DNA of 62,769 bases from Gemmatimonadota bacterium (lineage in GTDB: Bacteria > Latescibacterota > UBA2968): NCBI GenBank assembly GCA_026706845.1, contig JAPOXY010000020.1, forward strand, positions 1-62,769, read 5' to 3'. Within the stretch, counting starts at the first letter, position 1; every line of letters starts with the position of its first letter. Shown here in pieces: positions 1-62,769 of the stretch. The translations under genes were made by a program, and so were the position numbers. The notes under the pieces are model-generated. The model had not been told where the DNA came from. It did not search any database and saw nothing but the letters and a program-made list of their open reading frames with translations.

Positions 1-1257
1 TTGAAAAACGATGAGGATTTGTCTGAATCGTATTCCTCTTAATCCCGTTTCTGAATCTTTTTTCACAACTCTGATGGGTTCAAATTTAGATAGATAGAAG
101 GCTGGATATATTCCCGCCATAGTTCCGACGCCTATTACAGAACAAATCACGAAGAGGGCGATATCCCAAAAATGATAGTTGAAGCCAATCTCTACGGTCG
201 CAAATAGCTGTATCCAGGGAAGAAAATAATAAACTATTCCCCAGGCCAATAGGACAGATAGGAAAGCAAATAAAATGGATTCCCCTAAGAATTGTTTAAT
301 CAACTGAGTGCGGCTTGCTCCAACGACTTTTCTTAAACTGATTTCGTCTGTTCGATTGAGAGATTGTGCTGTTGTCAAATTTGTGAAATTGATGCAGGCA
401 ATAAGCAGAATCAATACGGCAATAGAGGATAGTATATAGATATACAGAATATCGCTATTGGGTTCGATTTCGTTTTCGAGATTTGAGTGGAGATGAATAT
501 CCGTTAAGGGCTGCAAGATAAGCTTTGAGTTGTCTCCATATGAACTTTGTGCTAAAAGGTTCAATGACACATTAAGCATTTCTGATTTCAAATTTTCAGG
601 GAGTAACAGGTAGGTGTAGAAATGGTGAGAATTTTTACGGGATATTGCCCGCTTATTCGCGCTTTCAAGCGTGGAGAAGGAAATTAAGCAGTCGAATTTT
701 AAGTGAGAATTGGAGAGTATATCTTTCAGGATTCCCGTAATTTTGAAATTTTTTTGAAAGGTTTCAAAAACAAGTGTCTGTCCGAGCGGGTTTGTGTTTC
801 CAAAATACTTGATAGCCATTTGCTTTGATATGACAATTGTATTGGGTTCCCGTAAGGCTGTGTTTATATTGCCCTGAAGAAGCGAGAATGAGAATACTTT
901 AAAAATGGAAGCGTCGGCAAAGACAATGTCTTCATAATGGCTTTGATCTCGATACTTGAGGGTGTAATGTTTCCAGGGCCACAGTCGCGTATAAAGGATT
1001 TCGGGAAATTCACTTGCCAAGCCCGGTGCGATGGGAGCCGCGATAGATGCCCAAGTTCTATCCTTAATCTGGGAGACTAACCTGTAGATTCGGTCCGATT
1101 TGTCATGATGGCGATCATAGCCGAGTTCGTGCTGCACATATAGCATGAGCATGGTGAAACAGGCGATACCTATTGATAGTCCCACAATATTGATGATCGA
1201 ATACATCTTATTTCGATATAGATTTCGAAGAGCAATAGTAATATAGTTTCTGTACAC
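1..1257 (-). CDS. FtsX/MacB-type ABC transporter permease, 3' end outside window
   Basis: The frame reads without a stop from a GTG at 1257 to the window edge (419 codons). An in-frame TGA lies just upstream of the GTG and GAGAG precedes it, so the start is well fixed. The N-terminus (YITIALRNLYRNKMYSIINI) is the typical first-helix region of large MacB_PCD/FtsX permeases common in FCB bacteria. It is followed by a periplasmic region with a YDRHHDKSDRIYR-type motif and then three hydrophobic segments in the last third. Such proteins usually work with a LolD/MacB-type ATPase, which must lie outside the window. The gene is visibly AT-richer than everything downstream. Substrate unknown. Confidence 0.8.
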   Translation of the reverse strand, partial: MYRNYITIALRNLYRNKMYSIINIVGLSIGIACFTMLMLYVQHELGYDRHHDKSDRIYRLVSQIKDRTWASIAAPIAPGLASEFPEILYTRLWPWKHYTLKYRDQSHYEDIVFADASIFKVFSFSLLQGNINTALREPNTIVISKQMAIKYFGNTNPLGQTLVFETFQKNFKITGILKDILSNSHLKFDCLISFSTLESANKRAISRKNSHHFYTYLLLPENLKSEMLNVSLNLLAQSSYGDNSKLILQPLTDIHLHSNLENEIEPNSDILYIYILSSIAVLILLIACINFTNLTTAQSLNRTDEISLRKVVGASRTQLIKQFLGESILFAFLSVLLAWGIVYYFLPWIQLFATVEIGFNYHFWDIALFVICSVIGVGTMAGIYPAFYLSKFEPIRVVKKDSETGLRGIRFRQILIVFQ

Positions 1258-1304
1258 AGCGATCTCTCAATTGGGATGGTTGATCTCAAATAGATTTACT
1301 CATT

Positions 1305-1333
1305 CTTACATCGTAGAGGATGCACTTTGACAA
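1305..1333 (-). promoter_or_regulatory. candidate promoter of the FtsX-type permease
   Basis: On the minus strand TTGTCA (1333-1328) is separated by 17 bases from TGTAAG (1310-1305), about 50 bases upstream of the GTG start. The -10 element matches the consensus only four of six, so this is a weak call. The rest of the 190-base gap 1258-1447 shows no gene or clear repeat; it presumably also holds the divergent promoter for the gene at 1448. Confidence 0.25.
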
Positions 1334-1447
1334 TGAGGGGTGTGAGAGTATTTCAGAATACTATGCTATGAAACTTTATCGCGGAGCGTTTTGTCTTTTT
1401 ATGTAGTAAATTAAGACCTCTATAGCTCTAAATAACAGGATTGTGCG

Positions 1448-3001
1448 ATGTCAAATATTCTTCTCGATAAACCCGATGTCGAATCTCATCTTAAGACGCT
1501 CGGCTTCGACAGGGTGCTCGCTTATAAGCTCTGGTGTTACCGCAATGGGCTGGATACTGGTCTGGATAAAACCGCTGCTCAACGCAGGGCAGAAATTGAT
1601 CTTTTGCAACGCGAGGTTGAGCAGCGCGATCCCGATGTTAGCCCGAGGCACAATGCCCACCGCGCCAAATTTATCGCCCGTATTTTTAAAGGCGAGCTTC
1701 AGAATGAGACAGTCTCTGATTTGCTCTTTCGCATTCGCGCGATTTACAATAATCTCGACGGTGATCCCGACGCGCAACAAGCACTGGGGCGCCTGGTTCT
1801 CCACGTTGAAAAATATGGCGATTTGATGCGGCCCGCGCGCGTCTGCAAGCGCTTTGGTCATACGGTTGTCAATACCTATATCGCCGCTCTTGAGCAACTC
1901 GCGCGCAATCACGCGGATTGGATTCGTCCCGTCGAGGATTGGCGACCAGATAGCTGGACACATCGGCAACTCGGAACCAAACCAGTGCGACAATTCTATA
2001 GCCTTGCGCGTCATCTTCTGGCCCAATACGATGTGCCCGCATTTTTTGATACGGCATTTCTGCAAGGCAATACACCACAGGCGCAACAGGAGCAAGCGTG
2101 GTTCATACACATTGGCATGGGGCAAAATATCCGCACAGCCGGTGTGCCTATGCGGATCACAAAGCGCATGGCGCATCTGCTCATGCAAGAGAGAGGCTAC
2201 CACCACACCATTGTTCAGTGTCTTCGCAAAGTTCAATACGCAGCTTATGGCGGTCCAGGGAAATCTGCCTGGACTCTCGCGCACGGGCCTTTGGGTGAAA
2301 AACTCAAAAACGAAGATTTTTGGGAGACGGTTGTCCAATTTCTCGCCAATCAGGCTTTTCTCGAACGCAGCTATATCAATCCCATCATAGACTATATCCG
2401 CAATCAAAAATTTACGCCTCAGCGCATTCCACAACCCGATGGTACGGAGACCGAAGGGCCGCCGCCACATCCCAATTTTTGTATGAAGGGCCGCAGTATT
2501 AATAAGCTTCTCCGTCAGGTCGATGAGTGGCATCAAGAACTCACGGGTTTGGAAGATATCGAATTGGAAATCTGGGATTCCTCTGGATTCAGGGAGTTTG
2601 AACACGTTGCGCTGGATCCCAAGCTCAAACGCAATATTCATTGGACGGTTCACGAACTCATTACTTCGCAACAACTCTACACCGAGGGGCGCATTATGCA
2701 TCACTGCGCGGGGTCTTATGCCAAACGCTGTGCGGCGGGTGAGAGATCTCTCTGGTCTTTGCGCGCGCTCGATCTCGACGCTGCCGAAGAGAATCAGGTG
2801 CAGGAACACGTGCTTACCATTGAGGTCGATAATAAGAAAAAATCCGTCGTTCAAAACGCTGGCAAATTCAATCTCAAACCTTTTGGCAAAAAGCATCTCG
2901 CCAAGCAACGCAAAACGGGGAATATTTACCTTCATCTCCTCCGCGAAGCGCCGACGATTATGCGCCTGTGGATGAACCGCGAAGGATTGTCTCATGGATA
3001 A
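1448..3001 (+). CDS. PcfJ-like protein
   Basis: 517 residues, start ATG with AGGA eight bases upstream. The C-terminal third carries the hallmark of PcfJ-like proteins: an MHHCAGSYAKRCAAGERSLW motif near residue 420, followed by a short region with LTIEVDNKKKSVVQ and a basic tail. The N-terminal two thirds (helical, Arg/Lys/Gln-rich) I do not recognise. PcfJ was named from an enterococcal conjugative plasmid, but PcfJ-like proteins are also widespread on chromosomes with no established biochemical role. No conjugation genes are visible here. The stop overlaps the start of the downstream Ntn-hydrolase gene by eight bases, so the two are probably co-translated. No signal peptide, so probably cytoplasmic. 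Confidence 0.75.
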   Translation: MSNILLDKPDVESHLKTLGFDRVLAYKLWCYRNGLDTGLDKTAAQRRAEIDLLQREVEQRDPDVSPRHNAHRAKFIARIFKGELQNETVSDLLFRIRAIYNNLDGDPDAQQALGRLVLHVEKYGDLMRPARVCKRFGHTVVNTYIAALEQLARNHADWIRPVEDWRPDSWTHRQLGTKPVRQFYSLARHLLAQYDVPAFFDTAFLQGNTPQAQQEQAWFIHIGMGQNIRTAGVPMRITKRMAHLLMQERGYHHTIVQCLRKVQYAAYGGPGKSAWTLAHGPLGEKLKNEDFWETVVQFLANQAFLERSYINPIIDYIRNQKFTPQRIPQPDGTETEGPPPHPNFCMKGRSINKLLRQVDEWHQELTGLEDIELEIWDSSGFREFEHVALDPKLKRNIHWTVHELITSQQLYTEGRIMHHCAGSYAKRCAAGERSLWSLRALDLDAAEENQVQEHVLTIEVDNKKKSVVQNAGKFNLKPFGKKHLAKQRKTGNIYLHLLREAPTIMRLWMNREGLSHG

Positions 3002-4040
3002 TACGGCGATAGCCGGTCACGCGTTTCCCTTTGTCGAAGTATCCGGTACGGCGTATGACATGGGGTATCAACACGGCAAACAGGCCGCAGATCTCGTTCA
3101 CAAATATCTCGTGTGGATCGATAAACTTACGGGCAAATCTCGCGATGAACTCTGCCAGAATGCGCGCGCTTTTCATCCCTTAATTGAAAAGCTGAGTCCG
3201 CTGCTTATGGACGAGATTCACGGGCTTGCAGATGGTGCGGGTATTTCTTTTGACGAGGCGCTTTTGTGTCAGGCGCGGGGTGAAGCCGCCAGTGTTCCGC
3301 CCGAGGGGTGTACGGCTTTCGCGCTTACGGGTTCTGCGACTGCCGATGGGTACCCCCTGGCTGGTCAAAATCAGGATCTCGCGGTCGAATATGCCGATGT
3401 CGCCATTCTCTTGCACGTTTGTCCTTCTGATGGTCGTCCCCGGGCATTGCTCTTCACTTTTGCCGGACAATTGGGTTATTCGGGTATGAATCAGTACGGT
3501 CTGGCTCATTTTGCCAATGCGCTTTACGATTGTCCCTGGCAAATGGGCTTGCCTCACTATCCGCTCAAACGCATTATGCTGGAGCAGAAGGGTCTGGATA
3601 CCTGTCTTCGGATTCTCAGACAACATCCCACCTGTTCGGCCGGGAATATGGTTTTTTGTTTTGGCGATGGGCAGATTGCCGATCTGGAAATCCGTCCCGA
3701 AGGTGTGATGCAATTTACCGATACACATCCCGATGCGATTGTTCATGCCAATCACTATCTCACCCCCGAATTTGCACCCTGCGAAACCAATAGTCTCGCC
3801 GATTCCTGCCCCCGACGCGATAGGATGCGCGACCTGGTTAAAGAACACTGGGGCAATATCACGGTGGATACGATGAAGGCTATTCTCTCGGATCACGATG
3901 GCGACCCGGCAGCGATATGTCGCCACGGTGCTGTAGATATGTTTTCTATTTCGGGTTATATCGCCGAACCCGCAAAGGGGTTGCTCCACGTTCGGCGAGG
4001 ACTGGGCTGTACGGGAACATGGACGGCTTATGAGATTTAG
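2994..4040 (+). CDS. C45 family autoproteolytic Ntn-hydrolase (acyltransferase/amidase-like)
   Basis: 348 residues resembling the isopenicillin-N acyltransferase / acid-ceramidase-like family (peptidase C45). Diagnostic features are an N-terminal YDMGYQHGKQ motif, PPEGCTAF with the expected nucleophile Cys106 that would become the new N-terminus after self-cleavage, and GQNQDL followed by a LGYSGMNQYGLA block. Members hydrolyse or transfer amide-linked acyl groups, including choloyl, penicillin and N-acyl amide substrates; the substrate cannot be read from sequence. No signal peptide is visible. It starts inside the end of the PcfJ-like gene (eight-base overlap) and ends nine bases before a convergent aminotransferase gene. 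Confidence 0.85.
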   Translation: MDNTAIAGHAFPFVEVSGTAYDMGYQHGKQAADLVHKYLVWIDKLTGKSRDELCQNARAFHPLIEKLSPLLMDEIHGLADGAGISFDEALLCQARGEAASVPPEGCTAFALTGSATADGYPLAGQNQDLAVEYADVAILLHVCPSDGRPRALLFTFAGQLGYSGMNQYGLAHFANALYDCPWQMGLPHYPLKRIMLEQKGLDTCLRILRQHPTCSAGNMVFCFGDGQIADLEIRPEGVMQFTDTHPDAIVHANHYLTPEFAPCETNSLADSCPRRDRMRDLVKEHWGNITVDTMKAILSDHDGDPAAICRHGAVDMFSISGYIAEPAKGLLHVRRGLGCTGTWTAYEI

Positions 4041-4049
4041 TGTTTTACA

Positions 4050-4988
4050 TCAGGGGGTCCAGGTTTTGGCGCGTTCGGCGTAGTCGAGGGCTTGGGCGGG
4101 AATATCTACGCCGACTTCTTTGGACCAAGCTGCGAGAAGCTGTTGATAGAGGGGGCCGGGTTTGCCGGTGCCGACGGGTTGGAAGTTGAAGCGGGTGATG
4201 GGTACCATACAGATGGTGGTTGATGTGTACCAGGCTTCGTCGGCTTCTCGCACATCGTAGGGTTCGATGTCGGTCTCATAGACGGGGATGTTCAGTCTTG
4301 CGGCGAGGTCCATGCAGACCTGCCGGGAGACGCCGCGCAGGATGTCGTGTGGTTTGGGTGTGTGGATTTCGCCATTGCGGGCGATGAAGAAATTGGTGCC
4401 AGTGCCTTCTGTGATAAAGCCGCGTTCGTCGGTGAGGAGGGCGTTGGCACCTTTTTCCATGCGTTGAGCCTGGAGGTTGGCAATCTGGTAGTAGATGCGG
4501 CTGCGGTTTTTGGCTTTGGGGTCGATGTACCGGGCGGGTACGGATTGCTGGGGCGTGATGACGAAGTGAGTGCCCTGTTCGTAATAGTGGGCACTGCCTC
4601 CAATGTGGCGCACGAGCGGGATGACGTTGATGGTGACGATGGGACTGGCACCTTCTGTGACGAGGGTGTCGTAAAAGCCCAGGGCACCCCGGGTGACGTT
4701 GTGCATGATCTGAAAGTCCAGATTTTCCAGGGCGGGCAGATTTTTTTTTATGGTTTTGTGCGTGGCGTCTTCCATCTGGTCGATGCTGAGGCCGCAGTCG
4801 ATTTCGGCGTATTTCATGGAGGCGTACAGGCGTTTCAGGTGGTTGCGAAGGCAGTAGGGTTTTTGCTTGAAGGAGCGGGTCATTTCAAATACCATGTCTC
4901 CAAACATCAGGGCGGAGTCGAAGATGGAGATACGGGCTTCGCGTTCGGGCATGAAGTTTCCGTTGAAATAGACGAGGCGCTGGGGCAT
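4050..4988 (-). CDS. class IV PLP aminotransferase (branched-chain or D-amino-acid type)
   Basis: 312 residues of the IlvE/Dat/PabC fold. The N-terminus has the class IV pattern FNGNFMPEREARISIFDSAL with the GDMVFEMTR segment. The probable Schiff-base lysine is Lys160 in DPKAKNRSRIYYQ, and ITEGTGTNFF near 192-200 is the phosphate-binding motif. Such enzymes transaminate branched-chain or D-amino acids, or lyse aminodeoxychorismate; the subfamily cannot be settled here. Start ATG is preceded by GAAAGG. It is a single gene on this strand, convergent with the C45 hydrolase and divergent from the oxidoreductase at 5123. Confidence 0.85.
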   Translation of the reverse strand: MPQRLVYFNGNFMPEREARISIFDSALMFGDMVFEMTRSFKQKPYCLRNHLKRLYASMKYAEIDCGLSIDQMEDATHKTIKKNLPALENLDFQIMHNVTRGALGFYDTLVTEGASPIVTINVIPLVRHIGGSAHYYEQGTHFVITPQQSVPARYIDPKAKNRSRIYYQIANLQAQRMEKGANALLTDERGFITEGTGTNFFIARNGEIHTPKPHDILRGVSRQVCMDLAARLNIPVYETDIEPYDVREADEAWYTSTTICMVPITRFNFQPVGTGKPGPLYQQLLAAWSKEVGVDIPAQALDYAERAKTWTP

Positions 4989-5033
4989 GGGGAGGCCTTT
5001 CGTGAGAGTCGAAGATTGGGAAATGGATTGTTA

Positions 5034-5061
5034 TATATACGACAATTTTTTTGAAATTCAA
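5034..5061 (-). promoter_or_regulatory. candidate promoter of the class IV aminotransferase gene
   Basis: Minus strand TTGAAT (5061-5056), 16-base spacer, TATATA (5039-5034), about 45 bases upstream of the ATG at 4988. AT-rich surroundings support it, but both elements deviate from consensus. Confidence 0.4.
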
Positions 5062-5122
5062 GTGAGGATGGCGATGGAGGTCACGGAGGTCGAACTATAA
5101 ACCGAAAGAGAGGATTGAGACA

Positions 5123-6178
5123 ATGGCGGAACGATATAGAGCGGTGTTAATCGGATGCGGCAGGATGGGGGCGACAATTGACGATGAGGTACAGGATCGT
5201 CCCGACAGGCATCTGTGGCTCCCGTATTCACATGCAGCAGCGGCTGTGGCGTGTGAGCGGACGGAGCTCGTAGCGGTTTCGGATGTGGTAGCAGAGAAGG
5301 CAGAGGCGATTCGCCAGCGGTACGAGGTTCCGGTTTGTTATACGGATTATCGGGAGATGATTGAGAAAGAGAAGCCGGATATTGTGTGTATCGCGACCCG
5401 TCCAGCGACCCATTCAGAGATAACGGTTTTTGCGGCCGAACATGGGGTGAAGGGGATTTATTGCGAGAAGCCGTTGTGCTGTTCGATGGCAGAGGCAGAC
5501 GCTATGGTGGTAGCGGTTGAGAAGTACGGCGTGAAGTTCAATTACGGTACGCAGCGGCGATATATTCCGGTTTATCGGAAGATGCGGGAATTGGCGGATG
5601 CCGGGGAATTGGGTACGGTGCAGGCTGTCATTGTGCAGGATGGGGTGACAGCGGCGTTGTGGGGGTTAACCCATGGGGTGGATATGATGTTGTTATTAGC
5701 CGGAGATGCCGAGATTGAGTACGTGCAGGGAACCATTGTGTGTGAGGATGAGGATTGGGAGGGCAACCGCCTGAATGTGGATCCGGGCATAGCCAGCGGG
5801 TACGTTCGGTTTGCCAATGGGGTTCACGGATATACAACGGCGGGCAGCGGCTCAGAGTTTGAGATTTGTGGCTCGGAGGGAAAGTTGAGAACGTTTAATA
5901 ATGCGCTTGCCTATCAGTTTCGAAAGGCAAGCGGTGTTCGGTATGTGCTGGAGGAGCAGGCATTTCCAGAGGTTCCGTGCGAGAGCGGTACGGTGAATGG
6001 GATTCGGGATATCGCGGAGGCGCTGGATACAGGGCGGGAGACAAAGGGGCCGGTTCATCTGGCGCGACGGAGCCAGGAGATGGTGATGGGGTTTATTGAG
6101 TCGCACCGGTTGGGCGGCGTGCGGGTAAGTTTGCCGATGGAGAACCGAGAACTGTACGTGGGGCGGGAGGGTTGGTGA
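5123..6178 (+). CDS. Gfo/Idh/MocA family oxidoreductase
   Basis: 351 residues. The N-terminal Rossmann domain has VLIGCGRMG at 8-16 and the conserved EKP motif (Glu115-Lys116-Pro117) that normally supplies the active-site lysine of this NAD(P)-dependent sugar/polyol dehydrogenase family. The C-terminal half fits the GFO_IDH_MocA_C alpha/beta domain. Substrate unknown; relatives oxidise inositols, sugars or biliverdin. It opens a same-strand run with an enolase-superfamily enzyme (24-base gap), a secreted protein and a PLP enzyme, suggesting a small catabolic operon. Codons end in G far more than in the flanking genes. Confidence 0.88.
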   Translation: MAERYRAVLIGCGRMGATIDDEVQDRPDRHLWLPYSHAAAAVACERTELVAVSDVVAEKAEAIRQRYEVPVCYTDYREMIEKEKPDIVCIATRPATHSEITVFAAEHGVKGIYCEKPLCCSMAEADAMVVAVEKYGVKFNYGTQRRYIPVYRKMRELADAGELGTVQAVIVQDGVTAALWGLTHGVDMMLLLAGDAEIEYVQGTIVCEDEDWEGNRLNVDPGIASGYVRFANGVHGYTTAGSGSEFEICGSEGKLRTFNNALAYQFRKASGVRYVLEEQAFPEVPCESGTVNGIRDIAEALDTGRETKGPVHLARRSQEMVMGFIESHRLGGVRVSLPMENRELYVGREGW

Positions 6179-6207
6179 GTGTGCGTCATTGATTAAGGAG
6201 GATGGCG

Positions 6208-7467
6208 ATGAAGATCACAGAGATCGAGGTGATTCCGCTTCGGGTCCCGTATGAGGCGCGTATCCGGAAGGCGTATTATCATTTTGCGATGCGGGAAGAG
6301 GTGACGGTGTATAAGTTTCATACGGATACGGGGCTGATAGGATTGGGGGAGAATGTGGGGTCGCCCTTTGGTCAGGAGATGCTGGATATCTATATCGGGA
6401 CTGATCCATTTGACCATGTGATGGGGCAGGGGCGGTTTAATCTGGATATGGCGTGCTATGATTTGATGGGCAAGCATCTGGGGTTGCCAGCGTGGAAGCT
6501 GATGGGGCAGCAGGTGCGTCAGTGGGTGTCTATGGGGTGGTGGATGCCGTGTATGTCGGTGGAGGATACAGCGACAGAGGTGCAGGTAGCGGCAGAGCGG
6601 GGGTTCCGGGGTTTGAAGTGCAAGGCGCGGGCGTTTTACGATGTGGTGGCATGCGCGCAGGCGATCCAGGATGTTGCGCCGGTAGATTTTCGGGTGGAGT
6701 TCGATTTTAACGGGGCGCTGATTTGTGTGGAGAAAGCGTTGCCGGTGCTGCGGGAGTTGGAGAAGATTCCGGTGGTGAAGGGGGTGGAGGAGCCAATTTT
6801 TGCGTATGATGTTGAAGGGTGGCGCAGGCTGCATGAGGCGATTCGAATACCGTTCTATCTGCACGGGGTGCGGGTGCTGTGTGAGGCGGCGTCTCGACAA
6901 CCGTCGGGACCGTGGATAGGGCTTCGAGCGGGGGATTTTGATGGGGCGCTTTGCAGCCACGAGTGTGTGCGGGATGCGCTGGCGGCGGCCTGGACTTTTG
7001 CAGCGGCGAATACGCCGATTTTGTTGCAGTATGTGGGGACGGGGATTACGACGGCGTTTGCGCTTCAGTTGGGAGCGGTGATGCCGACAGCGACGCTGCC
7101 GGGGGTGACGGCGAGCCATTCTTATGAGGACGATTTGATTGTGGATGCACATTCGGTGCAGCGCGGGTTTATGAAGGTTCCAGAGGGACCTGGCCTGGGC
7201 GTGGCGCTGGATGAGGATGCCGTGGCGAAGTACCTGGATACACCTGCTGTGGAATGGCCCCGGCATGTTTCGGTGGTGACGTTGCCGGGCGATGTCAAAC
7301 ATTTTTATAGAAATTTGCAGCAGGCAGAGCGGCTGATGAAACAGGGGGTGGATGAGTCGTTTGCGCCGGGCGTGCGTCTGGATGAGTGGGAGGACGATGG
7401 GAGTGAGGAATTTGACAGGCTGTGGACCCATTTGCAGGCGCAAGATGCACCGATTTGGGATGGGTGA
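6208..7467 (+). CDS. mandelate racemase/muconate lactonizing enzyme family protein
   Basis: 419 residues from the ATG at 6208. AAGGAGG abuts the earlier ATG at 6202, so the second ATG has the better spacing. Enolase-superfamily pattern: N-terminal capping domain (MKITEIEVIPLRVPYEARIR), the Lys-x-Lys motif K137-C-K139, Asp166 in VEFDFN and Glu195 in VEEPIF as the first two Mg ligands. The third acidic ligand expected about 25 residues later is not evident; YLHG with His219 sits there. Known relatives dehydrate or racemise acid sugars and related carboxylates. The stop is two bases from the next start, indicating co-expression with the secreted protein downstream. Confidence 0.82.
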   Translation: MKITEIEVIPLRVPYEARIRKAYYHFAMREEVTVYKFHTDTGLIGLGENVGSPFGQEMLDIYIGTDPFDHVMGQGRFNLDMACYDLMGKHLGLPAWKLMGQQVRQWVSMGWWMPCMSVEDTATEVQVAAERGFRGLKCKARAFYDVVACAQAIQDVAPVDFRVEFDFNGALICVEKALPVLRELEKIPVVKGVEEPIFAYDVEGWRRLHEAIRIPFYLHGVRVLCEAASRQPSGPWIGLRAGDFDGALCSHECVRDALAAAWTFAAANTPILLQYVGTGITTAFALQLGAVMPTATLPGVTASHSYEDDLIVDAHSVQRGFMKVPEGPGLGVALDEDAVAKYLDTPAVEWPRHVSVVTLPGDVKHFYRNLQQAERLMKQGVDESFAPGVRLDEWEDDGSEEFDRLWTHLQAQDAPIWDG

Positions 7468-7469
7468 AG

Positions 7470-9017
7470 ATGAGATGGTTTTTAACAGTATTGTTGCTGT
7501 GTCCCCTGTGTGGGCAGGCGGAGGAGAGAATATTGATGCAGATTGCGACGACGATTGATTTTGGAAAAGATGTGGGGCAGAACTGGGGTACGTTGTTTGA
7601 GGCGCGAGATGCAGAGGGTCGCGTGGTTTTGGGCGCGGGGTTTACAGGTGTGTATAATACGGCGTTTCGCATGGATCGATATACGTTGCAGTTTTTTGTG
7701 CGGGATGATGAAGCGGAGATGAATTTTGAGACGCTGCCGCCTTCGACGGAGGATGGGGGGAGTTATTTGTTCGATCTGGATGGCAAGGTGTACGCGTGTA
7801 GCTATCATCAGGATCGGACCGCGAGAGCGTGGGACGATGTAGCAGGTGCCTGGCAGGTGGATGAGAGTTTTGGCGTGGGTGAGACGGTGAGCGGGGAGGG
7901 CAAGATGCGGGTTGGGGGGAAGGTGCTTCAGTTTAAGAGGGGTGAGGTGTGGTATGATGGGGATCGAGTTCTCGCAAGACCGGTGTCCGGATATTATCAT
8001 CATTTTTATTATGCGCTGGGGTATTTGACGTTTTTCTATAAGAATGAGGAGGTGGAACAGCCGTACACGAAATTGTACGCGGTGCCCTGGGTGCCGGGAG
8101 ATGGGGCGGTTGATCTGGAGAAGGCGGTGGTGCTCGATCTGAAGTACGATCGGGAGACGCCGTTTGCCATTGGGCAGCTTGGGAATGAGATTGTAAATTC
8201 GTCCAATATGGGCGGGATATATGCGTTTGACGGGGAGAGGTGGAAGGTGTTGCGCGCATCATTGGAGGGGGTGAGTTTTCAACTTTATTCGATGCTGAAT
8301 TGGTATGATAAGCTGTTGATGTCGCAGTATCCAACGGGTAATTTGTTCATTTACGATGGGGAGGAGGTTCGTCATATAGAGGATTGGCCGCCTGTGATGC
8401 CAGGTGTGTCGGATAGGGTGCGAGAGGCGCAAACAACGGGGTTTTACGGCGGGGATCTCTATGTGGGCGTTTGGCCGTGGTCCGAGTTGTGGCGGTACGA
8501 TGCACACAGGGATCACTGGCAGTTTGTGAAGCGGATGTTCCGGCGTCCGCCAATTACGGATGAGATGAATCATCCGTGGGAAGATCGGGTTGTGGCGTAT
8601 AATGAAGAATACGATGGCGATATCGTGATCAATGAGTGGGGGCAGCGCGTTACGGGACTATCTCCGATGGGGGATGGACTCTTTCTTTCCGTGAGTGCTA
8701 AGGGTTGTCCCGAGCGAGATATGCGGCTTGCGTTTTTGCACGATGACGAGGTTTGGGATGAGTACCGCGTGGTGCATCGGTTGAAAAAGCCCGGGCATGT
8801 TTCTGTGCCGGTTGTGTGGCGCGAAGAGCCGACGACGCTGTTGTTCACGGTTGGCGAGGCGGAGATCAGTGTCAGGCAGGAAGGGAAACTCCTGGGGACG
8901 GCGCCAGTTCGACGAGAACAGGTGGAGCGAGTGGTGGTGGATGCCGAGTTTCAGTGGGAATACGGGATGTATGGACCGTTGCGAGCGGGGTTGCTGTCAA
9001 AGGAAGTGGAACGGTAG
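7470..9017 (+). CDS. secreted protein of unknown function, probably beta-propeller
   Basis: 515 residues from the ATG at 7470, which sits two bases after the preceding stop with GGGTGAAG as SD. An upstream in-frame ATG at 7422 would bury the signal peptide and is rejected. The N-terminus MRWFLTVLLLCPLCGQAEER looks like a Sec signal peptide. The mature part is rich in Trp, Tyr, Gly and Asp with repeated short strand-like segments (IYAFDGERWKVL, NLFIYDGEEVRHI, LYVGVWPWSELWRYD), resembling Kelch-type propeller blades. I do not recognise the family. Its place between an enolase-superfamily enzyme and a PLP enzyme suggests binding of the pathway's substrate outside the cytoplasm, but that is inference. 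Confidence 0.65.
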   Translation: MRWFLTVLLLCPLCGQAEERILMQIATTIDFGKDVGQNWGTLFEARDAEGRVVLGAGFTGVYNTAFRMDRYTLQFFVRDDEAEMNFETLPPSTEDGGSYLFDLDGKVYACSYHQDRTARAWDDVAGAWQVDESFGVGETVSGEGKMRVGGKVLQFKRGEVWYDGDRVLARPVSGYYHHFYYALGYLTFFYKNEEVEQPYTKLYAVPWVPGDGAVDLEKAVVLDLKYDRETPFAIGQLGNEIVNSSNMGGIYAFDGERWKVLRASLEGVSFQLYSMLNWYDKLLMSQYPTGNLFIYDGEEVRHIEDWPPVMPGVSDRVREAQTTGFYGGDLYVGVWPWSELWRYDAHRDHWQFVKRMFRRPPITDEMNHPWEDRVVAYNEEYDGDIVINEWGQRVTGLSPMGDGLFLSVSAKGCPERDMRLAFLHDDEVWDEYRVVHRLKKPGHVSVPVVWREEPTTLLFTVGEAEISVRQEGKLLGTAPVRREQVERVVVDAEFQWEYGMYGPLRAGLLSKEVER

Positions 9018-9082
9018 TGCGTGCGAGGAGGGTCAGGACCTGCGGGCTGTTTTGCACATATATTCTAATTCTGGAGGGACTC

Positions 9083-10132
9083 ATGGCTGTTACACGGGAG
9101 GATTTACAGGCTGCTATTGATCGGTTTCCGCGTACGGAATTGGCGGATTTGCCGACGCCGTTGGACAATTGTCCGCGGTTTTCAGAGGCGCTGGGTGGGA
9201 AGGTGCGGATGATGGTGAAGCGGGATGATTTGACGGGGCTGGCTTTTGGAGGGAACAAGACGCGAAAGTTTGATCTGGCGCTGGGAGATGCGGTGGCGCA
9301 AGGGGCTACGGCGTTGATAACGGGCGCGGCGTCACAGTCGAATCACGCGCGGCAGGCGGCGGCAGCGGCTGCCAGGCTGGGGATGAAGTGCGTGCTGGTG
9401 AACCGACACGATCACCGCAGCCAGATGGGTATTCAGGGCAATCAGTTGCTGGACAATATTCTGGGGGCGGATGTACGGCTGGTGGTGGATGGCGTGGATC
9501 AGAATGAGGTGAAGGAGCGGGTTGTGGAGGAACTGACGGCGCAGGGAGAGAAGCCCTATTTGATCGGGCAGCGTGCGGTGGTGCTGGGTACGGTGGCTTA
9601 TGTGGGCTGTGTGCTGGAAATTGTGGCGCAGCTTGAAGCGATGGATGCACGGGCGGATTTTATCTGTACCGCGTCTGGGCACGGGACACATGCGGGGCTG
9701 GCATTGGGCGTGAAGGCGCTGGGGTTGCCGATTCAGACGCAGGGGTTTTCGCCCAGCAAGGGGGATGAGGCACAGCGGAAGGCGAGATTGGCAGAGGTGG
9801 CTAACGAGGCGGCAGAGCTTCTGGATCTGGATGTTCGATTGCGGGCAGAGGAGTTGGAGAATACGGATGCGTACGTGGGTGAGAATTACGGGATTGTGAC
9901 GGAGGCGGGACTAAATGCGTTGCACCTGCTGGCGCGGACAGAGGGGATTTTGCTCGATCCGGTCTATACGAGCAAGGCGATGTCGGGGGTGATTGACCGG
10001 ATTCAGACGGGAGAGATTCCAGAGGGTTCTACAGTGGTGTACGTGCATACAGGTGGGAATCCCGCGCTGTTCGCGTATGCGCCAGAGCTGATTTCACACG
10101 GGGATTATCGGCAAAATCTCGTGACGGGTTGA
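9083..10132 (+). CDS. PLP-dependent D-cysteine desulfhydrase / ACC deaminase family enzyme
   Basis: 349 residues; the ATG at 9083 is preceded by CTGGAGGGAC, a clear SD. The motif LAFGGNKTRKFDLALGDA contains the probable Schiff-base Lys59, and ITGAASQSNHARQAAAAAA is the phosphate/carboxylate-binding loop typical of the tryptophan-synthase-beta fold type II enzymes in this family. Family members release ammonia from D-cysteine, L-cysteate, ACC or related amino acids; the sequence alone does not separate these. Last gene of the G-rich catabolic run; the 65-base gap upstream holds no obvious terminator. Confidence 0.85.
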   Translation: MAVTREDLQAAIDRFPRTELADLPTPLDNCPRFSEALGGKVRMMVKRDDLTGLAFGGNKTRKFDLALGDAVAQGATALITGAASQSNHARQAAAAAARLGMKCVLVNRHDHRSQMGIQGNQLLDNILGADVRLVVDGVDQNEVKERVVEELTAQGEKPYLIGQRAVVLGTVAYVGCVLEIVAQLEAMDARADFICTASGHGTHAGLALGVKALGLPIQTQGFSPSKGDEAQRKARLAEVANEAAELLDLDVRLRAEELENTDAYVGENYGIVTEAGLNALHLLARTEGILLDPVYTSKAMSGVIDRIQTGEIPEGSTVVYVHTGGNPALFAYAPELISHGDYRQNLVTG

Positions 10133-10173
10133 GGTGGTTCTGGAACTGGAGACGAATTGGGTTTGTCTGTTTC

Positions 10174-10869
10174 TTATTGGTAGGCACCATCGATAAGCGT
10201 CTTTCCAAATTCTGCGACAAACAAAAGAAAATCGCTAATACTTATTGTCCCGTCAAAATCTAAATCGCCATGTCTCGCCCTGAAAAGAGAGTCTTGTGTC
10301 GCGGTAAAAATAGGAGCTATGCGGTTCGGATCACTCCACACGCCCTTGTTTTGGGCCTTTGCTTCCTCTTGTGCTGATACAAACTCATTTCGCTTTTCGT
10401 ATTCGTGTTCAACGTCTGCTACTCCATATCCCTGCCTTACCAATTCAAGGTTAAACAAGACGCCGTCTAAATACACATAAACGAGCAACCTGTCAAAAGC
10501 GTCTTTTTGCTGGTGGTCAAAAGATAATTTTACTTTTTTTCCGTACAGTCTTTGTCGTGTGTATTCTTTCGCTTCGGGGCCGTAAAAACCAACGGGTTCG
10601 AATGGGTGATTTGTCTCTGGCGTATCTACTCCTAACAAGCGCACGGTCACTGTGTATCCTAAATGCGTAACGTCTATTGTATCGCCGTCTTTCACGTCGG
10701 TTACTGTAAAATACACGTCGTCAAGGTCAACGCATCCAGAAGGCGCATGACAATGGTAGGTGTTATCCGATGTGTCAAAATGACCGCCCTGTGAATCTTG
10801 CCCGCCTCCGTGGGCAATCGCTAATGAACAAAAACAAAATAAGCTGCCAAATATCAAAACCTTTTTCAT
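10174..10869 (-). CDS. secreted thermonuclease-like nuclease with dockerin-like C-terminal loop
   Basis: 231 residues. Signal peptide MKKVLIFGSLFCFCSLAIAHG, then a His-rich stretch with a YHCH motif, then a staphylococcal-nuclease fold at about 52-180. The expected catalytic set is present: Asp62 and Asp82 for calcium, Arg78 in RLLGVDTPE, Glu85 and Arg127 in DRLLVYVYLDG. The C-terminus (201-222) contains a 12-residue EF-hand-like loop, GDLDFDGTISISDFLLFV, strikingly like the two loops in the protein at 46404-47096. It probably cleaves nucleic acid outside the cell or in the periplasm. It stands alone between a convergent neighbour and the ABC importer operon downstream. Confidence 0.85.
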   Translation of the reverse strand: MKKVLIFGSLFCFCSLAIAHGGGQDSQGGHFDTSDNTYHCHAPSGCVDLDDVYFTVTDVKDGDTIDVTHLGYTVTVRLLGVDTPETNHPFEPVGFYGPEAKEYTRQRLYGKKVKLSFDHQQKDAFDRLLVYVYLDGVLFNLELVRQGYGVADVEHEYEKRNEFVSAQEEAKAQNKGVWSDPNRIAPIFTATQDSLFRARHGDLDFDGTISISDFLLFVAEFGKTLIDGAYQ

Positions 10870-10899
10870 GTTTCTACTCGCCTCTCAAAAATAGCAATT

Positions 10900-12426
10900 C
10901 TAAGCGTTTATCTCGCCTTTCAACCGCAGGCCGCGGGATACAAATACGCGTTCGAATAACTCAAACAGTCCCTGTACAATGAGCGCGAGCAATGCCGCAG
11001 GTATAGCTCCTTGTAAAATCAAACCGATATCATCTAACCGAATCCCCGTTAAAATGGGTTGTCCATATCCTCCAGCGCCGATTAACGCCCCCAATGTTGC
11101 CGTGCCCACATTGATCACAGCCGATGTTTTGATGCCCGCCAGAATCGACCGCGAGGCTATCGGTAATGTCACCAATCGAAGTTGTGCCCAGTCGGATAAA
11201 CCCAATGCTGTTGCTGATTCTCGTATCCCCACTGGAATATCGTGCAGTCCCGCGTATGTGTTTCGCACTATGGGCAGCAAACTGTACAAAAACAGCGCCA
11301 CAATCGCAGGTGCTCCGCCAATACCCAATAACGGAATCATAAACACCAGCAGCGCCAGGGATGGAATGGTCTGAATGATGCCCACCAATCCCAAGATAAG
11401 TTGTCCACCTCTTGCCCATCGGAATGCCACGATTCCCAGGGGAATTGACACCACAATCGCCCCGAAAAGAGAAATTCCCACCAGTGTCAAATGATCCCAT
11501 GTGTGCCGCCAGAATCGAGCGCCAGCAGTTTCTTTTTTTATTTTGACCTGTACATTGAGGTTCTGAGCTAAAAAATTAGCCGCAACCTGGGTTTCTGACT
11601 TTTTCTCCAATTTGACCTGTGCATTCATGACCATCATGTTTTTTTCTGAGATCAGCCCCTCTAATTTTAAAATTTCTCTCACCACTTGAGGTGCTCGGTC
11701 TATCAAATCTACCCGATAGACAATGACGGCATTGTAAATGGGGAAATGCTGCAGGTCATCCACCAGTGACCGCAACCCGTAATACTGGATCTCGGCATCT
11801 GTCGAATACATATCCATTACATCAATTGTACCGCTCTCCAACCCGCGATAGGCCAGGTCGTGATCCAATCCGCTCACATTCTGATGCGGGAGCACATATC
11901 GGTTCCGCAAACTCGGCCACCCATCTCCTCTATCCATAAATTCATTACCAAATCCCAGCTTCAAATCTGGGTACTTCTTTAAATCCGAAATAGTCTGGAT
12001 CCCCAGTGCTTTAGCTCTTGTTTCCACCATGCCCAGTACGTATGTATTATTGAATCCCAAAGGGCGACTCATCACAAGGCCCATCTCTGCCAGCCAAGCG
12101 CGAATATCTGCTTCATTACGCAAATTTTCTTCTGCCAAAATTTCCCGACTCAGGGTACCTGTGTAATCCGGATAAAGATCAATATCGCCCGCAATCAATG
12201 CATTCCACAATACCCGCGTTCCCCCCAACTCGCGCCGATGCGTAACCGATGCGTTTACACTGCGCCCGATATGAGATAGTACCTCACCCAGAATGACCGA
12301 TTCCGTGAACTTCTTTGACCCCACGACAATCTCTTGTGCCTGGGTTGAGGTGCTGAACAAAAAGGAAAATAGAATACACAGGGCGGTGAATTTCACTGAC
12401 GTTGTGGTGTAGTGCGTGCGCGTCAT
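10900..12426 (-). CDS. glycine betaine/choline-type ABC importer, substrate-binding protein fused to permease
   Basis: 508 residues. An N-terminal signal peptide (to about 30) is followed by an OpuAC/OpuBC-type binding domain (IVVGSKKFTESVILGE, DLYPDYTGTL), then from about residue 300 a BPD_transp_1 membrane domain with five or six helices and the EAA-like loop IPVGIRESATALGLS. The substrate class (quaternary amines, or thiol betaines such as ergothioneine for EgtU relatives) is inferred from the family. The start overlaps the ATPase stop by ATGA, so the two are translationally coupled. The binding domain comes first here, whereas the better-known Gram-positive fusions put the permease first. 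Confidence 0.87.
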   Translation of the reverse strand: MTRTHYTTTSVKFTALCILFSFLFSTSTQAQEIVVGSKKFTESVILGEVLSHIGRSVNASVTHRRELGGTRVLWNALIAGDIDLYPDYTGTLSREILAEENLRNEADIRAWLAEMGLVMSRPLGFNNTYVLGMVETRAKALGIQTISDLKKYPDLKLGFGNEFMDRGDGWPSLRNRYVLPHQNVSGLDHDLAYRGLESGTIDVMDMYSTDAEIQYYGLRSLVDDLQHFPIYNAVIVYRVDLIDRAPQVVREILKLEGLISEKNMMVMNAQVKLEKKSETQVAANFLAQNLNVQVKIKKETAGARFWRHTWDHLTLVGISLFGAIVVSIPLGIVAFRWARGGQLILGLVGIIQTIPSLALLVFMIPLLGIGGAPAIVALFLYSLLPIVRNTYAGLHDIPVGIRESATALGLSDWAQLRLVTLPIASRSILAGIKTSAVINVGTATLGALIGAGGYGQPILTGIRLDDIGLILQGAIPAALLALIVQGLFELFERVFVSRGLRLKGEINA

Positions 12427-13181
12427 TTCGCTATCTCTCCCGGCGCCATACTTTCCAACGAATTTCTCTGCGCATGAATAAACTGCGTCACAAATTCATG
12501 CGCCGGGTTCTGCATCAAATTTTTCAAGCTTTCAATCTGGACGATCTCCCCTTCCCGCATCAACACAATCTGATCCCCGAAAAATCCCGCTTCGCCCATA
12601 TCGTGTGTCACCATCACTACTGTTTTGCCCAATGTCTGAAAGATCGAACGCAAATCCGATTGCAAATCCGCCCGAATCATCGGGTCCAGGGCACCGAGTG
12701 GTTCGTCTAATAGCAATACGTCGGGATTCAGCATCAATGCCCGCATCAATCCCACGCGCTGCCGCTGACCACCTGACAATTCCCCTGGAAATCGATCCAA
12801 TCCATCTGCTGGAAAATGCGTTAAAGTTGCCAATGTCTCGATCCGAGAATCGATCCGATCCTCCGCCCAACCCAGATAATTTGCCATTAACGCTACATTT
12901 TTTCGCGCTGTTAAATGCGGAAACAATCCCCCCTCTTGAATCACATAACCCATCTTCTGCCGCAGCGACAACACATTTGCTGGCGTCAGAGCTTGTCCGC
13001 TATAACTCACCGTGCCCTCGTCGGGCCAGATCAGTCCCACCATCAATCGAATTAAGGTTGATTTGCCACATCCACTCGGCCCAATTAACACCGTCGTCTG
13101 TTTAGCCTGCACGCTCAGGTCAACTTCGCGCAGCGCCTGCAAATCGCCAAATGTTTTCGAAACACCTGTCACCTCAAACAT
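12423..13181 (-). CDS. ABC importer ATP-binding subunit (OpuBA/ProV-like)
   Basis: 252 residues with Walker A GPSGCGKST, signature LSGGQRQRVG and Walker B VLLLDEPLGALD followed by the H-loop MVTHDMGEA. There is no CBS regulatory tandem at the C-terminus, so it is the short form, unlike OpuAA/ProV. It energises the fused binding-protein/permease encoded directly downstream (four-base overlap). Start ATG preceded by GGAGACGTT. Together the two genes make a complete importer. Confidence 0.9.
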   Translation of the reverse strand: MFEVTGVSKTFGDLQALREVDLSVQAKQTTVLIGPSGCGKSTLIRLMVGLIWPDEGTVSYSGQALTPANVLSLRQKMGYVIQEGGLFPHLTARKNVALMANYLGWAEDRIDSRIETLATLTHFPADGLDRFPGELSGGQRQRVGLMRALMLNPDVLLLDEPLGALDPMIRADLQSDLRSIFQTLGKTVVMVTHDMGEAGFFGDQIVLMREGEIVQIESLKNLMQNPAHEFVTQFIHAQRNSLESMAPGEIAK

Positions 13182-13192
13182 AACGTCTCCAT

Positions 13193-14143
13193 TTACACGT
13201 GGTTTCTCAACATCAATTCCATGGGATATGGATTTAAGTAGGTTTGCTCGTGTACCCAGTCTGGTACGCGGTTGCGATTGAGATGGTGTTTCAATAATGT
13301 AATTGGGACGATGAGAGGGAGCAGTCGCTGGCGATAGGATTCAAATACGTCGAGCAGTTCTTTTTTGTCCGCGGTGGTCAGTTCGTTTTTTATAAATCCC
13401 ATCAAGTGCATCAATACGTTTACGTGTTTGCCCGGCGTGCTCATTACTTTCAGGCCTTCCATCAACAATTTGCCGTATTGAAGCGCTATATCTTCGCGGG
13501 AAGACTGTGCGACCAGTTGGCCCAGCTCGCGGTAGTGTTCTGGGCTGTGTGATAGAAGGCTCATTTTGATTCCGGTGTGAAATTTTACCAGGCCGCCGGG
13601 TGCTGGATTATGGGTCAACATTTGTTGCCAGCGGTAATAGACAAATACGCGTTCGATAAAATTTTCCCGCAAGGGCAGATCATTTAGCCGACCTTCTTCT
13701 TCGATGGGCAATAAGGGAAACCGGGCTGTCAATGCTTTTGCAAATAGTCCGCGACCATTGCGCGTGGGTATCTGCGTTTTTGTGTTAAATACCCGTACGC
13801 GAAATAACCCACAACTCGGTGAATCTTTTTTGAGTATATAACCGTGCAAATTCAGGTCTGTTAGTTCGTTGAGCCGTTTTTCTGCCCAGGTCTGCATGCC
13901 TGCGGTGTGATCTATGCCCGATTTTGGGGCAATGAGCCGCGGTGATTCCGCGTCGCCTTCGAGCCGGATGGTTTCTCGCGGAATGCCCATTCCCATTTCT
14001 ACTTCTGGACATACTGGTACCCATTCGACGTAATTGCCCAATACGGTTGTCAAAAATGGCATGTGCTTGTGCCCGCCATTATACCGCACTTCTTCGCCCA
14101 ACAAACACGTGCTCACGCCGAGCCGCAGTTTTGATGTTTGCAT
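13193..14143 (-). CDS. YbgA-like protein, DUF523 plus DUF1722
   Basis: 316 residues from the ATG at 14143; a second ATG at 14152 is too close to the TGAGGAGA SD. The N-terminal DUF523 part has GVSTCLLGEEVRYNGGHK and a later SCGLFRVRVF segment with conserved cysteines. The C-terminal half matches DUF1722 (RFPLLPIEEEGRLND, FHTGIKMSLLSHSPEHYR). The two-domain protein is like E. coli YbgA; DUF523 relatives have been linked to thiouracil metabolism, but I assign no reaction. Adjacent to trmB (stop and start about 15 bases apart), so probably co-transcribed. Confidence 0.82.
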   Translation of the reverse strand: MQTSKLRLGVSTCLLGEEVRYNGGHKHMPFLTTVLGNYVEWVPVCPEVEMGMGIPRETIRLEGDAESPRLIAPKSGIDHTAGMQTWAEKRLNELTDLNLHGYILKKDSPSCGLFRVRVFNTKTQIPTRNGRGLFAKALTARFPLLPIEEEGRLNDLPLRENFIERVFVYYRWQQMLTHNPAPGGLVKFHTGIKMSLLSHSPEHYRELGQLVAQSSREDIALQYGKLLMEGLKVMSTPGKHVNVLMHLMGFIKNELTTADKKELLDVFESYRQRLLPLIVPITLLKHHLNRNRVPDWVHEQTYLNPYPMELMLRNHV

Positions 14144-14157
14144 TCTGGCCATTCTCC

Positions 14158-15189
14158 TCACAGACCCACTGTGCTCGACGCGAGCCACAAATGGGGATGT
14201 GTTTCTAAGATCAGGTCTGCCACTTTTTGCACTGCTTTTTTTATTCCCCATGTGGGGCGCGGCTGACCCATTGGTGCCAGTTTGATCAATAACTGATTAT
14301 TTTTGCGAAATAAGAGGGATATGCCGAAGTACTGGGCGAGTTCTCCTTCGCGTACCATGACTGAGATGAGGCCGTGATTGTCGGGCAATTGGCAGTAGAT
14401 TTCTGTCATTTTGATTACGATTTGTGTATTCCGATGGGTTTCGCGCCACACTTGATCTGTGGCATGTTCGATAAGCCTCAGTATTTCTTCGCGATGGTAT
14501 GCGCCTTCTAATACGATATTTGGCATTTTCCCGACCTTTTGAATGTGCGTTTCGACTGATAGTTCCGATTTCCGACGCCAGACAAAATAGTGAATGGGTA
14601 CACCTGCATCTATTGCTTTTTGTTCGTATTTGGTTGGGGTGCGTCCGGGTAACTGGTGAACAGATGGGGTTGCGTAAATGGATTGCAGGTCCGATTGTCG
14701 CGTCAATATATCGGTGATCCACGTTGCGTAATCCGCGTGATCTGTCGCTATGGTCACTCCGCCGTCCGGCTTTAATCGCTCTGCCAGTATTTTTACAAAT
14801 GTATCTTGAATCAGACGCCGATTGTGGTGTCGCTCTTTGGGCCAGGGATCTGAAAAATTGATCCATATTTCCGATAGGGATTGTGGGGCAAATACATGTT
14901 GTAATAAAAATGCGGCGTCACCCTCTATTGTGCGCACATGATTTAATTTCAGGGCGTTTAACCGCTTGAATAATCGGCGCATGGATCCCCAGGCGCGCTC
15001 GATTCCGACAAAACACGCATCGGGACGCGCTGTTGCCATATCGGATAGAAAATGTCCATTGCCAAATCCGATTTCGAGGACGAGGTCGCCTGGCTGATCA
15101 AAAATTTGCGGCCAGTCTATCGGCCAATCCAGTTGCAGCCATGGGACTGTGTATTTTTGTATTTCCTCGCTTAGCGGTAGAGATATCAT
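14158..15189 (-). CDS. trmB: tRNA (guanine-N7-)-methyltransferase
   Basis: 343 residues. The SAM-binding motif VLEIGFGNGHFLSDM lies at 37-51, and the TrmB-specific INFSDPWPKERHHNRRL and TDHADYATWI segments follow. It methylates guanosine 46 in the variable loop of tRNA. The protein is longer than the usual 210-240 residues: about 120 extra C-terminal residues form a separate unrecognised domain, as in some deep-branching bacteria. The ATG lies nine bases after the stop of the TIM-barrel gene upstream, with GGTGAG as a weak SD. Confidence 0.92.
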   Translation of the reverse strand: MISLPLSEEIQKYTVPWLQLDWPIDWPQIFDQPGDLVLEIGFGNGHFLSDMATARPDACFVGIERAWGSMRRLFKRLNALKLNHVRTIEGDAAFLLQHVFAPQSLSEIWINFSDPWPKERHHNRRLIQDTFVKILAERLKPDGGVTIATDHADYATWITDILTRQSDLQSIYATPSVHQLPGRTPTKYEQKAIDAGVPIHYFVWRRKSELSVETHIQKVGKMPNIVLEGAYHREEILRLIEHATDQVWRETHRNTQIVIKMTEIYCQLPDNHGLISVMVREGELAQYFGISLLFRKNNQLLIKLAPMGQPRPTWGIKKAVQKVADLILETHPHLWLASSTVGL

Positions 15190-15198
15190 GCGTTTAGC

Positions 15199-16029
15199 TC
15201 ACCTGCGGATTTCGGTAAAGCGTTTGACCTGAGCCGTCATCGCCACTTCCGTGGGCAGGCGTTCCATTGAACTGGCGCCGTAAAAGCCATCGACTTCGGG
15301 AACCCGTTCGAGGATATAAGAGGCGTCTTCTGGTTCGGCAATCGGCCCGCCGTGGCAAAGTGTGATCACATCGTCCCGGATGGACTTGCAGGCGTTGCAA
15401 ATCGCCTTTACTTCTTCCACGCAGTCATCGAGCGTTTTTGCCGTGTGCGCGCCGATTGTGCCTTTGGTTGTCAATCCCATATGCGCCACAACGATATCGG
15501 CGCCTGCTTCTGTCATGAGTTGTCCTTCTTCGACATTGAATGCATAGGGCGTTGTGAGCATGTCCATTTCATGGGCTGCTGCGATCATTTCCACTTCGAG
15601 GTGATAGCCCATTCCGGTTTCTTCCAGATTGGCGCGAAATAATCCGTCGATGAGTCCCACGGTTGGAAAATTTTGGATTCCCGCAAAGCCCAGGTCTCTC
15701 AGTTCTCGCAAGAAGTGATCCCGCAACATGAATGGGTCTGTTCCATTCACCCCGGCGAGTACGGGTGTGTGTTCTACTGCTGTGATGACTTCATAAGCCA
15801 TTTCTTTTACTATTTCGTTGGCATTGCCATAGGCCAGGACGCCCGAGAGCGATCCCCGCCCCGCCATGCGATAGCGTCCCGAGTTGTAAATTACGATTAG
15901 ATCAATGCCGCCCGCTTCTTCGCATTTTGCCGAGATTCCCGTGCCAGCACCACCGCCGATGATCGGCAGTCCGTCTGCGATTTTTTTTCGCAAGCGTTCT
16001 AATATTGATGTTCGGCTCTCTGCTGCCAT
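15199..16029 (-). CDS. TIM-barrel signal-transduction / phosphoenolpyruvate-hydrolase-like protein
   Basis: 276 residues matching the PEP-hydrolase-like TIM-barrel family (PF09370): [49 protein letters not shown], and CHGGPIAEP near the C-terminus. SD AAGGAG sits well before the ATG. Biochemical role unsettled. The gene follows the Tm-1-like gene directly; in the plant resistance protein Tm-1 the two domains are joined in one chain, so the pair probably acts together. Confidence 0.85.
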
Positions 16030-16046
16030 TGTTGTCTCCTTGTGGT

Positions 16047-17255
16047 TTATCTTATTTCCTGGAAACTCGCCACCAGTGCTGCTGCAAATTCCGGGTCGTT
16101 GATATTGTTCGCCAGCCGTTTGATCTGGCGATTTTCCGTTTGTTCGATGCGCGCTTCCAGGGTTTCAAATAATGCCTGATCTGCATCTGGGTCGTGAAAG
16201 GGTTGTCCTTCATCGTCGATTAACGATACGCCGTTTTCCGGAATTAGTATTTGAATTGGCACCGTTGATCGGTTCAATTTGTTCGCTATCCAGGCGGCAA
16301 ATTGGCGGTTTTCGTCCGCTGTCGTCCGCATCAATGTGACCTGTGCGTTGTGTACGTGGAGTGTGCGGTTTTTAAAGTGTTCGGGGACGGTTTCTACGGC
16401 ACCAAAATTTACCATGTCGAGCGCGCCCAGACTCACGACATAAGGTATTTCGCGCGCGAGAATGCAATCCATTCGCTCAGGTCCGGCGGGGAATACGCCG
16501 CCCACGACTTCATCGGCTACTTCGGTTGTGGTGATATCCAGAACGCCGTCGATCATCCCGCTTTCGACGAGTTTTTCCATTGCCTGTCCACCCGTCCCCG
16601 TGGCGTGAAATACCAGGCAGTCATATCCGTCTTTTTCCAGTGCTTCGCGGACCATGGTTACACACGGCGTTGTTACGCCAAACATGGTCATTCCAAGCGT
16701 GGGTTTGTCTTCGGCCTCTGCAACGGTGTTTACGACCATTCCCGCTATTGCATGCGCTGCATTGCCCAGTACTTGCCGCGATACGCGGTTGATTCCGGCT
16801 ACATCTACCACGGAGTACATCATCGCTATATCACAACACCCCACATAAGGTTCGGTATTGCCACTGGCGACGGTGGATACCATGACTTTGGGTACGCCAA
16901 TGGGCAATGCCTGCATTGCCGGCGTGATGAGTGCTGTGCCCCCGCTGCCCCCAATGCCAATAATACCCGCTACGTCGCCTTTGGCGTATTCTTGCAGCAA
17001 GTAGGCGCACAGTGCTTCTCCCATCGCTGTTACGGCTTCGCCCCGGTCCGTATGTCCGATTACGGCGTCCGTTCCGCCCGCGTGACAGGCGGCTATGGTT
17101 TCCCGCGATACATCCGGCACGCCGCCTTGCGCGTCGCTCTGCGTGCCTACATCTATGACTGTCACCTCTGCGCCCGCGTTTCGAATGCATTCGGCGACAT
17201 ACCCGATTTCTTCACCTTTGGTATCCATTGTCGCAATTGCGTATATACTGCTCAT
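16047..17255 (-). CDS. Tm-1-like ATP-binding domain protein (UPF0261)
   Basis: 402 residues, UPF0261 family throughout: [20 protein letters not shown] at the N-terminus, [30 protein letters not shown] and [16 protein letters not shown] in the middle. In tomato Tm-1 this domain binds ATP and, with the TIM-barrel half, blocks tobamovirus replicase; the bacterial role is unknown. Start ATG with GAGGAGAGTATC upstream. First gene of a run with the TIM-barrel gene (17-base gap), trmB and the YbgA-like gene. Confidence 0.87.
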
Positions 17256-17285
17256 GATACTCTCCTCGATTTGATAAGTTGATTT

Positions 17286-19070
17286 TTAGCCGCTGTTCCA
17301 TCGAATATTACCCGGTTCGGGAGAAGATAGCAATATCATTCCCTGTCTGCGCGCCCAGATGTGTGCGGCTCTGGCGAGTACGGGGTGATCGGCATTTAGA
17401 TATGTTAGAGCCATTTCCTCGGTGCCATACTGATGCAGGGCCTGGACGAGCAGGGGTTCTGATTCGGATATTCCGTTTCGGATGAAGAAGGCGTGCGCGG
17501 CTGCTACGATCAGGGTGCGTTTCTGTTCCAGGGCTTGCAGGAGTTTCTGGCTCGCCCTCGGCGTGGCGATCTCTCCCAGAGCTTCGGCAGAGCGCCATTG
17601 TACTTCTGGCTCGGGATGGTCGATGTGTTCCAGAAAATAGATTTCTATTCGCAGAGTCGCTTCTCGTTCCCGCCAGTTGGTATCCAGGCGGTCCAGCACT
17701 CGCACCATTCGCCGCGCCCATATCCTTCCTTTTCCGATAATCGAGATGAGAGTATCTGCCACAGACGCATCGCCGATTGATCCCAGGGCATCGGCCGCTG
17801 CCCAGCGCACTTCGGCTGACTGATCGTTCAGCATTTTCAGCAGGGGAGCGATGGCACCGCGGTCTCCAATTTCCCCCAAGGCCTCGGTCGCAATACGCCG
17901 AACCTGTACCGATGTATCGTCTAACTGATCAGTTAGCAAAGCCGTTGCACGGGGGTCCTTCAGCACACCCAGAGTTTGTATCGTTCCCAGACGAAATACG
18001 CCTTGTTCTGCATTGGACAGGATGGCCATGAGTGGTTCGACGGCTCGTGTATCGCGCAGTTCGCCCAGTGCCAGTGCAGCAGTTGAAACGATGCCTGGAT
18101 CACGATGTTCGAGGGCTTCTACCAGTGGTTCGACGGCTCGTGTATCGCGCAGTTCGCCCAGTGCTTTTATAGCGATATACTGTACTTGCAGGTTCGGATC
18201 TTTTAGTGCCTCGAGTAAAGACGGAACGACCCGGGCGTCTCCGATCTGCCCCAGGGTCTCGATAGCCTGCATCCGTGCGATCAGGTCTCCGTTCGCCAGT
18301 TGTGCGACAAAAAAGTCCATGGTAGCACCCGCACGCGTTTTCCACTCGGCGTCTATTTCCGATAGTACCTGAACTACCTGGTAGCGCGATTGGTTTGGCG
18401 TCTTCAATCCGTCAATCAGGCGATTGATCGCCTCTTGAGCAGGTGCAGAAGTTTGCCACGATGGGTCGATGGTGTTGAGTGCCCATACCATTACCCGGCG
18501 CAGTTCTCTGTCCGCCTGCGGCAGTGCCTCAATCAGGGGTGCCAGGGCCTGTTGATTTTTTGTACGGGTAAGGGTCAGTGCGGCGACCCACCGCACATCG
18601 CGTGCCCTATCGGTCAGCGCGGTGGTCAGTGCCTGAATGGATCGGTCGCCACCTGCGGTACCCAGACTTTGAATTGCGCCCAGGCTCAGGGGCCCTTCTC
18701 GCTCTTGCGCGATTCTCAGTAAGGTTTCTACAGCCTTTTCGCCTCCGATATTGCCCAGGGCTTCGACCGCGGTCAGCCCCACCATGACATTTGGGTCGTG
18801 AACAATCGCAATCAGCGAATCCACTGCCTGCCGATCTCCCAATTTACCCAGGGCTTCGCTTGCGGCCAATCTTACCTGTGGTTCTCGGTCTTTGAGGGTT
18901 TGAATGAGAGCTGGAACCGCACGTCGGTCACCTATTTCCCCGATCTGTATCGCTGCGCGGGCACGCTCTGCAGCATTGGGATGTTCCAAAATTTGTACCC
19001 AATCGTCGGCTTTGGAAGCGCATCCCAAAAAGCTCAGAATAATTAGCCATAAACCGCTTTTAGTGATCAC
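17286..19070 (-). CDS. HEAT-repeat (PBS-lyase-type) lipoprotein
   Basis: 594 residues starting at a GTG (19070) with AGGAG six bases upstream. N-terminus MITKSGLWLIILSFLGCASK has a lipobox ending in Cys17, so it is probably membrane-anchored. The rest is about fifteen HEAT/PBS-lyase repeats of roughly 31 residues with the pattern A-L-G-E-x-x-D-x-R-A-V-x-P-L. Two neighbouring repeats (ALGELRDTRAVEPL) are nearly identical in DNA around 18026-18070 and 18121-18165. Such solenoids are protein-binding scaffolds; no catalytic domain is present. Divergently transcribed from the propeller lipoprotein at 19172. Confidence 0.82.
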   Translation of the reverse strand: MITKSGLWLIILSFLGCASKADDWVQILEHPNAAERARAAIQIGEIGDRRAVPALIQTLKDREPQVRLAASEALGKLGDRQAVDSLIAIVHDPNVMVGLTAVEALGNIGGEKAVETLLRIAQEREGPLSLGAIQSLGTAGGDRSIQALTTALTDRARDVRWVAALTLTRTKNQQALAPLIEALPQADRELRRVMVWALNTIDPSWQTSAPAQEAINRLIDGLKTPNQSRYQVVQVLSEIDAEWKTRAGATMDFFVAQLANGDLIARMQAIETLGQIGDARVVPSLLEALKDPNLQVQYIAIKALGELRDTRAVEPLVEALEHRDPGIVSTAALALGELRDTRAVEPLMAILSNAEQGVFRLGTIQTLGVLKDPRATALLTDQLDDTSVQVRRIATEALGEIGDRGAIAPLLKMLNDQSAEVRWAAADALGSIGDASVADTLISIIGKGRIWARRMVRVLDRLDTNWREREATLRIEIYFLEHIDHPEPEVQWRSAEALGEIATPRASQKLLQALEQKRTLIVAAAHAFFIRNGISESEPLLVQALHQYGTEEMALTYLNADHPVLARAAHIWARRQGMILLSSPEPGNIRWNSG

Positions 19071-19103
19071 ATACGTCTCCTGAGAAAGGCTTTGTGTCTT
19101 ATG

Positions 19104-19132
19104 TTGACAGCGACTACCCGCTGCGGTATCAT
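19104..19132 (+). promoter_or_regulatory. sigma-70-like promoter of the propeller lipoprotein
   Basis: TTGACA (19104-19109), exactly 17 bases, then TATCAT (19127-19132). The predicted transcription start near 19139 lies about 33 bases before the ATG at 19172. This also rules out the earlier in-frame ATG at 19094 as the start. Confidence 0.65.
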
Positions 19133-19171
19133 TGGGTATTCACAAACTGTTTGTCGATGAGGAATGCGTTC

Positions 19172-20164
19172 ATGAATCGATTCTTACTGGTTTGGTTGGT
19201 CTGTTTCGCGGTCGCCTGTGGTTCGTCCGATAAGGGTCTCCAGCCCGAAGATATCCCTGCGCTATCTGAGGGCGATATTTTGCTCACAGATGCCGCCCAG
19301 CGCGCGCTGTTTCGCATCCATCCCAGCACGGGAGACCGCACCGTTGTTACCAGTAGCATCGGCGGTGTTCCCCGGCAGATCGCCCGGGATGCCCATGGCG
19401 ACCTTCTGATGACTCTCTCTGGAAGCGGTCTGCCCATTGTCCTGCGGTTCGATGTCCGAACGGGCGATCTTTTTATTGTGTCTTCAGGCGGTAGCCCCAT
19501 TGATCCCAATGTCCCGATTATCGGTTCAGGTCCCGCGTTTTTGGGTCCGGTCGGCCTGGTGCGAGAAACATCTGGACAACTCCTGGTCGGCGATCAGCCA
19601 TCTGCTACTATTTTTCGCGTTGATCCCAATAGTGGCGATCGCACGGTTGTTTCTGGTCCCGGTCGAGGTGATGGCCCGCCCTTTACTGGCCGCATAAAAC
19701 AGTTTGCCCTGGATGCCAATGGCAGTCTCCTATTGGCGGTCGGCTCAGTTTCGCAGGGGGGCGAGGGACGTATTTTCCGCATTGATCCCAATAGTGGTGA
19801 CCGCGCGGTTGTCTCCGGTCCAGAAATGGGTGAGGGTCCCCGACTGATGGATCCGGAAGGGATTGTTTTGAGCACCCTTAACACTATTTTTGTCACGGAT
19901 ATCGGTCAGGCCGCTGTTATCCGAATTGATCCTATCAGTGGAGCCCGCACTATTATTTCAAGCCCTTTTACCGGCGAGGGTGAATTGCCCGATATTCCCT
20001 CTGGTCTCGCTTTTAATATCCTCGACGAGCTTCTGGTGGCAGATCGCACCGTTATCTACCGCGTGGATATCGATACTGGCGATCGTACTGTTATCTCGGC
20101 GCCAATTATTGGTCAGGGCGAACCCTTTCTTGTGGCGGATGATATTTTTGTGATTAAGAATTGA
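19172..20164 (+). CDS. beta-propeller lipoprotein with repeated IDPNSGDRTVVSG blades
   Basis: 330 residues from the ATG at 19172 (GAGGA SD). MNRFLLVWLVCFAVACGSS is a lipoprotein signal with the lipobox AVAC. The mature chain has six repeats of about 50 residues containing (F/I)R(I/V)DPNSGDRTVVSG, each preceded by a strand-turn-strand, consistent with a six-bladed NHL/SMP-30-like propeller. Function unknown; it may bind sugars or other surface ligands. The gene converges on the TPR membrane protein with one base between the stops. Confidence 0.75.
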   Translation: MNRFLLVWLVCFAVACGSSDKGLQPEDIPALSEGDILLTDAAQRALFRIHPSTGDRTVVTSSIGGVPRQIARDAHGDLLMTLSGSGLPIVLRFDVRTGDLFIVSSGGSPIDPNVPIIGSGPAFLGPVGLVRETSGQLLVGDQPSATIFRVDPNSGDRTVVSGPGRGDGPPFTGRIKQFALDANGSLLLAVGSVSQGGEGRIFRIDPNSGDRAVVSGPEMGEGPRLMDPEGIVLSTLNTIFVTDIGQAAVIRIDPISGARTIISSPFTGEGELPDIPSGLAFNILDELLVADRTVIYRVDIDTGDRTVISAPIIGQGEPFLVADDIFVIKN

Positions 20165-20165
20165 T

Positions 20166-21716
20166 TTATTTGACCTTTATGTTTTGAATCATTTGCAGGC
20201 CCTGCCGTGCGTCCGGATGGGTCGGGTCGATTTGAACCGCGCGTTCGAAATACACCTGTGCCGAGTCTGTGCGACCCTGATTGAGCAATAGCGTTCCCAA
20301 CTTCACGTGGCCGTCGTAGAACCGGGGGGCCAGCTCGATTGAGCGGCGAAATGCCGCTTCTGCACCCGCCGTATCTCGGAATCTTTCCAGGGCCATCCCC
20401 AGATCGTAATGCGCTGTGAAAAGCGTGGGTTCCAGGTCGAGGGCTTTGCGAAACTGGGCAATGGCGAGGCCGAGAAATCCCCGCCGATCCAGTGCATATC
20501 CGATTTGCAAATAGGCTTCTACATCTCCGGGAGCCAGCGCGTCGGCTGCTGCTTGCTCTCGTGCGGCCATGTCCATCCGACCATTTCCCGCATGGCGCGC
20601 CGCACGTTCCAGGTGCATCATGTAAACCGCGCACTGCTGGCTCAATGCCACTCCCGAGCGATAAACGCCCAATCCGATGCCCACAAATAATGCGACTACG
20701 CCGATGCGGAAAAGCCATTGTCTGCCCCACCAGGCGCGGCCCTGCAGGAATAAGACCGCCGCTACCGGTGTTGTGACAAAACCCGTACCGAACCCCTCAG
20801 CTACCCAGGCGATAACCGCAGAGGCCAGAATCCATGGCATTGATACTTTTGGCAATGCCATTAGACATAGCAGGGCGAGGGGGATCAGCGAAATTAACAG
20901 ATCTGGTCGTCCGCCAATGCCCACCTGCGCTACGATTATTACCGCTGTGAACAGGCCTATGCACACCCACATCAATACGTGCCGCGATCTTTGCCTGCTT
21001 TCGGCTGTTTCCACAGTTGTGGAGCCTGTACCGGTCAGTGCCAGAACGCCCAGAGTCAGGATGCTTATCCAGTGCCAGATTACAAAGGGTTGCGTAGGTA
21101 CCGCACGTGAAATCGGCTCGGAAAACAGGTGTAAAAACAGGTGAAAAAGAAATACGCCCCACAGCGCGTGCGCCCAGACCCTGCGCCGATAGGGCGTACA
21201 GAATGCCAGAAAATAGGGGATAAAGAACTCGAATCCCACCGCAAACCATTCCGCTATCCCCACAGTTGGTACACCTGCAAAGAAACGATTGTACGTCGGT
21301 ATGCTCCACAGCCACCAGCCCGCGGCTGCTGCTCCGCCTTCTACCCCATATCCCACGGCTGCCATTCCCACGCAAGTCATCCCTACAGTGGCCATTAAAT
21401 CGCCTTTAAGCGCGGGTATCCGCGCCAGCACCCGCTCGGCTAGCCACCAGCTCACATAGAGGGCAAAGATCCATCCGATTACTGCCTGTAATGACGCTGA
21501 AAATATCTGCACTACCGGTTGCGTGAATACATAGGGCATCACGCCCCCCTGCGATTCGACTGTGATCCAGTGAATCACATTTCCCCGCACGGCGCCAAAT
21601 AGAAATGCCGAGATGAAAAAGCTCAGCGCAATGCGGCGGCCCCGATGGGACCAGGCGTGCCACATCAGCAGAGCTATCGCCACAGCAGAGGGCACAAAAA
21701 GCAGAAGCGTTTTCAT
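20166..21716 (-). CDS. polytopic membrane protein with C-terminal TPR domain
   Basis: 516 residues. The first 350 or so form about nine or ten hydrophobic segments with an unusual conserved-looking stretch GVEGGAAAAGWWLWSIPTYN; the last 150 contain three or four TPRs ([58 protein letters not shown]). I do not recognise the membrane domain. A distant resemblance to carotenoid hydratase CruF-type proteins was considered because of the UbiA and desaturase neighbours but is not established. ATG preceded by GAGGAG and 13 bases from the desaturase stop; last gene of a four-gene operon. Confidence 0.65.
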   Translation of the reverse strand: MKTLLLFVPSAVAIALLMWHAWSHRGRRIALSFFISAFLFGAVRGNVIHWITVESQGGVMPYVFTQPVVQIFSASLQAVIGWIFALYVSWWLAERVLARIPALKGDLMATVGMTCVGMAAVGYGVEGGAAAAGWWLWSIPTYNRFFAGVPTVGIAEWFAVGFEFFIPYFLAFCTPYRRRVWAHALWGVFLFHLFLHLFSEPISRAVPTQPFVIWHWISILTLGVLALTGTGSTTVETAESRQRSRHVLMWVCIGLFTAVIIVAQVGIGGRPDLLISLIPLALLCLMALPKVSMPWILASAVIAWVAEGFGTGFVTTPVAAVLFLQGRAWWGRQWLFRIGVVALFVGIGLGVYRSGVALSQQCAVYMMHLERAARHAGNGRMDMAAREQAAADALAPGDVEAYLQIGYALDRRGFLGLAIAQFRKALDLEPTLFTAHYDLGMALERFRDTAGAEAAFRRSIELAPRFYDGHVKLGTLLLNQGRTDSAQVYFERAVQIDPTHPDARQGLQMIQNIKVK

Positions 21717-21729
21717 GGCTCCTCTTGTT

Positions 21730-22689
21730 TTATATTATGAGATTCGACTGCGTATGGGGTGCGTGATTTTTGATAAACCAGAGATAGAGCACCTGACTGT
21801 AGGAAAAAAATACCATCTGTTTTCGTTGAAAAAAGGGTTCCAGTTCTTTTTGCAATTTCCTCAGGTTGTAAAATGGTACGCCCGGGAAATAGTGGTGTTC
21901 CAGGTGATATGTCGAAAACAGATAGAGAAAATTCCATATCCAATTGGCTCGCATTAGCGTCGTCCAGTTGGCGATTTCATCCGGATTTATCACATAGTGC
22001 TGCCCCAACCGGTTGACCGTAAAAGCAATGGGAAAGATAAAAAATACCGGAAAAATATGCGCTTTGAAAGCAAACCACGGGTCCAGCGTCCAGAACCACG
22101 TCAGGATTCCCAGGTGCAGGATGATGCCCACTGTGCGTTCTCGTTTGATCTGGCGGCAGAGTTGCTCTGGATAGCCTTTGAAGGTTTCGGCTACTGCCCG
22201 AAAATAAATGGGGAATAGCATTGGCGTGCAGTAAAGCAGCTTGAACCAAGGCGAGTTGATGCGGGGTGACAGGTGCGCGCGTTTGGGGTCGGCGTGCGTC
22301 GAACCCAGGTGATCGTGATGGTCCAGATGCCACCGCTTGAACTGTGAAGATGCCAGCCCGGAAATCCACCCGTACACAAGCCCCAGGAGGTCGTTGAGGC
22401 GGTGTTTCTTGCGGAAAATGCACCGGTGTACGGATTCGTGTAGCAAAACGGAGAAGCTGAAAATTACGAATCCCAGGAGTACGCTTGCGGGAAACCAGGC
22501 CCAGAATGAATCGACGTGGTAAATCCAGACGGGTAGTCCCACCAGCAGTGCTGTCTGCCGGAAGGCGATCCAAAAATGTCGCCAGGGTCGCCGCTGGTGC
22601 AGGTGTGTCAACCGTTCTTTTGGTATTGCCGCCCGCAGTTCCCGGTTTAAGTCTCGCGCATGGTCGTGATATGTCAGTTCCGTCGCCAT
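21730..22689 (-). CDS. membrane fatty-acid desaturase family protein
   Basis: 319 residues from the ATG at 22689, which has GGAGG six bases upstream; upstream in-frame starts overlap the UbiA gene. The three histidine clusters of di-iron membrane desaturases/hydroxylases are present: HESVHR near 100, HLDHHDH near 138, and HLEHHYFPGVP near 270, with hydrophobic pairs between them. It would use oxygen and an electron donor to desaturate or hydroxylate a lipid chain or an isoprenoid. Its position directly after a UbiA prenyltransferase leaves both fatty-acyl and isoprenoid substrates open. Confidence 0.85.
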   Translation of the reverse strand: MATELTYHDHARDLNRELRAAIPKERLTHLHQRRPWRHFWIAFRQTALLVGLPVWIYHVDSFWAWFPASVLLGFVIFSFSVLLHESVHRCIFRKKHRLNDLLGLVYGWISGLASSQFKRWHLDHHDHLGSTHADPKRAHLSPRINSPWFKLLYCTPMLFPIYFRAVAETFKGYPEQLCRQIKRERTVGIILHLGILTWFWTLDPWFAFKAHIFPVFFIFPIAFTVNRLGQHYVINPDEIANWTTLMRANWIWNFLYLFSTYHLEHHYFPGVPFYNLRKLQKELEPFFQRKQMVFFSYSQVLYLWFIKNHAPHTQSNLII

Positions 22690-22703
22690 GGCAAACCTCC
22701 GCG

Positions 22704-23585
22704 TTAGCCGATTGCAAATACGTACACAAACCCCACATGTCCCGCCATTAATAGCAAATACATGTGTTTCCATGAAATGTGATTGGATTCAAATGTCAAA
22801 GCCTCGGGACGCTTCAACATCAACCAGCCGACATACCCGCCCCAAAGTGCCAGAAAGCCCAGCCACTGCGCGCTCGACGGCACCCATTCCCACATCGCAC
22901 CAATGGGAATGAGCGCAAAGGGCAATACCAGAAAAGGCAGTATCATCCAGGCTGCTCGCCGGGGTCCCAATAGTACGGGTAGGGTCTTCATGCCAAAGGC
23001 GCGGTCTCCTTCCACATCTGCGAAATCTTTGGTGTTGCTGGCGCCAAACACGTAGAGGCCGAATACCAGGCCCACAAACCAGGGCGCCGGATGCCATATA
23101 GGTTCCACAGCCGCCCATCCTCCTACGGGTAGTAAACATCCCCGTCCAAATCCCAGTGCCAGGCTCGAAGAGAGTGCGTGCCGTTTTAGCCGCAAGGGCG
23201 GTGCTGAATAGGCCAGTGTGAGCAATGCGCCCACCGCGAAGATGCCCAGCAGCCGGGGATGCACCAGATAGGCGAGGCCCAGGGCGATGATATAGCACGC
23301 GGTTCCCAGCAGTGCCGCCCCGTGCATGGATACGCTTCCCGAGGGCATGGGACGGATGGGTTTGTTGATCCGATCAATTTCCAGATCGCAGCACTGGTTG
23401 ATGATGTTTGATCCCGCATTCAGGATTGTAACAGCCAGCGTGCCTATTAGACCTGCTGTAGGGATCTCTCCGCCGGTAGCCATTGCCGATCCCGCGAGAA
23501 ATCCGACGGCAGGTGCCAGTAGTGTGAAGGGTCGCGCGAGTACCACAAAGGCGCGGAATCCATTTTGTTCCATAGAATTGTTCAT
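22704..23585 (-). CDS. UbiA family prenyltransferase
   Basis: 293 residues, about nine transmembrane helices. Both Asp-rich motifs of UbiA enzymes are intact: NQCCDLEIDRINKPIRP and later KDFADVEGDRAFG. These bind Mg-prenyl diphosphate. Members make quinones, chlorophyll, hemes, DGGGP lipids or carotenoid C50 chains; the N-terminus (FVVLARPFTLLAPAVGFLAG) resembles the geranylgeranylglyceryl phosphate/homogentisate branch, but the acceptor cannot be told. Start ATG overlaps the GWxTD stop by ATGA, so it is translationally coupled. Confidence 0.87.
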   Translation of the reverse strand: MNNSMEQNGFRAFVVLARPFTLLAPAVGFLAGSAMATGGEIPTAGLIGTLAVTILNAGSNIINQCCDLEIDRINKPIRPMPSGSVSMHGAALLGTACYIIALGLAYLVHPRLLGIFAVGALLTLAYSAPPLRLKRHALSSSLALGFGRGCLLPVGGWAAVEPIWHPAPWFVGLVFGLYVFGASNTKDFADVEGDRAFGMKTLPVLLGPRRAAWMILPFLVLPFALIPIGAMWEWVPSSAQWLGFLALWGGYVGWLMLKRPEALTFESNHISWKHMYLLLMAGHVGFVYVFAIG

Positions 23586-25999
23586 TCGCTTTGGGCCTTT
23601 GCTTCCACTACGTAAAAACGGGCTGTTTTGAATACTTCAATGTCGCGGTTTAGATCTTTTACGGCTACGACTACTTCGTGTTGACCGGGTGCGATATCTC
23701 CTAAATCCAGTTCTACAAAATTTTCGCTTTTCGTTTGTGTTCCCGTCTGCTCGTACCGAATTGTTACTTCCTCTCTGCTACCGCCCGATAGCATCCGGCC
23801 CAGTCCGGACAACGCGCGGATCAGTAGCGGCGTGTGATTGGCGTCCCGCACTGTATAGGCGACTTCGTAGCGCGTCTGTCCAAATGAATCGCGCAGCAAA
23901 TTGTAGATTTCAAAATAAATAAAAAGCGATGTTTCCTGGTAAAATATCCGACCCGGTGAGGGATCTACCCGGAAGCCCAATCTCACAAACTGGCCCGTGG
24001 TTCCCGAATCTACCTGAGCCACTGCGCGGGCTACCTGGACGCCGCTGACCATCAGTGTATCCCGGTTGTATGAATCTACCGGTACAGCTTTTTGATAAAC
24101 GCCCATCAAATCCGCTTCTGGGCGCCAGACTTGAACGGCGAGCATATAATCGCCCGGAGGTACGTCCATTGGAAATTCTTCCACCAGTACGGATCTGCTG
24201 CCCCGTGGTGCCATGACTTCCACATCGCCCTGTACGCGATAGACTTTTCCAGAGCGCTCGTTGATCAGGGCTACCCGCCGCTGTACCCGCGCGGTATCGC
24301 CAGCACCCTGTACATAGAGGTTGCGGGTGGGGACGCCCATAAATACCCGAATTTCTGTATTGTCGTCTGTTCCCTTAAAATCCACTGTATCAAAATGAAA
24401 ATCCAGTGGTTCGTAATAACTGATGTTATAGACCTCGGGTATATCCCGGGTGATGCGGGGCATAAAGGTGGCTGGCGAATATTCCGAGAACAGTCGCGAT
24501 ATCCGCAGTGTCTGGTCGTGCCCAACCCGTTCCAGGCGGTTTCGGTCTTCTGTGGTCAGAACGGGCGGCGGCGCGTAATCGTAACGCCCGGAGGTAAATT
24601 CGTCGGTAAATACCACTTCAATGCCTCCGCCGATGCGGGTGTAAAACCACACTTCCCACTTTACGGTCATCCCGGCAATGCCCGTTGTCACTGGTTTGTA
24701 TCCGTAAAATCCCAGGGTGTCTTCAGCCGCCATGCCCGCGCGGGCTTGCATGGAGCCTTCAAAGGGCATGCGGGGCAGGTCGTCCAGTTCGGGGTTGTCT
24801 TCGTCGATGATGTTTATAAATCGTTCTGTTCGCACTGGATATACAGGTCCCAGAAATGTGTGGTGTACACCATCGGGACCGTAGAGTCGGCGGGCGAGTT
24901 CCGTCTGGATGATCTCAACGGGTTGGGGTATGTTGAGGTTTAATGAGCGGGAAGTGGAGCGGTGGTCTGGTTCTCCGTAGCGGATATAGACTTCTCCGCG
25001 CCGGTCATAGGGGAACTGCTTTCGTCCGTAGTTTTCCCGCGCATGGAGTACCCGCCGATAGTGTTCGCACCAGCGCATCAATCCGCCACTGGCTTTCAAG
25101 GGGTCTTTTCTCAGCCAGAATCTTCGCAGGAAATCTCTCCGACGCTCTGGCGGGGTCTGCCGATAGGCCTCCGTTTCTCTGGGCGTAGCTACAATTGAGA
25201 TATCCCAGTAGAGTCCTCCCTCCTCTTCAGATAGTGTGGAAATATACTCTTCAAAAGCTATGAGCGCGTCTTCGAAATTACCCCGCTCCATGAGTATTTG
25301 GCCCAGGACCGCATAGCCTCGAGGGTCTTCCAGCCGACCCAGCAGGCGTTCGGCTTCTGCCTTTTTGCCCGATTCGGCCAGGCTGCGGATAAACAAATAG
25401 GCCGCTTCCTGGTCTTTGGGCTGGCGTTTGAGGTACTGGTCGTAATAATAAACCGCTACCTGATCCAATTTGTCGTCCTGGTAGAGTTGACCCAGTAGCA
25501 AATATCCCGGTGCGTATTCGGGGTCGATCTGAATCGCCCGTCCCGCCGCTTTTATGGCATCGCCTGTTTCTGATATTCGATAGAGGCGGGCGAGATGGTA
25601 ATACATTTTTGCCCGGGTCGAATCCAGTGCTACGGCTCTTTGCAAATGGGGGCGGGCACCCCGCCAGTCGTTTTTCAGATCCAGGTAGGCGAGCCCTGAG
25701 CCCAGGTGTGCCTCTACCCACGCCGAATCGGCCTGCACTGCTTTGCGAAATGCTTTGATAGCGTCGTCGGCCTGTTTAGATTGGAGGTGAAGCTGTCCGA
25801 TCAGGGTCAGCACCCGCGCAGGCTGGAGTTGTTGTTCGGCGATTTTTTCCAGGTCTTTGATGGCCTGTTTTAAACTGTCTTTGTGCGAGACTTTCAAGGC
25901 TCGAGCGTAAATCGACTCGGCGTCCTGGGCGTGTACCGTTCCGGCTCCGCACAGTCCGATAAAAAGGCCAAGCGCAAAATAGAAGTGATAATTTTTCAT
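23582..25999 (-). CDS. secreted TPR-GWxTD domain protein
   Basis: 805 residues from the ATG at 25999, which gives a clean signal peptide MKNYHFYFALGLFIGLCGAG ending near VHA-QDA; the earlier in-frame ATG at 26104 lies upstream of the predicted promoter. Residues 30-270 are TPRs. The GWxTD-family core follows (RRFWLRKDPLKASGG, EHYRRVLHAREN), but the name-giving pentapeptide is replaced by PYDRRGEVYIRYGEPD near 328. The C-terminal third has beta-rich Ig-like segments (YFEIYNLLRDSFGQTRYEVAY). Function of the family is unknown. First gene of the operon with UbiA, desaturase and the TPR membrane protein. Confidence 0.8.
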   Translation of the reverse strand: MKNYHFYFALGLFIGLCGAGTVHAQDAESIYARALKVSHKDSLKQAIKDLEKIAEQQLQPARVLTLIGQLHLQSKQADDAIKAFRKAVQADSAWVEAHLGSGLAYLDLKNDWRGARPHLQRAVALDSTRAKMYYHLARLYRISETGDAIKAAGRAIQIDPEYAPGYLLLGQLYQDDKLDQVAVYYYDQYLKRQPKDQEAAYLFIRSLAESGKKAEAERLLGRLEDPRGYAVLGQILMERGNFEDALIAFEEYISTLSEEEGGLYWDISIVATPRETEAYRQTPPERRRDFLRRFWLRKDPLKASGGLMRWCEHYRRVLHARENYGRKQFPYDRRGEVYIRYGEPDHRSTSRSLNLNIPQPVEIIQTELARRLYGPDGVHHTFLGPVYPVRTERFINIIDEDNPELDDLPRMPFEGSMQARAGMAAEDTLGFYGYKPVTTGIAGMTVKWEVWFYTRIGGGIEVVFTDEFTSGRYDYAPPPVLTTEDRNRLERVGHDQTLRISRLFSEYSPATFMPRITRDIPEVYNISYYEPLDFHFDTVDFKGTDDNTEIRVFMGVPTRNLYVQGAGDTARVQRRVALINERSGKVYRVQGDVEVMAPRGSRSVLVEEFPMDVPPGDYMLAVQVWRPEADLMGVYQKAVPVDSYNRDTLMVSGVQVARAVAQVDSGTTGQFVRLGFRVDPSPGRIFYQETSLFIYFEIYNLLRDSFGQTRYEVAYTVRDANHTPLLIRALSGLGRMLSGGSREEVTIRYEQTGTQTKSENFVELDLGDIAPGQHEVVVAVKDLNRDIEVFKTARFYVVEAKAQSE

Positions 26000-26045
26000 T
26001 GTGTTGTGTTCACAAGAGATGTGATTCTCCGCAAGGTGTATATAA

Positions 26046-26051
26046 AGTATA
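26046..26051 (-). promoter_or_regulatory. candidate extended -10 element for the GWxTD-UbiA operon
   Basis: Minus strand TGTTATACT, an extended -10 (TG-n-TATACT), about 45 bases upstream of the ATG at 25999. No convincing -35 is present, which is normal for extended -10 promoters. Confidence 0.4.
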
Positions 26052-26129
26052 ACAAAAAACCAAAATGGAATCGCTGTTTTTTCCAGGTGGTGGCTGATTG
26101 ACAAACGATCTCTTCAGGTAAGGCGGCAA

Positions 26130-26158
26130 TTGCATTTTTTGCATACACGCCTTAGATT
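26130..26158 (+). promoter_or_regulatory. candidate promoter of the TPR/CRTAC1 gene pair
   Basis: TTGCAT (26130-26135), 17 bases, TAGATT (26153-26158); predicted start about 20 bases before the ATG at 26186, leaving room for the CAGGAG SD. Both elements match four of six consensus bases. Confidence 0.35.
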
Positions 26159-26185
26159 GTGAATTGAACTGTCCAGGAGTTTTTC

Positions 26186-28204
26186 ATGCGCGTCATTATT
26201 TTATTTTTTATTCTGCTAATGCCTCTGTCGGCTCACAGTCGCCCGGTGGTCGCGGTTTTGCCTTTTGAAGAGGCGAATACCGATTGGCTCTCGGAGGGTA
26301 TGGCCTGGGGTTTGTCGGATAAGCTCCGCCGCGTGTCGGGGCTGCAAATGGTCGATTCCGATCGGCTGAATGCCGCTTTGTCTAAATATCAGACGCCTGT
26401 GCAGATTGGCCAGTCGGCAGGTGCGACACTGGTCCTGTACGGTGCCTGTCGGCTGCAGAGAGACCAGATCCAGATCTCTGCCCGCGTTTTGCGGGTTGAT
26501 ACCGATGATATTCTGGAACTGGGCGGGGTGGGAGGTCCGCTCGATTCCCTGTTTGCCCTGCAGGATAGCGTGGTTCGCCGCTTCCTGGACGGCGTTGATC
26601 TCAGTGCTACCGATATGGAATGGACGGCGATTCTTCGCAGACCCACCCGATCGGTTCGGGCTTATGCCCACTGGGTGCGCGCCCGGAGTATGCTGACTGG
26701 CGATGCCAAGGATCCGGATGTTGTGCGCGATCACCTCGACCGCGCCCTTGCCGAGGATGCCGATTATGCCGATGCCCACAGTCACCTGGGTTTGCTCTTT
26801 GTCGCGCAACGCCGGTTCAAAGAGGCACTCGGTGCATTGCAGACGGCGGTCCGCCTCAAGCCGGATGATCCGCTGACCCGCTACAATCTGGGAGTGACTT
26901 ATGCCAGTTTGGGGCAGCCCGATCGCGCGGCTATTGCGTTTCGGGACGCGATCCGCCTTAAACCCGATGATCCCATTACCCACTACAATCTGGGTATTCT
27001 ACACCATCTTCAGGGCAATCACGAGGCTGCTATTGCGCCTTTGCAGACGGCGGTTCGTCTCAAGCCGGATTTCGCGGTCGCCTATCTGACGCTGGGCATT
27101 GCCCTTGCCAATACGCAATCCCTCACCCGCGCAGAAGACGCGCTTAAAGAGGCTATTCGCCTGTCTCCCGAAAATGCCGATGCACACTACAATCTGGGTG
27201 TTGTCTATATCGAGATGGGGCATCGCGATCAGGCGACCGAAGTTTTAGAGCGAGCCATCTCGCACAATCCAGAGCACGCCGATGCCCATTTTAATTTGGG
27301 ACGCGCTTATGAAGCTCTGGGCCGCTATGATGAAGCGGTCGCTGCCTTCAAACAGGCGGCTCAATTCAATCCCGATTATGCGGATTTGCACTTTAATCTG
27401 GGCATTGCCCATACCGAGGCCGGGCGTTTTGAGGAGGCTATTCGCACTCTGCACACTGCCCGCCGGATCTATCCGCAAGATCCGCTCATCTATCACAATA
27501 TGGGTATTGCCTATCGAAATGCCGCGCGTTTTGAAGAGGCGGAAAATGCTTTTCGAGAAGCGCTGCGTCTCAATCCCCATCTGGCCGATATTCACCTGTC
27601 TCTGGGGAGTCTGCAACTGGATATGGGACGCTATGAGCAGGGCCTTTCATCCATTCGAGAGGCTGTGCGCCTGACGCCTAAAAATGCCGATGCTCACCGC
27701 TATCTGGGCGAGGCTCTGGCTTATTTGAAGCAGTATCCGGATGCGATTCAGGCTTTCCGAAAAGCCATTGCGCTTAAGGGCGACGATGGAGACGCACATC
27801 TCGGTCTGGGCATGGTCTATTTGCAGGCTGGGCAAAAAACCGCGGCTGTATCTGCTCTCAAAACGGGTCTTCAACTCAGTCCCGGACACCCCGATTCTCT
27901 GGCTATTGCCCGCGAGATCGCGCGGTTGCAGAAGCAGCCTGAGCAGGTCAGTACCTATCTGAACCGCGCCCGCGCTTTTGAGGATGCCGGGCTTTTGGAC
28001 GAAGCGATTAATTCCTACCGCAAAGCCGCCAGTCTCAGTCCCGAGAATGCCGATATTCAACACGCCCTGGGCATGGCTTGTCTGCGGGCGAATCGTCCGG
28101 AAGACGCGCTGCCCGCTTTTCGGAAGGTTCTCAGGCTTCGTCCGGATCATCCCGATGCAAATCTCATCCGTGATTTTATTCGCCGCATGGAAGAGGGACA
28201 ATGA
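26186..28204 (+). CDS. secreted TPR protein with TolB/FlgO-like N-terminal domain
   Basis: 672 residues with a signal peptide MRVIILFFILLMPLSAHS. Residues 19-140 resemble the TolB-N/FlgO-type domain (VAVLPFEEANTDWLSEGMAW, GATLVLYGACRLQRDQIQIS). The rest is about thirteen near-continuous TPRs of 34 residues (HYNLGVVYIEMGHRDQATEV, AHLGLGMVYLQAGQKTAAVS). A periplasmic or surface scaffold is likely. SD CAGGAG before the ATG; the stop overlaps the start of the CRTAC1 gene (ATGA), so the two proteins are made together and probably form a complex. A protein with TPR and CRTAC1 domains fused occurs at 31791-34163. Confidence 0.82.
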   Translation: MRVIILFFILLMPLSAHSRPVVAVLPFEEANTDWLSEGMAWGLSDKLRRVSGLQMVDSDRLNAALSKYQTPVQIGQSAGATLVLYGACRLQRDQIQISARVLRVDTDDILELGGVGGPLDSLFALQDSVVRRFLDGVDLSATDMEWTAILRRPTRSVRAYAHWVRARSMLTGDAKDPDVVRDHLDRALAEDADYADAHSHLGLLFVAQRRFKEALGALQTAVRLKPDDPLTRYNLGVTYASLGQPDRAAIAFRDAIRLKPDDPITHYNLGILHHLQGNHEAAIAPLQTAVRLKPDFAVAYLTLGIALANTQSLTRAEDALKEAIRLSPENADAHYNLGVVYIEMGHRDQATEVLERAISHNPEHADAHFNLGRAYEALGRYDEAVAAFKQAAQFNPDYADLHFNLGIAHTEAGRFEEAIRTLHTARRIYPQDPLIYHNMGIAYRNAARFEEAENAFREALRLNPHLADIHLSLGSLQLDMGRYEQGLSSIREAVRLTPKNADAHRYLGEALAYLKQYPDAIQAFRKAIALKGDDGDAHLGLGMVYLQAGQKTAAVSALKTGLQLSPGHPDSLAIAREIARLQKQPEQVSTYLNRARAFEDAGLLDEAINSYRKAASLSPENADIQHALGMACLRANRPEDALPAFRKVLRLRPDHPDANLIRDFIRRMEEGQ

Positions 28205-29817
28205 CCATGATTCGCGCCGCGTTGTTCCTGTTCCTGTTTTGTGTGCCCCATTTTGTTGCCGCTGATGCCATCCGTTTTACTGAAATGGCGGAGAAGGCGG
28301 GGATCCATTTTGTCCACAGTACCGGAGCCAGGGGCGGATGGCACTATATCGAGACGATGGGTTCCGGCTGTGCGCTTTTCGACGCGGATGGCGATGGGGA
28401 CCTGGATCTCTATCTTGTCAATGGTGCCAATCTGCCCGGGCAACCGGTTCAGGGTAACAATGCGCTGTATCGCAATGATACGGATAAAACGATTCGCCTG
28501 ACCGATATTACCGAATCTTCAGGTGCGCCCGGCCGGGGCTATGGCATGGGTTGCACTGTGGGCGATGCGGATAATGATGGAGATCTGGACCTCTATGTTA
28601 CCGGTTATCCCGAAAATATTCTGTATGTGAACAATGGCAACGCCGCCTTCAAAGACGCCTCCCGGCAGGCGAATGTAGCCGCAGGCGGATGGAGCGCGGG
28701 GGCGGCTTTTTTCGATTTTGAAGCCGATGGGGATCTGGATCTCTATGTGGTGCGCTATCTCACTTACGATCCCGCCCGAGAGCCGGTGTGTGAACGCAGT
28801 GGTGTGCGGACTTATTGCGCGCCGTATCGGTTTCGAGGTGCTCCCGATTTGTTGTATCTGAATAATGGTGACGGCACATTTGAAGATATTTCTCAGCGGG
28901 CTGGTATCGCCGATCCCCGGGGCAAGGGTCTGGGCGTGCTCACGCTGGATTACGACCGGGATGGCGATACCGATCTCTATATCGCCAATGATACGACGCC
29001 CAATTTTCTCTATCGAAATGATGGCGATCGCTTTACTGAGGTCGGCCACAAATCGGGTGTGAGCACAAGTGCTTCGGGTCGTCCACAGGCTGGCATGGGC
29101 GTGGATGCTGGCGATGTGGATGGCGATGGGCGCACGGATCTTATTGTTACCAATTTTTCCTATGAGTCAAATGCTTTTTATCACCACACAGAACAGGGTG
29201 TTTTTGCAGAGGCCAGTGCCCGCCTGGGTCTTGTGGGACCGAGTACTCTTCCCCTGGGTTTTGGCACACATCTCTTCGATGCGGATAGCGATGGCGATCT
29301 GGATCTTTTTGTCGCCAATGGTCATATTTTTCCCAATGTATCGGATTTTTCTTCTGCCGAGTCCTATCCTCAGACCGATCAGTTTTTCCGCTATACCGCA
29401 GGTGTTTTTGAAGACGTTTCCGAATCGGCGGGTTTCACATTGCCCGCTGTCAGCCGGGGTTCGGCACTGGGCGATATAGATGCCGATGGTGATCTGGATC
29501 TGGTTGTGCTCGTCGCCGATGCCCGTCCGCATCTCTATCGGAATGATACCCTACCTGTCCATCCATGGGTCATTGTCCAGTTAAAAAGCGTGAGTCGCAG
29601 TGCGATAGGTGCTCGCGTCACTCTTACTACAGGTGGGCGTACCCAATCTCGAGAGGTGCGAAGTCAATCCGGGTATCTCTCTTCAGGGGATCCGCGCCTC
29701 CACTTCGGTCTGGGCGATGCCGAACAGATTGACCGCCTCGATGTCTGGTGGCCCTCTGGGCGCACCCAAACTCTGAGCAATCTGTCTCCGAATCAGATTC
29801 TGGTCATTGAGGAATAG
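28201..29817 (+). CDS. secreted CRTAC1 family protein (FG-GAP repeats plus ASPIC/UnbV)
   Basis: 538 residues; a second ATG at 28207 is equally possible and better spaced from GAGGGA. A signal peptide (IRAALFLFLFCVPHFVAADA) precedes seven FG-GAP/VCBS calcium-binding blades with DADGDGDLDLYLVNGA-type loops, forming a propeller, and a C-terminal ASPIC/UnbV domain (SRSAIGARVTLTTGGRTQSR, RLHFGLGDAEQIDRLDVWWP). Such proteins are extracellular; the function of CRTAC1 homologues in bacteria is unknown. Translationally coupled to the TPR protein upstream and converging with the transporter-like gene at 29820. Confidence 0.87.
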   Translation: MTMIRAALFLFLFCVPHFVAADAIRFTEMAEKAGIHFVHSTGARGGWHYIETMGSGCALFDADGDGDLDLYLVNGANLPGQPVQGNNALYRNDTDKTIRLTDITESSGAPGRGYGMGCTVGDADNDGDLDLYVTGYPENILYVNNGNAAFKDASRQANVAAGGWSAGAAFFDFEADGDLDLYVVRYLTYDPAREPVCERSGVRTYCAPYRFRGAPDLLYLNNGDGTFEDISQRAGIADPRGKGLGVLTLDYDRDGDTDLYIANDTTPNFLYRNDGDRFTEVGHKSGVSTSASGRPQAGMGVDAGDVDGDGRTDLIVTNFSYESNAFYHHTEQGVFAEASARLGLVGPSTLPLGFGTHLFDADSDGDLDLFVANGHIFPNVSDFSSAESYPQTDQFFRYTAGVFEDVSESAGFTLPAVSRGSALGDIDADGDLDLVVLVADARPHLYRNDTLPVHPWVIVQLKSVSRSAIGARVTLTTGGRTQSREVRSQSGYLSSGDPRLHFGLGDAEQIDRLDVWWPSGRTQTLSNLSPNQILVIEE

Positions 29818-29819
29818 GC

Positions 29820-31787
29820 TTACCATCCGTGTACAAAGTGTCCACTTCCGGGAAACCAGATCGCATCTACGACACTCGATACGCCCACGCCCAACAGGTA
29901 CCCCACTACTATTCCATAGGAAAATGGCATCGATCGCCGGTAAAGTCCTACGCCTCCAAATTTGAGGGTCAGGGCCTTAACGAGCCATACGAGAAAGATA
30001 GCGAATCCGTACGTATGACTCGGGAAGGCGAGTCCCACGGGGTGAATCGGCCAGGAAGCGAACCGGGTATTCAGCAATGTCAGCAGGCCCGCTTCTCCGA
30101 CTCCGAATAGCCAGACCAGCAGTTTTTGAAAGTCAAAATATGTGGGTTCTGTCCCCTCAATTATGCCTACCTGCCTCAGCATTACGGTCCAATCGTACAT
30201 ATAGGCTGCGTTTAGGCCGCCCTCCGTATAACACAAATAAAGCTGGGCACCGCAGGCTATGGCATAGGCGGCGAGCAGAGAGATAGGCAGAGCACATACC
30301 ACCAGAAAACGGCGCTTCAGGGCTTGTTGCAATAGTCGAAAAAAATGTGGAATGGCCGGTATCGATAGCATTCGACCCGAATGCGCAGCCAATCCGCCGC
30401 GGTTTAACACCATTATCCCCGTCAGATCGGAGGGAGAAAAATTGGCTGTTCCCAGAAGCGTCTTTAGTATCGGTCCTCCTTTCTGCCCCTGGGGTGATAG
30501 AAATACGAATCCCGTGGCTGCCGCGTATTTGGTCACGCCAAAGTAGATCACGAAAAACAGTGAAAGCTGTAGCAGTGCCGCGATGGGTCGCATGTCCAGA
30601 GATATCATCCAGCCCGTGAGAAATGCAAATGCCGCGCTGAATCCCAGCCAGGCCGTGCGGTAGGTCACGGGCGTTCCATCGTCTTTGCTCCGGTCGTCTG
30701 ATAATGCCTTTTGCAGGGTTTCTTTTAGATGTCCGCGGGCCACCCAGACCGACCAGATCACGAGAAATACCAGTGCGCCGTGCGCCTCCAGCATCCGAAT
30801 TTCTCCCGAAGTTGCTGCCTGTCCCTGCATGCCCACTGTAAATCCCGTTCGATCCATCAGTGCTTGTTTGAAAATATTGAGCACAAAAAAGGTCCACACG
30901 CTCAGCAGTATATTTAGCGGACACAGGTAGGCCAGTCCCATCAAAAGGGGCTGAATCCTCAGGTATAAGGTCGGAAAATCGCGCCCGATATGCACGGCTT
31001 TGGTCAAGTAGTGATCGTAGATCCCGATGCGCGGAATTGTGAGAATAAAATACCCGGCAATATTCCAGAAAATTACGCCGGCTGTACACGCAAAACCCAT
31101 CCAGAAAACGGGCGTTCGGAACACGATGGGCAATCGGTGTGCGGGTTCTTCCCGGAGCAGTTCCAGGGGCATTGTCGCCAGGGGAAATGTCAGCCGTTCA
31201 CGTTCCACCCACTGTTTGTAAAACAACACACTTGCAAAAAAGCCAGCCATTACCAGTGCTACAGTTCCGGCAAACCACCAGAACAGCGGGGTTAGCCAGT
31301 TGCGCCACGGGATGGATTCCTCTGATCCCAGTCCTACGTACAGCTTTTCTACCACCATATCTCCCGGTTCAAAAAACAGCCAGCGGGGCATATAGGCTCC
31401 TACGACCTCCCAGAATCGGTTTTCCGGTGAAGAAAAAGCGGATGGTGCTGAAATATCTGTGATCAAGTACCCGGCCCAGCCCACTGCCGGTGCGGTGCCC
31501 ACCATCCAGACCATTCCAAAAATCACCATTACCTCTGTGCGCGACAGGGCAAAGCGAGGCAAAATTAACTTTAAAAATGTGTTGATTCCCACCCACAATA
31601 CCAGGGGCAGCAACGCGGTGACGGGCACGAAGCTTTTCATCAGATTTCGCCCGAAGTAGGTCGCGTACAAACACATGCCCGCAATTGTGATCAGCCCCAG
31701 TACAAAAGCCCGAATGGTGAGCGATTCAGATGCTGTTGATGCTTTTCTTTCAGGTTCCGGTGCCGAAGCCATGTTCGCAAACCCCAT
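29820..31787 (-). CDS. large polytopic membrane protein, DUF6785/DUF6784 type
   Basis: 655 residues with roughly fourteen hydrophobic segments. It starts at the ATG at 31787 (or 31772). The sequence recalls the DUF6785/DUF6784 family found in Planctomycetes-Verrucomicrobia and FCB bacteria, which have an overall shape like OPT oligopeptide transporters (GINTFLKLILPRFALSRTEV, YKQWVERERLTFPLATMPLE). I know of no assigned function. Its start lies four bases from the stop of the TPR-CRTAC1 lipoprotein, so it is the last gene of a coupled five-gene operon. It may transport the molecule handled by the upstream proteins; this is inference. Confidence 0.72.
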   Translation of the reverse strand: MGFANMASAPEPERKASTASESLTIRAFVLGLITIAGMCLYATYFGRNLMKSFVPVTALLPLVLWVGINTFLKLILPRFALSRTEVMVIFGMVWMVGTAPAVGWAGYLITDISAPSAFSSPENRFWEVVGAYMPRWLFFEPGDMVVEKLYVGLGSEESIPWRNWLTPLFWWFAGTVALVMAGFFASVLFYKQWVERERLTFPLATMPLELLREEPAHRLPIVFRTPVFWMGFACTAGVIFWNIAGYFILTIPRIGIYDHYLTKAVHIGRDFPTLYLRIQPLLMGLAYLCPLNILLSVWTFFVLNIFKQALMDRTGFTVGMQGQAATSGEIRMLEAHGALVFLVIWSVWVARGHLKETLQKALSDDRSKDDGTPVTYRTAWLGFSAAFAFLTGWMISLDMRPIAALLQLSLFFVIYFGVTKYAAATGFVFLSPQGQKGGPILKTLLGTANFSPSDLTGIMVLNRGGLAAHSGRMLSIPAIPHFFRLLQQALKRRFLVVCALPISLLAAYAIACGAQLYLCYTEGGLNAAYMYDWTVMLRQVGIIEGTEPTYFDFQKLLVWLFGVGEAGLLTLLNTRFASWPIHPVGLAFPSHTYGFAIFLVWLVKALTLKFGGVGLYRRSMPFSYGIVVGYLLGVGVSSVVDAIWFPGSGHFVHGW

Positions 31788-31790
31788 CTC

Positions 31791-34163
31791 TCAGGGTATG
31801 GGTTCTGTAATATTCACAATTTGTCCTGTGGACAGGTTTTCTACGATCTGCACTGTTCCGCTGGGCCAGATTACTTTTAGGCGCGTTGCGCGGTCGGCTT
31901 CTCCCAGTCCAAAATGGATCGCATAGGGATCGGTTGACCCGAATCCGACACTTCCGGGAACCTCCCGGAACAGGGTGCGGTTTCCGACTGTCAGGCGCAA
32001 TTTTGCGCCTATGCCTGATCGGTTGCTTTGACGTCCCTGGAGTGTGACCTGTAACCAGCGATTCTGATTTTCCGACTCGTTGCGGTAAAGCGCGTTTTCG
32101 AATAGGTCCCCGTGGTACCATCCGCCTTGTGGGGCGTACACATCCAGGTCGCCATCTGCGTCGTAATCGGCAAATGTGATGCCGTGTCCTTTGCCCAGGT
32201 GTCCCATTCCCGCGTATTCGGTCAGGTCGGTGAATGTCCCGTTTCCATTGTTGCGATAAAACCGGTTTGGTTCCAGCCGTCCCAGGTCCGGATCACCCGT
32301 CCCGAAGTACACGTCCAGGTACCCGTCGTTATCTATATCTCCCACATTGCCGCCCATCACGCCGTGGGCATAGATAAATCCCGCTTCGTAGGATATATCT
32401 GTGAAGCGCCAGCCTTCGGCCTGGCCCTCGTTGCGGTATAGCTTGGGCGTTGGATAGGCCGGGTCGGTGGGCGCAGTATAGCTGATTCGCTGTCCCTCTA
32501 AGCTCTCTTTGAATCCGGCAAGGCAGGTGGTCAGGATGTCCAGATCGCCGTCGTTGTCGTAGTCGAAGAAGAACGATACATAGCCTCGAAGTGTGCCGCT
32601 TCCGGCGACGTTGGAGGCTTGGGCCACATCGACAAATGTGCCGTCGCCGCGATTTCGATACAGGGCATTGGGCGTCTCAAAGCCGGTTGTAAAGAGGTCC
32701 AGGTCTCCGTCGTTGTCGTAATCGCCAAAGGCTGCGCCCACTGTGCCCAGGTCAAAATGAAGGCCCGCTTCGTTTGTGGTTTCGACAAATGTTCCGTTTC
32801 CATTGTTGCGGTAGTGCGCATTTGAGGAGCCGTCTCCGGCAATGCCATTTGCTATAAATAAATCCAGGTCGCCATCGTTGTCCGTATCGCCCCACAGGGA
32901 GACAAATCCCGATCCCCCATCATTTGTGCCCGAAGATGCGGATATATCGGTGAATTGGCCGCCGTCATTGCGGTAGAGCGCGTTTGGCCCAGGGCCAGAC
33001 CACCCGCTGCGGGCGATGTAGAGGTCCAGGTCGCCGTCGTTGTCGTAATCCACGAGATTTCCCGAAAATCCCGAATCCACGTCTTTCAGGCCGATCTGGT
33101 TGCTGATATCCACAAATCGCGTTCCGTCATTGCGGTAAAATGCGAGGTATGTGTCGCATCCCTGCGCCAGCAGATCCAGGTCGCCGTCGCCGTCGATATC
33201 TCCCCAGGCACTCGGTCCGGCTCCGTCCAATTTGGCTACGCCCAGGTCGCGGGCCACATCTGTAAAGCGCACGAGCGTGTCTGTGGATTCGGGGCGCTGG
33301 TCAAAGCGATAATAGGACCACAACGACCAGGGATAACCGCCGAGTTTGTCATAGGCTTGTTTCAAATTCCACTGGGTGCGGAAAAACCATTCGTCTGTTT
33401 CGGGCAGGGCGCGCAACAAATTTAAGAATGTTTCGGCTGATTTTCGATAATGTCCCGCGCGGTAATAGGCTACGCCCAGCCGATCCGGTACGCGCAGGTC
33501 CAGGCGGTCTTTTTGCATTTGCATCGCTACTTTCAAGCGTTCAATTGCCGCTTCGTAATCTCCCATTCTCAGAAGGGCGAGGCCAGCCAGATAGCGCGCT
33601 TCTGCATCGTTTATGGCGTTGTCGGATAATTTATCGGCGTGGTGAAATGCGCGTTCCAGCAAGATGCGGGAGTCGTTCAGGGGCAGGATCTGTCCGCTAC
33701 TTCCCATTTTTTGATTTTCAAACCAGATGGTTTCCCCGCCCAGCAACCAGATGACGTATTCTTTTCGCACGTCCAGCATGAGGGGTTGTCTCGCAAGGGC
33801 CGCTTCAAATTGTGCTGCTGCGCGGGCGGGTTCCCGCTGTGATCGGTAAAGCCGCGCGAGCCAGGTTCGCGCTTCAACTGCATCCGGATTGCGAGCTACT
33901 GCTCGCTCAAATGCGGTTATCGCTTCGGAGCGGTTTTGGATTGCGAGTACTTTGCCCAGGTGAAGATAGGCCGCGCTTTGTGTGGAGTCGATTTGAATAC
34001 ATCGGCGGAACTCGGCTTCAGCCGCTTCGTACTGCGCCCGCCGCATGCTTTCTATTCCCTGCTGGAGATGCGTAGTATAATCCATCCGCATGCCCGGAGA
34101 AGGTGTTTTTTGCTCACCGCATCCGATTGACAGGGCAATTAGCGCCAGAAGGAGTACAATCAT
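31791..34163 (-). CDS. TPR-CRTAC1 fusion lipoprotein
   Basis: 790 residues from the ATG at 34163, one base after the ATPase stop. MIVLLLALIALSIGCGEQ is a lipoprotein signal with lipobox SIGC. Residues 30-260 hold TPRs; about 290-660 hold seven FG-GAP blades (DIDGDGDLDLLAQGCD, DYDNDGDLDLFTTGFE); the C-terminus is an ASPIC/UnbV domain (RSGIGAKLRLTVGNRTLFRE, AIHFGLGEADRATRLKVIWP). It corresponds in one chain to the separate TPR and CRTAC1 genes at 26186-29817. The blade-encoding DNA repeats the same GTCGCCGTCGTTGTCGTA core several times between 32530 and 33050. Confidence 0.87.
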   Translation of the reverse strand: MIVLLLALIALSIGCGEQKTPSPGMRMDYTTHLQQGIESMRRAQYEAAEAEFRRCIQIDSTQSAAYLHLGKVLAIQNRSEAITAFERAVARNPDAVEARTWLARLYRSQREPARAAAQFEAALARQPLMLDVRKEYVIWLLGGETIWFENQKMGSSGQILPLNDSRILLERAFHHADKLSDNAINDAEARYLAGLALLRMGDYEAAIERLKVAMQMQKDRLDLRVPDRLGVAYYRAGHYRKSAETFLNLLRALPETDEWFFRTQWNLKQAYDKLGGYPWSLWSYYRFDQRPESTDTLVRFTDVARDLGVAKLDGAGPSAWGDIDGDGDLDLLAQGCDTYLAFYRNDGTRFVDISNQIGLKDVDSGFSGNLVDYDNDGDLDLYIARSGWSGPGPNALYRNDGGQFTDISASSGTNDGGSGFVSLWGDTDNDGDLDLFIANGIAGDGSSNAHYRNNGNGTFVETTNEAGLHFDLGTVGAAFGDYDNDGDLDLFTTGFETPNALYRNRGDGTFVDVAQASNVAGSGTLRGYVSFFFDYDNDGDLDILTTCLAGFKESLEGQRISYTAPTDPAYPTPKLYRNEGQAEGWRFTDISYEAGFIYAHGVMGGNVGDIDNDGYLDVYFGTGDPDLGRLEPNRFYRNNGNGTFTDLTEYAGMGHLGKGHGITFADYDADGDLDVYAPQGGWYHGDLFENALYRNESENQNRWLQVTLQGRQSNRSGIGAKLRLTVGNRTLFREVPGSVGFGSTDPYAIHFGLGEADRATRLKVIWPSGTVQIVENLSTGQIVNITEPIP

Positions 34164-34164
34164 G

Positions 34165-34818
34165 TCAGACCACCCGTCCATCTACGAGTTTTATCTGTCG
34201 ATCTGCTCGATTTGCCAGATCCTGGTTGTGCGTGGATAGCACGATTGTCAATTGGTTCATATTTCGCAATAATGCCACAATCTCATTTCCTCGTTTTGAA
34301 TCCAGGTTACCAGTCGGTTCGTCTGCGAGCAAGATCTCGGGGTTGTTTACGAGTGCGCGTGCAATGGCTACCCGTTGCTGTTCGCCCCCCGATAGTTCGC
34401 GGGGCAGGTGATCTGATCGGTGTTGCAAATCCACGCGCGCCAGCAAGTCCCTTATCCGGTCGCGTTGATGTAGGGCGCGGGAAAAGAGGAGGGGGAGTGC
34501 CACATTTTCTTCGACGGTCAATGTGGGTACCAGGCAATAGTCTTGAAATACGAATCCCACGTGTTGTCGTCGCATGGTTTCCAGGTCTTTGCCGCGCAAA
34601 GCGCATACATCTCGACCCAGCAATTTCAAGAGGCCCGATGTGGGGCGGTCCAGACACCCCAGAAGATTCAACAGGGTTGTTTTTCCCGCGCCCGACGCGC
34701 CTGTGATGGCTACAAATTCGCCGGGTTCTACGATTAGATCTACACCGGATAACGCTGCGATTTCTTCGGCTGAACGGCGGTATATCCGCGTGAGTCTCTG
34801 TGCGAGAATAGCCGACAT
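34165..34818 (-). CDS. ABC transporter ATP-binding protein (LolD/MacB type)
   Basis: 217 residues from the ATG at 34818, one base after the permease stop (TAAAATG). Walker A GASGAGKTT, Q-loop FQDYCLVPTLT, signature LSGGEQQRVA, Walker B ILLADEPTGNLD and the H-loop STHN are all present. The LADEPTGNLDS wording is typical of the LolD/MacB/FtsE group that power FtsX-type permeases. With the permease it would form a mechanotransmission-type ABC complex; no MacA-type adaptor gene is in the operon. Confidence 0.9.
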   Translation of the reverse strand: MSAILAQRLTRIYRRSAEEIAALSGVDLIVEPGEFVAITGASGAGKTTLLNLLGCLDRPTSGLLKLLGRDVCALRGKDLETMRRQHVGFVFQDYCLVPTLTVEENVALPLLFSRALHQRDRIRDLLARVDLQHRSDHLPRELSGGEQQRVAIARALVNNPEILLADEPTGNLDSKRGNEIVALLRNMNQLTIVLSTHNQDLANRADRQIKLVDGRVV

Positions 34819-34819
34819 T

Positions 34820-35989
34820 TTAGCGCATCCACGCAATGGGATGCAGGCGGGAAGCCCGCCACCCCGGTATGATTCCAGCCAGTATGCCCATGCCGACTGC
34901 CATTGAGATCCCGCCGATTAGTAGTATGCCATCAATTTGCACCAGTACGCCTGAGGGAGCAAATGGCAGGATCGCGCGTACGGCTTCAGATGCCAGGCGG
35001 CTGCCCAGGACCGCTATTCCACCACCTGCGATTCCGCCTATGGTGCAGATTGTCAGTGCCTCTGCACAGATCAATGCAAATACGTCGCCCCGGGATGCGC
35101 CAATTGCTCGCATTACGCCGATTTCTCGAGTCCGTTCAAAGACCGCGATTAGCATGGTATTCATTACGCCGAGTACTGCAATTGCCACGGCTACGATGGC
35201 GACTGTTCCGATGAAAAACCGCGCCGTGCCCAGGAGGTCGAGAAGGGTTCGCTGGACCTGCGCCATGGTGATAACCTGTACCGAGGGTATTTCGAATACG
35301 CGTTCCGAAAATTCGTCTATTCTGGACAGGTCTTTTAATTTTACGCCGATGCCTGTGAGTTTCTCTTTTTTGTCGAAGAGGTGCTGCGCTACCCCGAGTG
35401 GGACGAAGATGGTGCCGTCGTCCTGCGTTCCACTGCGGTCAAAAACCCCGCGTACGCGGAATGTTTGTCCCAGTCCTTTGAGCGGAAAGTCGTCCCCGAT
35501 GTTTTTCCGATAATACGCCGCTACGCTGTAGCCCAGTATTACCTCGTCGGTCGCGCCTTCGTTGAACCACTCGCCCCGCTGGAAGGTCAGCCAGGGTTTC
35601 ATTTCCAGAAAGCTGTCTTCTATTCCCGTTATCAGGGAAAATCCCTCCCGGTGTACGGGGAGCGATCCGAGGAATAACCGCGTTGTGGTCGCCACATCGG
35701 CGTCTCGAAGAATTTCCCGGTGGATGGCTTCATCCATGTACATTGGTATTACCCCACCCTGCATCAGCAGGGTCGCGGCTTCGTAGGGGCATCCTTTTGA
35801 GGTGACCAGTACGTGATAGCCCAGGCGGTCAATGCTGTGGATGAGGGATGTGCGGTATCCGATTCCCAGACCCAGGAGACTGACCAGGACGCAGACGGAT
35901 AGGGCCACGCCGCTTATGGTTAGAGCACTTCGCGTGCGGTGTCGGCGCAGTTCTTTCAGGACGACGCTTATAAATTGAAAAATGACCAA
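34820..35989 (-). CDS. FtsX-type ABC transporter permease (MacB/LolC-like)
   Basis: 389 residues: a first helix (SALTISGVALSVCVLVSLLG), a long periplasmic MacB_PCD domain (about 45-260), then three C-terminal helices with GVMNTMLIAVFERTREIGVM and RAIGASRGDVFALICAEAL, the classic FtsX signature. It overlaps the lipoprotein gene upstream by 22 bases and the ATPase follows after one base, so all are co-translated. The presence of two lipoproteins in the same operon suggests a role in lipoprotein export or envelope remodelling, by inference. Confidence 0.88.
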   Translation of the reverse strand: MVIFQFISVVLKELRRHRTRSALTISGVALSVCVLVSLLGLGIGYRTSLIHSIDRLGYHVLVTSKGCPYEAATLLMQGGVIPMYMDEAIHREILRDADVATTTRLFLGSLPVHREGFSLITGIEDSFLEMKPWLTFQRGEWFNEGATDEVILGYSVAAYYRKNIGDDFPLKGLGQTFRVRGVFDRSGTQDDGTIFVPLGVAQHLFDKKEKLTGIGVKLKDLSRIDEFSERVFEIPSVQVITMAQVQRTLLDLLGTARFFIGTVAIVAVAIAVLGVMNTMLIAVFERTREIGVMRAIGASRGDVFALICAEALTICTIGGIAGGGIAVLGSRLASEAVRAILPFAPSGVLVQIDGILLIGGISMAVGMGILAGIIPGWRASRLHPIAWMR

Positions 35990-36384
35990 ATTTTTGCCCT
36001 TTTGCGATGGATTTCTACGCCTTTTCCCATCAGGCGCAGATCGCCTGCGATGCGTTTTACGACGCCTACGACGCGCAGGGAGTCGCCAGAGATATTGCGG
36101 GGGACGGTTATGGTCCGTCCCTGTTCCAGGTCAATCAGTATATGTTGCGTGCTGTCTTGTAGTACAAACCAGCATCCCATGTGCTGGCATACCTGTCCCG
36201 CGCGACCCGATAGCACGACTCGCTGTTCCAGAAATACGGATGGACGATCCAGGACTTCTTTGATCCGGGTCGCGCGATTGGCGGGCACGGCTTCGCCCAC
36301 TTGATGTACTTTCGCAGAGTCGCATCCGACTATCAGGATTAGTATTATCAGGTATATCTTCAGTTTTTGCGTGACGCCTGCCAT
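35968..36384 (-). CDS. small OB-fold lipoprotein resembling DUF4920
   Basis: 138 residues. MAGVTQKLKIYLIILILIVG then Cys21 (lipobox LIVGCDSA) marks a lipoprotein. The core VLSGRAGQVCQHMGCWFVLQ with ITVPRNISGDSLRVVGVVKR resembles DUF4920-type OB-fold domains, including two conserved cysteines three residues apart that could bind metal or heme. No good SD precedes the ATG. It is the first gene of the ABC/CRTAC1 operon and overlaps the permease gene by 22 bases. A 67-base gap separates it from the divergent cytochrome gene, so the two operons may share a control region. Confidence 0.65.
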   Translation of the reverse strand: MAGVTQKLKIYLIILILIVGCDSAKVHQVGEAVPANRATRIKEVLDRPSVFLEQRVVLSGRAGQVCQHMGCWFVLQDSTQHILIDLEQGRTITVPRNISGDSLRVVGVVKRIAGDLRLMGKGVEIHRKRAKIWSFFNL

Positions 36385-36451
36385 ATGAGATGATATTTTG
36401 TTTAGGGGATAAAATCAAGGGTTTCTCCCATCTGTTTTTTGTGACGGGAAT

Positions 36452-38290
36452 ATGCCGATGAAAAAAATGATATGGGTTCTTCTGGTCGGTGCCTGTCTGG
36501 CGTGTAAGCCATCTCAACCCGATGTATCTACGGAGTTCGTCGGTGTACATCGCTGTGCGAGTTGCCATATGGAAGCGTATCAACAATGGCAGCGCACGAC
36601 GCATGCGACCTCTATGCAAGAAGCGACTCCGCAGACTGTTAAGGGCGATTTCAGTGAGAATAATACCTATACTTTCGGTGGTGTTACTTCAACGATGAGC
36701 CTTCAAAATGGTCGCTATTACATCACGACGCCGGGGGCCGATGGGGCGCAAGGTACCCACGAGGTGCTATACACGATTGGCGACCGGGATACGCAGTGGT
36801 ATATCACTGAGCTTCCCGGAGGCCATTTGCAGATTCTTCCGGTTTATTTCGATGTTCGCAGAAATACCTGGTACAATCCCGTTGAAGGTATTATCGCCTC
36901 GCCATCCGAACGGCCCTTAGATCCCCGCGATACGTCGTTCTGGATGCATTTTGGGCGCAATTGGAGCGCGCAGTGTTTTGACTGCCACGCCAGTCAGATT
37001 GAGGTCAATTACGATCCCGATGCGGGTACTTATGATTCCCGCTGGGTAGATTTGAGCGTCAATTGCGAAACCTGTCACGGTCCCGGACAAGGTCATGTCG
37101 CGTTTTGGGAGAGAGCGCTGACAGATGCAGATGCTGCCGGTATGCAGGATACTTCGCTGGTGAATTTGAGAATGCTCTCCGCAGAACAATCCGTAGAGCT
37201 TTGCGCGCAGTGCCACGCGACGAAGCGCATTTTGAAGCTGGGCTATCGACCCGGCGACAATTTTTACGATTTTTACGAACCTGTTGTTCTGGATTTTGAA
37301 GGTATGTGGCCCGATGGTCGCTACCGGCATCTCGCGTATAATTATACGGCGCTCACGCTCAGTCCCTGTTATACAGAGGGCGGGGTGACGTGTTTGACCT
37401 GTCACCCGTCCCATGGTCCGGAGGGAGAAAAGAAGACAAGGGCAGATTTCGACGGTATATGTATGCAGTGTCATCGGGATATACAGCCTCGAGAACACAG
37501 CCGCCACGAGCAGCACATCGCCTGTGTCGATTGCCACATGCCCCCGATTCCCGAAGTGCGCCGGGTGCGCGTGTTTGACCACCGCATTGCGCCTCCGGTT
37601 CCGGCAAATACGGTGCGTTTTGGCATTCCAAATGCCTGCGATGAATGCCACGGGGACCGCACGCCCGAATGGGCTGTGGAAAAGACAGAAGCCTGGTGGG
37701 GGAAACAGGATGATTATCTTTTGCAAACGGCGGTTGTTGCACTTGGGCGACAGGGAAATCCGATGGCTGTGTCTCCTCTGAAAGACGAGTTGCTCGATCT
37801 ATCCTATAATCCCACGCGGCGGGCTTCTGCGGCTTTGCTTTTGGGGCGTACCCGTTCCTCGCAGGCTGTTCCCGTGCTCCTCAAAGCTTTGAAAGATCCG
37901 CATCCGCTTATCCGCGCAAAGGCGGTAGAAGGTCTGGGTCTGGTCGGTCAGGTGCGGGTTGTGCCCGCGTTGGTTCCATTGTTAGACGATCCGATTCGGA
38001 TTGTGCGGTTTGCCCTCGTGCCAGCTGTCGAAAATCTGGGCGCACACCATCTCAAGGACCAGGACTACGAGCGCTATGAGGCCATTTTTGCCGAATATGA
38101 ACAGGCGAGTAAAGAGGTTTGGGCGACTGACCCTTATGTGCATGCGTTTCTCGGATGGGCTTATGTGAGGCGAGGGAATACCGAATTGGCCCAACGCGCT
38201 TTCCAGCGGGCGTTGCGGATTTGGCCCGGTATTGAGGATGCGGCCAGAGGACTGGCGCAGATACATAACTCAGAAAAAAACGACCGATGA
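36452..38290 (+). CDS. octaheme-type c-cytochrome lipoprotein with HEAT and TPR repeats
   Basis: 612 residues. The N-terminus MPMKKMIWVLLVGACLACKP carries a lipobox ending in Cys18. Eight CxxCH heme-binding motifs lie at about 35, 175, 205, 251, 314, 337, 358 and 396, with several extra His residues for axial ligation. The arrangement resembles cytochrome c554-type multiheme proteins. Residues 420-540 contain PBS-lyase/HEAT repeats and the last 50 residues a TPR (AQRAFQRALRIWPGIEDAAR). It would be a membrane-tethered electron-transfer protein outside the cytoplasm; partners unknown. Followed by a strong bidirectional terminator. Confidence 0.87.
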   Translation: MPMKKMIWVLLVGACLACKPSQPDVSTEFVGVHRCASCHMEAYQQWQRTTHATSMQEATPQTVKGDFSENNTYTFGGVTSTMSLQNGRYYITTPGADGAQGTHEVLYTIGDRDTQWYITELPGGHLQILPVYFDVRRNTWYNPVEGIIASPSERPLDPRDTSFWMHFGRNWSAQCFDCHASQIEVNYDPDAGTYDSRWVDLSVNCETCHGPGQGHVAFWERALTDADAAGMQDTSLVNLRMLSAEQSVELCAQCHATKRILKLGYRPGDNFYDFYEPVVLDFEGMWPDGRYRHLAYNYTALTLSPCYTEGGVTCLTCHPSHGPEGEKKTRADFDGICMQCHRDIQPREHSRHEQHIACVDCHMPPIPEVRRVRVFDHRIAPPVPANTVRFGIPNACDECHGDRTPEWAVEKTEAWWGKQDDYLLQTAVVALGRQGNPMAVSPLKDELLDLSYNPTRRASAALLLGRTRSSQAVPVLLKALKDPHPLIRAKAVEGLGLVGQVRVVPALVPLLDDPIRIVRFALVPAVENLGAHHLKDQDYERYEAIFAEYEQASKEVWATDPYVHAFLGWAYVRRGNTELAQRAFQRALRIWPGIEDAARGLAQIHNSEKNDR

Positions 38291-38316
38291 GTAGAGAACC
38301 CACCGGTCGTTTTTTT
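38279..38316. terminator. bidirectional intrinsic terminator
   Basis: Stem AACGACCG (38279-38286) pairs with CGGTCGTT (38304-38311), continued by a T-run on the plus strand and an A-run on the other side, so it works for both convergent transcripts: the cytochrome gene ending at 38290 and the PorV-like gene ending at 38332. Confidence 0.8.
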
Positions 38317-38331
38317 GTTTTGGAGCGTCGG

Positions 38332-39345
38332 TTAGAACGATCCGGTTATGGATACGCGCAGGGGCGGATCAAATAGTGTTCCGAAGCTCATATATGCAAA
38401 ATCGACACCAACCCTCCGTCCCACGCCCAGATCCTTTTGGACGCCGCCGCCCAGTGTCCAGCTACCCAGGTCGTAACGCCCCCGATAACCGGCGCGCAGT
38501 GCCAGCGTGTTCGCTACCCACAATTCGCCGCCCACATGCCAGCGCTCGCGGTCGTCAATGTGGTGTACGAGTTCGGCTGCCACGGTTAGATATGTGGGGT
38601 CTCCCTTGCGCCCATAAGGCTCCATTGCCAGGGCAATAGTGTAGATCAAGGGCTGGGCAATCGACGTGCCCTGTGGGAGAGAACCGGGAATCACGAGTTC
38701 CTGATCTTTGCCGAAGTTGCGAAGCGTCATGGCCAGGCGCGAACTGCCAAATCCGGTGTAAAAAATACTGGAAAAATCAAATGAGGCACTATTGATTTTG
38801 TCCTGGTCCAGTGTCTCTTGAATCCACTTTATAGACGCACCCAGCGACAATTTGTCTGTCATCTTGTACGCATAACCGAAGTTTATGAAAATATCGCCGG
38901 CCGATATATCCCGCGTGAAACGCCCTTGCGGATCCATAGGCGTGGTCTCGCGAGAGGTGCCTGCGTCAAACTGAACGATGGATAGTCCAAAGGTCTGCTG
39001 ACCGTATCGCCAGGCGACCGCGCCGTTGAAGAATTTCGAATCTACCATCCAGCGCGTATATCCCAGGGCATATTCGAACCGCTCGATGTGGGTCAATGCC
39101 GCCGTGTTCCAGAACATCGCATTGATGTCGTCGGCTGCGGCTGTAAACGCATCGCCCATTGCTGCTGCCCGCGCGCTCTGTCCCACCTTCAATGCGTGGA
39201 ACGAAGCCCGCCCGGTTCCGTGGAACTCTTTTGTCCGGTGCTGACCCGCACGCACGCCGGACGGCAACTGGTATTGCTGTGCCCAGGCGTCTGACCCCAA
39301 AAGCCCGACGGCCAGGAGCATCGTATAAATAGTTAATCGTTTCAC
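38332..39345 (-). CDS. PorV/PorQ-type outer-membrane protein
   Basis: 337 residues; GTG start at 39345 with AAAGGAG seven bases upstream. Signal peptide (to AWAQ near 23), then the family hallmark SARAAAMGDAFTAAADDINA and MFWNTAAL, followed by alternating beta strands of an FadL-like 14-strand barrel. In Bacteroidetes PorV works with the type IX secretion system (T9SS) as a shuttle for proteins with C-terminal sorting domains. The gene upstream encodes a protein with such a C-terminus, which fits, but no T9SS core genes lie in the window. Confidence 0.85.
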   Translation of the reverse strand: MKRLTIYTMLLAVGLLGSDAWAQQYQLPSGVRAGQHRTKEFHGTGRASFHALKVGQSARAAAMGDAFTAAADDINAMFWNTAALTHIERFEYALGYTRWMVDSKFFNGAVAWRYGQQTFGLSIVQFDAGTSRETTPMDPQGRFTRDISAGDIFINFGYAYKMTDKLSLGASIKWIQETLDQDKINSASFDFSSIFYTGFGSSRLAMTLRNFGKDQELVIPGSLPQGTSIAQPLIYTIALAMEPYGRKGDPTYLTVAAELVHHIDDRERWHVGGELWVANTLALRAGYRGRYDLGSWTLGGGVQKDLGVGRRVGVDFAYMSFGTLFDPPLRVSITGSF

Positions 39346-39366
39346 ATCTACTCTCCTTTGTTTGTA

Positions 39367-39394
39367 GAGGGGCGGGCGCTCTGTTCCGCCCCTC
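39367..39394 (-). other. intercistronic stem-loop ahead of the PorV-like gene
   Basis: GAGGGGCGG (39367-39375) pairs perfectly with CCGCCCCTC (39386-39394); no T-run follows, and the SD of the downstream gene starts about 10 bases later. More likely an mRNA processing or stabilising hairpin than a full terminator. Confidence 0.55.
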
Positions 39395-39403
39395 CCGTCG
39401 GTC

Positions 39404-41902
39404 TTACTGGATAATCAGAAAACTGCCTGTTTGAACCTTGCCTTCTTGTCCGGGCACCAGCGATTCTACGGCGAAGAAATAAATCCCCGGAGATGCATAC
39501 GACGTGCCAGAACGCGCCCGTTGAGTCCAGCTCACTTCTGCCGTGTGCTGATCTCCGCGCGTCCCATCGTGTACTATTTCCATAACCAGGTCTCCCGCAG
39601 ACGTGAAAATCGAAATTCGGGCCAGACGCGGCAGGTTGGTAAACCGCATGCGCTTGTTGTTGTCGCCCTGCGCCCCAAAGGAGTGTAATCCATCGTCCTT
39701 CCACGGATTTGGCACTACGAGCACTTTTTCTTCCAGGGCATCGAACCCATCTGAGGCAGCCACAACGGGTGTAAACTGACCGCCGCTTGTGTTGTGCCGC
39801 GCAGCCGTCACAATATGGCTCGACTCGGTCCCCGCGCGGATATGGTTTTGAACCACGGGGGGCAGATCTGCAAGTGTTGTCGGGACGGGCATTTGCGCGC
39901 CTGAAATCGCATTTTTCTGCGCATTCATGTTCTCCCAGTTCGCATGCCCATTGGCATAGGTTACGATATTATACCGATACCCGAATCCCGTAATTGAATT
40001 CTCATCGGCAAAAGTATAAATTCCGGTCGATGCATCGTAATACCTCGGATCTTTTGCCTCAATCTTGGCGATCAAATTCCACGGGCCAAGAGGCGCGCCA
40101 GCATGCTGCACGGGATCTGTCTGGATCAGCGCCGTGTTCCCGTAAATTTTGTAACCGGCCACATCCTGAGCCTCGCCGCCCGTATAATCCGGGTGTACCG
40201 CATCGTCGGCACCGTCGCTCCAGGAGAGTTCCACATTGCCATTTGCATTGCTGCGAAGCAAAATAGGACGATCGGTTTCGGCGCGCGCAAGCGATTCCAC
40301 ATCTGGCGGTTGATTGGGCAGGTCAAATCCCATTGCGTACAATTGACGCGCGCGATCGATGTGGTTGAACAAAATATCCTCACCGCCGGGCACCTGCGAC
40401 TGCGCGCCTGGCGTCATTGCCCAGATGCGGAAGTCCATTGGCTCACCGCCCGGACCCGCATTTTCAGACGCCATACCCGCGGCAAAAACCACCACGATTT
40501 TTGCCTTGTCGCCCGGTACCAACTTCCAGGGACCGAACATCTGCGAGTGCAATTGCTCCTGCAACTCTCGCTCACCGGGGCTTGGGCCACCCTCAATCGG
40601 GTTGTCGTCATAGGGCTTGCCGGGGGTGATAAACTTCTTCCATATATCCTCAACCGTATCAATCGATACGTGTGGCTCAAACTCGATATTGGTGCGGCTT
40701 CGGCGCTTCCACCAGTGTGCATACGCAGGCTGACTGCTGGGAATATCCTCGCCCCCCATAGCCGTGCCCGTAATCGGTACATAGACGTCTGGATCGTTGA
40801 TAAAGGGCGGTGTCACATCCACAGGTCCCCAGCCTATGTATTGCGGAGAATACAATTCTTGCTCTGCCCGCATCCCGATCACGCCAATGGCCTCTGCGCC
40901 GAACCGGGGTTCGCCCCTGTCGTTGTTTGAACTGGTGGGCGCATCGCCATCGTATTGATACGATATCTTTTTGCCCTGATACTTCCCACCGTAATTGGCG
41001 GCCTCGGTAAACTGATACCGGTCGTCTTCCAGCCGACGCCCCGGCTCGGAAAACCAGTAGCCGTTCCACTTGCGATAGGAGTGCCCGGGTTTGTTCACGC
41101 TGAAATAGTTCAAATACCCCATATACACTTCTTCATAGGACCGGTTTGAGGTATTCTCCACGACCAGTTCGACAAAGAAAAAATCGTCGAAATCCGGGTG
41201 GCTCCATCCATACGCTGTCCGCGTCATTGTCATGCCGGTCCCGTCTGGCTCAATATTCGTATTGCTGCGCCATCTCGAAATCACGATTTCTTCTGGAAAG
41301 TGATCGAACTGAGGCAGCGTATAGGACCCGTTCTCTCGGTAATTATCCACTTCCACAGGCTCTTCGGAAATCGGTTTGGGCTGCTCGGTGATTCCACCGC
41401 GGTCCGTGTTGAACCACACGTTGGCATCCTGGGTATCATACCCCAGCCGGGCTGCTACAATCGGCGGGTCTTGCCCGTTCCGCAAGCGCAAATTGCCCGA
41501 TCCAGGCGTCAGATCCGGCACGACCTGCTCCACATCTCCGGTGTTGGACACTGGTCCCGAGGATGTGACATAGGTATTTCCACTCGCATCCCGCGCGAGT
41601 ATCCACACCCCCTGGCCCTTCGAGTTGTCGTAGTCCTGGTCTCGACCGCCGAAACTGCCCGATGTCGAAGACCCCGTATAAATATACGGATACGTCATTG
41701 AACCGTTTTCCCGCGCCACATATCCCTGCGACCCCAGGGCAAATGTCCCGCCCTGCTGACCTGTGTTGCGAAACGATTCCGACAGCTTTGACCGGTCGAT
41801 CTGCTTCATTGGCACTGGCTCATCCACCGCCTGAACCCCTGCTGAAAATAGTCCAGTCAGGAAAATGCCAGCGAGCGCCTTACCAATTATTTGTCTAAAC
41901 AT
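39404..41902 (-). CDS. large secreted protein with T9SS/FlgD-like C-terminal sorting domain
   Basis: 832 residues, AAGGAG SD. Signal peptide MFRQIIGKALAGIFLTGLFS. The bulk (50-720) is beta-rich, low in Cys, with Gly/Asp/Asn-rich loops, and I do not recognise it. The last 95 residues begin VLVVPNPWKDDGLHSFGAQG and contain RFTNLPRLARISIFTSAGDL, then SPGIYFFAVES and a final GSFLIIQ: the pattern of FlgD-Ig/Por-secretion C-terminal domains. Co-transcribed with the TonB receptor upstream and the PorV-like protein downstream, so it may be an outer-membrane-associated or secreted partner of the receptor, comparable with SusD in position but not in sequence. Confidence 0.7.
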   Translation of the reverse strand: MFRQIIGKALAGIFLTGLFSAGVQAVDEPVPMKQIDRSKLSESFRNTGQQGGTFALGSQGYVARENGSMTYPYIYTGSSTSGSFGGRDQDYDNSKGQGVWILARDASGNTYVTSSGPVSNTGDVEQVVPDLTPGSGNLRLRNGQDPPIVAARLGYDTQDANVWFNTDRGGITEQPKPISEEPVEVDNYRENGSYTLPQFDHFPEEIVISRWRSNTNIEPDGTGMTMTRTAYGWSHPDFDDFFFVELVVENTSNRSYEEVYMGYLNYFSVNKPGHSYRKWNGYWFSEPGRRLEDDRYQFTEAANYGGKYQGKKISYQYDGDAPTSSNNDRGEPRFGAEAIGVIGMRAEQELYSPQYIGWGPVDVTPPFINDPDVYVPITGTAMGGEDIPSSQPAYAHWWKRRSRTNIEFEPHVSIDTVEDIWKKFITPGKPYDDNPIEGGPSPGERELQEQLHSQMFGPWKLVPGDKAKIVVVFAAGMASENAGPGGEPMDFRIWAMTPGAQSQVPGGEDILFNHIDRARQLYAMGFDLPNQPPDVESLARAETDRPILLRSNANGNVELSWSDGADDAVHPDYTGGEAQDVAGYKIYGNTALIQTDPVQHAGAPLGPWNLIAKIEAKDPRYYDASTGIYTFADENSITGFGYRYNIVTYANGHANWENMNAQKNAISGAQMPVPTTLADLPPVVQNHIRAGTESSHIVTAARHNTSGGQFTPVVAASDGFDALEEKVLVVPNPWKDDGLHSFGAQGDNNKRMRFTNLPRLARISIFTSAGDLVMEIVHDGTRGDQHTAEVSWTQRARSGTSYASPGIYFFAVESLVPGQEGKVQTGSFLIIQ

Positions 41903-41927
41903 AAATTCACTCCTTATAGAGGCGCCA

Positions 41928-41959
41928 GGGTCAGAGCACCAGAACAGGTACTCTGACCC
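41928..41959 (-). other. intercistronic stem-loop after the TonB receptor gene
   Basis: GGGTCAGAG (41928-41936) pairs with CTCTGACCC (41951-41959); no T-run. It lies directly before the AAGGAG SD of the downstream gene, like the hairpins at 39367, 46115 and 59543. Confidence 0.5.
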
Positions 41960-41965
41960 ACCGGT

Positions 41966-44900
41966 TTACATACTCGTGCGCACGCCGAAATAGATTTCCC
42001 GTGTGCGATTCGTGTAGCTGTTCCACTGATCCCAGATCTGGTTGTTGTCCCGCACCACTACTGGCGTGGGCTGGTTTTCAGCCAGACCGTACTTGGGTAT
42101 GTCGTGGAAGAAATTCCACCTGCGGATCGAACGCGGCTTTTTGGCGTTGAACAAATTGGTCGCCTCAAAGAACAGGGTCGGACGCAATTTTCCAATTCGG
42201 AAGCCCTTCTGAATGCCCAGATCCGTGCGGAATGCCGTTGGATTGGTGAACAGCAACTGGTTCCTGATCAACTTGTTGGCAGTCGAGGGAGATGGCGTGG
42301 GCTGGCTATAGCGGAAGAATGTGCCCGGCTCGATTCGCAGCACCAGGTTCACGTTCAGATCGCTCAGCACCTTGCTCCCGCCCACCTCTGGACCATATCC
42401 TTCGGGCGTGGCAAACAAAAATGTGATGCTTCCATCGCCCGTGGCATCGCGCATGTTGGCAGGACCGCGCACGCCCCCTATCGTGAATATAGTAGCTGCA
42501 ATATTCCGCTCGTCGGTCCAGGGGAATCCAACCTGTGCATCCGGCACCTGATTGGCAAATTTTTCGGTGATCCACAATTCCCGGTTGGCGTCGATTTGCT
42601 GCTGCACCAGCTGATTGGCAAACATGCCAATGGCATCGACTTCGGCACTCGACAGGGGTTGCCAGATGCGCTCACCCGTGTTTGGGTCAATTTCAAATTT
42701 GAAGCGATACGCGTCTTTGGCCAGGAAGTCCGAATCCACGTACCAGCGCCCTACCCATTCCCGACCGCCGTAGAAGTTGTTCTGCTCCCAGTACCAGCTC
42801 CACGTCGCGCGGAATGAGAAGAAGTTGGTGAACCGCTTGCTCACAGCCAATTCCAGGCCGCGCGTTTCACCGCTGTACGCATTCTGATACCAGTGCGCGC
42901 GCTTGATCTGCTTCTCTACCGGATCGTGCAAAAACGTGTTGTTCTGCTGGAGATAGTCTTCTGTGCGGCGGTAGAACATCGTCGCGTTGGCCGTGTAGTC
43001 CGAAACAAAGTTCCAGTCCACGCCCACTTCGTAGTTCACGGTACTGCCCGGACGCGAATTTGTAGATCCGCGTTTGGTCGAGCCCATTTCCAGGCCGCCG
43101 TAATACTCATAAGAACTGTATCTGTCGTCCGCGTTCAGGTCTTGGGCTATGCTCCGGCCCGAAGCCACCTGCCAGGTTTGCCCGTACATCGCATAGAAAA
43201 TCGGGAGGACGAAGAACCGGCCATAGGAGAAGTGAATCGCAGACCGCGCGGTAATCGGGTGAGACACCCCAAAGCGCGGCGACAGTTTGAACATATTTAG
43301 ACCATCATATGTCGGGAATGACTGTGGATTGTTGGGATAGGGCGTTTGACCCTGTCGCGCCAACGACGCATCTGCATCGGCAAACCAGCGGTTTTGAGGC
43401 AGCACCGACCACACGGGTTCGGGGCGCGTCTGACCGCCGTGATCATACGCATCCAGACGCACGCCCACGTTTACGACCATCCCCTCAAACTCCATTTTGT
43501 CCTGTGCATAAGCTGCAAGTTGGAATGCTTTTCTCGGATAATCCCGGTAGCTGTTCCAGGCCGGATCGTCCAGACTGCTTGCCCGGCTTAAATCGGGGAG
43601 TTTGATGCCGTTCACAGTCGTGGCGGGCACGTAGTCCATCTGACCATCTGCACCCAACCGGTTCTGAGCCGATGCATAGTAGTCGTACATCGACCATAGC
43701 CGATAACTGCCCGGGTTTCCACGACTCTGTAATTCCCACTGGTAGGTCTGGAACCACGTTGCTTCGGCTCCTGCCTTAAAGAAATTTCCCTTTGTAACCT
43801 GACTGGAGAAATCAAATTTCAAATTGTTGCGCGTCTGACGATTCAATCGGAAGTCCCGAACCGGACGCGGTGTTGCCGTAAACCACCTGTCGTGGTCCCG
43901 AACCACATTGAACGTTTCTATAGGAATATCCGATGAGTCCTGCTCGCTGTCTGCACGCGAGATACGCAACTCGTACAGGGTGCGGGAAGATAGGGAATGC
44001 GTTAAATACGCGTACAACATCGAGTTCCATTCGATCTCTTTGCCCGCACCATCTATATCTATGGGCAAATACAGGTCTCGACCGGCTGATAATGCCGACT
44101 CTCGCGTATTGCGGAAATTCTGGTTCGTTCCATACACACCGCCCACCTTTAGGTTGATATTGGGCTTTACGCCAAATGTCAGCTTACCTGTCACCTGATA
44201 ATTGGGCAAGCCCTGAAGTGCGGGGTCGGGACGCTGCACGGGTTGTCGATTTGTCTGCGCGCTCACGTGGAACGAGGTCTTGTCCCCAATCGGACCCGAA
44301 ATGGATCCCTCGAGGCGATGTCCCGATACATCTGTGTAATCGTCGGGCTGGATATGTATCAGACGTCCTGAATCATCCGCTGTGCCGGGCAATCCATCGG
44401 CACCAATATTTTCCTTTTCCTGCAACCATGCCGGATCGTCCAGGCGGATGCGGCTCTTGCCCGTGCCCTGGTTCAGGTGAATGATTGGATCATAGGCATT
44501 GAAGCCGTAATGCCGCTTTCCGGGCACCGTGTATCGATACTCGAAGAATCCGTGGTAGTCCCGGCTACCCTCTCGCGTCACGATATTGATGATCCCGGCG
44601 TCCATATTTCCGTATTCGGCTTCTGGAACACCGGTTACCACAGAGATTTCCTGGATGGATGCGCGGTTCACACCCGTGAACATATTTGCCGCGCGGCGGT
44701 CATTATTCACCATCCGCACACCATCAACAGTATAGGTGAGTGAAATGGGCTTTGGCGTTGTCGTGTACCAGCCCGCACGGCGTTCGCCTTCGTCCATTTG
44801 AAAGTTGCCCTGCCGCACTGACCGTCCGTCTTTCTGTACGCCCGGCTGCAAGCCCGCCCACGCCCGAGCATCTTTGACCACGGGCTGCAAGTCGATCTCG

Positions 44901-45313
44901 TCAGCCGTTACATAGTATTTGCTCGCGGTCTTGTCCGGCTCTACGGGTGGACGCTCTGCCGTTACGATCAGTTCTGCGGCTTCCAGCGCTGTCTCGGTGA
45001 GGCTGAAATCCACTGTGGAGGTATAGCCCACCACCACTTTCACATCTTGCTGTACGACCTTCTGGTACCCCACCAGCGAGGCTTCCATGCTGTGTGTTCC
45101 CGGCAGAACCAGCAAGATGATATAATATCCTTCTGCATCTGCGGTCGCACCCCGGTTTGTTCCCGTGATTACGACGTTGGCACCGGGCAATGGATCGCCT
45201 TTTGTATCCATTACCCTGCCAGCTATCTTACCCGTTGTTGCCGCCTGTGCCCAATCCTGCACACCCAAGGCACATACCAGCAAAACGGACAAAATTGATA
45301 GCTTTCTTATCAT
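41966..45313 (-). CDS. TonB-dependent receptor with CarboxypepD_reg-like domain
   Basis: 1115 residues, AAGGAGG SD. Signal peptide to about residue 25, a carboxypeptidase-regulatory-like Ig domain (GKIAGRVMDTKGDPLPGANV) at 27-110, a plug domain (KYYVTADEIDLQP, PEAEYGNMDAGIINIVTREG) and a long 22-strand barrel rich in Tyr/Arg/Asn. This is the SusC/RagA-like architecture that imports oligosaccharides, peptides or siderophores in FCB bacteria using ExbBD-TonB energy. No SusD-like gene is adjacent; the 832-residue secreted protein follows instead. The C-terminal residue is Met rather than the usual aromatic. Confidence 0.88.
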   Translation of the reverse strand: MIRKLSILSVLLVCALGVQDWAQAATTGKIAGRVMDTKGDPLPGANVVITGTNRGATADAEGYYIILLVLPGTHSMEASLVGYQKVVQQDVKVVVGYTSTVDFSLTETALEAAELIVTAERPPVEPDKTASKYYVTADEIDLQPVVKDARAWAGLQPGVQKDGRSVRQGNFQMDEGERRAGWYTTTPKPISLTYTVDGVRMVNNDRRAANMFTGVNRASIQEISVVTGVPEAEYGNMDAGIINIVTREGSRDYHGFFEYRYTVPGKRHYGFNAYDPIIHLNQGTGKSRIRLDDPAWLQEKENIGADGLPGTADDSGRLIHIQPDDYTDVSGHRLEGSISGPIGDKTSFHVSAQTNRQPVQRPDPALQGLPNYQVTGKLTFGVKPNINLKVGGVYGTNQNFRNTRESALSAGRDLYLPIDIDGAGKEIEWNSMLYAYLTHSLSSRTLYELRISRADSEQDSSDIPIETFNVVRDHDRWFTATPRPVRDFRLNRQTRNNLKFDFSSQVTKGNFFKAGAEATWFQTYQWELQSRGNPGSYRLWSMYDYYASAQNRLGADGQMDYVPATTVNGIKLPDLSRASSLDDPAWNSYRDYPRKAFQLAAYAQDKMEFEGMVVNVGVRLDAYDHGGQTRPEPVWSVLPQNRWFADADASLARQGQTPYPNNPQSFPTYDGLNMFKLSPRFGVSHPITARSAIHFSYGRFFVLPIFYAMYGQTWQVASGRSIAQDLNADDRYSSYEYYGGLEMGSTKRGSTNSRPGSTVNYEVGVDWNFVSDYTANATMFYRRTEDYLQQNNTFLHDPVEKQIKRAHWYQNAYSGETRGLELAVSKRFTNFFSFRATWSWYWEQNNFYGGREWVGRWYVDSDFLAKDAYRFKFEIDPNTGERIWQPLSSAEVDAIGMFANQLVQQQIDANRELWITEKFANQVPDAQVGFPWTDERNIAATIFTIGGVRGPANMRDATGDGSITFLFATPEGYGPEVGGSKVLSDLNVNLVLRIEPGTFFRYSQPTPSPSTANKLIRNQLLFTNPTAFRTDLGIQKGFRIGKLRPTLFFEATNLFNAKKPRSIRRWNFFHDIPKYGLAENQPTPVVVRDNNQIWDQWNSYTNRTREIYFGVRTSM

Positions 45314-45350
45314 CTCTATGCCTCCTTATATAAAGGGTTGTTTATTACAT

Positions 45351-46094
45351 TTACATCACGTAGTATTTGACCGAAAGTCCGATCTCGAAATAGTGCAGTG
45401 GAAAGGTCCGCGCGAAGCCATAAGACTCCAGCTGACGCAATTCCCCGATCAGCAGGTTCCACCGCGCCCGTGCATCAACGGCTGCGCGACTACCTGCCAA
45501 TACCTCCACTCCTAAACCCACGTTGAGCCCCCAAGCCACATCCGTATCGTCAAACGGCGCCAGTTCCAATGTCGTATCGATCCCCCCGCCCAGATTCGGT
45601 TGTCCTGCAAAGATCAGGCCTGATACCGAATTTTTATAGTGGTAAAACCCACCGCCATAGGCGATGAAAGGACCTCCGGTCACGCCATCCGAACCACCTG
45701 TTCGCGCTTTCAGATGATACAGGCCGTTGATCGTAAACGCATTGACGGTCATGTAATTGCGCGCCAGCGGGCTTGTGATTTTCTGCCACTCCTCCGGCTT
45801 GTCTTCGGGCCAGTAAAAAGTCGCTTCTTGAATTTTGCCGGGATCAAAGCGCGTGCGGTGAAATTCCACCTCTAAGGTATTGCGCGCATCCCGCGCATAG
45901 GTGAAATACAGTCCGAATGCTTCCTGTGCGCGGAAACGATCACTCATGCCGAATACGGGGAAGTTGAAGTTGCCGCTCAAACCCAAGCCAACTTTCCCCA
46001 CTACGCCCGTGTCCTGTCCATGGGCATCGCCATAGCTATTGCCCGGAAGCGCGAAGAACATCAAACAAACTGCGGAAATTATCCCTCGTTTCAT
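45351..46094 (-). CDS. outer-membrane beta-barrel protein, unknown
   Basis: 247 residues, SD AAGGAGGG. A signal peptide (MKRGIISAVCLMFFALPGNS) is followed by amphipathic strands with alternating aromatic residues (GLYFTYARDARNTLEVEFHR, FHYKNSVSGLIF-like pattern) ending in HYFEIGLSVKYYVM, consistent with an eight-stranded OmpA/OmpW-like barrel. I do not recognise the family. First gene of the TonB-receptor operon, 38 bases before the receptor start. Confidence 0.65.
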   Translation of the reverse strand: MKRGIISAVCLMFFALPGNSYGDAHGQDTGVVGKVGLGLSGNFNFPVFGMSDRFRAQEAFGLYFTYARDARNTLEVEFHRTRFDPGKIQEATFYWPEDKPEEWQKITSPLARNYMTVNAFTINGLYHLKARTGGSDGVTGGPFIAYGGGFYHYKNSVSGLIFAGQPNLGGGIDTTLELAPFDDTDVAWGLNVGLGVEVLAGSRAAVDARARWNLLIGELRQLESYGFARTFPLHYFEIGLSVKYYVM

Positions 46095-46114
46095 ACGCGA
46101 CCCTCCTTGTGACG

Positions 46115-46133
46115 CCCACTCAATGCGAGTGGG
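46115..46133 (-). other. 5' leader stem-loop of the outer-membrane operon
   Basis: CCCACTC (46115-46121), loop AATGC, GAGTGGG (46127-46133): a seven-pair hairpin about six bases ahead of the AAGGAGGG SD at the start of the minus-strand operon. It may protect the mRNA 5' end or affect translation. Confidence 0.45.
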
Positions 46134-46285
46134 GATAATTGTTGCGAAGCACTATTTATTCTTATAACTGATAAAAGTACGCTTTAAAAATAAATAATAC
46201 TGATAGAATTAATGATAGTAAGTATTAGCTCACCGGAAATTTAAAACGCCTGTACTCAGATGTCAAGCGGTTTCGGTACAAAAAA

Positions 46286-46303
46286 TTCTGCCATTTGGCA
46301 GAA
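46286..46303. promoter_or_regulatory. operator-like palindrome
   Basis: TTCTGCCATTTGGCAGAA is a perfect inverted repeat (8-base arms, 2-base centre) lying 25 bases upstream of the candidate -35 of the gene at 46404. The size suits a dimeric DNA-binding regulator; no regulator gene is next to it. Confidence 0.45.
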
Positions 46304-46328
46304 CGGAAATTAGCATAAGTAAAAGTGC

Positions 46329-46356
46329 TTGCATTTGCTTATGATTTCAGTATATA
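46329..46356 (+). promoter_or_regulatory. candidate promoter of the dockerin-like gene
   Basis: TTGCAT (46329-46334), 16 bases, TATATA (46351-46356), about 50 bases before the ATG at 46404. Confidence 0.4.
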
Positions 46357-46403
46357 AATAAAAGGGAATCAGAGCACCCACTACCAGTTCAGGAGATTCG
46401 AAC

Positions 46404-47096
46404 ATGCCCTGGGTGCTTGTCGTATTTGCGTTATTGGTTTTTGTAACTCCTTCTTTGGCTGACCCTCCACGGCTTTATGTCGATACGCTGATTGAAAATC
46501 CCGCGTATAACAATAACTTACAGGAGTTGACAGAGAAACAACCGGGTGATACCATCAAATTTCAGATTTTCGCGCCTGATGCTGCAGGGCAAAAGAGTCA
46601 CGGTTATGTCGTTGAACTGGCTTTGCCGGGCAAAGCGTTTGACAGTTATATCGGCGATATCAATGGAATTGGATGGACTGAAAAAAATATGCGCTTTGCT
46701 CGCGCCAGGTCGGGCAATCCGACTTTAGCTATGCTATCTCTCGCCACGGTAACGATTCCGGCGAACGGCTACTTGGGCCAGATTACACTGACCGCAGCAC
46801 ATTCGCTAACTTCAGATATTGTTCTGATTATTCGAGCAGCAGCATGGGCAAACGAGGATGGGATTCAAGATATGGATGCGTCCGACGCGGCGATATCCTT
46901 TATGGAAATTCCTCCTTTTCCCGGCGATTTTGACGGTAATGAGATTGTCAATATGACCGACTTCTTATTATTTGTTGCTGCGTTTAATACCCGGTCAGGA
47001 GATGCCAAATACAGTGTGCTGGCGGATATGAATCGCAACGGGACCGTTGATATGTTTGACTTTTTACTCTTTGTCACTGCGTTTGGTGGTTCATAG
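46404..47096 (+). CDS. secreted protein with two dockerin-like EF-hand loops
   Basis: 230 residues, SD CAGGAG. Signal peptide MPWVLVVFALLVFVTPSLAD. Residues 24-165 look like a cohesin-type or similar beta sandwich (GDTIKFQIFAPDA, GYVVELALPGKAF, AANGYLGQITL-like strands). The C-terminus has two 12-residue calcium loops, Asp175-to-Asp186 (DFDGNEIVNMTD) and Asp208-to-Asp219 (DMNRNGTVDMFD), each followed by FLLFV. This is the dockerin pattern of a duplicated EF-hand without the linker typical of clostridia. The same FLLFV-ending loop is present once in the nuclease at 10174. Monocistronic, with a palindromic terminator-like element downstream. Confidence 0.8.
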   Translation: MPWVLVVFALLVFVTPSLADPPRLYVDTLIENPAYNNNLQELTEKQPGDTIKFQIFAPDAAGQKSHGYVVELALPGKAFDSYIGDINGIGWTEKNMRFARARSGNPTLAMLSLATVTIPANGYLGQITLTAAHSLTSDIVLIIRAAAWANEDGIQDMDASDAAISFMEIPPFPGDFDGNEIVNMTDFLLFVAAFNTRSGDAKYSVLADMNRNGTVDMFDFLLFVTAFGGS

Positions 47097-47116
47097 ACTA
47101 TGAACTCGATATAATA

Positions 47117-47139
47117 TTACTTATTTTTTTAATAAGTAA
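47117..47139. terminator. AT-rich palindrome between convergent genes
   Basis: TTACTTATT (47117-47125), five T, AATAAGTAA (47131-47139): a perfect nine-pair hairpin in the 55-base gap between the convergent dockerin-like and GWxTD genes. There is no strong T-run outside the stem, so termination strength is uncertain. Confidence 0.4.
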
Positions 47140-47151
47140 AACATCTCCCTC

Positions 47152-49767
47152 TTATCGAATCCCAAAGGTCGTTTTTTTCCTCACCTGTACGCCGCTTACC
47201 AGATCTTCTACGGTTATCTGTACCTCATGGTCGCCTTTTCCAGCCCCGTCGAGATTTAGTTCCACATAAGAGAGACCATCTGTGGTATTTCCGATCTGGT
47301 CGTAGGTTACGCTCACGCCCTGTTCCCCTTCCGCTTTTCCCAGCAGACGACCCAGTCCAGCGAGTACGCGGGCACCCTGGCCCATTTGGTCTTTAGATCG
47401 GATGTCATAGGTCACGCGGTAATGCGTTTGTCCAAATTCATTTTTACTCAGGTGATAGATTTCAAAATAGAGAAAGGCCGGATGTTTTTCCGGGAATGCC
47501 CATACCGACATGGGCATTATGTTCAATCCCTGTTTGACAAAAACACCTTCTGATGGTGTCTCATCTGAGATTGACCAGGCCAACTCGATGTCGCTCAAAT
47601 TCAAGTCGGCTCTGGAATAGTCTTCCAATACCACCTGTTGTTGGTAGATCTGAAACCGCCGCGTTTCCGCCTCCCGAACCCGCAGGCCGAGTTCATAGGT
47701 TCCCGGCGGTGCTTCTATGGCGGCCATGTCCAGTACCAGGTTTTGCCATCCGCTGGATGTATCGACAGAGGTTTGTAAAAAGGTTTCATCGAGGAAAAAT
47801 TTTCGCTCGTCCCGGTACGTTTGATCCACTTCGGGATCTGTTAGTGCCGCGCTGCGTATGACCCAGGTGCCCTCCTGTTTTTTGAGCAGCGAATCCGGCG
47901 GGATGCCGCTGTAGATTTCCAGGCGTGTGCGACCGTCTTTTCCCTTAAAGCTGGCGGTGCGATACCAGAAATCCAGGGGTTGGGCATCCCGGGCAAAGTC
48001 GTGAAAGTCGGGAATGCGTCCGGCCATTTTGTTTAGTACCAGTTCTGGTGAATGGTACAGAAAATCCGTGAGGTCTCGCACGGCGACATAGCGCTCTTTT
48101 AATTCGTTGGGGACATGCGTGGGTACGGGGGCAAACTCAAAATTGCTCTGAAAGTATTCGTCGGTAAATGTGACCTCCAGGCCCTCCGCGACCATGGTAT
48201 ATACCCATGATTCCCAGGGTACTATGCTGGCGTCTTCGCGGTTGGTTACAGGCATGAATAGGCCCATCGCCTGATCGACAAACCGCTCCTGGCGCACCCG
48301 CGACGGGGAGAAACTCAGATCGCCCGTGTTCACATCGCCCAGTGCGGCGAGGGTTTGCTCTTGATCCTCTATTCGGGTCACCTGGTCGCCTTCGCCCGCG
48401 TCGGCAGCTTCCACTCGTTCCGACAATTCGGTGCGTTCAGCATCCTGAGCGTCTTCCAGCAAAAATATGAGTTGGATCTCATCCGAGGTCAACCCCAGGT
48501 CCTGGGGATTGGGCGCTTTAGGGCTGAAAGCCCGGTTGCTGCGAACGGGATATACCGGTCCCGTGAAAAATTCGCCCACTGCGTCCGGTCCGTAGAGATC
48601 TACGGCCATTCGCTCTTTGATGCGCTGTGCCTTGGCTGGCATGTCGGCATTCAGGCGGTCGGATGTTGATCGATAATCGGGTTCACCGTAACGGATGTAC
48701 ACTTCGCCCCGTCGATCCCAGGGGTATATGGCTTTGGAAAAGTGCGTGCGCGCGTGCCAGACCCGGCGGTAGTGTTCTGCCTGGCGCAAAAATCCGCCGG
48801 ATACGCGCGATAGGTCGTGCCGAATCCAGAAGCGGCGCAGAAATGCTTCGCGCTCTATAGCCGATGTGACTCTGGAGAGGGATTCCAGTTCGGGTATGGA
48901 GGCTAATAAAGAAATATCCCGGTAGAGTGCCGCCTCTGCGGCATCGAGAAGCCTGATGTAATTGCGAAAGATGCGTACAGCTCGTTCGCCATCGCCTTCA
49001 TAGAGAAAGACCTGGGCTATTAGAGGCAGAAAATGGCGCGTTTCGGCTGCATTGCCCAAATGAACCAGCAGGTCTCTCAATTCGGCGAAGCGCTCGTTCA
49101 TGGCGTAAATTATCCCCAATTTATAGGCGACATCCAGGTCTTCGGGGGTCTGCTGCACACAGCGCTCGTACAGGTTGATTACCCGGTCCCACTCGTCCTT
49201 TTTTTTGTGGTGTTCCGCCATGATTTTGCAGGCTGCGACATCCGTCGAGTCGCGCTCAAGTGCCCGTTCGGATGCCCGTTTCAAAGACCGATCCTCTTGC
49301 AGGAGTCGCACGAGGTCGAGGTGATAGCGTATTTTCTGCGATTGGGGCGCAAGAGCGATTGCTTTTTCAAAATGTGTCCGTGCTCCGCGGATATCTTCCT
49401 TCTGGTAGAGCGCGATCTGCCCCAGTCCGTCGTGTGCTTCTGCGAGATCTGGATTTAAGCTCAGTGCCTTTTCAAATGCCTGTCTGGCTTTTTTCCATTG
49501 TTTTTTCCGCTCGCGAGATTCCAGATATGCCGTGCCCAGGCGGGCGTAGCCTTCGGCCAATTCCGGATCCAGGTGTACAGCTTCTTGCAACAGATCTATT
49601 GCGTGTCGCGCACTGTCCATCTCGATCCGCACATCGGCAGCCAGCATCAGAGAATCCGACCGGGTCATCAGGGTTATGAAGGGCTGTTCTGCCTTTGCTC
49701 CGCATGCAATCAGAAAGATGTATATGGGAATCAATCGAATTGCAAAAAACCGAACGCGTTTTTTCAT
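47152..49767 (-). CDS. TPR-GWxTD lipoprotein
   Basis: 871 residues. Lipoprotein signal MKKRVRFFAIRLIPIYIFLIACGAK (lipobox LIAC). TPRs occupy about 30-290; the GWxTD-family core follows (LRRFWIRHDLSRVSGG, EHYRRVWHAR), with YPWDRRGEVYIRYGEPD near 350 in place of GWxTD. The C-terminal half is beta-rich (YFEIYHLSKNEFGQTHYRVT). Starts eight bases after the stop of the TPR-GWxTD gene upstream, so the two paralogues are co-expressed. Confidence 0.82.
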   Translation of the reverse strand: MKKRVRFFAIRLIPIYIFLIACGAKAEQPFITLMTRSDSLMLAADVRIEMDSARHAIDLLQEAVHLDPELAEGYARLGTAYLESRERKKQWKKARQAFEKALSLNPDLAEAHDGLGQIALYQKEDIRGARTHFEKAIALAPQSQKIRYHLDLVRLLQEDRSLKRASERALERDSTDVAACKIMAEHHKKKDEWDRVINLYERCVQQTPEDLDVAYKLGIIYAMNERFAELRDLLVHLGNAAETRHFLPLIAQVFLYEGDGERAVRIFRNYIRLLDAAEAALYRDISLLASIPELESLSRVTSAIEREAFLRRFWIRHDLSRVSGGFLRQAEHYRRVWHARTHFSKAIYPWDRRGEVYIRYGEPDYRSTSDRLNADMPAKAQRIKERMAVDLYGPDAVGEFFTGPVYPVRSNRAFSPKAPNPQDLGLTSDEIQLIFLLEDAQDAERTELSERVEAADAGEGDQVTRIEDQEQTLAALGDVNTGDLSFSPSRVRQERFVDQAMGLFMPVTNREDASIVPWESWVYTMVAEGLEVTFTDEYFQSNFEFAPVPTHVPNELKERYVAVRDLTDFLYHSPELVLNKMAGRIPDFHDFARDAQPLDFWYRTASFKGKDGRTRLEIYSGIPPDSLLKKQEGTWVIRSAALTDPEVDQTYRDERKFFLDETFLQTSVDTSSGWQNLVLDMAAIEAPPGTYELGLRVREAETRRFQIYQQQVVLEDYSRADLNLSDIELAWSISDETPSEGVFVKQGLNIMPMSVWAFPEKHPAFLYFEIYHLSKNEFGQTHYRVTYDIRSKDQMGQGARVLAGLGRLLGKAEGEQGVSVTYDQIGNTTDGLSYVELNLDGAGKGDHEVQITVEDLVSGVQVRKKTTFGIR

Positions 49768-49774
49768 GGTGTCC

Positions 49775-52195
49775 TCACTCGATCTCGTCGGGTGTTTCCA
49801 ATTTAAAGGTCGCTGCTTTGGTCACTTTTTGCCCGTCTATGCGGTCCATTGCAGCGACCTCAATGACGTATTCTCCCGGCTCGGAACCGGACAGGTCAAG
49901 TGCCAGATAGTTGACCACGTTGTCGGCATCGCCCGTCTGGTCATAAGAAATCGCAATTTGTTCTTCGTTCTGGTCTATGCCCACCAGTTTTCCCAGGCCA
50001 CCGAGTACTTTTGCGCCAAACGACTGACCGGAACGCGGTTTTAAGCGGTAGGAGATCCGGTAGTCCGTCTGTCCGAATGCATCCTGGCTCAGTCCGTAAA
50101 TTTCGTAGTAAAGATAGACCAGATGCCGCTGTGTATAATGCCGCGTGGCCAGTGGAATGATTTCCAAATTTTGTTTGACAAAATGTCCTTTTCCGGTGGT
50201 CTGTTCAATTGAAGCCGCCATTTCGATATCGCTCAGCCAGAGTTTGCCGTGGCGATAAGACGGAACCCGCAAGGGCATGCCATAGACCTGCGTGCGTCCA
50301 GACCGCTCTTCGATGGCCTGCACGGCGAGGTAGTACGATCCAGGTTTTACATCCAGTGCGATTACATCGGGAATGATCCCGGTTTTTCCATCTACCCGCA
50401 GTACTACTCGTTTTGCTGCTTTGAATACCGGATCGCCTTTTGCATTGTAGAGAACAGCTCCCCGGTTTATCCGAACATCCCCGCCATCTCGCGTCAATGC
50501 GGAGGCGGGAAATCCGTAGTAGATTTCCACGCGTGTGCTGTCGCCCAGTCCTCGAAATGTGGCGGGATAGGCCGCGTAATGCAGTGGTTCGGCGAGAAAT
50601 ACCGGTACGTAAATTTCCCTGGGAGCCTGGCTTATAATTTGTTCGGGAACGAGAGGTCCCCACAAGTGGCGCATTTTGGTCGCCATTTCCGCGGGCAATA
50701 CGGCGTAGTCAAAAACGCCATCGGGCGCGCCGGGCATCTGGCGAAACGCGATTTCCACGCCTTCTCCCAATCCGGGATAGATCCAGTATTCCCACGCCCG
50801 GCGATCCTGGATCGGGAAGATGGGGCGTCCCAGAAATGCACCCAGTCCCCCCACGGCCATCGCTGATTCGGCTCGCTTTCGGATCTGTTCGCTTTTTTCA
50901 TTGCGCTCGGATGATCGGCTGTACAGTCTTTGGAACTGTCTTTCCAGTTGGCGTTGTGCCTGTTCTGCGCCAGCTCCGCGGTGGGTCACATTGGCACTGT
51001 CGCTATCAGCGGCGTAATCCGATAGCAGTATTTCGGCTGCCCAATCTACGCGGTCTAATAGCCGCTGTTTGACATCCCAGTCTTCGGGATGGGATTCGCG
51101 TTGCCGATTCGCGGAAGCACTTTTGTGGGATGGCGTGCCGTAGCGCACATAGACTTCGCCCCGTCGATCCCACGGAAAAACCGCCGCTCCGAAATGCTCC
51201 CGCGCATAAGCTACCCGGCGGAAGTGTTCGACTCTCCGCTCGTTGACGTCTGTAATGGGTGTGGGGTCTCGGCGTTTCCAGAATTGTTGCAGTAGTACTT
51301 GTCTGTCCTTTGCCTGCTGAAGTGCCTCTGTTTCCTTTTCTGAGGCAAACAGAGAAATATCTTCATAAGGCGTCCGCTCTCTGGTGCTCAGGCCAGCTAT
51401 ATAGGTTTCGAAAAGGGTCTCGGTTTTTTCGTAATTTTTTCGTTCCAGATAAACTTCGGCGAGTTCCAGCATATATTGCCGCTGGTTTGTGCCCTGAGTT
51501 TGCATGAGCCGCGACAGGGTGCGCGCGGCCTGGTCTGTGCGAGATAGGACGCGGTAGAGTTGTCCCAGTCGCCACATGGCGTCTTTGTGTGCGGGATTGA
51601 CCGCCAGTTGTTTTTCGTAAAATTCAATGGCGCCGTCTTTTTTTAGTAGATCGTATTCATACATAAAGCCCAGGCGATAATACGCATCTGGATGGTCCGG
51701 GTCCATCTCGACCACCTGTTCGAAAGCTCTGATGGCGTCGCGATTCATGAGATTCAGATGCGTCAGGCCAATGTGGTACTGGGCTTCTACATAGTCGGGC
51801 TTTTCGGCCAGGGCGCGGCAAAAATAATCAATGGCACGCACCCACTGGCCTTTCTCACGGGCATAGACGAGGCCCATGCCAAAGTAGGCTTCGGGCATTT
51901 TTCGCTGGTATTTTTCCGCATTTCGAAAGGCTTTTCTGGCTTTGCCAATCTGATCCTGGGTCAGATACACATGCCCCAATCCACAGTGGGTTGGGGCGTG
52001 TTTTTTGTTTGCTTGTAGAGATTGCTCAAACAAAGTTTTTGCGCGGTCTATTTCTCCTGCTTTGAGTGCCTGATTACCCAGGAGATAGAGGGAATCCGCG
52101 GCATTAGGATCAGCCCAAATTGGTGCAACAGTCCAGAATATTCCAAAACTCAGGACGAGTGCAATGCACCCGATATGCCAGCCTATTTTCGACAT
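49775..52195 (-). CDS. TPR-GWxTD domain protein with signal anchor
   Basis: 806 residues from the ATG at 52195; a TTG at 52201 is possible but less likely. The hydrophobic N-terminus (IGCIALVLSFGIFWTVAPIW) ends at a WA-D cleavage site. TPRs run from about 25 to 290. The core QQFWKRRDPTPITDVNERR, EHFRRVAYAREHF and FPWDRRGEVYVRYGTPSHKS (near 340) is the GWxTD family in its TPR-fused form. The C-terminal third repeats the YYEIYGLSQDAFGQTDYRIS segment seen in the other members. Downstream of the tandem PhyH gene by 18 bases, suggesting one transcript. Confidence 0.8.
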   Translation of the reverse strand: MSKIGWHIGCIALVLSFGIFWTVAPIWADPNAADSLYLLGNQALKAGEIDRAKTLFEQSLQANKKHAPTHCGLGHVYLTQDQIGKARKAFRNAEKYQRKMPEAYFGMGLVYAREKGQWVRAIDYFCRALAEKPDYVEAQYHIGLTHLNLMNRDAIRAFEQVVEMDPDHPDAYYRLGFMYEYDLLKKDGAIEFYEKQLAVNPAHKDAMWRLGQLYRVLSRTDQAARTLSRLMQTQGTNQRQYMLELAEVYLERKNYEKTETLFETYIAGLSTRERTPYEDISLFASEKETEALQQAKDRQVLLQQFWKRRDPTPITDVNERRVEHFRRVAYAREHFGAAVFPWDRRGEVYVRYGTPSHKSASANRQRESHPEDWDVKQRLLDRVDWAAEILLSDYAADSDSANVTHRGAGAEQAQRQLERQFQRLYSRSSERNEKSEQIRKRAESAMAVGGLGAFLGRPIFPIQDRRAWEYWIYPGLGEGVEIAFRQMPGAPDGVFDYAVLPAEMATKMRHLWGPLVPEQIISQAPREIYVPVFLAEPLHYAAYPATFRGLGDSTRVEIYYGFPASALTRDGGDVRINRGAVLYNAKGDPVFKAAKRVVLRVDGKTGIIPDVIALDVKPGSYYLAVQAIEERSGRTQVYGMPLRVPSYRHGKLWLSDIEMAASIEQTTGKGHFVKQNLEIIPLATRHYTQRHLVYLYYEIYGLSQDAFGQTDYRISYRLKPRSGQSFGAKVLGGLGKLVGIDQNEEQIAISYDQTGDADNVVNYLALDLSGSEPGEYVIEVAAMDRIDGQKVTKAATFKLETPDEIE

Positions 52196-52213
52196 GCTCA
52201 ATCGCCTGTGTAT

Positions 52214-53956
52214 CTACTTTGCCAACGGTCCCGTGGGCGCTTCTTTGCTGTAGAGCGCGCTTCCCCGCTCGTAGGATACCGCTACCTGTCCATTTTCTAC
52301 CTGTAAACGGGGTACATTATTTGTGCCCACATCCCGGTCCGGTCCTCTCATTACGGCGATTTGTGCATCGGTCATGCCCGCTATCAGGTCGCCCCATCGG
52401 CTTTCTGGATGCACCATGTCGCCTCCGCTGCGGTGGAAGTTCCGGGATGTGTATTTGATCAGGATGCCCCGTCTCGAGACCGGGTTCTTCCAGGCGAGAG
52501 CACCGTGGGTCGTCGCCCCATCCCCAAAAAAGAGCACGTCGCCCGCCTTCATCACTGGCTGCACCACAAGCCCCATATCGTCGTCGCAGGTGCGGATGCC
52601 CGGCGGCATGGGATAAAACGCTTTGTGGCTGCCCGGTACGCAGGCGAATCCGCCCAGACCGGGTTCCACGTCTCGCAGCTGCCAGGCCACGGTTACTGCT
52701 TGATCGTAACTGCGCCCGTTTTGAAACACATAGCCCATCGGTGGATAGAGGGGTTCGTTGTTGCTGTGTAGCGAGTGTCCGCTGCCGCCCAGGACCGAGC
52801 AGAATGCCGTGGCGCCTCCGCACCGCCCCCCGCTGGCGCCCATCCAGTTCAAGCGATGCTCGACCACTGGGTGTGCAATCATTTGCCGGAATGGGTCGCT
52901 ATACGGTTCTGGCAATTCGAGCAATCCAGAGAGGAGAGGTCGCCCTGTGCCAGCCAGGCTTTTCGATCCTCGCGCGAGTTCTTCGCCTACTACGATGCGA
53001 TCTTCAAATTTATCGATGGTTTCGTTGGCCGCTGCCAGCCATTCTTCGTCCATTACGCCGCGGAGTACCAGATATCCGTTCAAGTCCCAGAAATAGAATT
53101 CTTTGTAATCAATCCCCGAGTCCGGGTCCAGTTTGTAGATCGATGGATGAAATACCTCGCGCGATTCGTCCATCTTTACCGTCTTTCCATCCGTGACAAT
53201 GGTCGGGGGAGGTGTCGTGGATTTGTAACCGGGCTTGTAAAGCGATGCACGCTGTTCTTCACTTAAAGCGTCGTGCCATTCCGGGTGCGGTTCTTCCTCT
53301 GTCTGTGGGCCTGTTCCTGCAGATCGGATCACGCCCCTGCCCACGTATTCATAAGATAGCAGTCGCTGCTGTCCATCTCCCTGCCACGGGCGCATTCCCT
53401 GTAATGAGGATAGTGCTACTATCAGGAGATCACCCGACTTCAGAACGGGCTGGTATGTCAGGCCCATGTCGTCTTCGCCCGTGGTTATGTCTTCTGGCGA
53501 TGCCACATTACTTTTGTGCGAGCAGGGCAGGAGTACGAAACCGCCATCCTCCTCGTTCACGTCTTCCAGTGCCCAGATTACGCGCACGCCTTCGCAATAA
53601 CGCCGGTCGTTCTGGTGGTAATACGCAATGCCCGGCATTCTCGGTTCGTTGCCGCCTGTTAGTGGTGCTGTGGTATCGCAGGTCTCATCGCACAAGATTT
53701 CGGGTTCCCGGTCCAGGCGGAAGCCTATTCCTACAATTTGATTGAGATACCACACCAGGTGCGGATGGACGAGCAGTTCCCGGAATGGTTCTTTCAATTC
53801 GCCTTCCCATCCCAGCATGCCCGATAGTTGACCGGCTTTGTCGATGGTCTGGTTCAGTTGCGCGACTTCGCCGCGGTTCAATACGCCCGGTACATGAAGG
53901 TAGCCAGCTATATCAAAACAGTAATTCTCTTCGTTGCTCATGAGTTCTTGATCCAT
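52214..53956 (-). CDS. tandem phytanoyl-CoA dioxygenase-like protein with degenerate iron sites
   Basis: 580 residues, SD GGGGGAGG. Two consecutive PhyH-type double-stranded beta-helix domains (about 10-215 and 285-510). Canonical members bind iron with HxD and a distal His. Domain 1 has H114-Q-N116 and SLQG where the distal His should be, so it is probably inactive. Domain 2 has H397-S-N399 (HxN), keeps the distal H484 in TTHG and Arg495/496 for 2-oxoglutarate. Both contain the conserved (C/G)SHK loop. No signal peptide, so probably cytoplasmic. It may be a sensor or an oxygenase with altered chemistry. A 111-base AT-rich gap separates it from the lyase-like gene upstream. Confidence 0.82.
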   Translation of the reverse strand: MDQELMSNEENYCFDIAGYLHVPGVLNRGEVAQLNQTIDKAGQLSGMLGWEGELKEPFRELLVHPHLVWYLNQIVGIGFRLDREPEILCDETCDTTAPLTGGNEPRMPGIAYYHQNDRRYCEGVRVIWALEDVNEEDGGFVLLPCSHKSNVASPEDITTGEDDMGLTYQPVLKSGDLLIVALSSLQGMRPWQGDGQQRLLSYEYVGRGVIRSAGTGPQTEEEPHPEWHDALSEEQRASLYKPGYKSTTPPPTIVTDGKTVKMDESREVFHPSIYKLDPDSGIDYKEFYFWDLNGYLVLRGVMDEEWLAAANETIDKFEDRIVVGEELARGSKSLAGTGRPLLSGLLELPEPYSDPFRQMIAHPVVEHRLNWMGASGGRCGGATAFCSVLGGSGHSLHSNNEPLYPPMGYVFQNGRSYDQAVTVAWQLRDVEPGLGGFACVPGSHKAFYPMPPGIRTCDDDMGLVVQPVMKAGDVLFFGDGATTHGALAWKNPVSRRGILIKYTSRNFHRSGGDMVHPESRWGDLIAGMTDAQIAVMRGPDRDVGTNNVPRLQVENGQVAVSYERGSALYSKEAPTGPLAK

Positions 53957-54038
53957 TTCAAACCTCCCCCAGGTTGGAAATAAGGATTATTGACAAGGCT
54001 GAGAAGCCAATCATTAATTAATCTAAAACATGTGTTAA

Positions 54039-54044
54039 ATTATA
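54039..54044 (-). promoter_or_regulatory. candidate -10 element ahead of the tandem PhyH gene
   Basis: A perfect TATAAT on the minus strand within the AT-rich gap 53957-54067, about 85 bases before the ATG. No good -35 is seen 17 bases upstream. Confidence 0.3.
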
Positions 54045-54067
54045 TTAAAAAACAAGAGAAATACAGT

Positions 54068-55129
54068 CTAATCTGGCACTTCGACGACGTAAATCTGGCT
54101 GCTACCGGTTTGATCCGATGTGTAGATGACCCGTTTTCCATCGGGTCTGAACGATGGGTGCGGGTGAGACCACTGGGGTCCATAGGTATCGGCCTGGACT
54201 TTGTCGTCGTCCGCGGGCACTGTTTCGGCCCACTGCGTTCCTCCATTGGAACTGCGGGGGTAACACAGGGTTTTGTGTTCACCTGTTTCTGGATTGATCA
54301 ATTGTAGCCCGATGTCTGGACATGTGGTGTCGCATACAATGCGCGATCCATCTGGGCTGGGCGATGGATGCCAGGTGTTGAATTCGGCGATTTTTCGATC
54401 TTTGTCTTCACCCACCCGAATGCCCCGCAACGCATAGGGCCAGTGTACGAAGATGACTTCGTCGGTGTGCCCCAGGAATGTTTCGTGGGTAATCCACACG
54501 GTCTTGTCGTGTTTGAATAGGGGGCGTTCGTTGCTCCCATCGATTCGCACTTCCCACATTCGCTGATTGATATCGCTGGAATACAGGATGAGGTCCGGAT
54601 CAGTCGGGCAAACCTGCACATGGCCCACAGCGCGAGGGGGTTCGCGGACGATCCGGTGTCCCGATCCGTCTGTGTTCACCGAGACTACCGCCGAATGCCC
54701 GTTGTGTTGCAAGGGGGTTACCAGCCGTTCTCCGTCTGCCGAGAGGCTGCATCCACCCACGCGGCTTTCGCCAAAATCGGCCAGGATGGATTCTTCCAGT
54801 GTCTCGATATTCACGGCTCGAACCTGTCCGCCTGTGTTGTAAAATACCCGGTGTCCGTCTTTGGCAGGACAGGCGGCAAATCCACCGAATCCCTCCACGT
54901 CGGTTAATTGCGTCATTTCCCCGCTGTTCTCATCCATTTTGAAGAGGTTGGGGTGTCCAGAGCGATATGAGGTGAATACAATGGTTTTTCCATCCGGCAT
55001 CCAGGATGGATTTGAAAAGTACAGGTTGTGGCTGATTGCGGGGTGGTCCGTCATTTGTCGGATCGGCGCGCCCGTTTTTTTGTCTTTTAATGCTTTTACT
55101 TCCGAAGAATACGTCTGTCCTTTTGCCAT
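54068..55129 (-). CDS. oligogalacturonate-lyase-like beta-propeller (PL22-related)
   Basis: 353 residues from the ATG at 55129 (GGAGG SD; an ATG at 55144 overlaps that SD). TolB/WD40-like blades with NPSWMPDGKTIVFTSYRSG and PSFRPDGKRVIYTSDQTG. The family metal site is recognisable: Gln319, His322 and His324 in GPQWSHPHPSF, with His254 in WHPSPSPDG and His215 in ITHETF as further candidates. Oligogalacturonide lyases of PL22 cleave pectin disaccharides using manganese; environmental homologues are often of unknown specificity. No signal peptide. Starts about 19 bases after the Gfo/Idh stop, in the PhyH cluster. Confidence 0.75.
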   Translation of the reverse strand: MAKGQTYSSEVKALKDKKTGAPIRQMTDHPAISHNLYFSNPSWMPDGKTIVFTSYRSGHPNLFKMDENSGEMTQLTDVEGFGGFAACPAKDGHRVFYNTGGQVRAVNIETLEESILADFGESRVGGCSLSADGERLVTPLQHNGHSAVVSVNTDGSGHRIVREPPRAVGHVQVCPTDPDLILYSSDINQRMWEVRIDGSNERPLFKHDKTVWITHETFLGHTDEVIFVHWPYALRGIRVGEDKDRKIAEFNTWHPSPSPDGSRIVCDTTCPDIGLQLINPETGEHKTLCYPRSSNGGTQWAETVPADDDKVQADTYGPQWSHPHPSFRPDGKRVIYTSDQTGSSQIYVVEVPD

Positions 55130-55147
55130 GTCTGATGCCTCCATTGG

Positions 55148-56347
55148 TCATCGCTTTGGGAAGAATACATCCACACACGCTTCCACATCAAATGGGTCAC
55201 ATCCATAATTCCGTTTAAATTTTTCGAGGTGTTCTATTTCGTGTATTGTCGGTTCTTTCAATGGCAGATCGACCGGTTTTCGCCCTATGCGTCCGGATTC
55301 TTCTACTGCGACCTGGACTTCGATATCCCGTCGCGCTCTTTGCGCGTCATAGCGCGTGGGCAGGCCTTCCCGAACCGCTCGGGCAATGCTGTCCATTTCT
55401 TCTACAATCGCCAGTCTTCCCGGCGATGTTTTGTATTGGGGCCAGGGATTTTCCCATATCAGCGGGGGATCGGTTTCGATTACCATTCGTTCCAGTATCT
55501 GTACCCCGTCTTTTTCTCGGGTTTCCGTGTGGATGGGATAGGCGGTGGCTCGTCCTCCGCTCAATCGCTGTGCTTGTGTGGTGATATGTATTTCATTTTC
55601 TACAATTGTTCCGGTTGTGCCATCCACCTGGAATAATGTCTGGCTTTTTCGCCCGAGCGCCCGACCGTGATACATCGAGGAGTAGGACATTATCGCCAGT
55701 GCGCCGTTTTCAAACTCGACGAGGTCCATTGTCCAGTGTTCGGTGGTGAATTGCCGAATTTCACTCACATTCACGCGTGGGATTGGCGAATCCATCACCA
55801 ATCCCGTTACTCGAATGGGCGCCGCATCGCCTACCATCATCCGCACACTGCTGACGATGTGATAGCCGCCGGTTTGAAATAGGGCAAAGACCCGCAGTAC
55901 GTCTCCAATGGCTCCGGCGTCGATGGCCTGTCGTTTGATCTGGTGAAGGGGGTCTCGGCAATATTGCTCTGCTATTTCGAGTTTTACGCCGTTGCGTGCT
56001 ACCGCGTTGATCAATACATCTGCGGTTTGCAGGGTGGGTGAAATGGGGGTTTCTACGATCAGGTTTACGCCGTGTTCAGCCAGATATGCACCGATGGCGT
56101 GGTGTGAGTCGGCCGGTGTGCTTATTGCCGCAATGTCCAGTTTTTCATGTGCGACCAGGTCCTGTATCCGAGAATATGCGGGTACACCGTATTCGGCGCC
56201 TATTTTTCGCGCTTTTTCCCCATCTACATCGCATACTGCGACGAGTTCGAATACATCCGACATCAACAAGATTGCGGGGAGTCGCACCCCCAGCCCACGG
56301 CCACCGCAGCCCACGAGGGCGATTCCCAATTTTTCTTTTGCGGCCAT
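55148..56347 (-). CDS. Gfo/Idh/MocA family protein with altered EKP motif
   Basis: 399 residues. The NAD-binding GxGxxG is present (LVGCGGRGLG at 11-20) and the C-terminal domain is recognisable (VELGE-like strand, WTMDLVEFENGALAIMSYSS). The usual Glu-Lys-Pro is Glu99-Thr100-Pro101, so the catalytic lysine is missing at its normal place; it may be a non-dehydrogenase, use another residue, or belong to a subfamily with different chemistry. Sits between a PhyH gene and the lyase-like propeller, with short gaps on both sides. Confidence 0.82.
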   Translation of the reverse strand: MAAKEKLGIALVGCGGRGLGVRLPAILLMSDVFELVAVCDVDGEKARKIGAEYGVPAYSRIQDLVAHEKLDIAAISTPADSHHAIGAYLAEHGVNLIVETPISPTLQTADVLINAVARNGVKLEIAEQYCRDPLHQIKRQAIDAGAIGDVLRVFALFQTGGYHIVSSVRMMVGDAAPIRVTGLVMDSPIPRVNVSEIRQFTTEHWTMDLVEFENGALAIMSYSSMYHGRALGRKSQTLFQVDGTTGTIVENEIHITTQAQRLSGGRATAYPIHTETREKDGVQILERMVIETDPPLIWENPWPQYKTSPGRLAIVEEMDSIARAVREGLPTRYDAQRARRDIEVQVAVEESGRIGRKPVDLPLKEPTIHEIEHLEKFKRNYGCDPFDVEACVDVFFPKR

Positions 56348-56392
56348 GGCGGTCCTTTCTCATCGGATTGAAGGGTTTGTGTGTAAATGGAC

Positions 56393-57241
56393 CTACGGCG
56401 GTAGTCGCGGTGGTATTGGTTGGATAATTTTTCTCTGTTCGGAGGTCAATCGCGCCAGTAATCCGTCCGATGGGACGTAGTGAAACCGCGTGCGGATGAA
56501 TCGCGGGGAATACCGATAGACTACGGTGCGGCGATACCCTTTGTTCGTGCGTTCGGCTGATCCATGTGCGACCGAATCTGTGAAAAATAACGCGTCGCCC
56601 GCTTTCATGTACATTTCTTTCATACCTACAGCAGTTCCAGCGGGTTCTGTGCCAGAACTCACCACGCCCTTGTCATCTACAAGCAATTTGGGATGTATTT
56701 CTGTGCTTTTATGGCTGCCGGGTACGAGGACTGTTGGTCCATCTCCCGGTTCTATATCCGTCAATGCGACCAGTACGTTGATCTGGCCCACCATCCACGC
56801 GCCTGTGTTGTGTTGCCGAAAGGTGAAATAGCACCGGGGCGCGTGACCGCCACTGTGGATATAGATAAATCCGCCGGGTCCGCGTACGGTTAAAAAATTT
56901 TCGTGGATCGAGATGCCGTTTACTTCGTCGTTGATGTAGCGTTTGGCCAGGTCAATCCAGGATGGATGATCAATTAATCGCTCGAATACCGGTCCAGCTT
57001 CGATGATGTTCTGAAAGTTCAATCCGTCTTTTTCGCGGTAGGTATGCGTTTCCACATGGCCGATCCACGCACCCGAATCATCACTCGTACCCCGACGCTT
57101 TTTGCCATGTACGTATTCCCAATGGTCATCTACCCATTGGTTCATCTCCTGTACGTCCTTTTTCGACACCGCGCTTTTTAGATGCAGATAGCCGTGCAAG
57201 TCGAATAAATAATCCTGTAAATGCTGGTCCGAATTATCCAT
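56393..57241 (-). CDS. phytanoyl-CoA dioxygenase family protein with HxG motif
   Basis: 282 residues from the ATG at 57241 (AAAGG SD), which overlaps the upstream PhyH stop by eight bases. PhyH fold features: FDLHGYLHLKSA at the N-terminus, VPGSHKSTEIHPK, distal His226 in SVAHGSAERT and Arg237/238 for 2-oxoglutarate. At the position of the HxD iron ligands it reads H129-S-G131 (FIYIHSGGHAPR). In known non-heme iron halogenases (SyrB2, BesD, WelO5) the Asp is replaced by Ala or Gly to make room for chloride, so a halogenase-like or non-catalytic role is possible. Neighbour of a canonical PhyH enzyme. Confidence 0.82.
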   Translation of the reverse strand: MDNSDQHLQDYLFDLHGYLHLKSAVSKKDVQEMNQWVDDHWEYVHGKKRRGTSDDSGAWIGHVETHTYREKDGLNFQNIIEAGPVFERLIDHPSWIDLAKRYINDEVNGISIHENFLTVRGPGGFIYIHSGGHAPRCYFTFRQHNTGAWMVGQINVLVALTDIEPGDGPTVLVPGSHKSTEIHPKLLVDDKGVVSSGTEPAGTAVGMKEMYMKAGDALFFTDSVAHGSAERTNKGYRRTVVYRYSPRFIRTRFHYVPSDGLLARLTSEQRKIIQPIPPRLPP

Positions 57242-58052
57242 AAGCACCTTTCTCATGCCGGCCCAATAACCGCTGCATTCGCGCGTCGGCTCCTGCCCAG
57301 ACGTATTCTGGCATTCGATAGTCGATAAATGGGTATAATCGCTGTGCGATGATGCGCTGGCTGTACACGACTGAGCCTACATAGCGGACCTGGTCGGATT
57401 TGTTTTGCGATCCCCGATGCCACACTTGATTGTGGAACATGCACAGATCTCCCGGGTCGGCAATCATGGATACGGGTCCCTGTCCATCGAACTCGGGGGC
57501 TTCCGTTTTGTCCGGTCTCCTGCCCGCGTAATGGCTGCCGGGGACCACTTCTGTGACGCCGTATTCGATGGCGTCGGCCCGGCTCAGGGGGAATAAGACG
57601 TTCAATACAAAGCACGGTAACGGGATTTTTTTATTGTGCTTGGATATATCATCGGGCAATGGGAAAATTATGCGGTCGTCCAGATGCCATCCTCCGCCCT
57701 GACCGGGTTCATATCGCAGGGCATTTTGCGACATCATGTGGCAATCATCACCCAGGATTGCCTCTGCCAGGCTCACAAATGGCTCCCGCGCGATCAGGTC
57801 CCGGAAGTTGATGTCATATTCAAACATCCGCATCATACTGATGCCCCGAATATGGTCTCCTTCGGGTTCGTGCATTTTGGGGTCCTGATATTTTCGCTCC
57901 ATTGTTTCCCGAAGTGTCAGTACTTCTTTTTCGGTTAGTACGTCTTTTAAGAACAAATATCCATCCCGCTGAAATTGCGCGACCAAGTCCTGGATTTTGT
58001 CCGCGCCATAAGGTTTGGCGTTTTTGTCGATTACGCTGTTTGTGGTGTACAT
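57234..58052 (-). CDS. phytanoyl-CoA dioxygenase family oxygenase, canonical iron site
   Basis: 272 residues. The iron and cosubstrate ligands are complete: H123-L-D125 in GGWHLDDRI, His212 in VWHRGSQNKS and Arg223 in QVRYVG. FQRDGYLFLKDVLTEKEV is the typical N-terminal helix-strand. It would be an Fe(II)/2-oxoglutarate hydroxylase acting in the cytoplasm; substrate unknown (the family acts on acyl-CoAs, but also on ectoine, terpenes, antibiotics and others). Starts 10 bases after the Nramp-like stop with GTGAG, and overlaps the HxG PhyH gene by eight bases. Confidence 0.87.
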   Translation of the reverse strand: MYTTNSVIDKNAKPYGADKIQDLVAQFQRDGYLFLKDVLTEKEVLTLRETMERKYQDPKMHEPEGDHIRGISMMRMFEYDINFRDLIAREPFVSLAEAILGDDCHMMSQNALRYEPGQGGGWHLDDRIIFPLPDDISKHNKKIPLPCFVLNVLFPLSRADAIEYGVTEVVPGSHYAGRRPDKTEAPEFDGQGPVSMIADPGDLCMFHNQVWHRGSQNKSDQVRYVGSVVYSQRIIAQRLYPFIDYRMPEYVWAGADARMQRLLGRHEKGAYG

Positions 58053-58062
58053 CGTTATCTCA

Positions 58063-59526
58063 CTATTTCATTAAGCCCAATATATCTTCATATACGGCAA
58101 GGCCACCAAAATAGGTGAAGGCGAGGCCAGAGATTATATTGAGCGCGACGAGGAACCAGCCCATTTGCAATGGGGGTGGAACGAATTTGCGGTCGATATA
58201 GATCATCGCAAAGCACCAGGGTCCAGCGAGAAGTACCCCGGTGATGTGCAGGGGGATTGTCATAATCGAAATTGGGTTCCAGCCTATGCCATTCGGGTCT
58301 TGCGTGGCTGTCCACCAGGCGTATAGTACCAGTGCGCCACCCGCAATAGCGGTGTATCCCAGTGTCCATTTTCGCACGTCGTTCAATGCCAGATTGTGCC
58401 ATTTGGGGGTTATTGCGCGTATGCTTTCATGCGCGGTGCGGACGTATAATTCATATGCGCCGTACACGGTGCCAAAAATTGCGAAGAATACGCCGAGCTT
58501 GTACAATCCCGAGAGAAATGTCTTGACGCCTGCGCTTTCGTGCAATGCGGTTAAAAATACGACCTGGTGATTGTAGAGGTCCATGCCGGACGGTACGATT
58601 TCTCGCGGATGCAACAGGGCAGCACCTAAAATTAAAAAGGCCGCTGTGAATAATAATACACTGGCAAATGATACGAGTGTATCGACCAGCGGTGCTTTTA
58701 ACCACGCTTTTCCCAATTCGAGGTTTTCTGGGGATTCTGAGATTGTTTCCTCTCCATTGCTGCGACGACCGATCATTCCCCACACCTTTTCGCGCAGCAT
58801 GCCCACATATCCCACATAGTCCTGTACTCCACCGCCGATTACGCCCATGTACGCGACCATTTCGACGATCAATGTTCGGTCTGCAAATAGCGGATTGCGC
58901 GATACCCATTCTGGATATACCGGGAATGTGGGTACTACTGCGCCCATTAGCGCGGCGACCCAATCGGGGTTTGCCGCTACTGTCGCGATTAACATGACCA
59001 GCAACATCAATCCCACGAGTGAGGTTTGCGCTTTTTCCAACAGGCCATAGCTCTGTTTCAGAGTTAATGCTATCAAAAATGCGATAAATATGAGGGCGAT
59101 CAAATGCGGATACCGCGCCGGGTCGTCAAATAATATCCACGACGAGATCGTGCCGAGCATGATGGGCAGGCTGGATAAATAAAATGGGAAGCTCACGACC
59201 ATTACCACGCCTACAACTGCCGGGAATAATCCCCTCGGTCCGGGGAGTTGCGCCCAGCGCTCCATGGGGTGCTCGCCGGTTAGTGTCATATATCGCGCTG
59301 CGGAATACACTTGAACGACTTTTGTGATGCAAAACAGGCTGAATGCCCAGAACATGGCGTAGCCAAAGATCGCTCCGCTGCGCGATGCCCACACGGTTTC
59401 TCCACTGCCGATGGTTACCGATGCGATGATCGCGCCTGGTCCAAAGAATTTTAAGAAGTCGCCGATTTTCCGCGAGCGCAATGCTGCCGCCAGTTCCGGA
59501 AATTCTAATTTTTTTGCTTCTGCCAT
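58063..59526 (-). CDS. Nramp-like transporter lacking canonical metal motifs
   Basis: 487 residues from the ATG at 59526 (AGGAG SD). About eleven hydrophobic helices with Nramp topology (FGPGAIIASVTIGSGETVWA in TM1). Canonical metal-transporting Nramps have DPGN in TM1 and MPH in TM6; here they read GSGE (40-43) and GVIGGGVQDYVGYVGM. The substrate is therefore unlikely to be Mn/Fe through the normal site; it could be another ion or an organic solute. Lies in the operon between the cyclase-family gene and the PhyH pair, so it is a candidate importer for their substrate. Confidence 0.8.
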   Translation of the reverse strand: MAEAKKLEFPELAAALRSRKIGDFLKFFGPGAIIASVTIGSGETVWASRSGAIFGYAMFWAFSLFCITKVVQVYSAARYMTLTGEHPMERWAQLPGPRGLFPAVVGVVMVVSFPFYLSSLPIMLGTISSWILFDDPARYPHLIALIFIAFLIALTLKQSYGLLEKAQTSLVGLMLLVMLIATVAANPDWVAALMGAVVPTFPVYPEWVSRNPLFADRTLIVEMVAYMGVIGGGVQDYVGYVGMLREKVWGMIGRRSNGEETISESPENLELGKAWLKAPLVDTLVSFASVLLFTAAFLILGAALLHPREIVPSGMDLYNHQVVFLTALHESAGVKTFLSGLYKLGVFFAIFGTVYGAYELYVRTAHESIRAITPKWHNLALNDVRKWTLGYTAIAGGALVLYAWWTATQDPNGIGWNPISIMTIPLHITGVLLAGPWCFAMIYIDRKFVPPPLQMGWFLVALNIISGLAFTYFGGLAVYEDILGLMK

Positions 59527-59542
59527 GATTTCTCCTATTGAA

Positions 59543-59581
59543 AATCCCCAGTCCAACCGATCTTACGGAGGACTGGGGATT
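59543..59581 (-). other. stem-loop between cyclase and Nramp-like genes
   Basis: AATCCCCAGTCC (59543-59554) pairs perfectly over 12 bases with GGACTGGGGATT (59570-59581), with a 15-base loop. On the minus strand only a short TTTTC follows, then the SD of the transporter gene. Partial terminator, attenuator or RNA-stabilising element. Confidence 0.6.
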
Positions 59582-59587
59582 GGAGTG

Positions 59588-60526
59588 CTATTTTACGGCG
59601 ATGGGATTTCCCGGAGAACCCGTTCCGCCTTTCAGGCGCAATGGCGAAAATACAAATGCAAATTCATATACCTGATCTTTTGCCAGTTCTTCCAGGTCCA
59701 GGTTTTCTAATATGTAAATTCCATTCTGGGCGATGAGCAACTGATGTACGGGAAAAGCCTGTGTGGCATCCTCGCCGGGTACGACTTCCAGGCCCCATGT
59801 ATCGCCTGCGACCATTACAATTTTTTTATTTACGAGCCACTGGCCCACGGCCATTCCAATACCCGGCTGGCCTTTATTGAATGTTTCATTGTCTTTCATC
59901 CACAGGGTGCCGTGTCCCGTGCGGAAGATCACTACATCGCCTTCTCCCACGGATACATTTTGTTTTTTGAGCGCGCCCTCGGTATCGGCTACTGTGATTA
60001 CGTATCCGACTTCTAATCGCTCGACCCCTTTGTATCCCGCGACGTCTATCAGTACGCCGCGCGTGAAAAATGACCCCGCCTTTTCTACACCCAATTTTTC
60101 CAGGCCATAAGGTTTGCTAAAATTCGAGCTTTTGAAGCCATTGTAATACACATCCTCGTTTCCTACCCGTGTGCCAATATGCCCCAATCCATCGAATTGT
60201 GTACCGATTTGACCGATTTCGCCACTGAACATTTCATCGTACCATACGAGTTTGTTTTCTCCGAGCGGTCCACCACTTGGGTTGCCCACGATTGTCAAAC
60301 TGTAATGCCGGGAACCAAATAGCGGTATTCCGTGTTCATATACTTTTCCCAATTGATAGATTTTGCCGGTTTTGATCAATTTTGTCGCTTCCAGGACTTT
60401 GGCAGGTGTCAACCGGTTCGCGGCACCTCGTTCATCTTCGGGACCCCACTCCGATGACGATTGCTGGGCATATACTGGCACCATCATCAGATTGACCAGT
60501 AGTGTTATAAATAGTATGCGTTTCAC
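59588..60526 (-). CDS. secreted cyclase-family hydrolase (kynurenine-formamidase-like)
   Basis: 312 residues from a GTG at 60526, chosen because AAAGGAGGGAAATC precedes it and it gives a proper signal peptide (KRILFITLLVNLMMVPVYAQ). The metal motif of the family is HxGTHxDxPxH; here it is GQIGTQFDGLGHIG, with Gln110 for the first His, Asp112 and His116 kept, a variant seen in several environmental relatives. Family members hydrolyse amide/ester bonds with a zinc or manganese site. It would act in the periplasm. It follows the STAS/HATPase gene by 34 bases. Confidence 0.82.
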   Translation of the reverse strand: MKRILFITLLVNLMMVPVYAQQSSSEWGPEDERGAANRLTPAKVLEATKLIKTGKIYQLGKVYEHGIPLFGSRHYSLTIVGNPSGGPLGENKLVWYDEMFSGEIGQIGTQFDGLGHIGTRVGNEDVYYNGFKSSNFSKPYGLEKLGVEKAGSFFTRGVLIDVAGYKGVERLEVGYVITVADTEGALKKQNVSVGEGDVVIFRTGHGTLWMKDNETFNKGQPGIGMAVGQWLVNKKIVMVAGDTWGLEVVPGEDATQAFPVHQLLIAQNGIYILENLDLEELAKDQVYEFAFVFSPLRLKGGTGSPGNPIAVK

Positions 60527-60560
60527 GATTTCCCTCCTTTGAAAAGATGGTATGTAGCGG

Positions 60561-61439
60561 TCAGCGATCAGCCTGCTTCTCATATAGCGCGATGCTTACC
60601 TGTGTGCCGGGGAATAGTGTGGATGGATATACCCACATTTCGTCTTCCCGAATGTACACTCGTTCATCTCCCGAGCGAATGTGTAAACGCCCGTTGTTTT
60701 CCTGGCAAATTTGTTTGACGATGTATAGACCCAGCCCCCGCGTATTGCCCCGCGATACGGTTTTTTGTATCGCCATTTTTATTGCCTGTCCGTGCGACCA
60801 GTGCGCTGTATCGTGTCCTGCTGACAGGCTCTCGCGAATGCCAATGCCCAGGTCGCATACGCCGATGATTGCAAATTTTCTGTTTAGTCTGTGATTGGTA
60901 TAGCGCTGTGCGACTACAAACCCTTTATCCCCGCTGTGGTCCAGGATATTGTGACACAATTCGGCTACGACATTTTTAAATCCCGTAATTTCCCGTACGG
61001 TATAGTGGAGTTCTTCACTCAAGATGGCACCGACCCGCGATTCAATTACGCTCAGGACTTGCTCGATATCGCTTCTCTGCTCAATGGTGGTGATTTCCAG
61101 CAGGCTTTCGTTGCGCCGCGACTGTCCCGTTTGCGGTAATCGCGCCACTGTTACATAAGACTTGAGCGCGTCAAATACTTTCATTCGCGTCAAATAACGC
61201 TCGACATCTGAATTTTCGGGCAGATGGCATGTAATATCCCAGTATCTGGTGCTCAAATGCCGGCCAATTAAACACAACATCCCCATGCCATAGGGATCGA
61301 CAAATCCCAATTGCGATAGGTCCAGAACGATATTGTCTTCATCTCGTTGCGCCCAGAATGCTTTGAGATTGTGCAGTACATTGTCACATGAGACAGCAGA
61401 CAAATTCTGTTCCGCTATTGCCAGCGTGTTGTTATTCAT
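60561..61439 (-). CDS. STAS-like/histidine-kinase-type ATPase fusion regulator
   Basis: 292 residues. N-terminal STAS-like domain (about 1-100) with VLDLSQLGFVDPYGMGMLCL; the phosphorylatable Ser of anti-anti-sigma factors (DSSG) is replaced by Asp48-Pro-Tyr-Gly, so phosphorylation control is unlikely. C-terminal HATPase_c: N-box ELCHNILDHS (Asn164), G1 DLGIGI (196-201), G2 RGLGLYIVK (234-242). This resembles RsbW/SpoIIAB-type kinases joined to their partner domain. Target unknown; no sigma factor or PP2C phosphatase is nearby. It starts eight bases after the GWxTD stop. Confidence 0.8.
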   Translation of the reverse strand: MNNNTLAIAEQNLSAVSCDNVLHNLKAFWAQRDEDNIVLDLSQLGFVDPYGMGMLCLIGRHLSTRYWDITCHLPENSDVERYLTRMKVFDALKSYVTVARLPQTGQSRRNESLLEITTIEQRSDIEQVLSVIESRVGAILSEELHYTVREITGFKNVVAELCHNILDHSGDKGFVVAQRYTNHRLNRKFAIIGVCDLGIGIRESLSAGHDTAHWSHGQAIKMAIQKTVSRGNTRGLGLYIVKQICQENNGRLHIRSGDERVYIREDEMWVYPSTLFPGTQVSIALYEKQADR

Positions 61440-61447
61440 GTGATCGT

Positions 61448-62769
61448 TTAGTTGCGTACGCGGAATATGGTTCTGCGTTTGACATTTTTCTTTTCGTGTA
61501 AGTCCGTTACCGCGACTTCGAGTTTATAGACGCCGCGCGGCATTTTGGACAGGTCGATTTCCAGGAAGGTGAAGTCGTCGGGTTTGTCGCCAGCATATAC
61601 CGAACTGATCGATGTGCGGCTTTGTTGGCCGGCTCGGCGCAGTTCTTCGACTGATTCGGCCATCAGGTTGCGTTCGGCCGGCATGTATTGCACTTCAAAA
61701 TCCACGGTTTGGGCTCTGATATTTTCTTCACCGCCGGTCATGGCATCGCCCACCAGGTCTTCCTGATCTTGCATTTCACCTTCCTCAGTTTCGGTATCTG
61801 TACCGTCGAGGGCGCTACCTTCGGTGAGTATGTCACTGCTGGAGCGATCATCTGCTCCTGCTTGCGCCAATTCTTCGGCGGTTGGCACAATTAGCAATCC
61901 GCCCACTTTTTTGAGAGCTACGGCGCCAAACATCGCGGGATTGACTTCCCGCTGATCGGGGACGCTGATGGTGTAGGTGATTTCATATTGGGTGCGTCCG
62001 AATTCGTCTTTTTTCAGGTTGTAAATTTCCAGATATACAGATGCCGATTCCCCAGTGCGATACGCGCGGAGAGGATTGGGTGCAATGCGTAGATCCATGC
62101 GCGTTTCGGGAAAGGGTTTGACCAGTTCAATTTTCTTGGCGAGCAACAGATCGCTCATATCCAGGCGCGATTCGGATACAGAAAAAAGGCGTTCCGTGCG
62201 GAATGTGCCGATGGATCCGCTGTTCCTGTCGCCCACTTCGACCACGATATTATACGTGCCCTGGGGAAGTTCCAGGGGGCGTTGGCTCAACAAATACTGC
62301 GGGGCATTGCCCCCTTTGGGTTTTTCTTGCGCAATTGGTCGGATATTGCGGTAGATGTCTTGCCATCGGTAATCGAACATAAATAAACCCTCATCCATGA
62401 CGATCATCCGGTCGTCGTTTGCTTTTAATTTGCCCGTGGGAATGGCATAGGCGATTTCCACGCGCATATTTTTGCCTGAGCGGAAGGCTGTGATCTGGTG
62501 TGGCATGGAGTATTTTCTGTTTCGGAATGGATCGACAAAGCGCGCTTCTTTTTTCTTAAATGCCGCGCGATTTTGTATTTCAAAATACTCTTCGCGCATT
62601 TTGTCACTCGCCCATTGCGGGTTAGTAGATTTTCTGAAGAGCGTTCGATCTACCTGTGTTGCATCCACATTGCGCGTTCTCAGTGCGTTGGGGTCCCCGC
62701 CTATGACATCTACCGTGCTGCTCGGTCCCACTTCGCCTGCAAACCCCCAACCGTCAACGCCATTTACAC
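61448..62769 (-). CDS. GWxTD family protein, C-terminal part (5' end outside window)
   Basis: The frame is open to the window edge (440 codons, no stop), so the listed end is the window limit, not a start; an internal GTG at 62731 should not be taken as the start. The C-terminal half matches the other GWxTD members in YLEIYNLKKDEFGRTQYEIT and SRLDMSDLLLAKKIELV, with an acidic insertion (TDTETEEGEMQDQED) near the middle. It ends with the beta-rich FRVRN tail. Its stop lies eight bases before the STAS/HATPase gene, so these are co-transcribed. Confidence 0.75.
   Translation of the reverse strand, partial: VNGVDGWGFAGEVGPSSTVDVIGGDPNALRTRNVDATQVDRTLFRKSTNPQWASDKMREEYFEIQNRAAFKKKEARFVDPFRNRKYSMPHQITAFRSGKNMRVEIAYAIPTGKLKANDDRMIVMDEGLFMFDYRWQDIYRNIRPIAQEKPKGGNAPQYLLSQRPLELPQGTYNIVVEVGDRNSGSIGTFRTERLFSVSESRLDMSDLLLAKKIELVKPFPETRMDLRIAPNPLRAYRTGESASVYLEIYNLKKDEFGRTQYEITYTISVPDQREVNPAMFGAVALKKVGGLLIVPTAEELAQAGADDRSSSDILTEGSALDGTDTETEEGEMQDQEDLVGDAMTGGEENIRAQTVDFEVQYMPAERNLMAESVEELRRAGQQSRTSISSVYAGDKPDDFTFLEIDLSKMPRGVYKLEVAVTDLHEKKNVKRRTIFRVRN

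Follow-up and report, generated by a model that had tools for sequence, protein, structure and literature searches.

The HxG and HxA motifs are widely used for mining genomes for radical halogenases. The locus described here raises the question of whether a PhyH protein with Gly in place of the usual iron-binding Asp should be read in that way. The gene lies in a stretch of 62,769 nucleotides (the window; contig JAPOXY010000020.1 of assembly GCA_026706845.1, Latescibacterota in the GTDB lineage). A preliminary description had proposed an Asp-less site with the distal His intact and a possible halogenase or azide/nitrate-type transferase, or equally a non-catalytic homologue. Our findings uphold the site, lend no support to the halogenase or transferase step, and point toward what is probably a hydroxylase-type enzyme. 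The gene and its active-site residues are the following:

56393–57241, minus strand: target gene, 282-aa PhyH-fold two-histidine oxygenase (HxG), assigned from Pfam PhyH, orthologues and an AF2 model
56855–56857, minus strand: H129, proximal Fe histidine, 100% in 91 members
56849–56851, minus strand: G131, at the position normally held by the Asp ligand, Gly in 100% of 91 members and G/A/S/N/L/V in the wider clade
56576–56578, minus strand: D222, acidic residue four positions ahead of H226, proposed to be a second-sphere carboxylate like D721 of AspH, 100% in 91 members
56564–56566, minus strand: H226, distal Fe histidine, 100% in 91 members
56528–56533, minus strand: R237-R238, Arg of 2-oxoglutarate-binding type (role by homology), 11 residues past H226, 100% and 99% in 91 members

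In the profile search the target matches Pfam PhyH (PF05721) at 6.1e-19, with 69.6 bits against a cut-off of 22. The open frame at 56393–57256 on the minus strand encodes 287 aa, and a second ATG at 57241 gives 282 aa. The latter start, also the one chosen previously, is preferred because GAGAAAGG lies a few nucleotides 5' of it, because it shares 8 nt with the stop of the preceding PhyH gene (ATGGATAA), and because an orthologue 95% identical to the target (L031) retains the equivalent start. Residue numbers refer to this 282-aa form, and the residues were confirmed against the DNA. At the HxD slot the target reads H129-S130-G131-G132-H133; the HxD...H facial triad, typical of PhyH but not required by Pfam, is thus absent. 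The remaining landmarks of the preliminary description were also found in place, namely H226, R237/R238 and the VLVAL strand about 26 residues on (V156, within INVLVAL, sits 27 residues beyond H129). One profile alignment to PHYH put H133 in the place of the proximal histidine. This assignment was rejected in favour of H129, since the first His is constant across the wider clade, and the only universal one, whereas the second gives way to F, Y, T, A or D. E114 was likewise discarded as a replacement ligand, because other members of the family have M, A, Q, W or G there.

The Gly in the slot is a stable feature of the close subfamily. In an alignment of homologues, the check that had been suggested for this site, H129, G131, D222, H226 and R237 show no variation across 91 non-redundant members, which come from several phyla, Gly occupying the slot in 91 of 91. 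The dN/dS values of 0.12–0.19 against close orthologues, where estimable, indicate purifying selection on the target gene. G131 is therefore fixed and selected in the subfamily, and HxG, together with the invariant H129, H226 and R237, reflects neither a sequencing error nor drift. A single scan of GTDB genomes yielded 24 relatives with 59–95% identity, in MAGs of Latescibacterota, Poribacteria, Caldilineaceae and Gemmatimonadota; a same-phylum search found subfamily members in 44 of 64 genomes, and none were found in the viral collections searched.

The target belongs to a large expansion within its own genome (5.46 Mb, 96% complete), which holds at least 154 PhyH matches. The domain census covered the stretches around the matches listed, with a few further matches missing. 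Among these matches, 168 PhyH domains were classified: 121 are HxD...H and about 38 keep both histidines without the Asp. The Asp-less slots among the matches listed comprise 20 HxG, 6 HxA, 5 HxS, 3 HxN and single others. The clade of the target includes 36 own-genome domains among the same matches, 35 of them Asp-less. Confinement of the slot to Gly or Ala, as a halogenase clade would show, does not hold here: the clade has G, A, S, N, L or V at the slot, and only the closest subfamily has Gly alone. HxG does vary in the wider clade, but the distal His stays conserved there. One member of the clade (L075, contig C171) has HxD with the Glu before its distal His kept; it is possibly a reversion and a natural test case.

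A second feature sets these domains apart. An acidic residue four positions before the distal His (hereafter the -4 acid) is present in 36 of 38 Asp-less domains versus 6 of 121 HxD domains among the matches listed, and in a column-by-column comparison of acid content this column shows the largest change after the HxD column itself. Some members carry the acid at -5, aligned via a one-residue gap. Glu is the commoner acid in the clade and the target carries Asp (D222). The covariation between slot and -4 acid gives a Fisher p of 5e-27, a value that ignores kinship and is inflated by relatedness because the acid was gained mainly once: among matched, phylogenetically independent pairs, 2 support the covariation, 0 contradict it and 3 show no difference, too few independent events for a test. 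The tree has about 6 slot changes between Asp and not-Asp. The association thus mostly reflects one ancestral event. The acid then persisted through repeated slot change (18 changes of residue over the tree, with every state counted) and is present in 36 of 37 clade tips, a count made without HygX, even as the former ligand position drifts among G, A, S, N, L and V. Outside the main clade, the domain L092:634-1411 has HxG with Asp at -4, so that this layout may have arisen independently a second time.

HygX is the nearest relative with a solved structure. Both the target profile and two paralogues from the clade retrieved it as the best PDB match, and the printed HygX alignment (YLHGGNSE...LLNEALMHGT) shows HxG with Glu four residues before the distal His. 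Placed in the target alignment, HygX has H, G, E and H at the four columns; the corresponding combination of a non-Asp slot and a -4 acid is given in the target by G131, D222 and H226. The AF2 model of the target, from an alignment of 34 diverse rows, has a pLDDT of 80.3 and a pTM of 0.84, with residues 130–141 below pLDDT 50; in a Foldseek comparison with the PDB, 8zyb and HygX (4xc9/4xca) lead with E about 1e-14. HygX falls inside the Asp-less clade (37 tips, UFBoot 100 / SH-aLRT 95) in a tree from which the slot and acid columns were removed and which had no halogenase among its tips, and its identity to the target is about 18%. It is annotated as an oxidase/hydroxylase, and the abstract of its primary paper reportedly mentions variation in metal coordination. 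PDB titles describe HygX with iron (4ZPI), with Ni and 2-oxoglutarate (4XCA) and with hygromycin B, and in hygromycin B biosynthesis it has been assigned to orthoester formation (PMC8234114). On these grounds, HygX shows that a member of this clade can bind metal and 2-oxoglutarate despite lacking the Asp, and its assigned reaction is orthoester formation, not halogenation.

The gene neighbourhood adds context on function. The neighbours in the window are the following:

57234–58052, minus strand: ordinary HxD PhyH oxygenase (Pfam PhyH 6.7e-20; HLD slot), upstream neighbour with an 8-nt overlap with the target start, kept in 8 Latescibacterota-type loci
58063–59556, minus strand: Nramp-like transporter (NF037982, 82.6 bits, cut-off 50)
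55148–56347, minus strand: Gfo/Idh/MocA oxidoreductase (PF01408, 1.2e-19), between the target and the two-domain PhyH gene, otherwise in L031 and L036 only
54068–55144, minus strand: PD40/oligogalacturonate-lyase-like propeller protein (PF14583, 2.4e-23)
52214–53956, minus strand: PhyH protein of two domains, the N-terminal one lacking iron ligands and the C-terminal one HxN, kept in 5 other loci

The normal PhyH hydroxylase and the transporter that had been described beside the target are thus borne out. Latescibacterota-type loci have the HxD PhyH gene and the Nramp-like transporter, then the target, then the two-domain PhyH gene; the window locus (G000), L031 and L036 have the Gfo/Idh/MocA and propeller genes between the last two. 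L031 (2974–4940) and L036 have an insertion, made up of a DarT-ankyrin fusion and a gene for a NADAR-DarT1 antitoxin, that separates the HxD PhyH gene from the target orthologue. In the two-domain protein, the N-terminal domain lacks both iron histidines (LIGGNEP and ALQGMRPW in orthologues) and the C-terminal domain has HxN and, ahead of its distal His, an acid. Elsewhere, the target orthologue is preceded by a solute-binding protein and two ABC permeases of sugar type in Caldilineaceae and by ThuA in Poribacteria, and has Ldh_2, Rieske or SSF genes nearby on Gemmatimonadota-type contigs. Within its own genome, two HxG paralogues in tandem have a GH43 gene, two sulfatase genes and one ThuA-like gene as neighbours (C173:39000-48500, L152), and another HxG paralogue adjoins CoA-transferase and enoyl-CoA hydratase genes. 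No NRPS, PKS or carrier-protein genes were found among the scanned neighbours. The context looks catabolic and often sugar-related, although it is not uniform and differs between phyla.

Taking the fold, the residue pattern and its fixation, the clade shared with HygX and the gene context into account, we consider it fairly likely that the target is a two-histidine Fe(II)/2-oxoglutarate PhyH oxygenase of the HygX/AspH type, with a water-filled site, that oxidizes a C-H bond of a small substrate. According to this model, H129 and H226 would bind iron, R237 would anchor 2-oxoglutarate, and the site of the lost Asp would be taken by a water molecule held by D222 in the second sphere. The precedent is human AspH, in which iron is bound by H679 and H725 only, water W1 fills the Asp site, and W1 is held by D721 (H725-4; 2.9 Å from the water), the D721A variant having much reduced activity (PMC13168262, PMC6817910). 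The proposed likeness of D222 to D721 is one of sequence spacing, not of measured geometry. Once O2 is activated, the C-H bond of the substrate would be oxidized, either in a hydroxylation or in an oxidative cyclisation or cleavage as proposed for HygX. The substrate is probably a sugar or another metabolite of host origin that the cell imports, and the target possibly acts on sugars within a catabolic operon. Several points count against this reading: the -4 acid was gained mainly once and occurs as Glu in the halogenase HctB as well, HygX has Glu where the target has Asp and is distant in sequence, and the context, different between phyla, fixes no substrate. In addition, loss of the Asp alone is not harmless, since human PHYH D177A/G is inactive (PMC12816917); in FIH, the Asp-to-Gly variant retains some activity (PMC10947486).

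These observations bear on the other readings as well. If the protein were an Fe/2OG halogenase or an azide/nitrate-type transferase, chloride would enter the site opened by G131, in keeping with the HxG...H arrangement, the intact distal His and Arg, and the fixation of Gly in 91 of 91 close members. The clade slot, however, extends to S, N, L and V, and with L, V or N there a halide on the metal would presumably find too little space; D222 would bring a negative charge near the site, and its -4 position is usually Ser or Lys in halogenases. HctB, by contrast, has Glu223 four residues before His227, and its authors give Ser or Lys for the other halogenases (PMC6218459). An acid at -4 is therefore compatible with halogenation and lowers this reading without removing it. 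Furthermore, AspH shares this layout and shows no halogenation, while thiocyanate, a pseudohalide, occupies another site in it (PMC13168262, PMC6817910). The SyrB2 match reaches only E = 0.74, weaker than HygX and PHYH, and the nearest solved relative is an annotated oxidase/hydroxylase instead of SyrB2. The neighbours look catabolic, and the scanned ones include no NRPS, PKS or carrier genes. Taken together, halogenase or transferase activity appears quite unlikely.

Another acidic residue might instead complete the triad, as had also been considered. E114 fails for lack of conservation, and D222 could serve either as a relocated or as a second-sphere carboxylate. In the relocated form, the -4 acid (Glu in most of the clade, Asp here) would bind iron directly and rebuild the 2-His-1-carboxylate triad from another strand. 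The persistence of the acid while the slot drifts and the prevalence of Glu would fit such a triad, but the same position in AspH is second sphere (PMC13168262) and Asp would be short for direct binding from -4 on the strand, which makes this arrangement doubtful. As to a PhyH homologue acting as a binding or scaffold protein, the Asp ligand is lost and dead PhyH domains do occur at the locus, as the truly ligand-less N-terminal domain of the two-domain protein indicates. Yet the full conservation of both histidines, the 2OG-type Arg and D222 in 91 members, the binding of Fe, Ni and 2OG by HygX in the same clade, and the activity of two-His and even one-His AspH leave a non-catalytic role very unlikely, and not, as had been suggested, an equal alternative.

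The HygX/AspH-type reading bears on genome mining, since a whole PhyH clade, with dozens of members in one genome, is Asp-less and resembles such oxygenases. If it is true, the -4 acid would help to sort false from real halogenase hits, and loss of the third ligand would be common and stable in one of the largest known bacterial oxygenase expansions. Were the relocated triad true, the carboxylate would have moved to -4 and left the old position free to vary, in dozens of copies per genome in Latescibacterota-type bacteria.

Among known systems, a similar mass expansion of PhyH genes has been described in Poribacteria (Kamke et al. 2014, PMC3909097), and the relevant passages of that paper do not discuss loss of the Asp ligand. 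Enzymes of the PHYH, PHYHD1 and ectoine hydroxylase type share the fold, the PGSHK motif, the distal His and the Arg with the target, but retain HxD. The halogenases SyrB2, WelO5, BesD and HctB share the two-His HxA/HxG...H site; they differ in having usually Ser or Lys at -4 (Glu in HctB), a slot that is always small in those named, and a biosynthetic context. Human AspH has HXG...H, two His ligands and an Asp exactly four residues before the distal His, as in D222/H226, but belongs to another Pfam family (PF05118), has EGF-like domains as its substrates and includes a TPR domain. The Asp_Arg_Hydrox domain is absent from the target, in which Pfam finds PhyH only, and PF05118 was not found in its genome with a profile that matched no control genome either. 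HygX (PDB 4XC9, 4XCA, 4XCB, 4ZPI) acts on an aminoglycoside precursor, whereas the target locus is without an antibiotic gene cluster, and the two differ at -4 (Glu versus Asp) and share about 18% identity. They have in common the PhyH-type fold, the H-G-G-type slot, the -4 acid and the clade, and the target, a conserved Asp-less iron oxygenase on the best reading, is best grouped with HygX among the two-histidine PhyH oxygenases.
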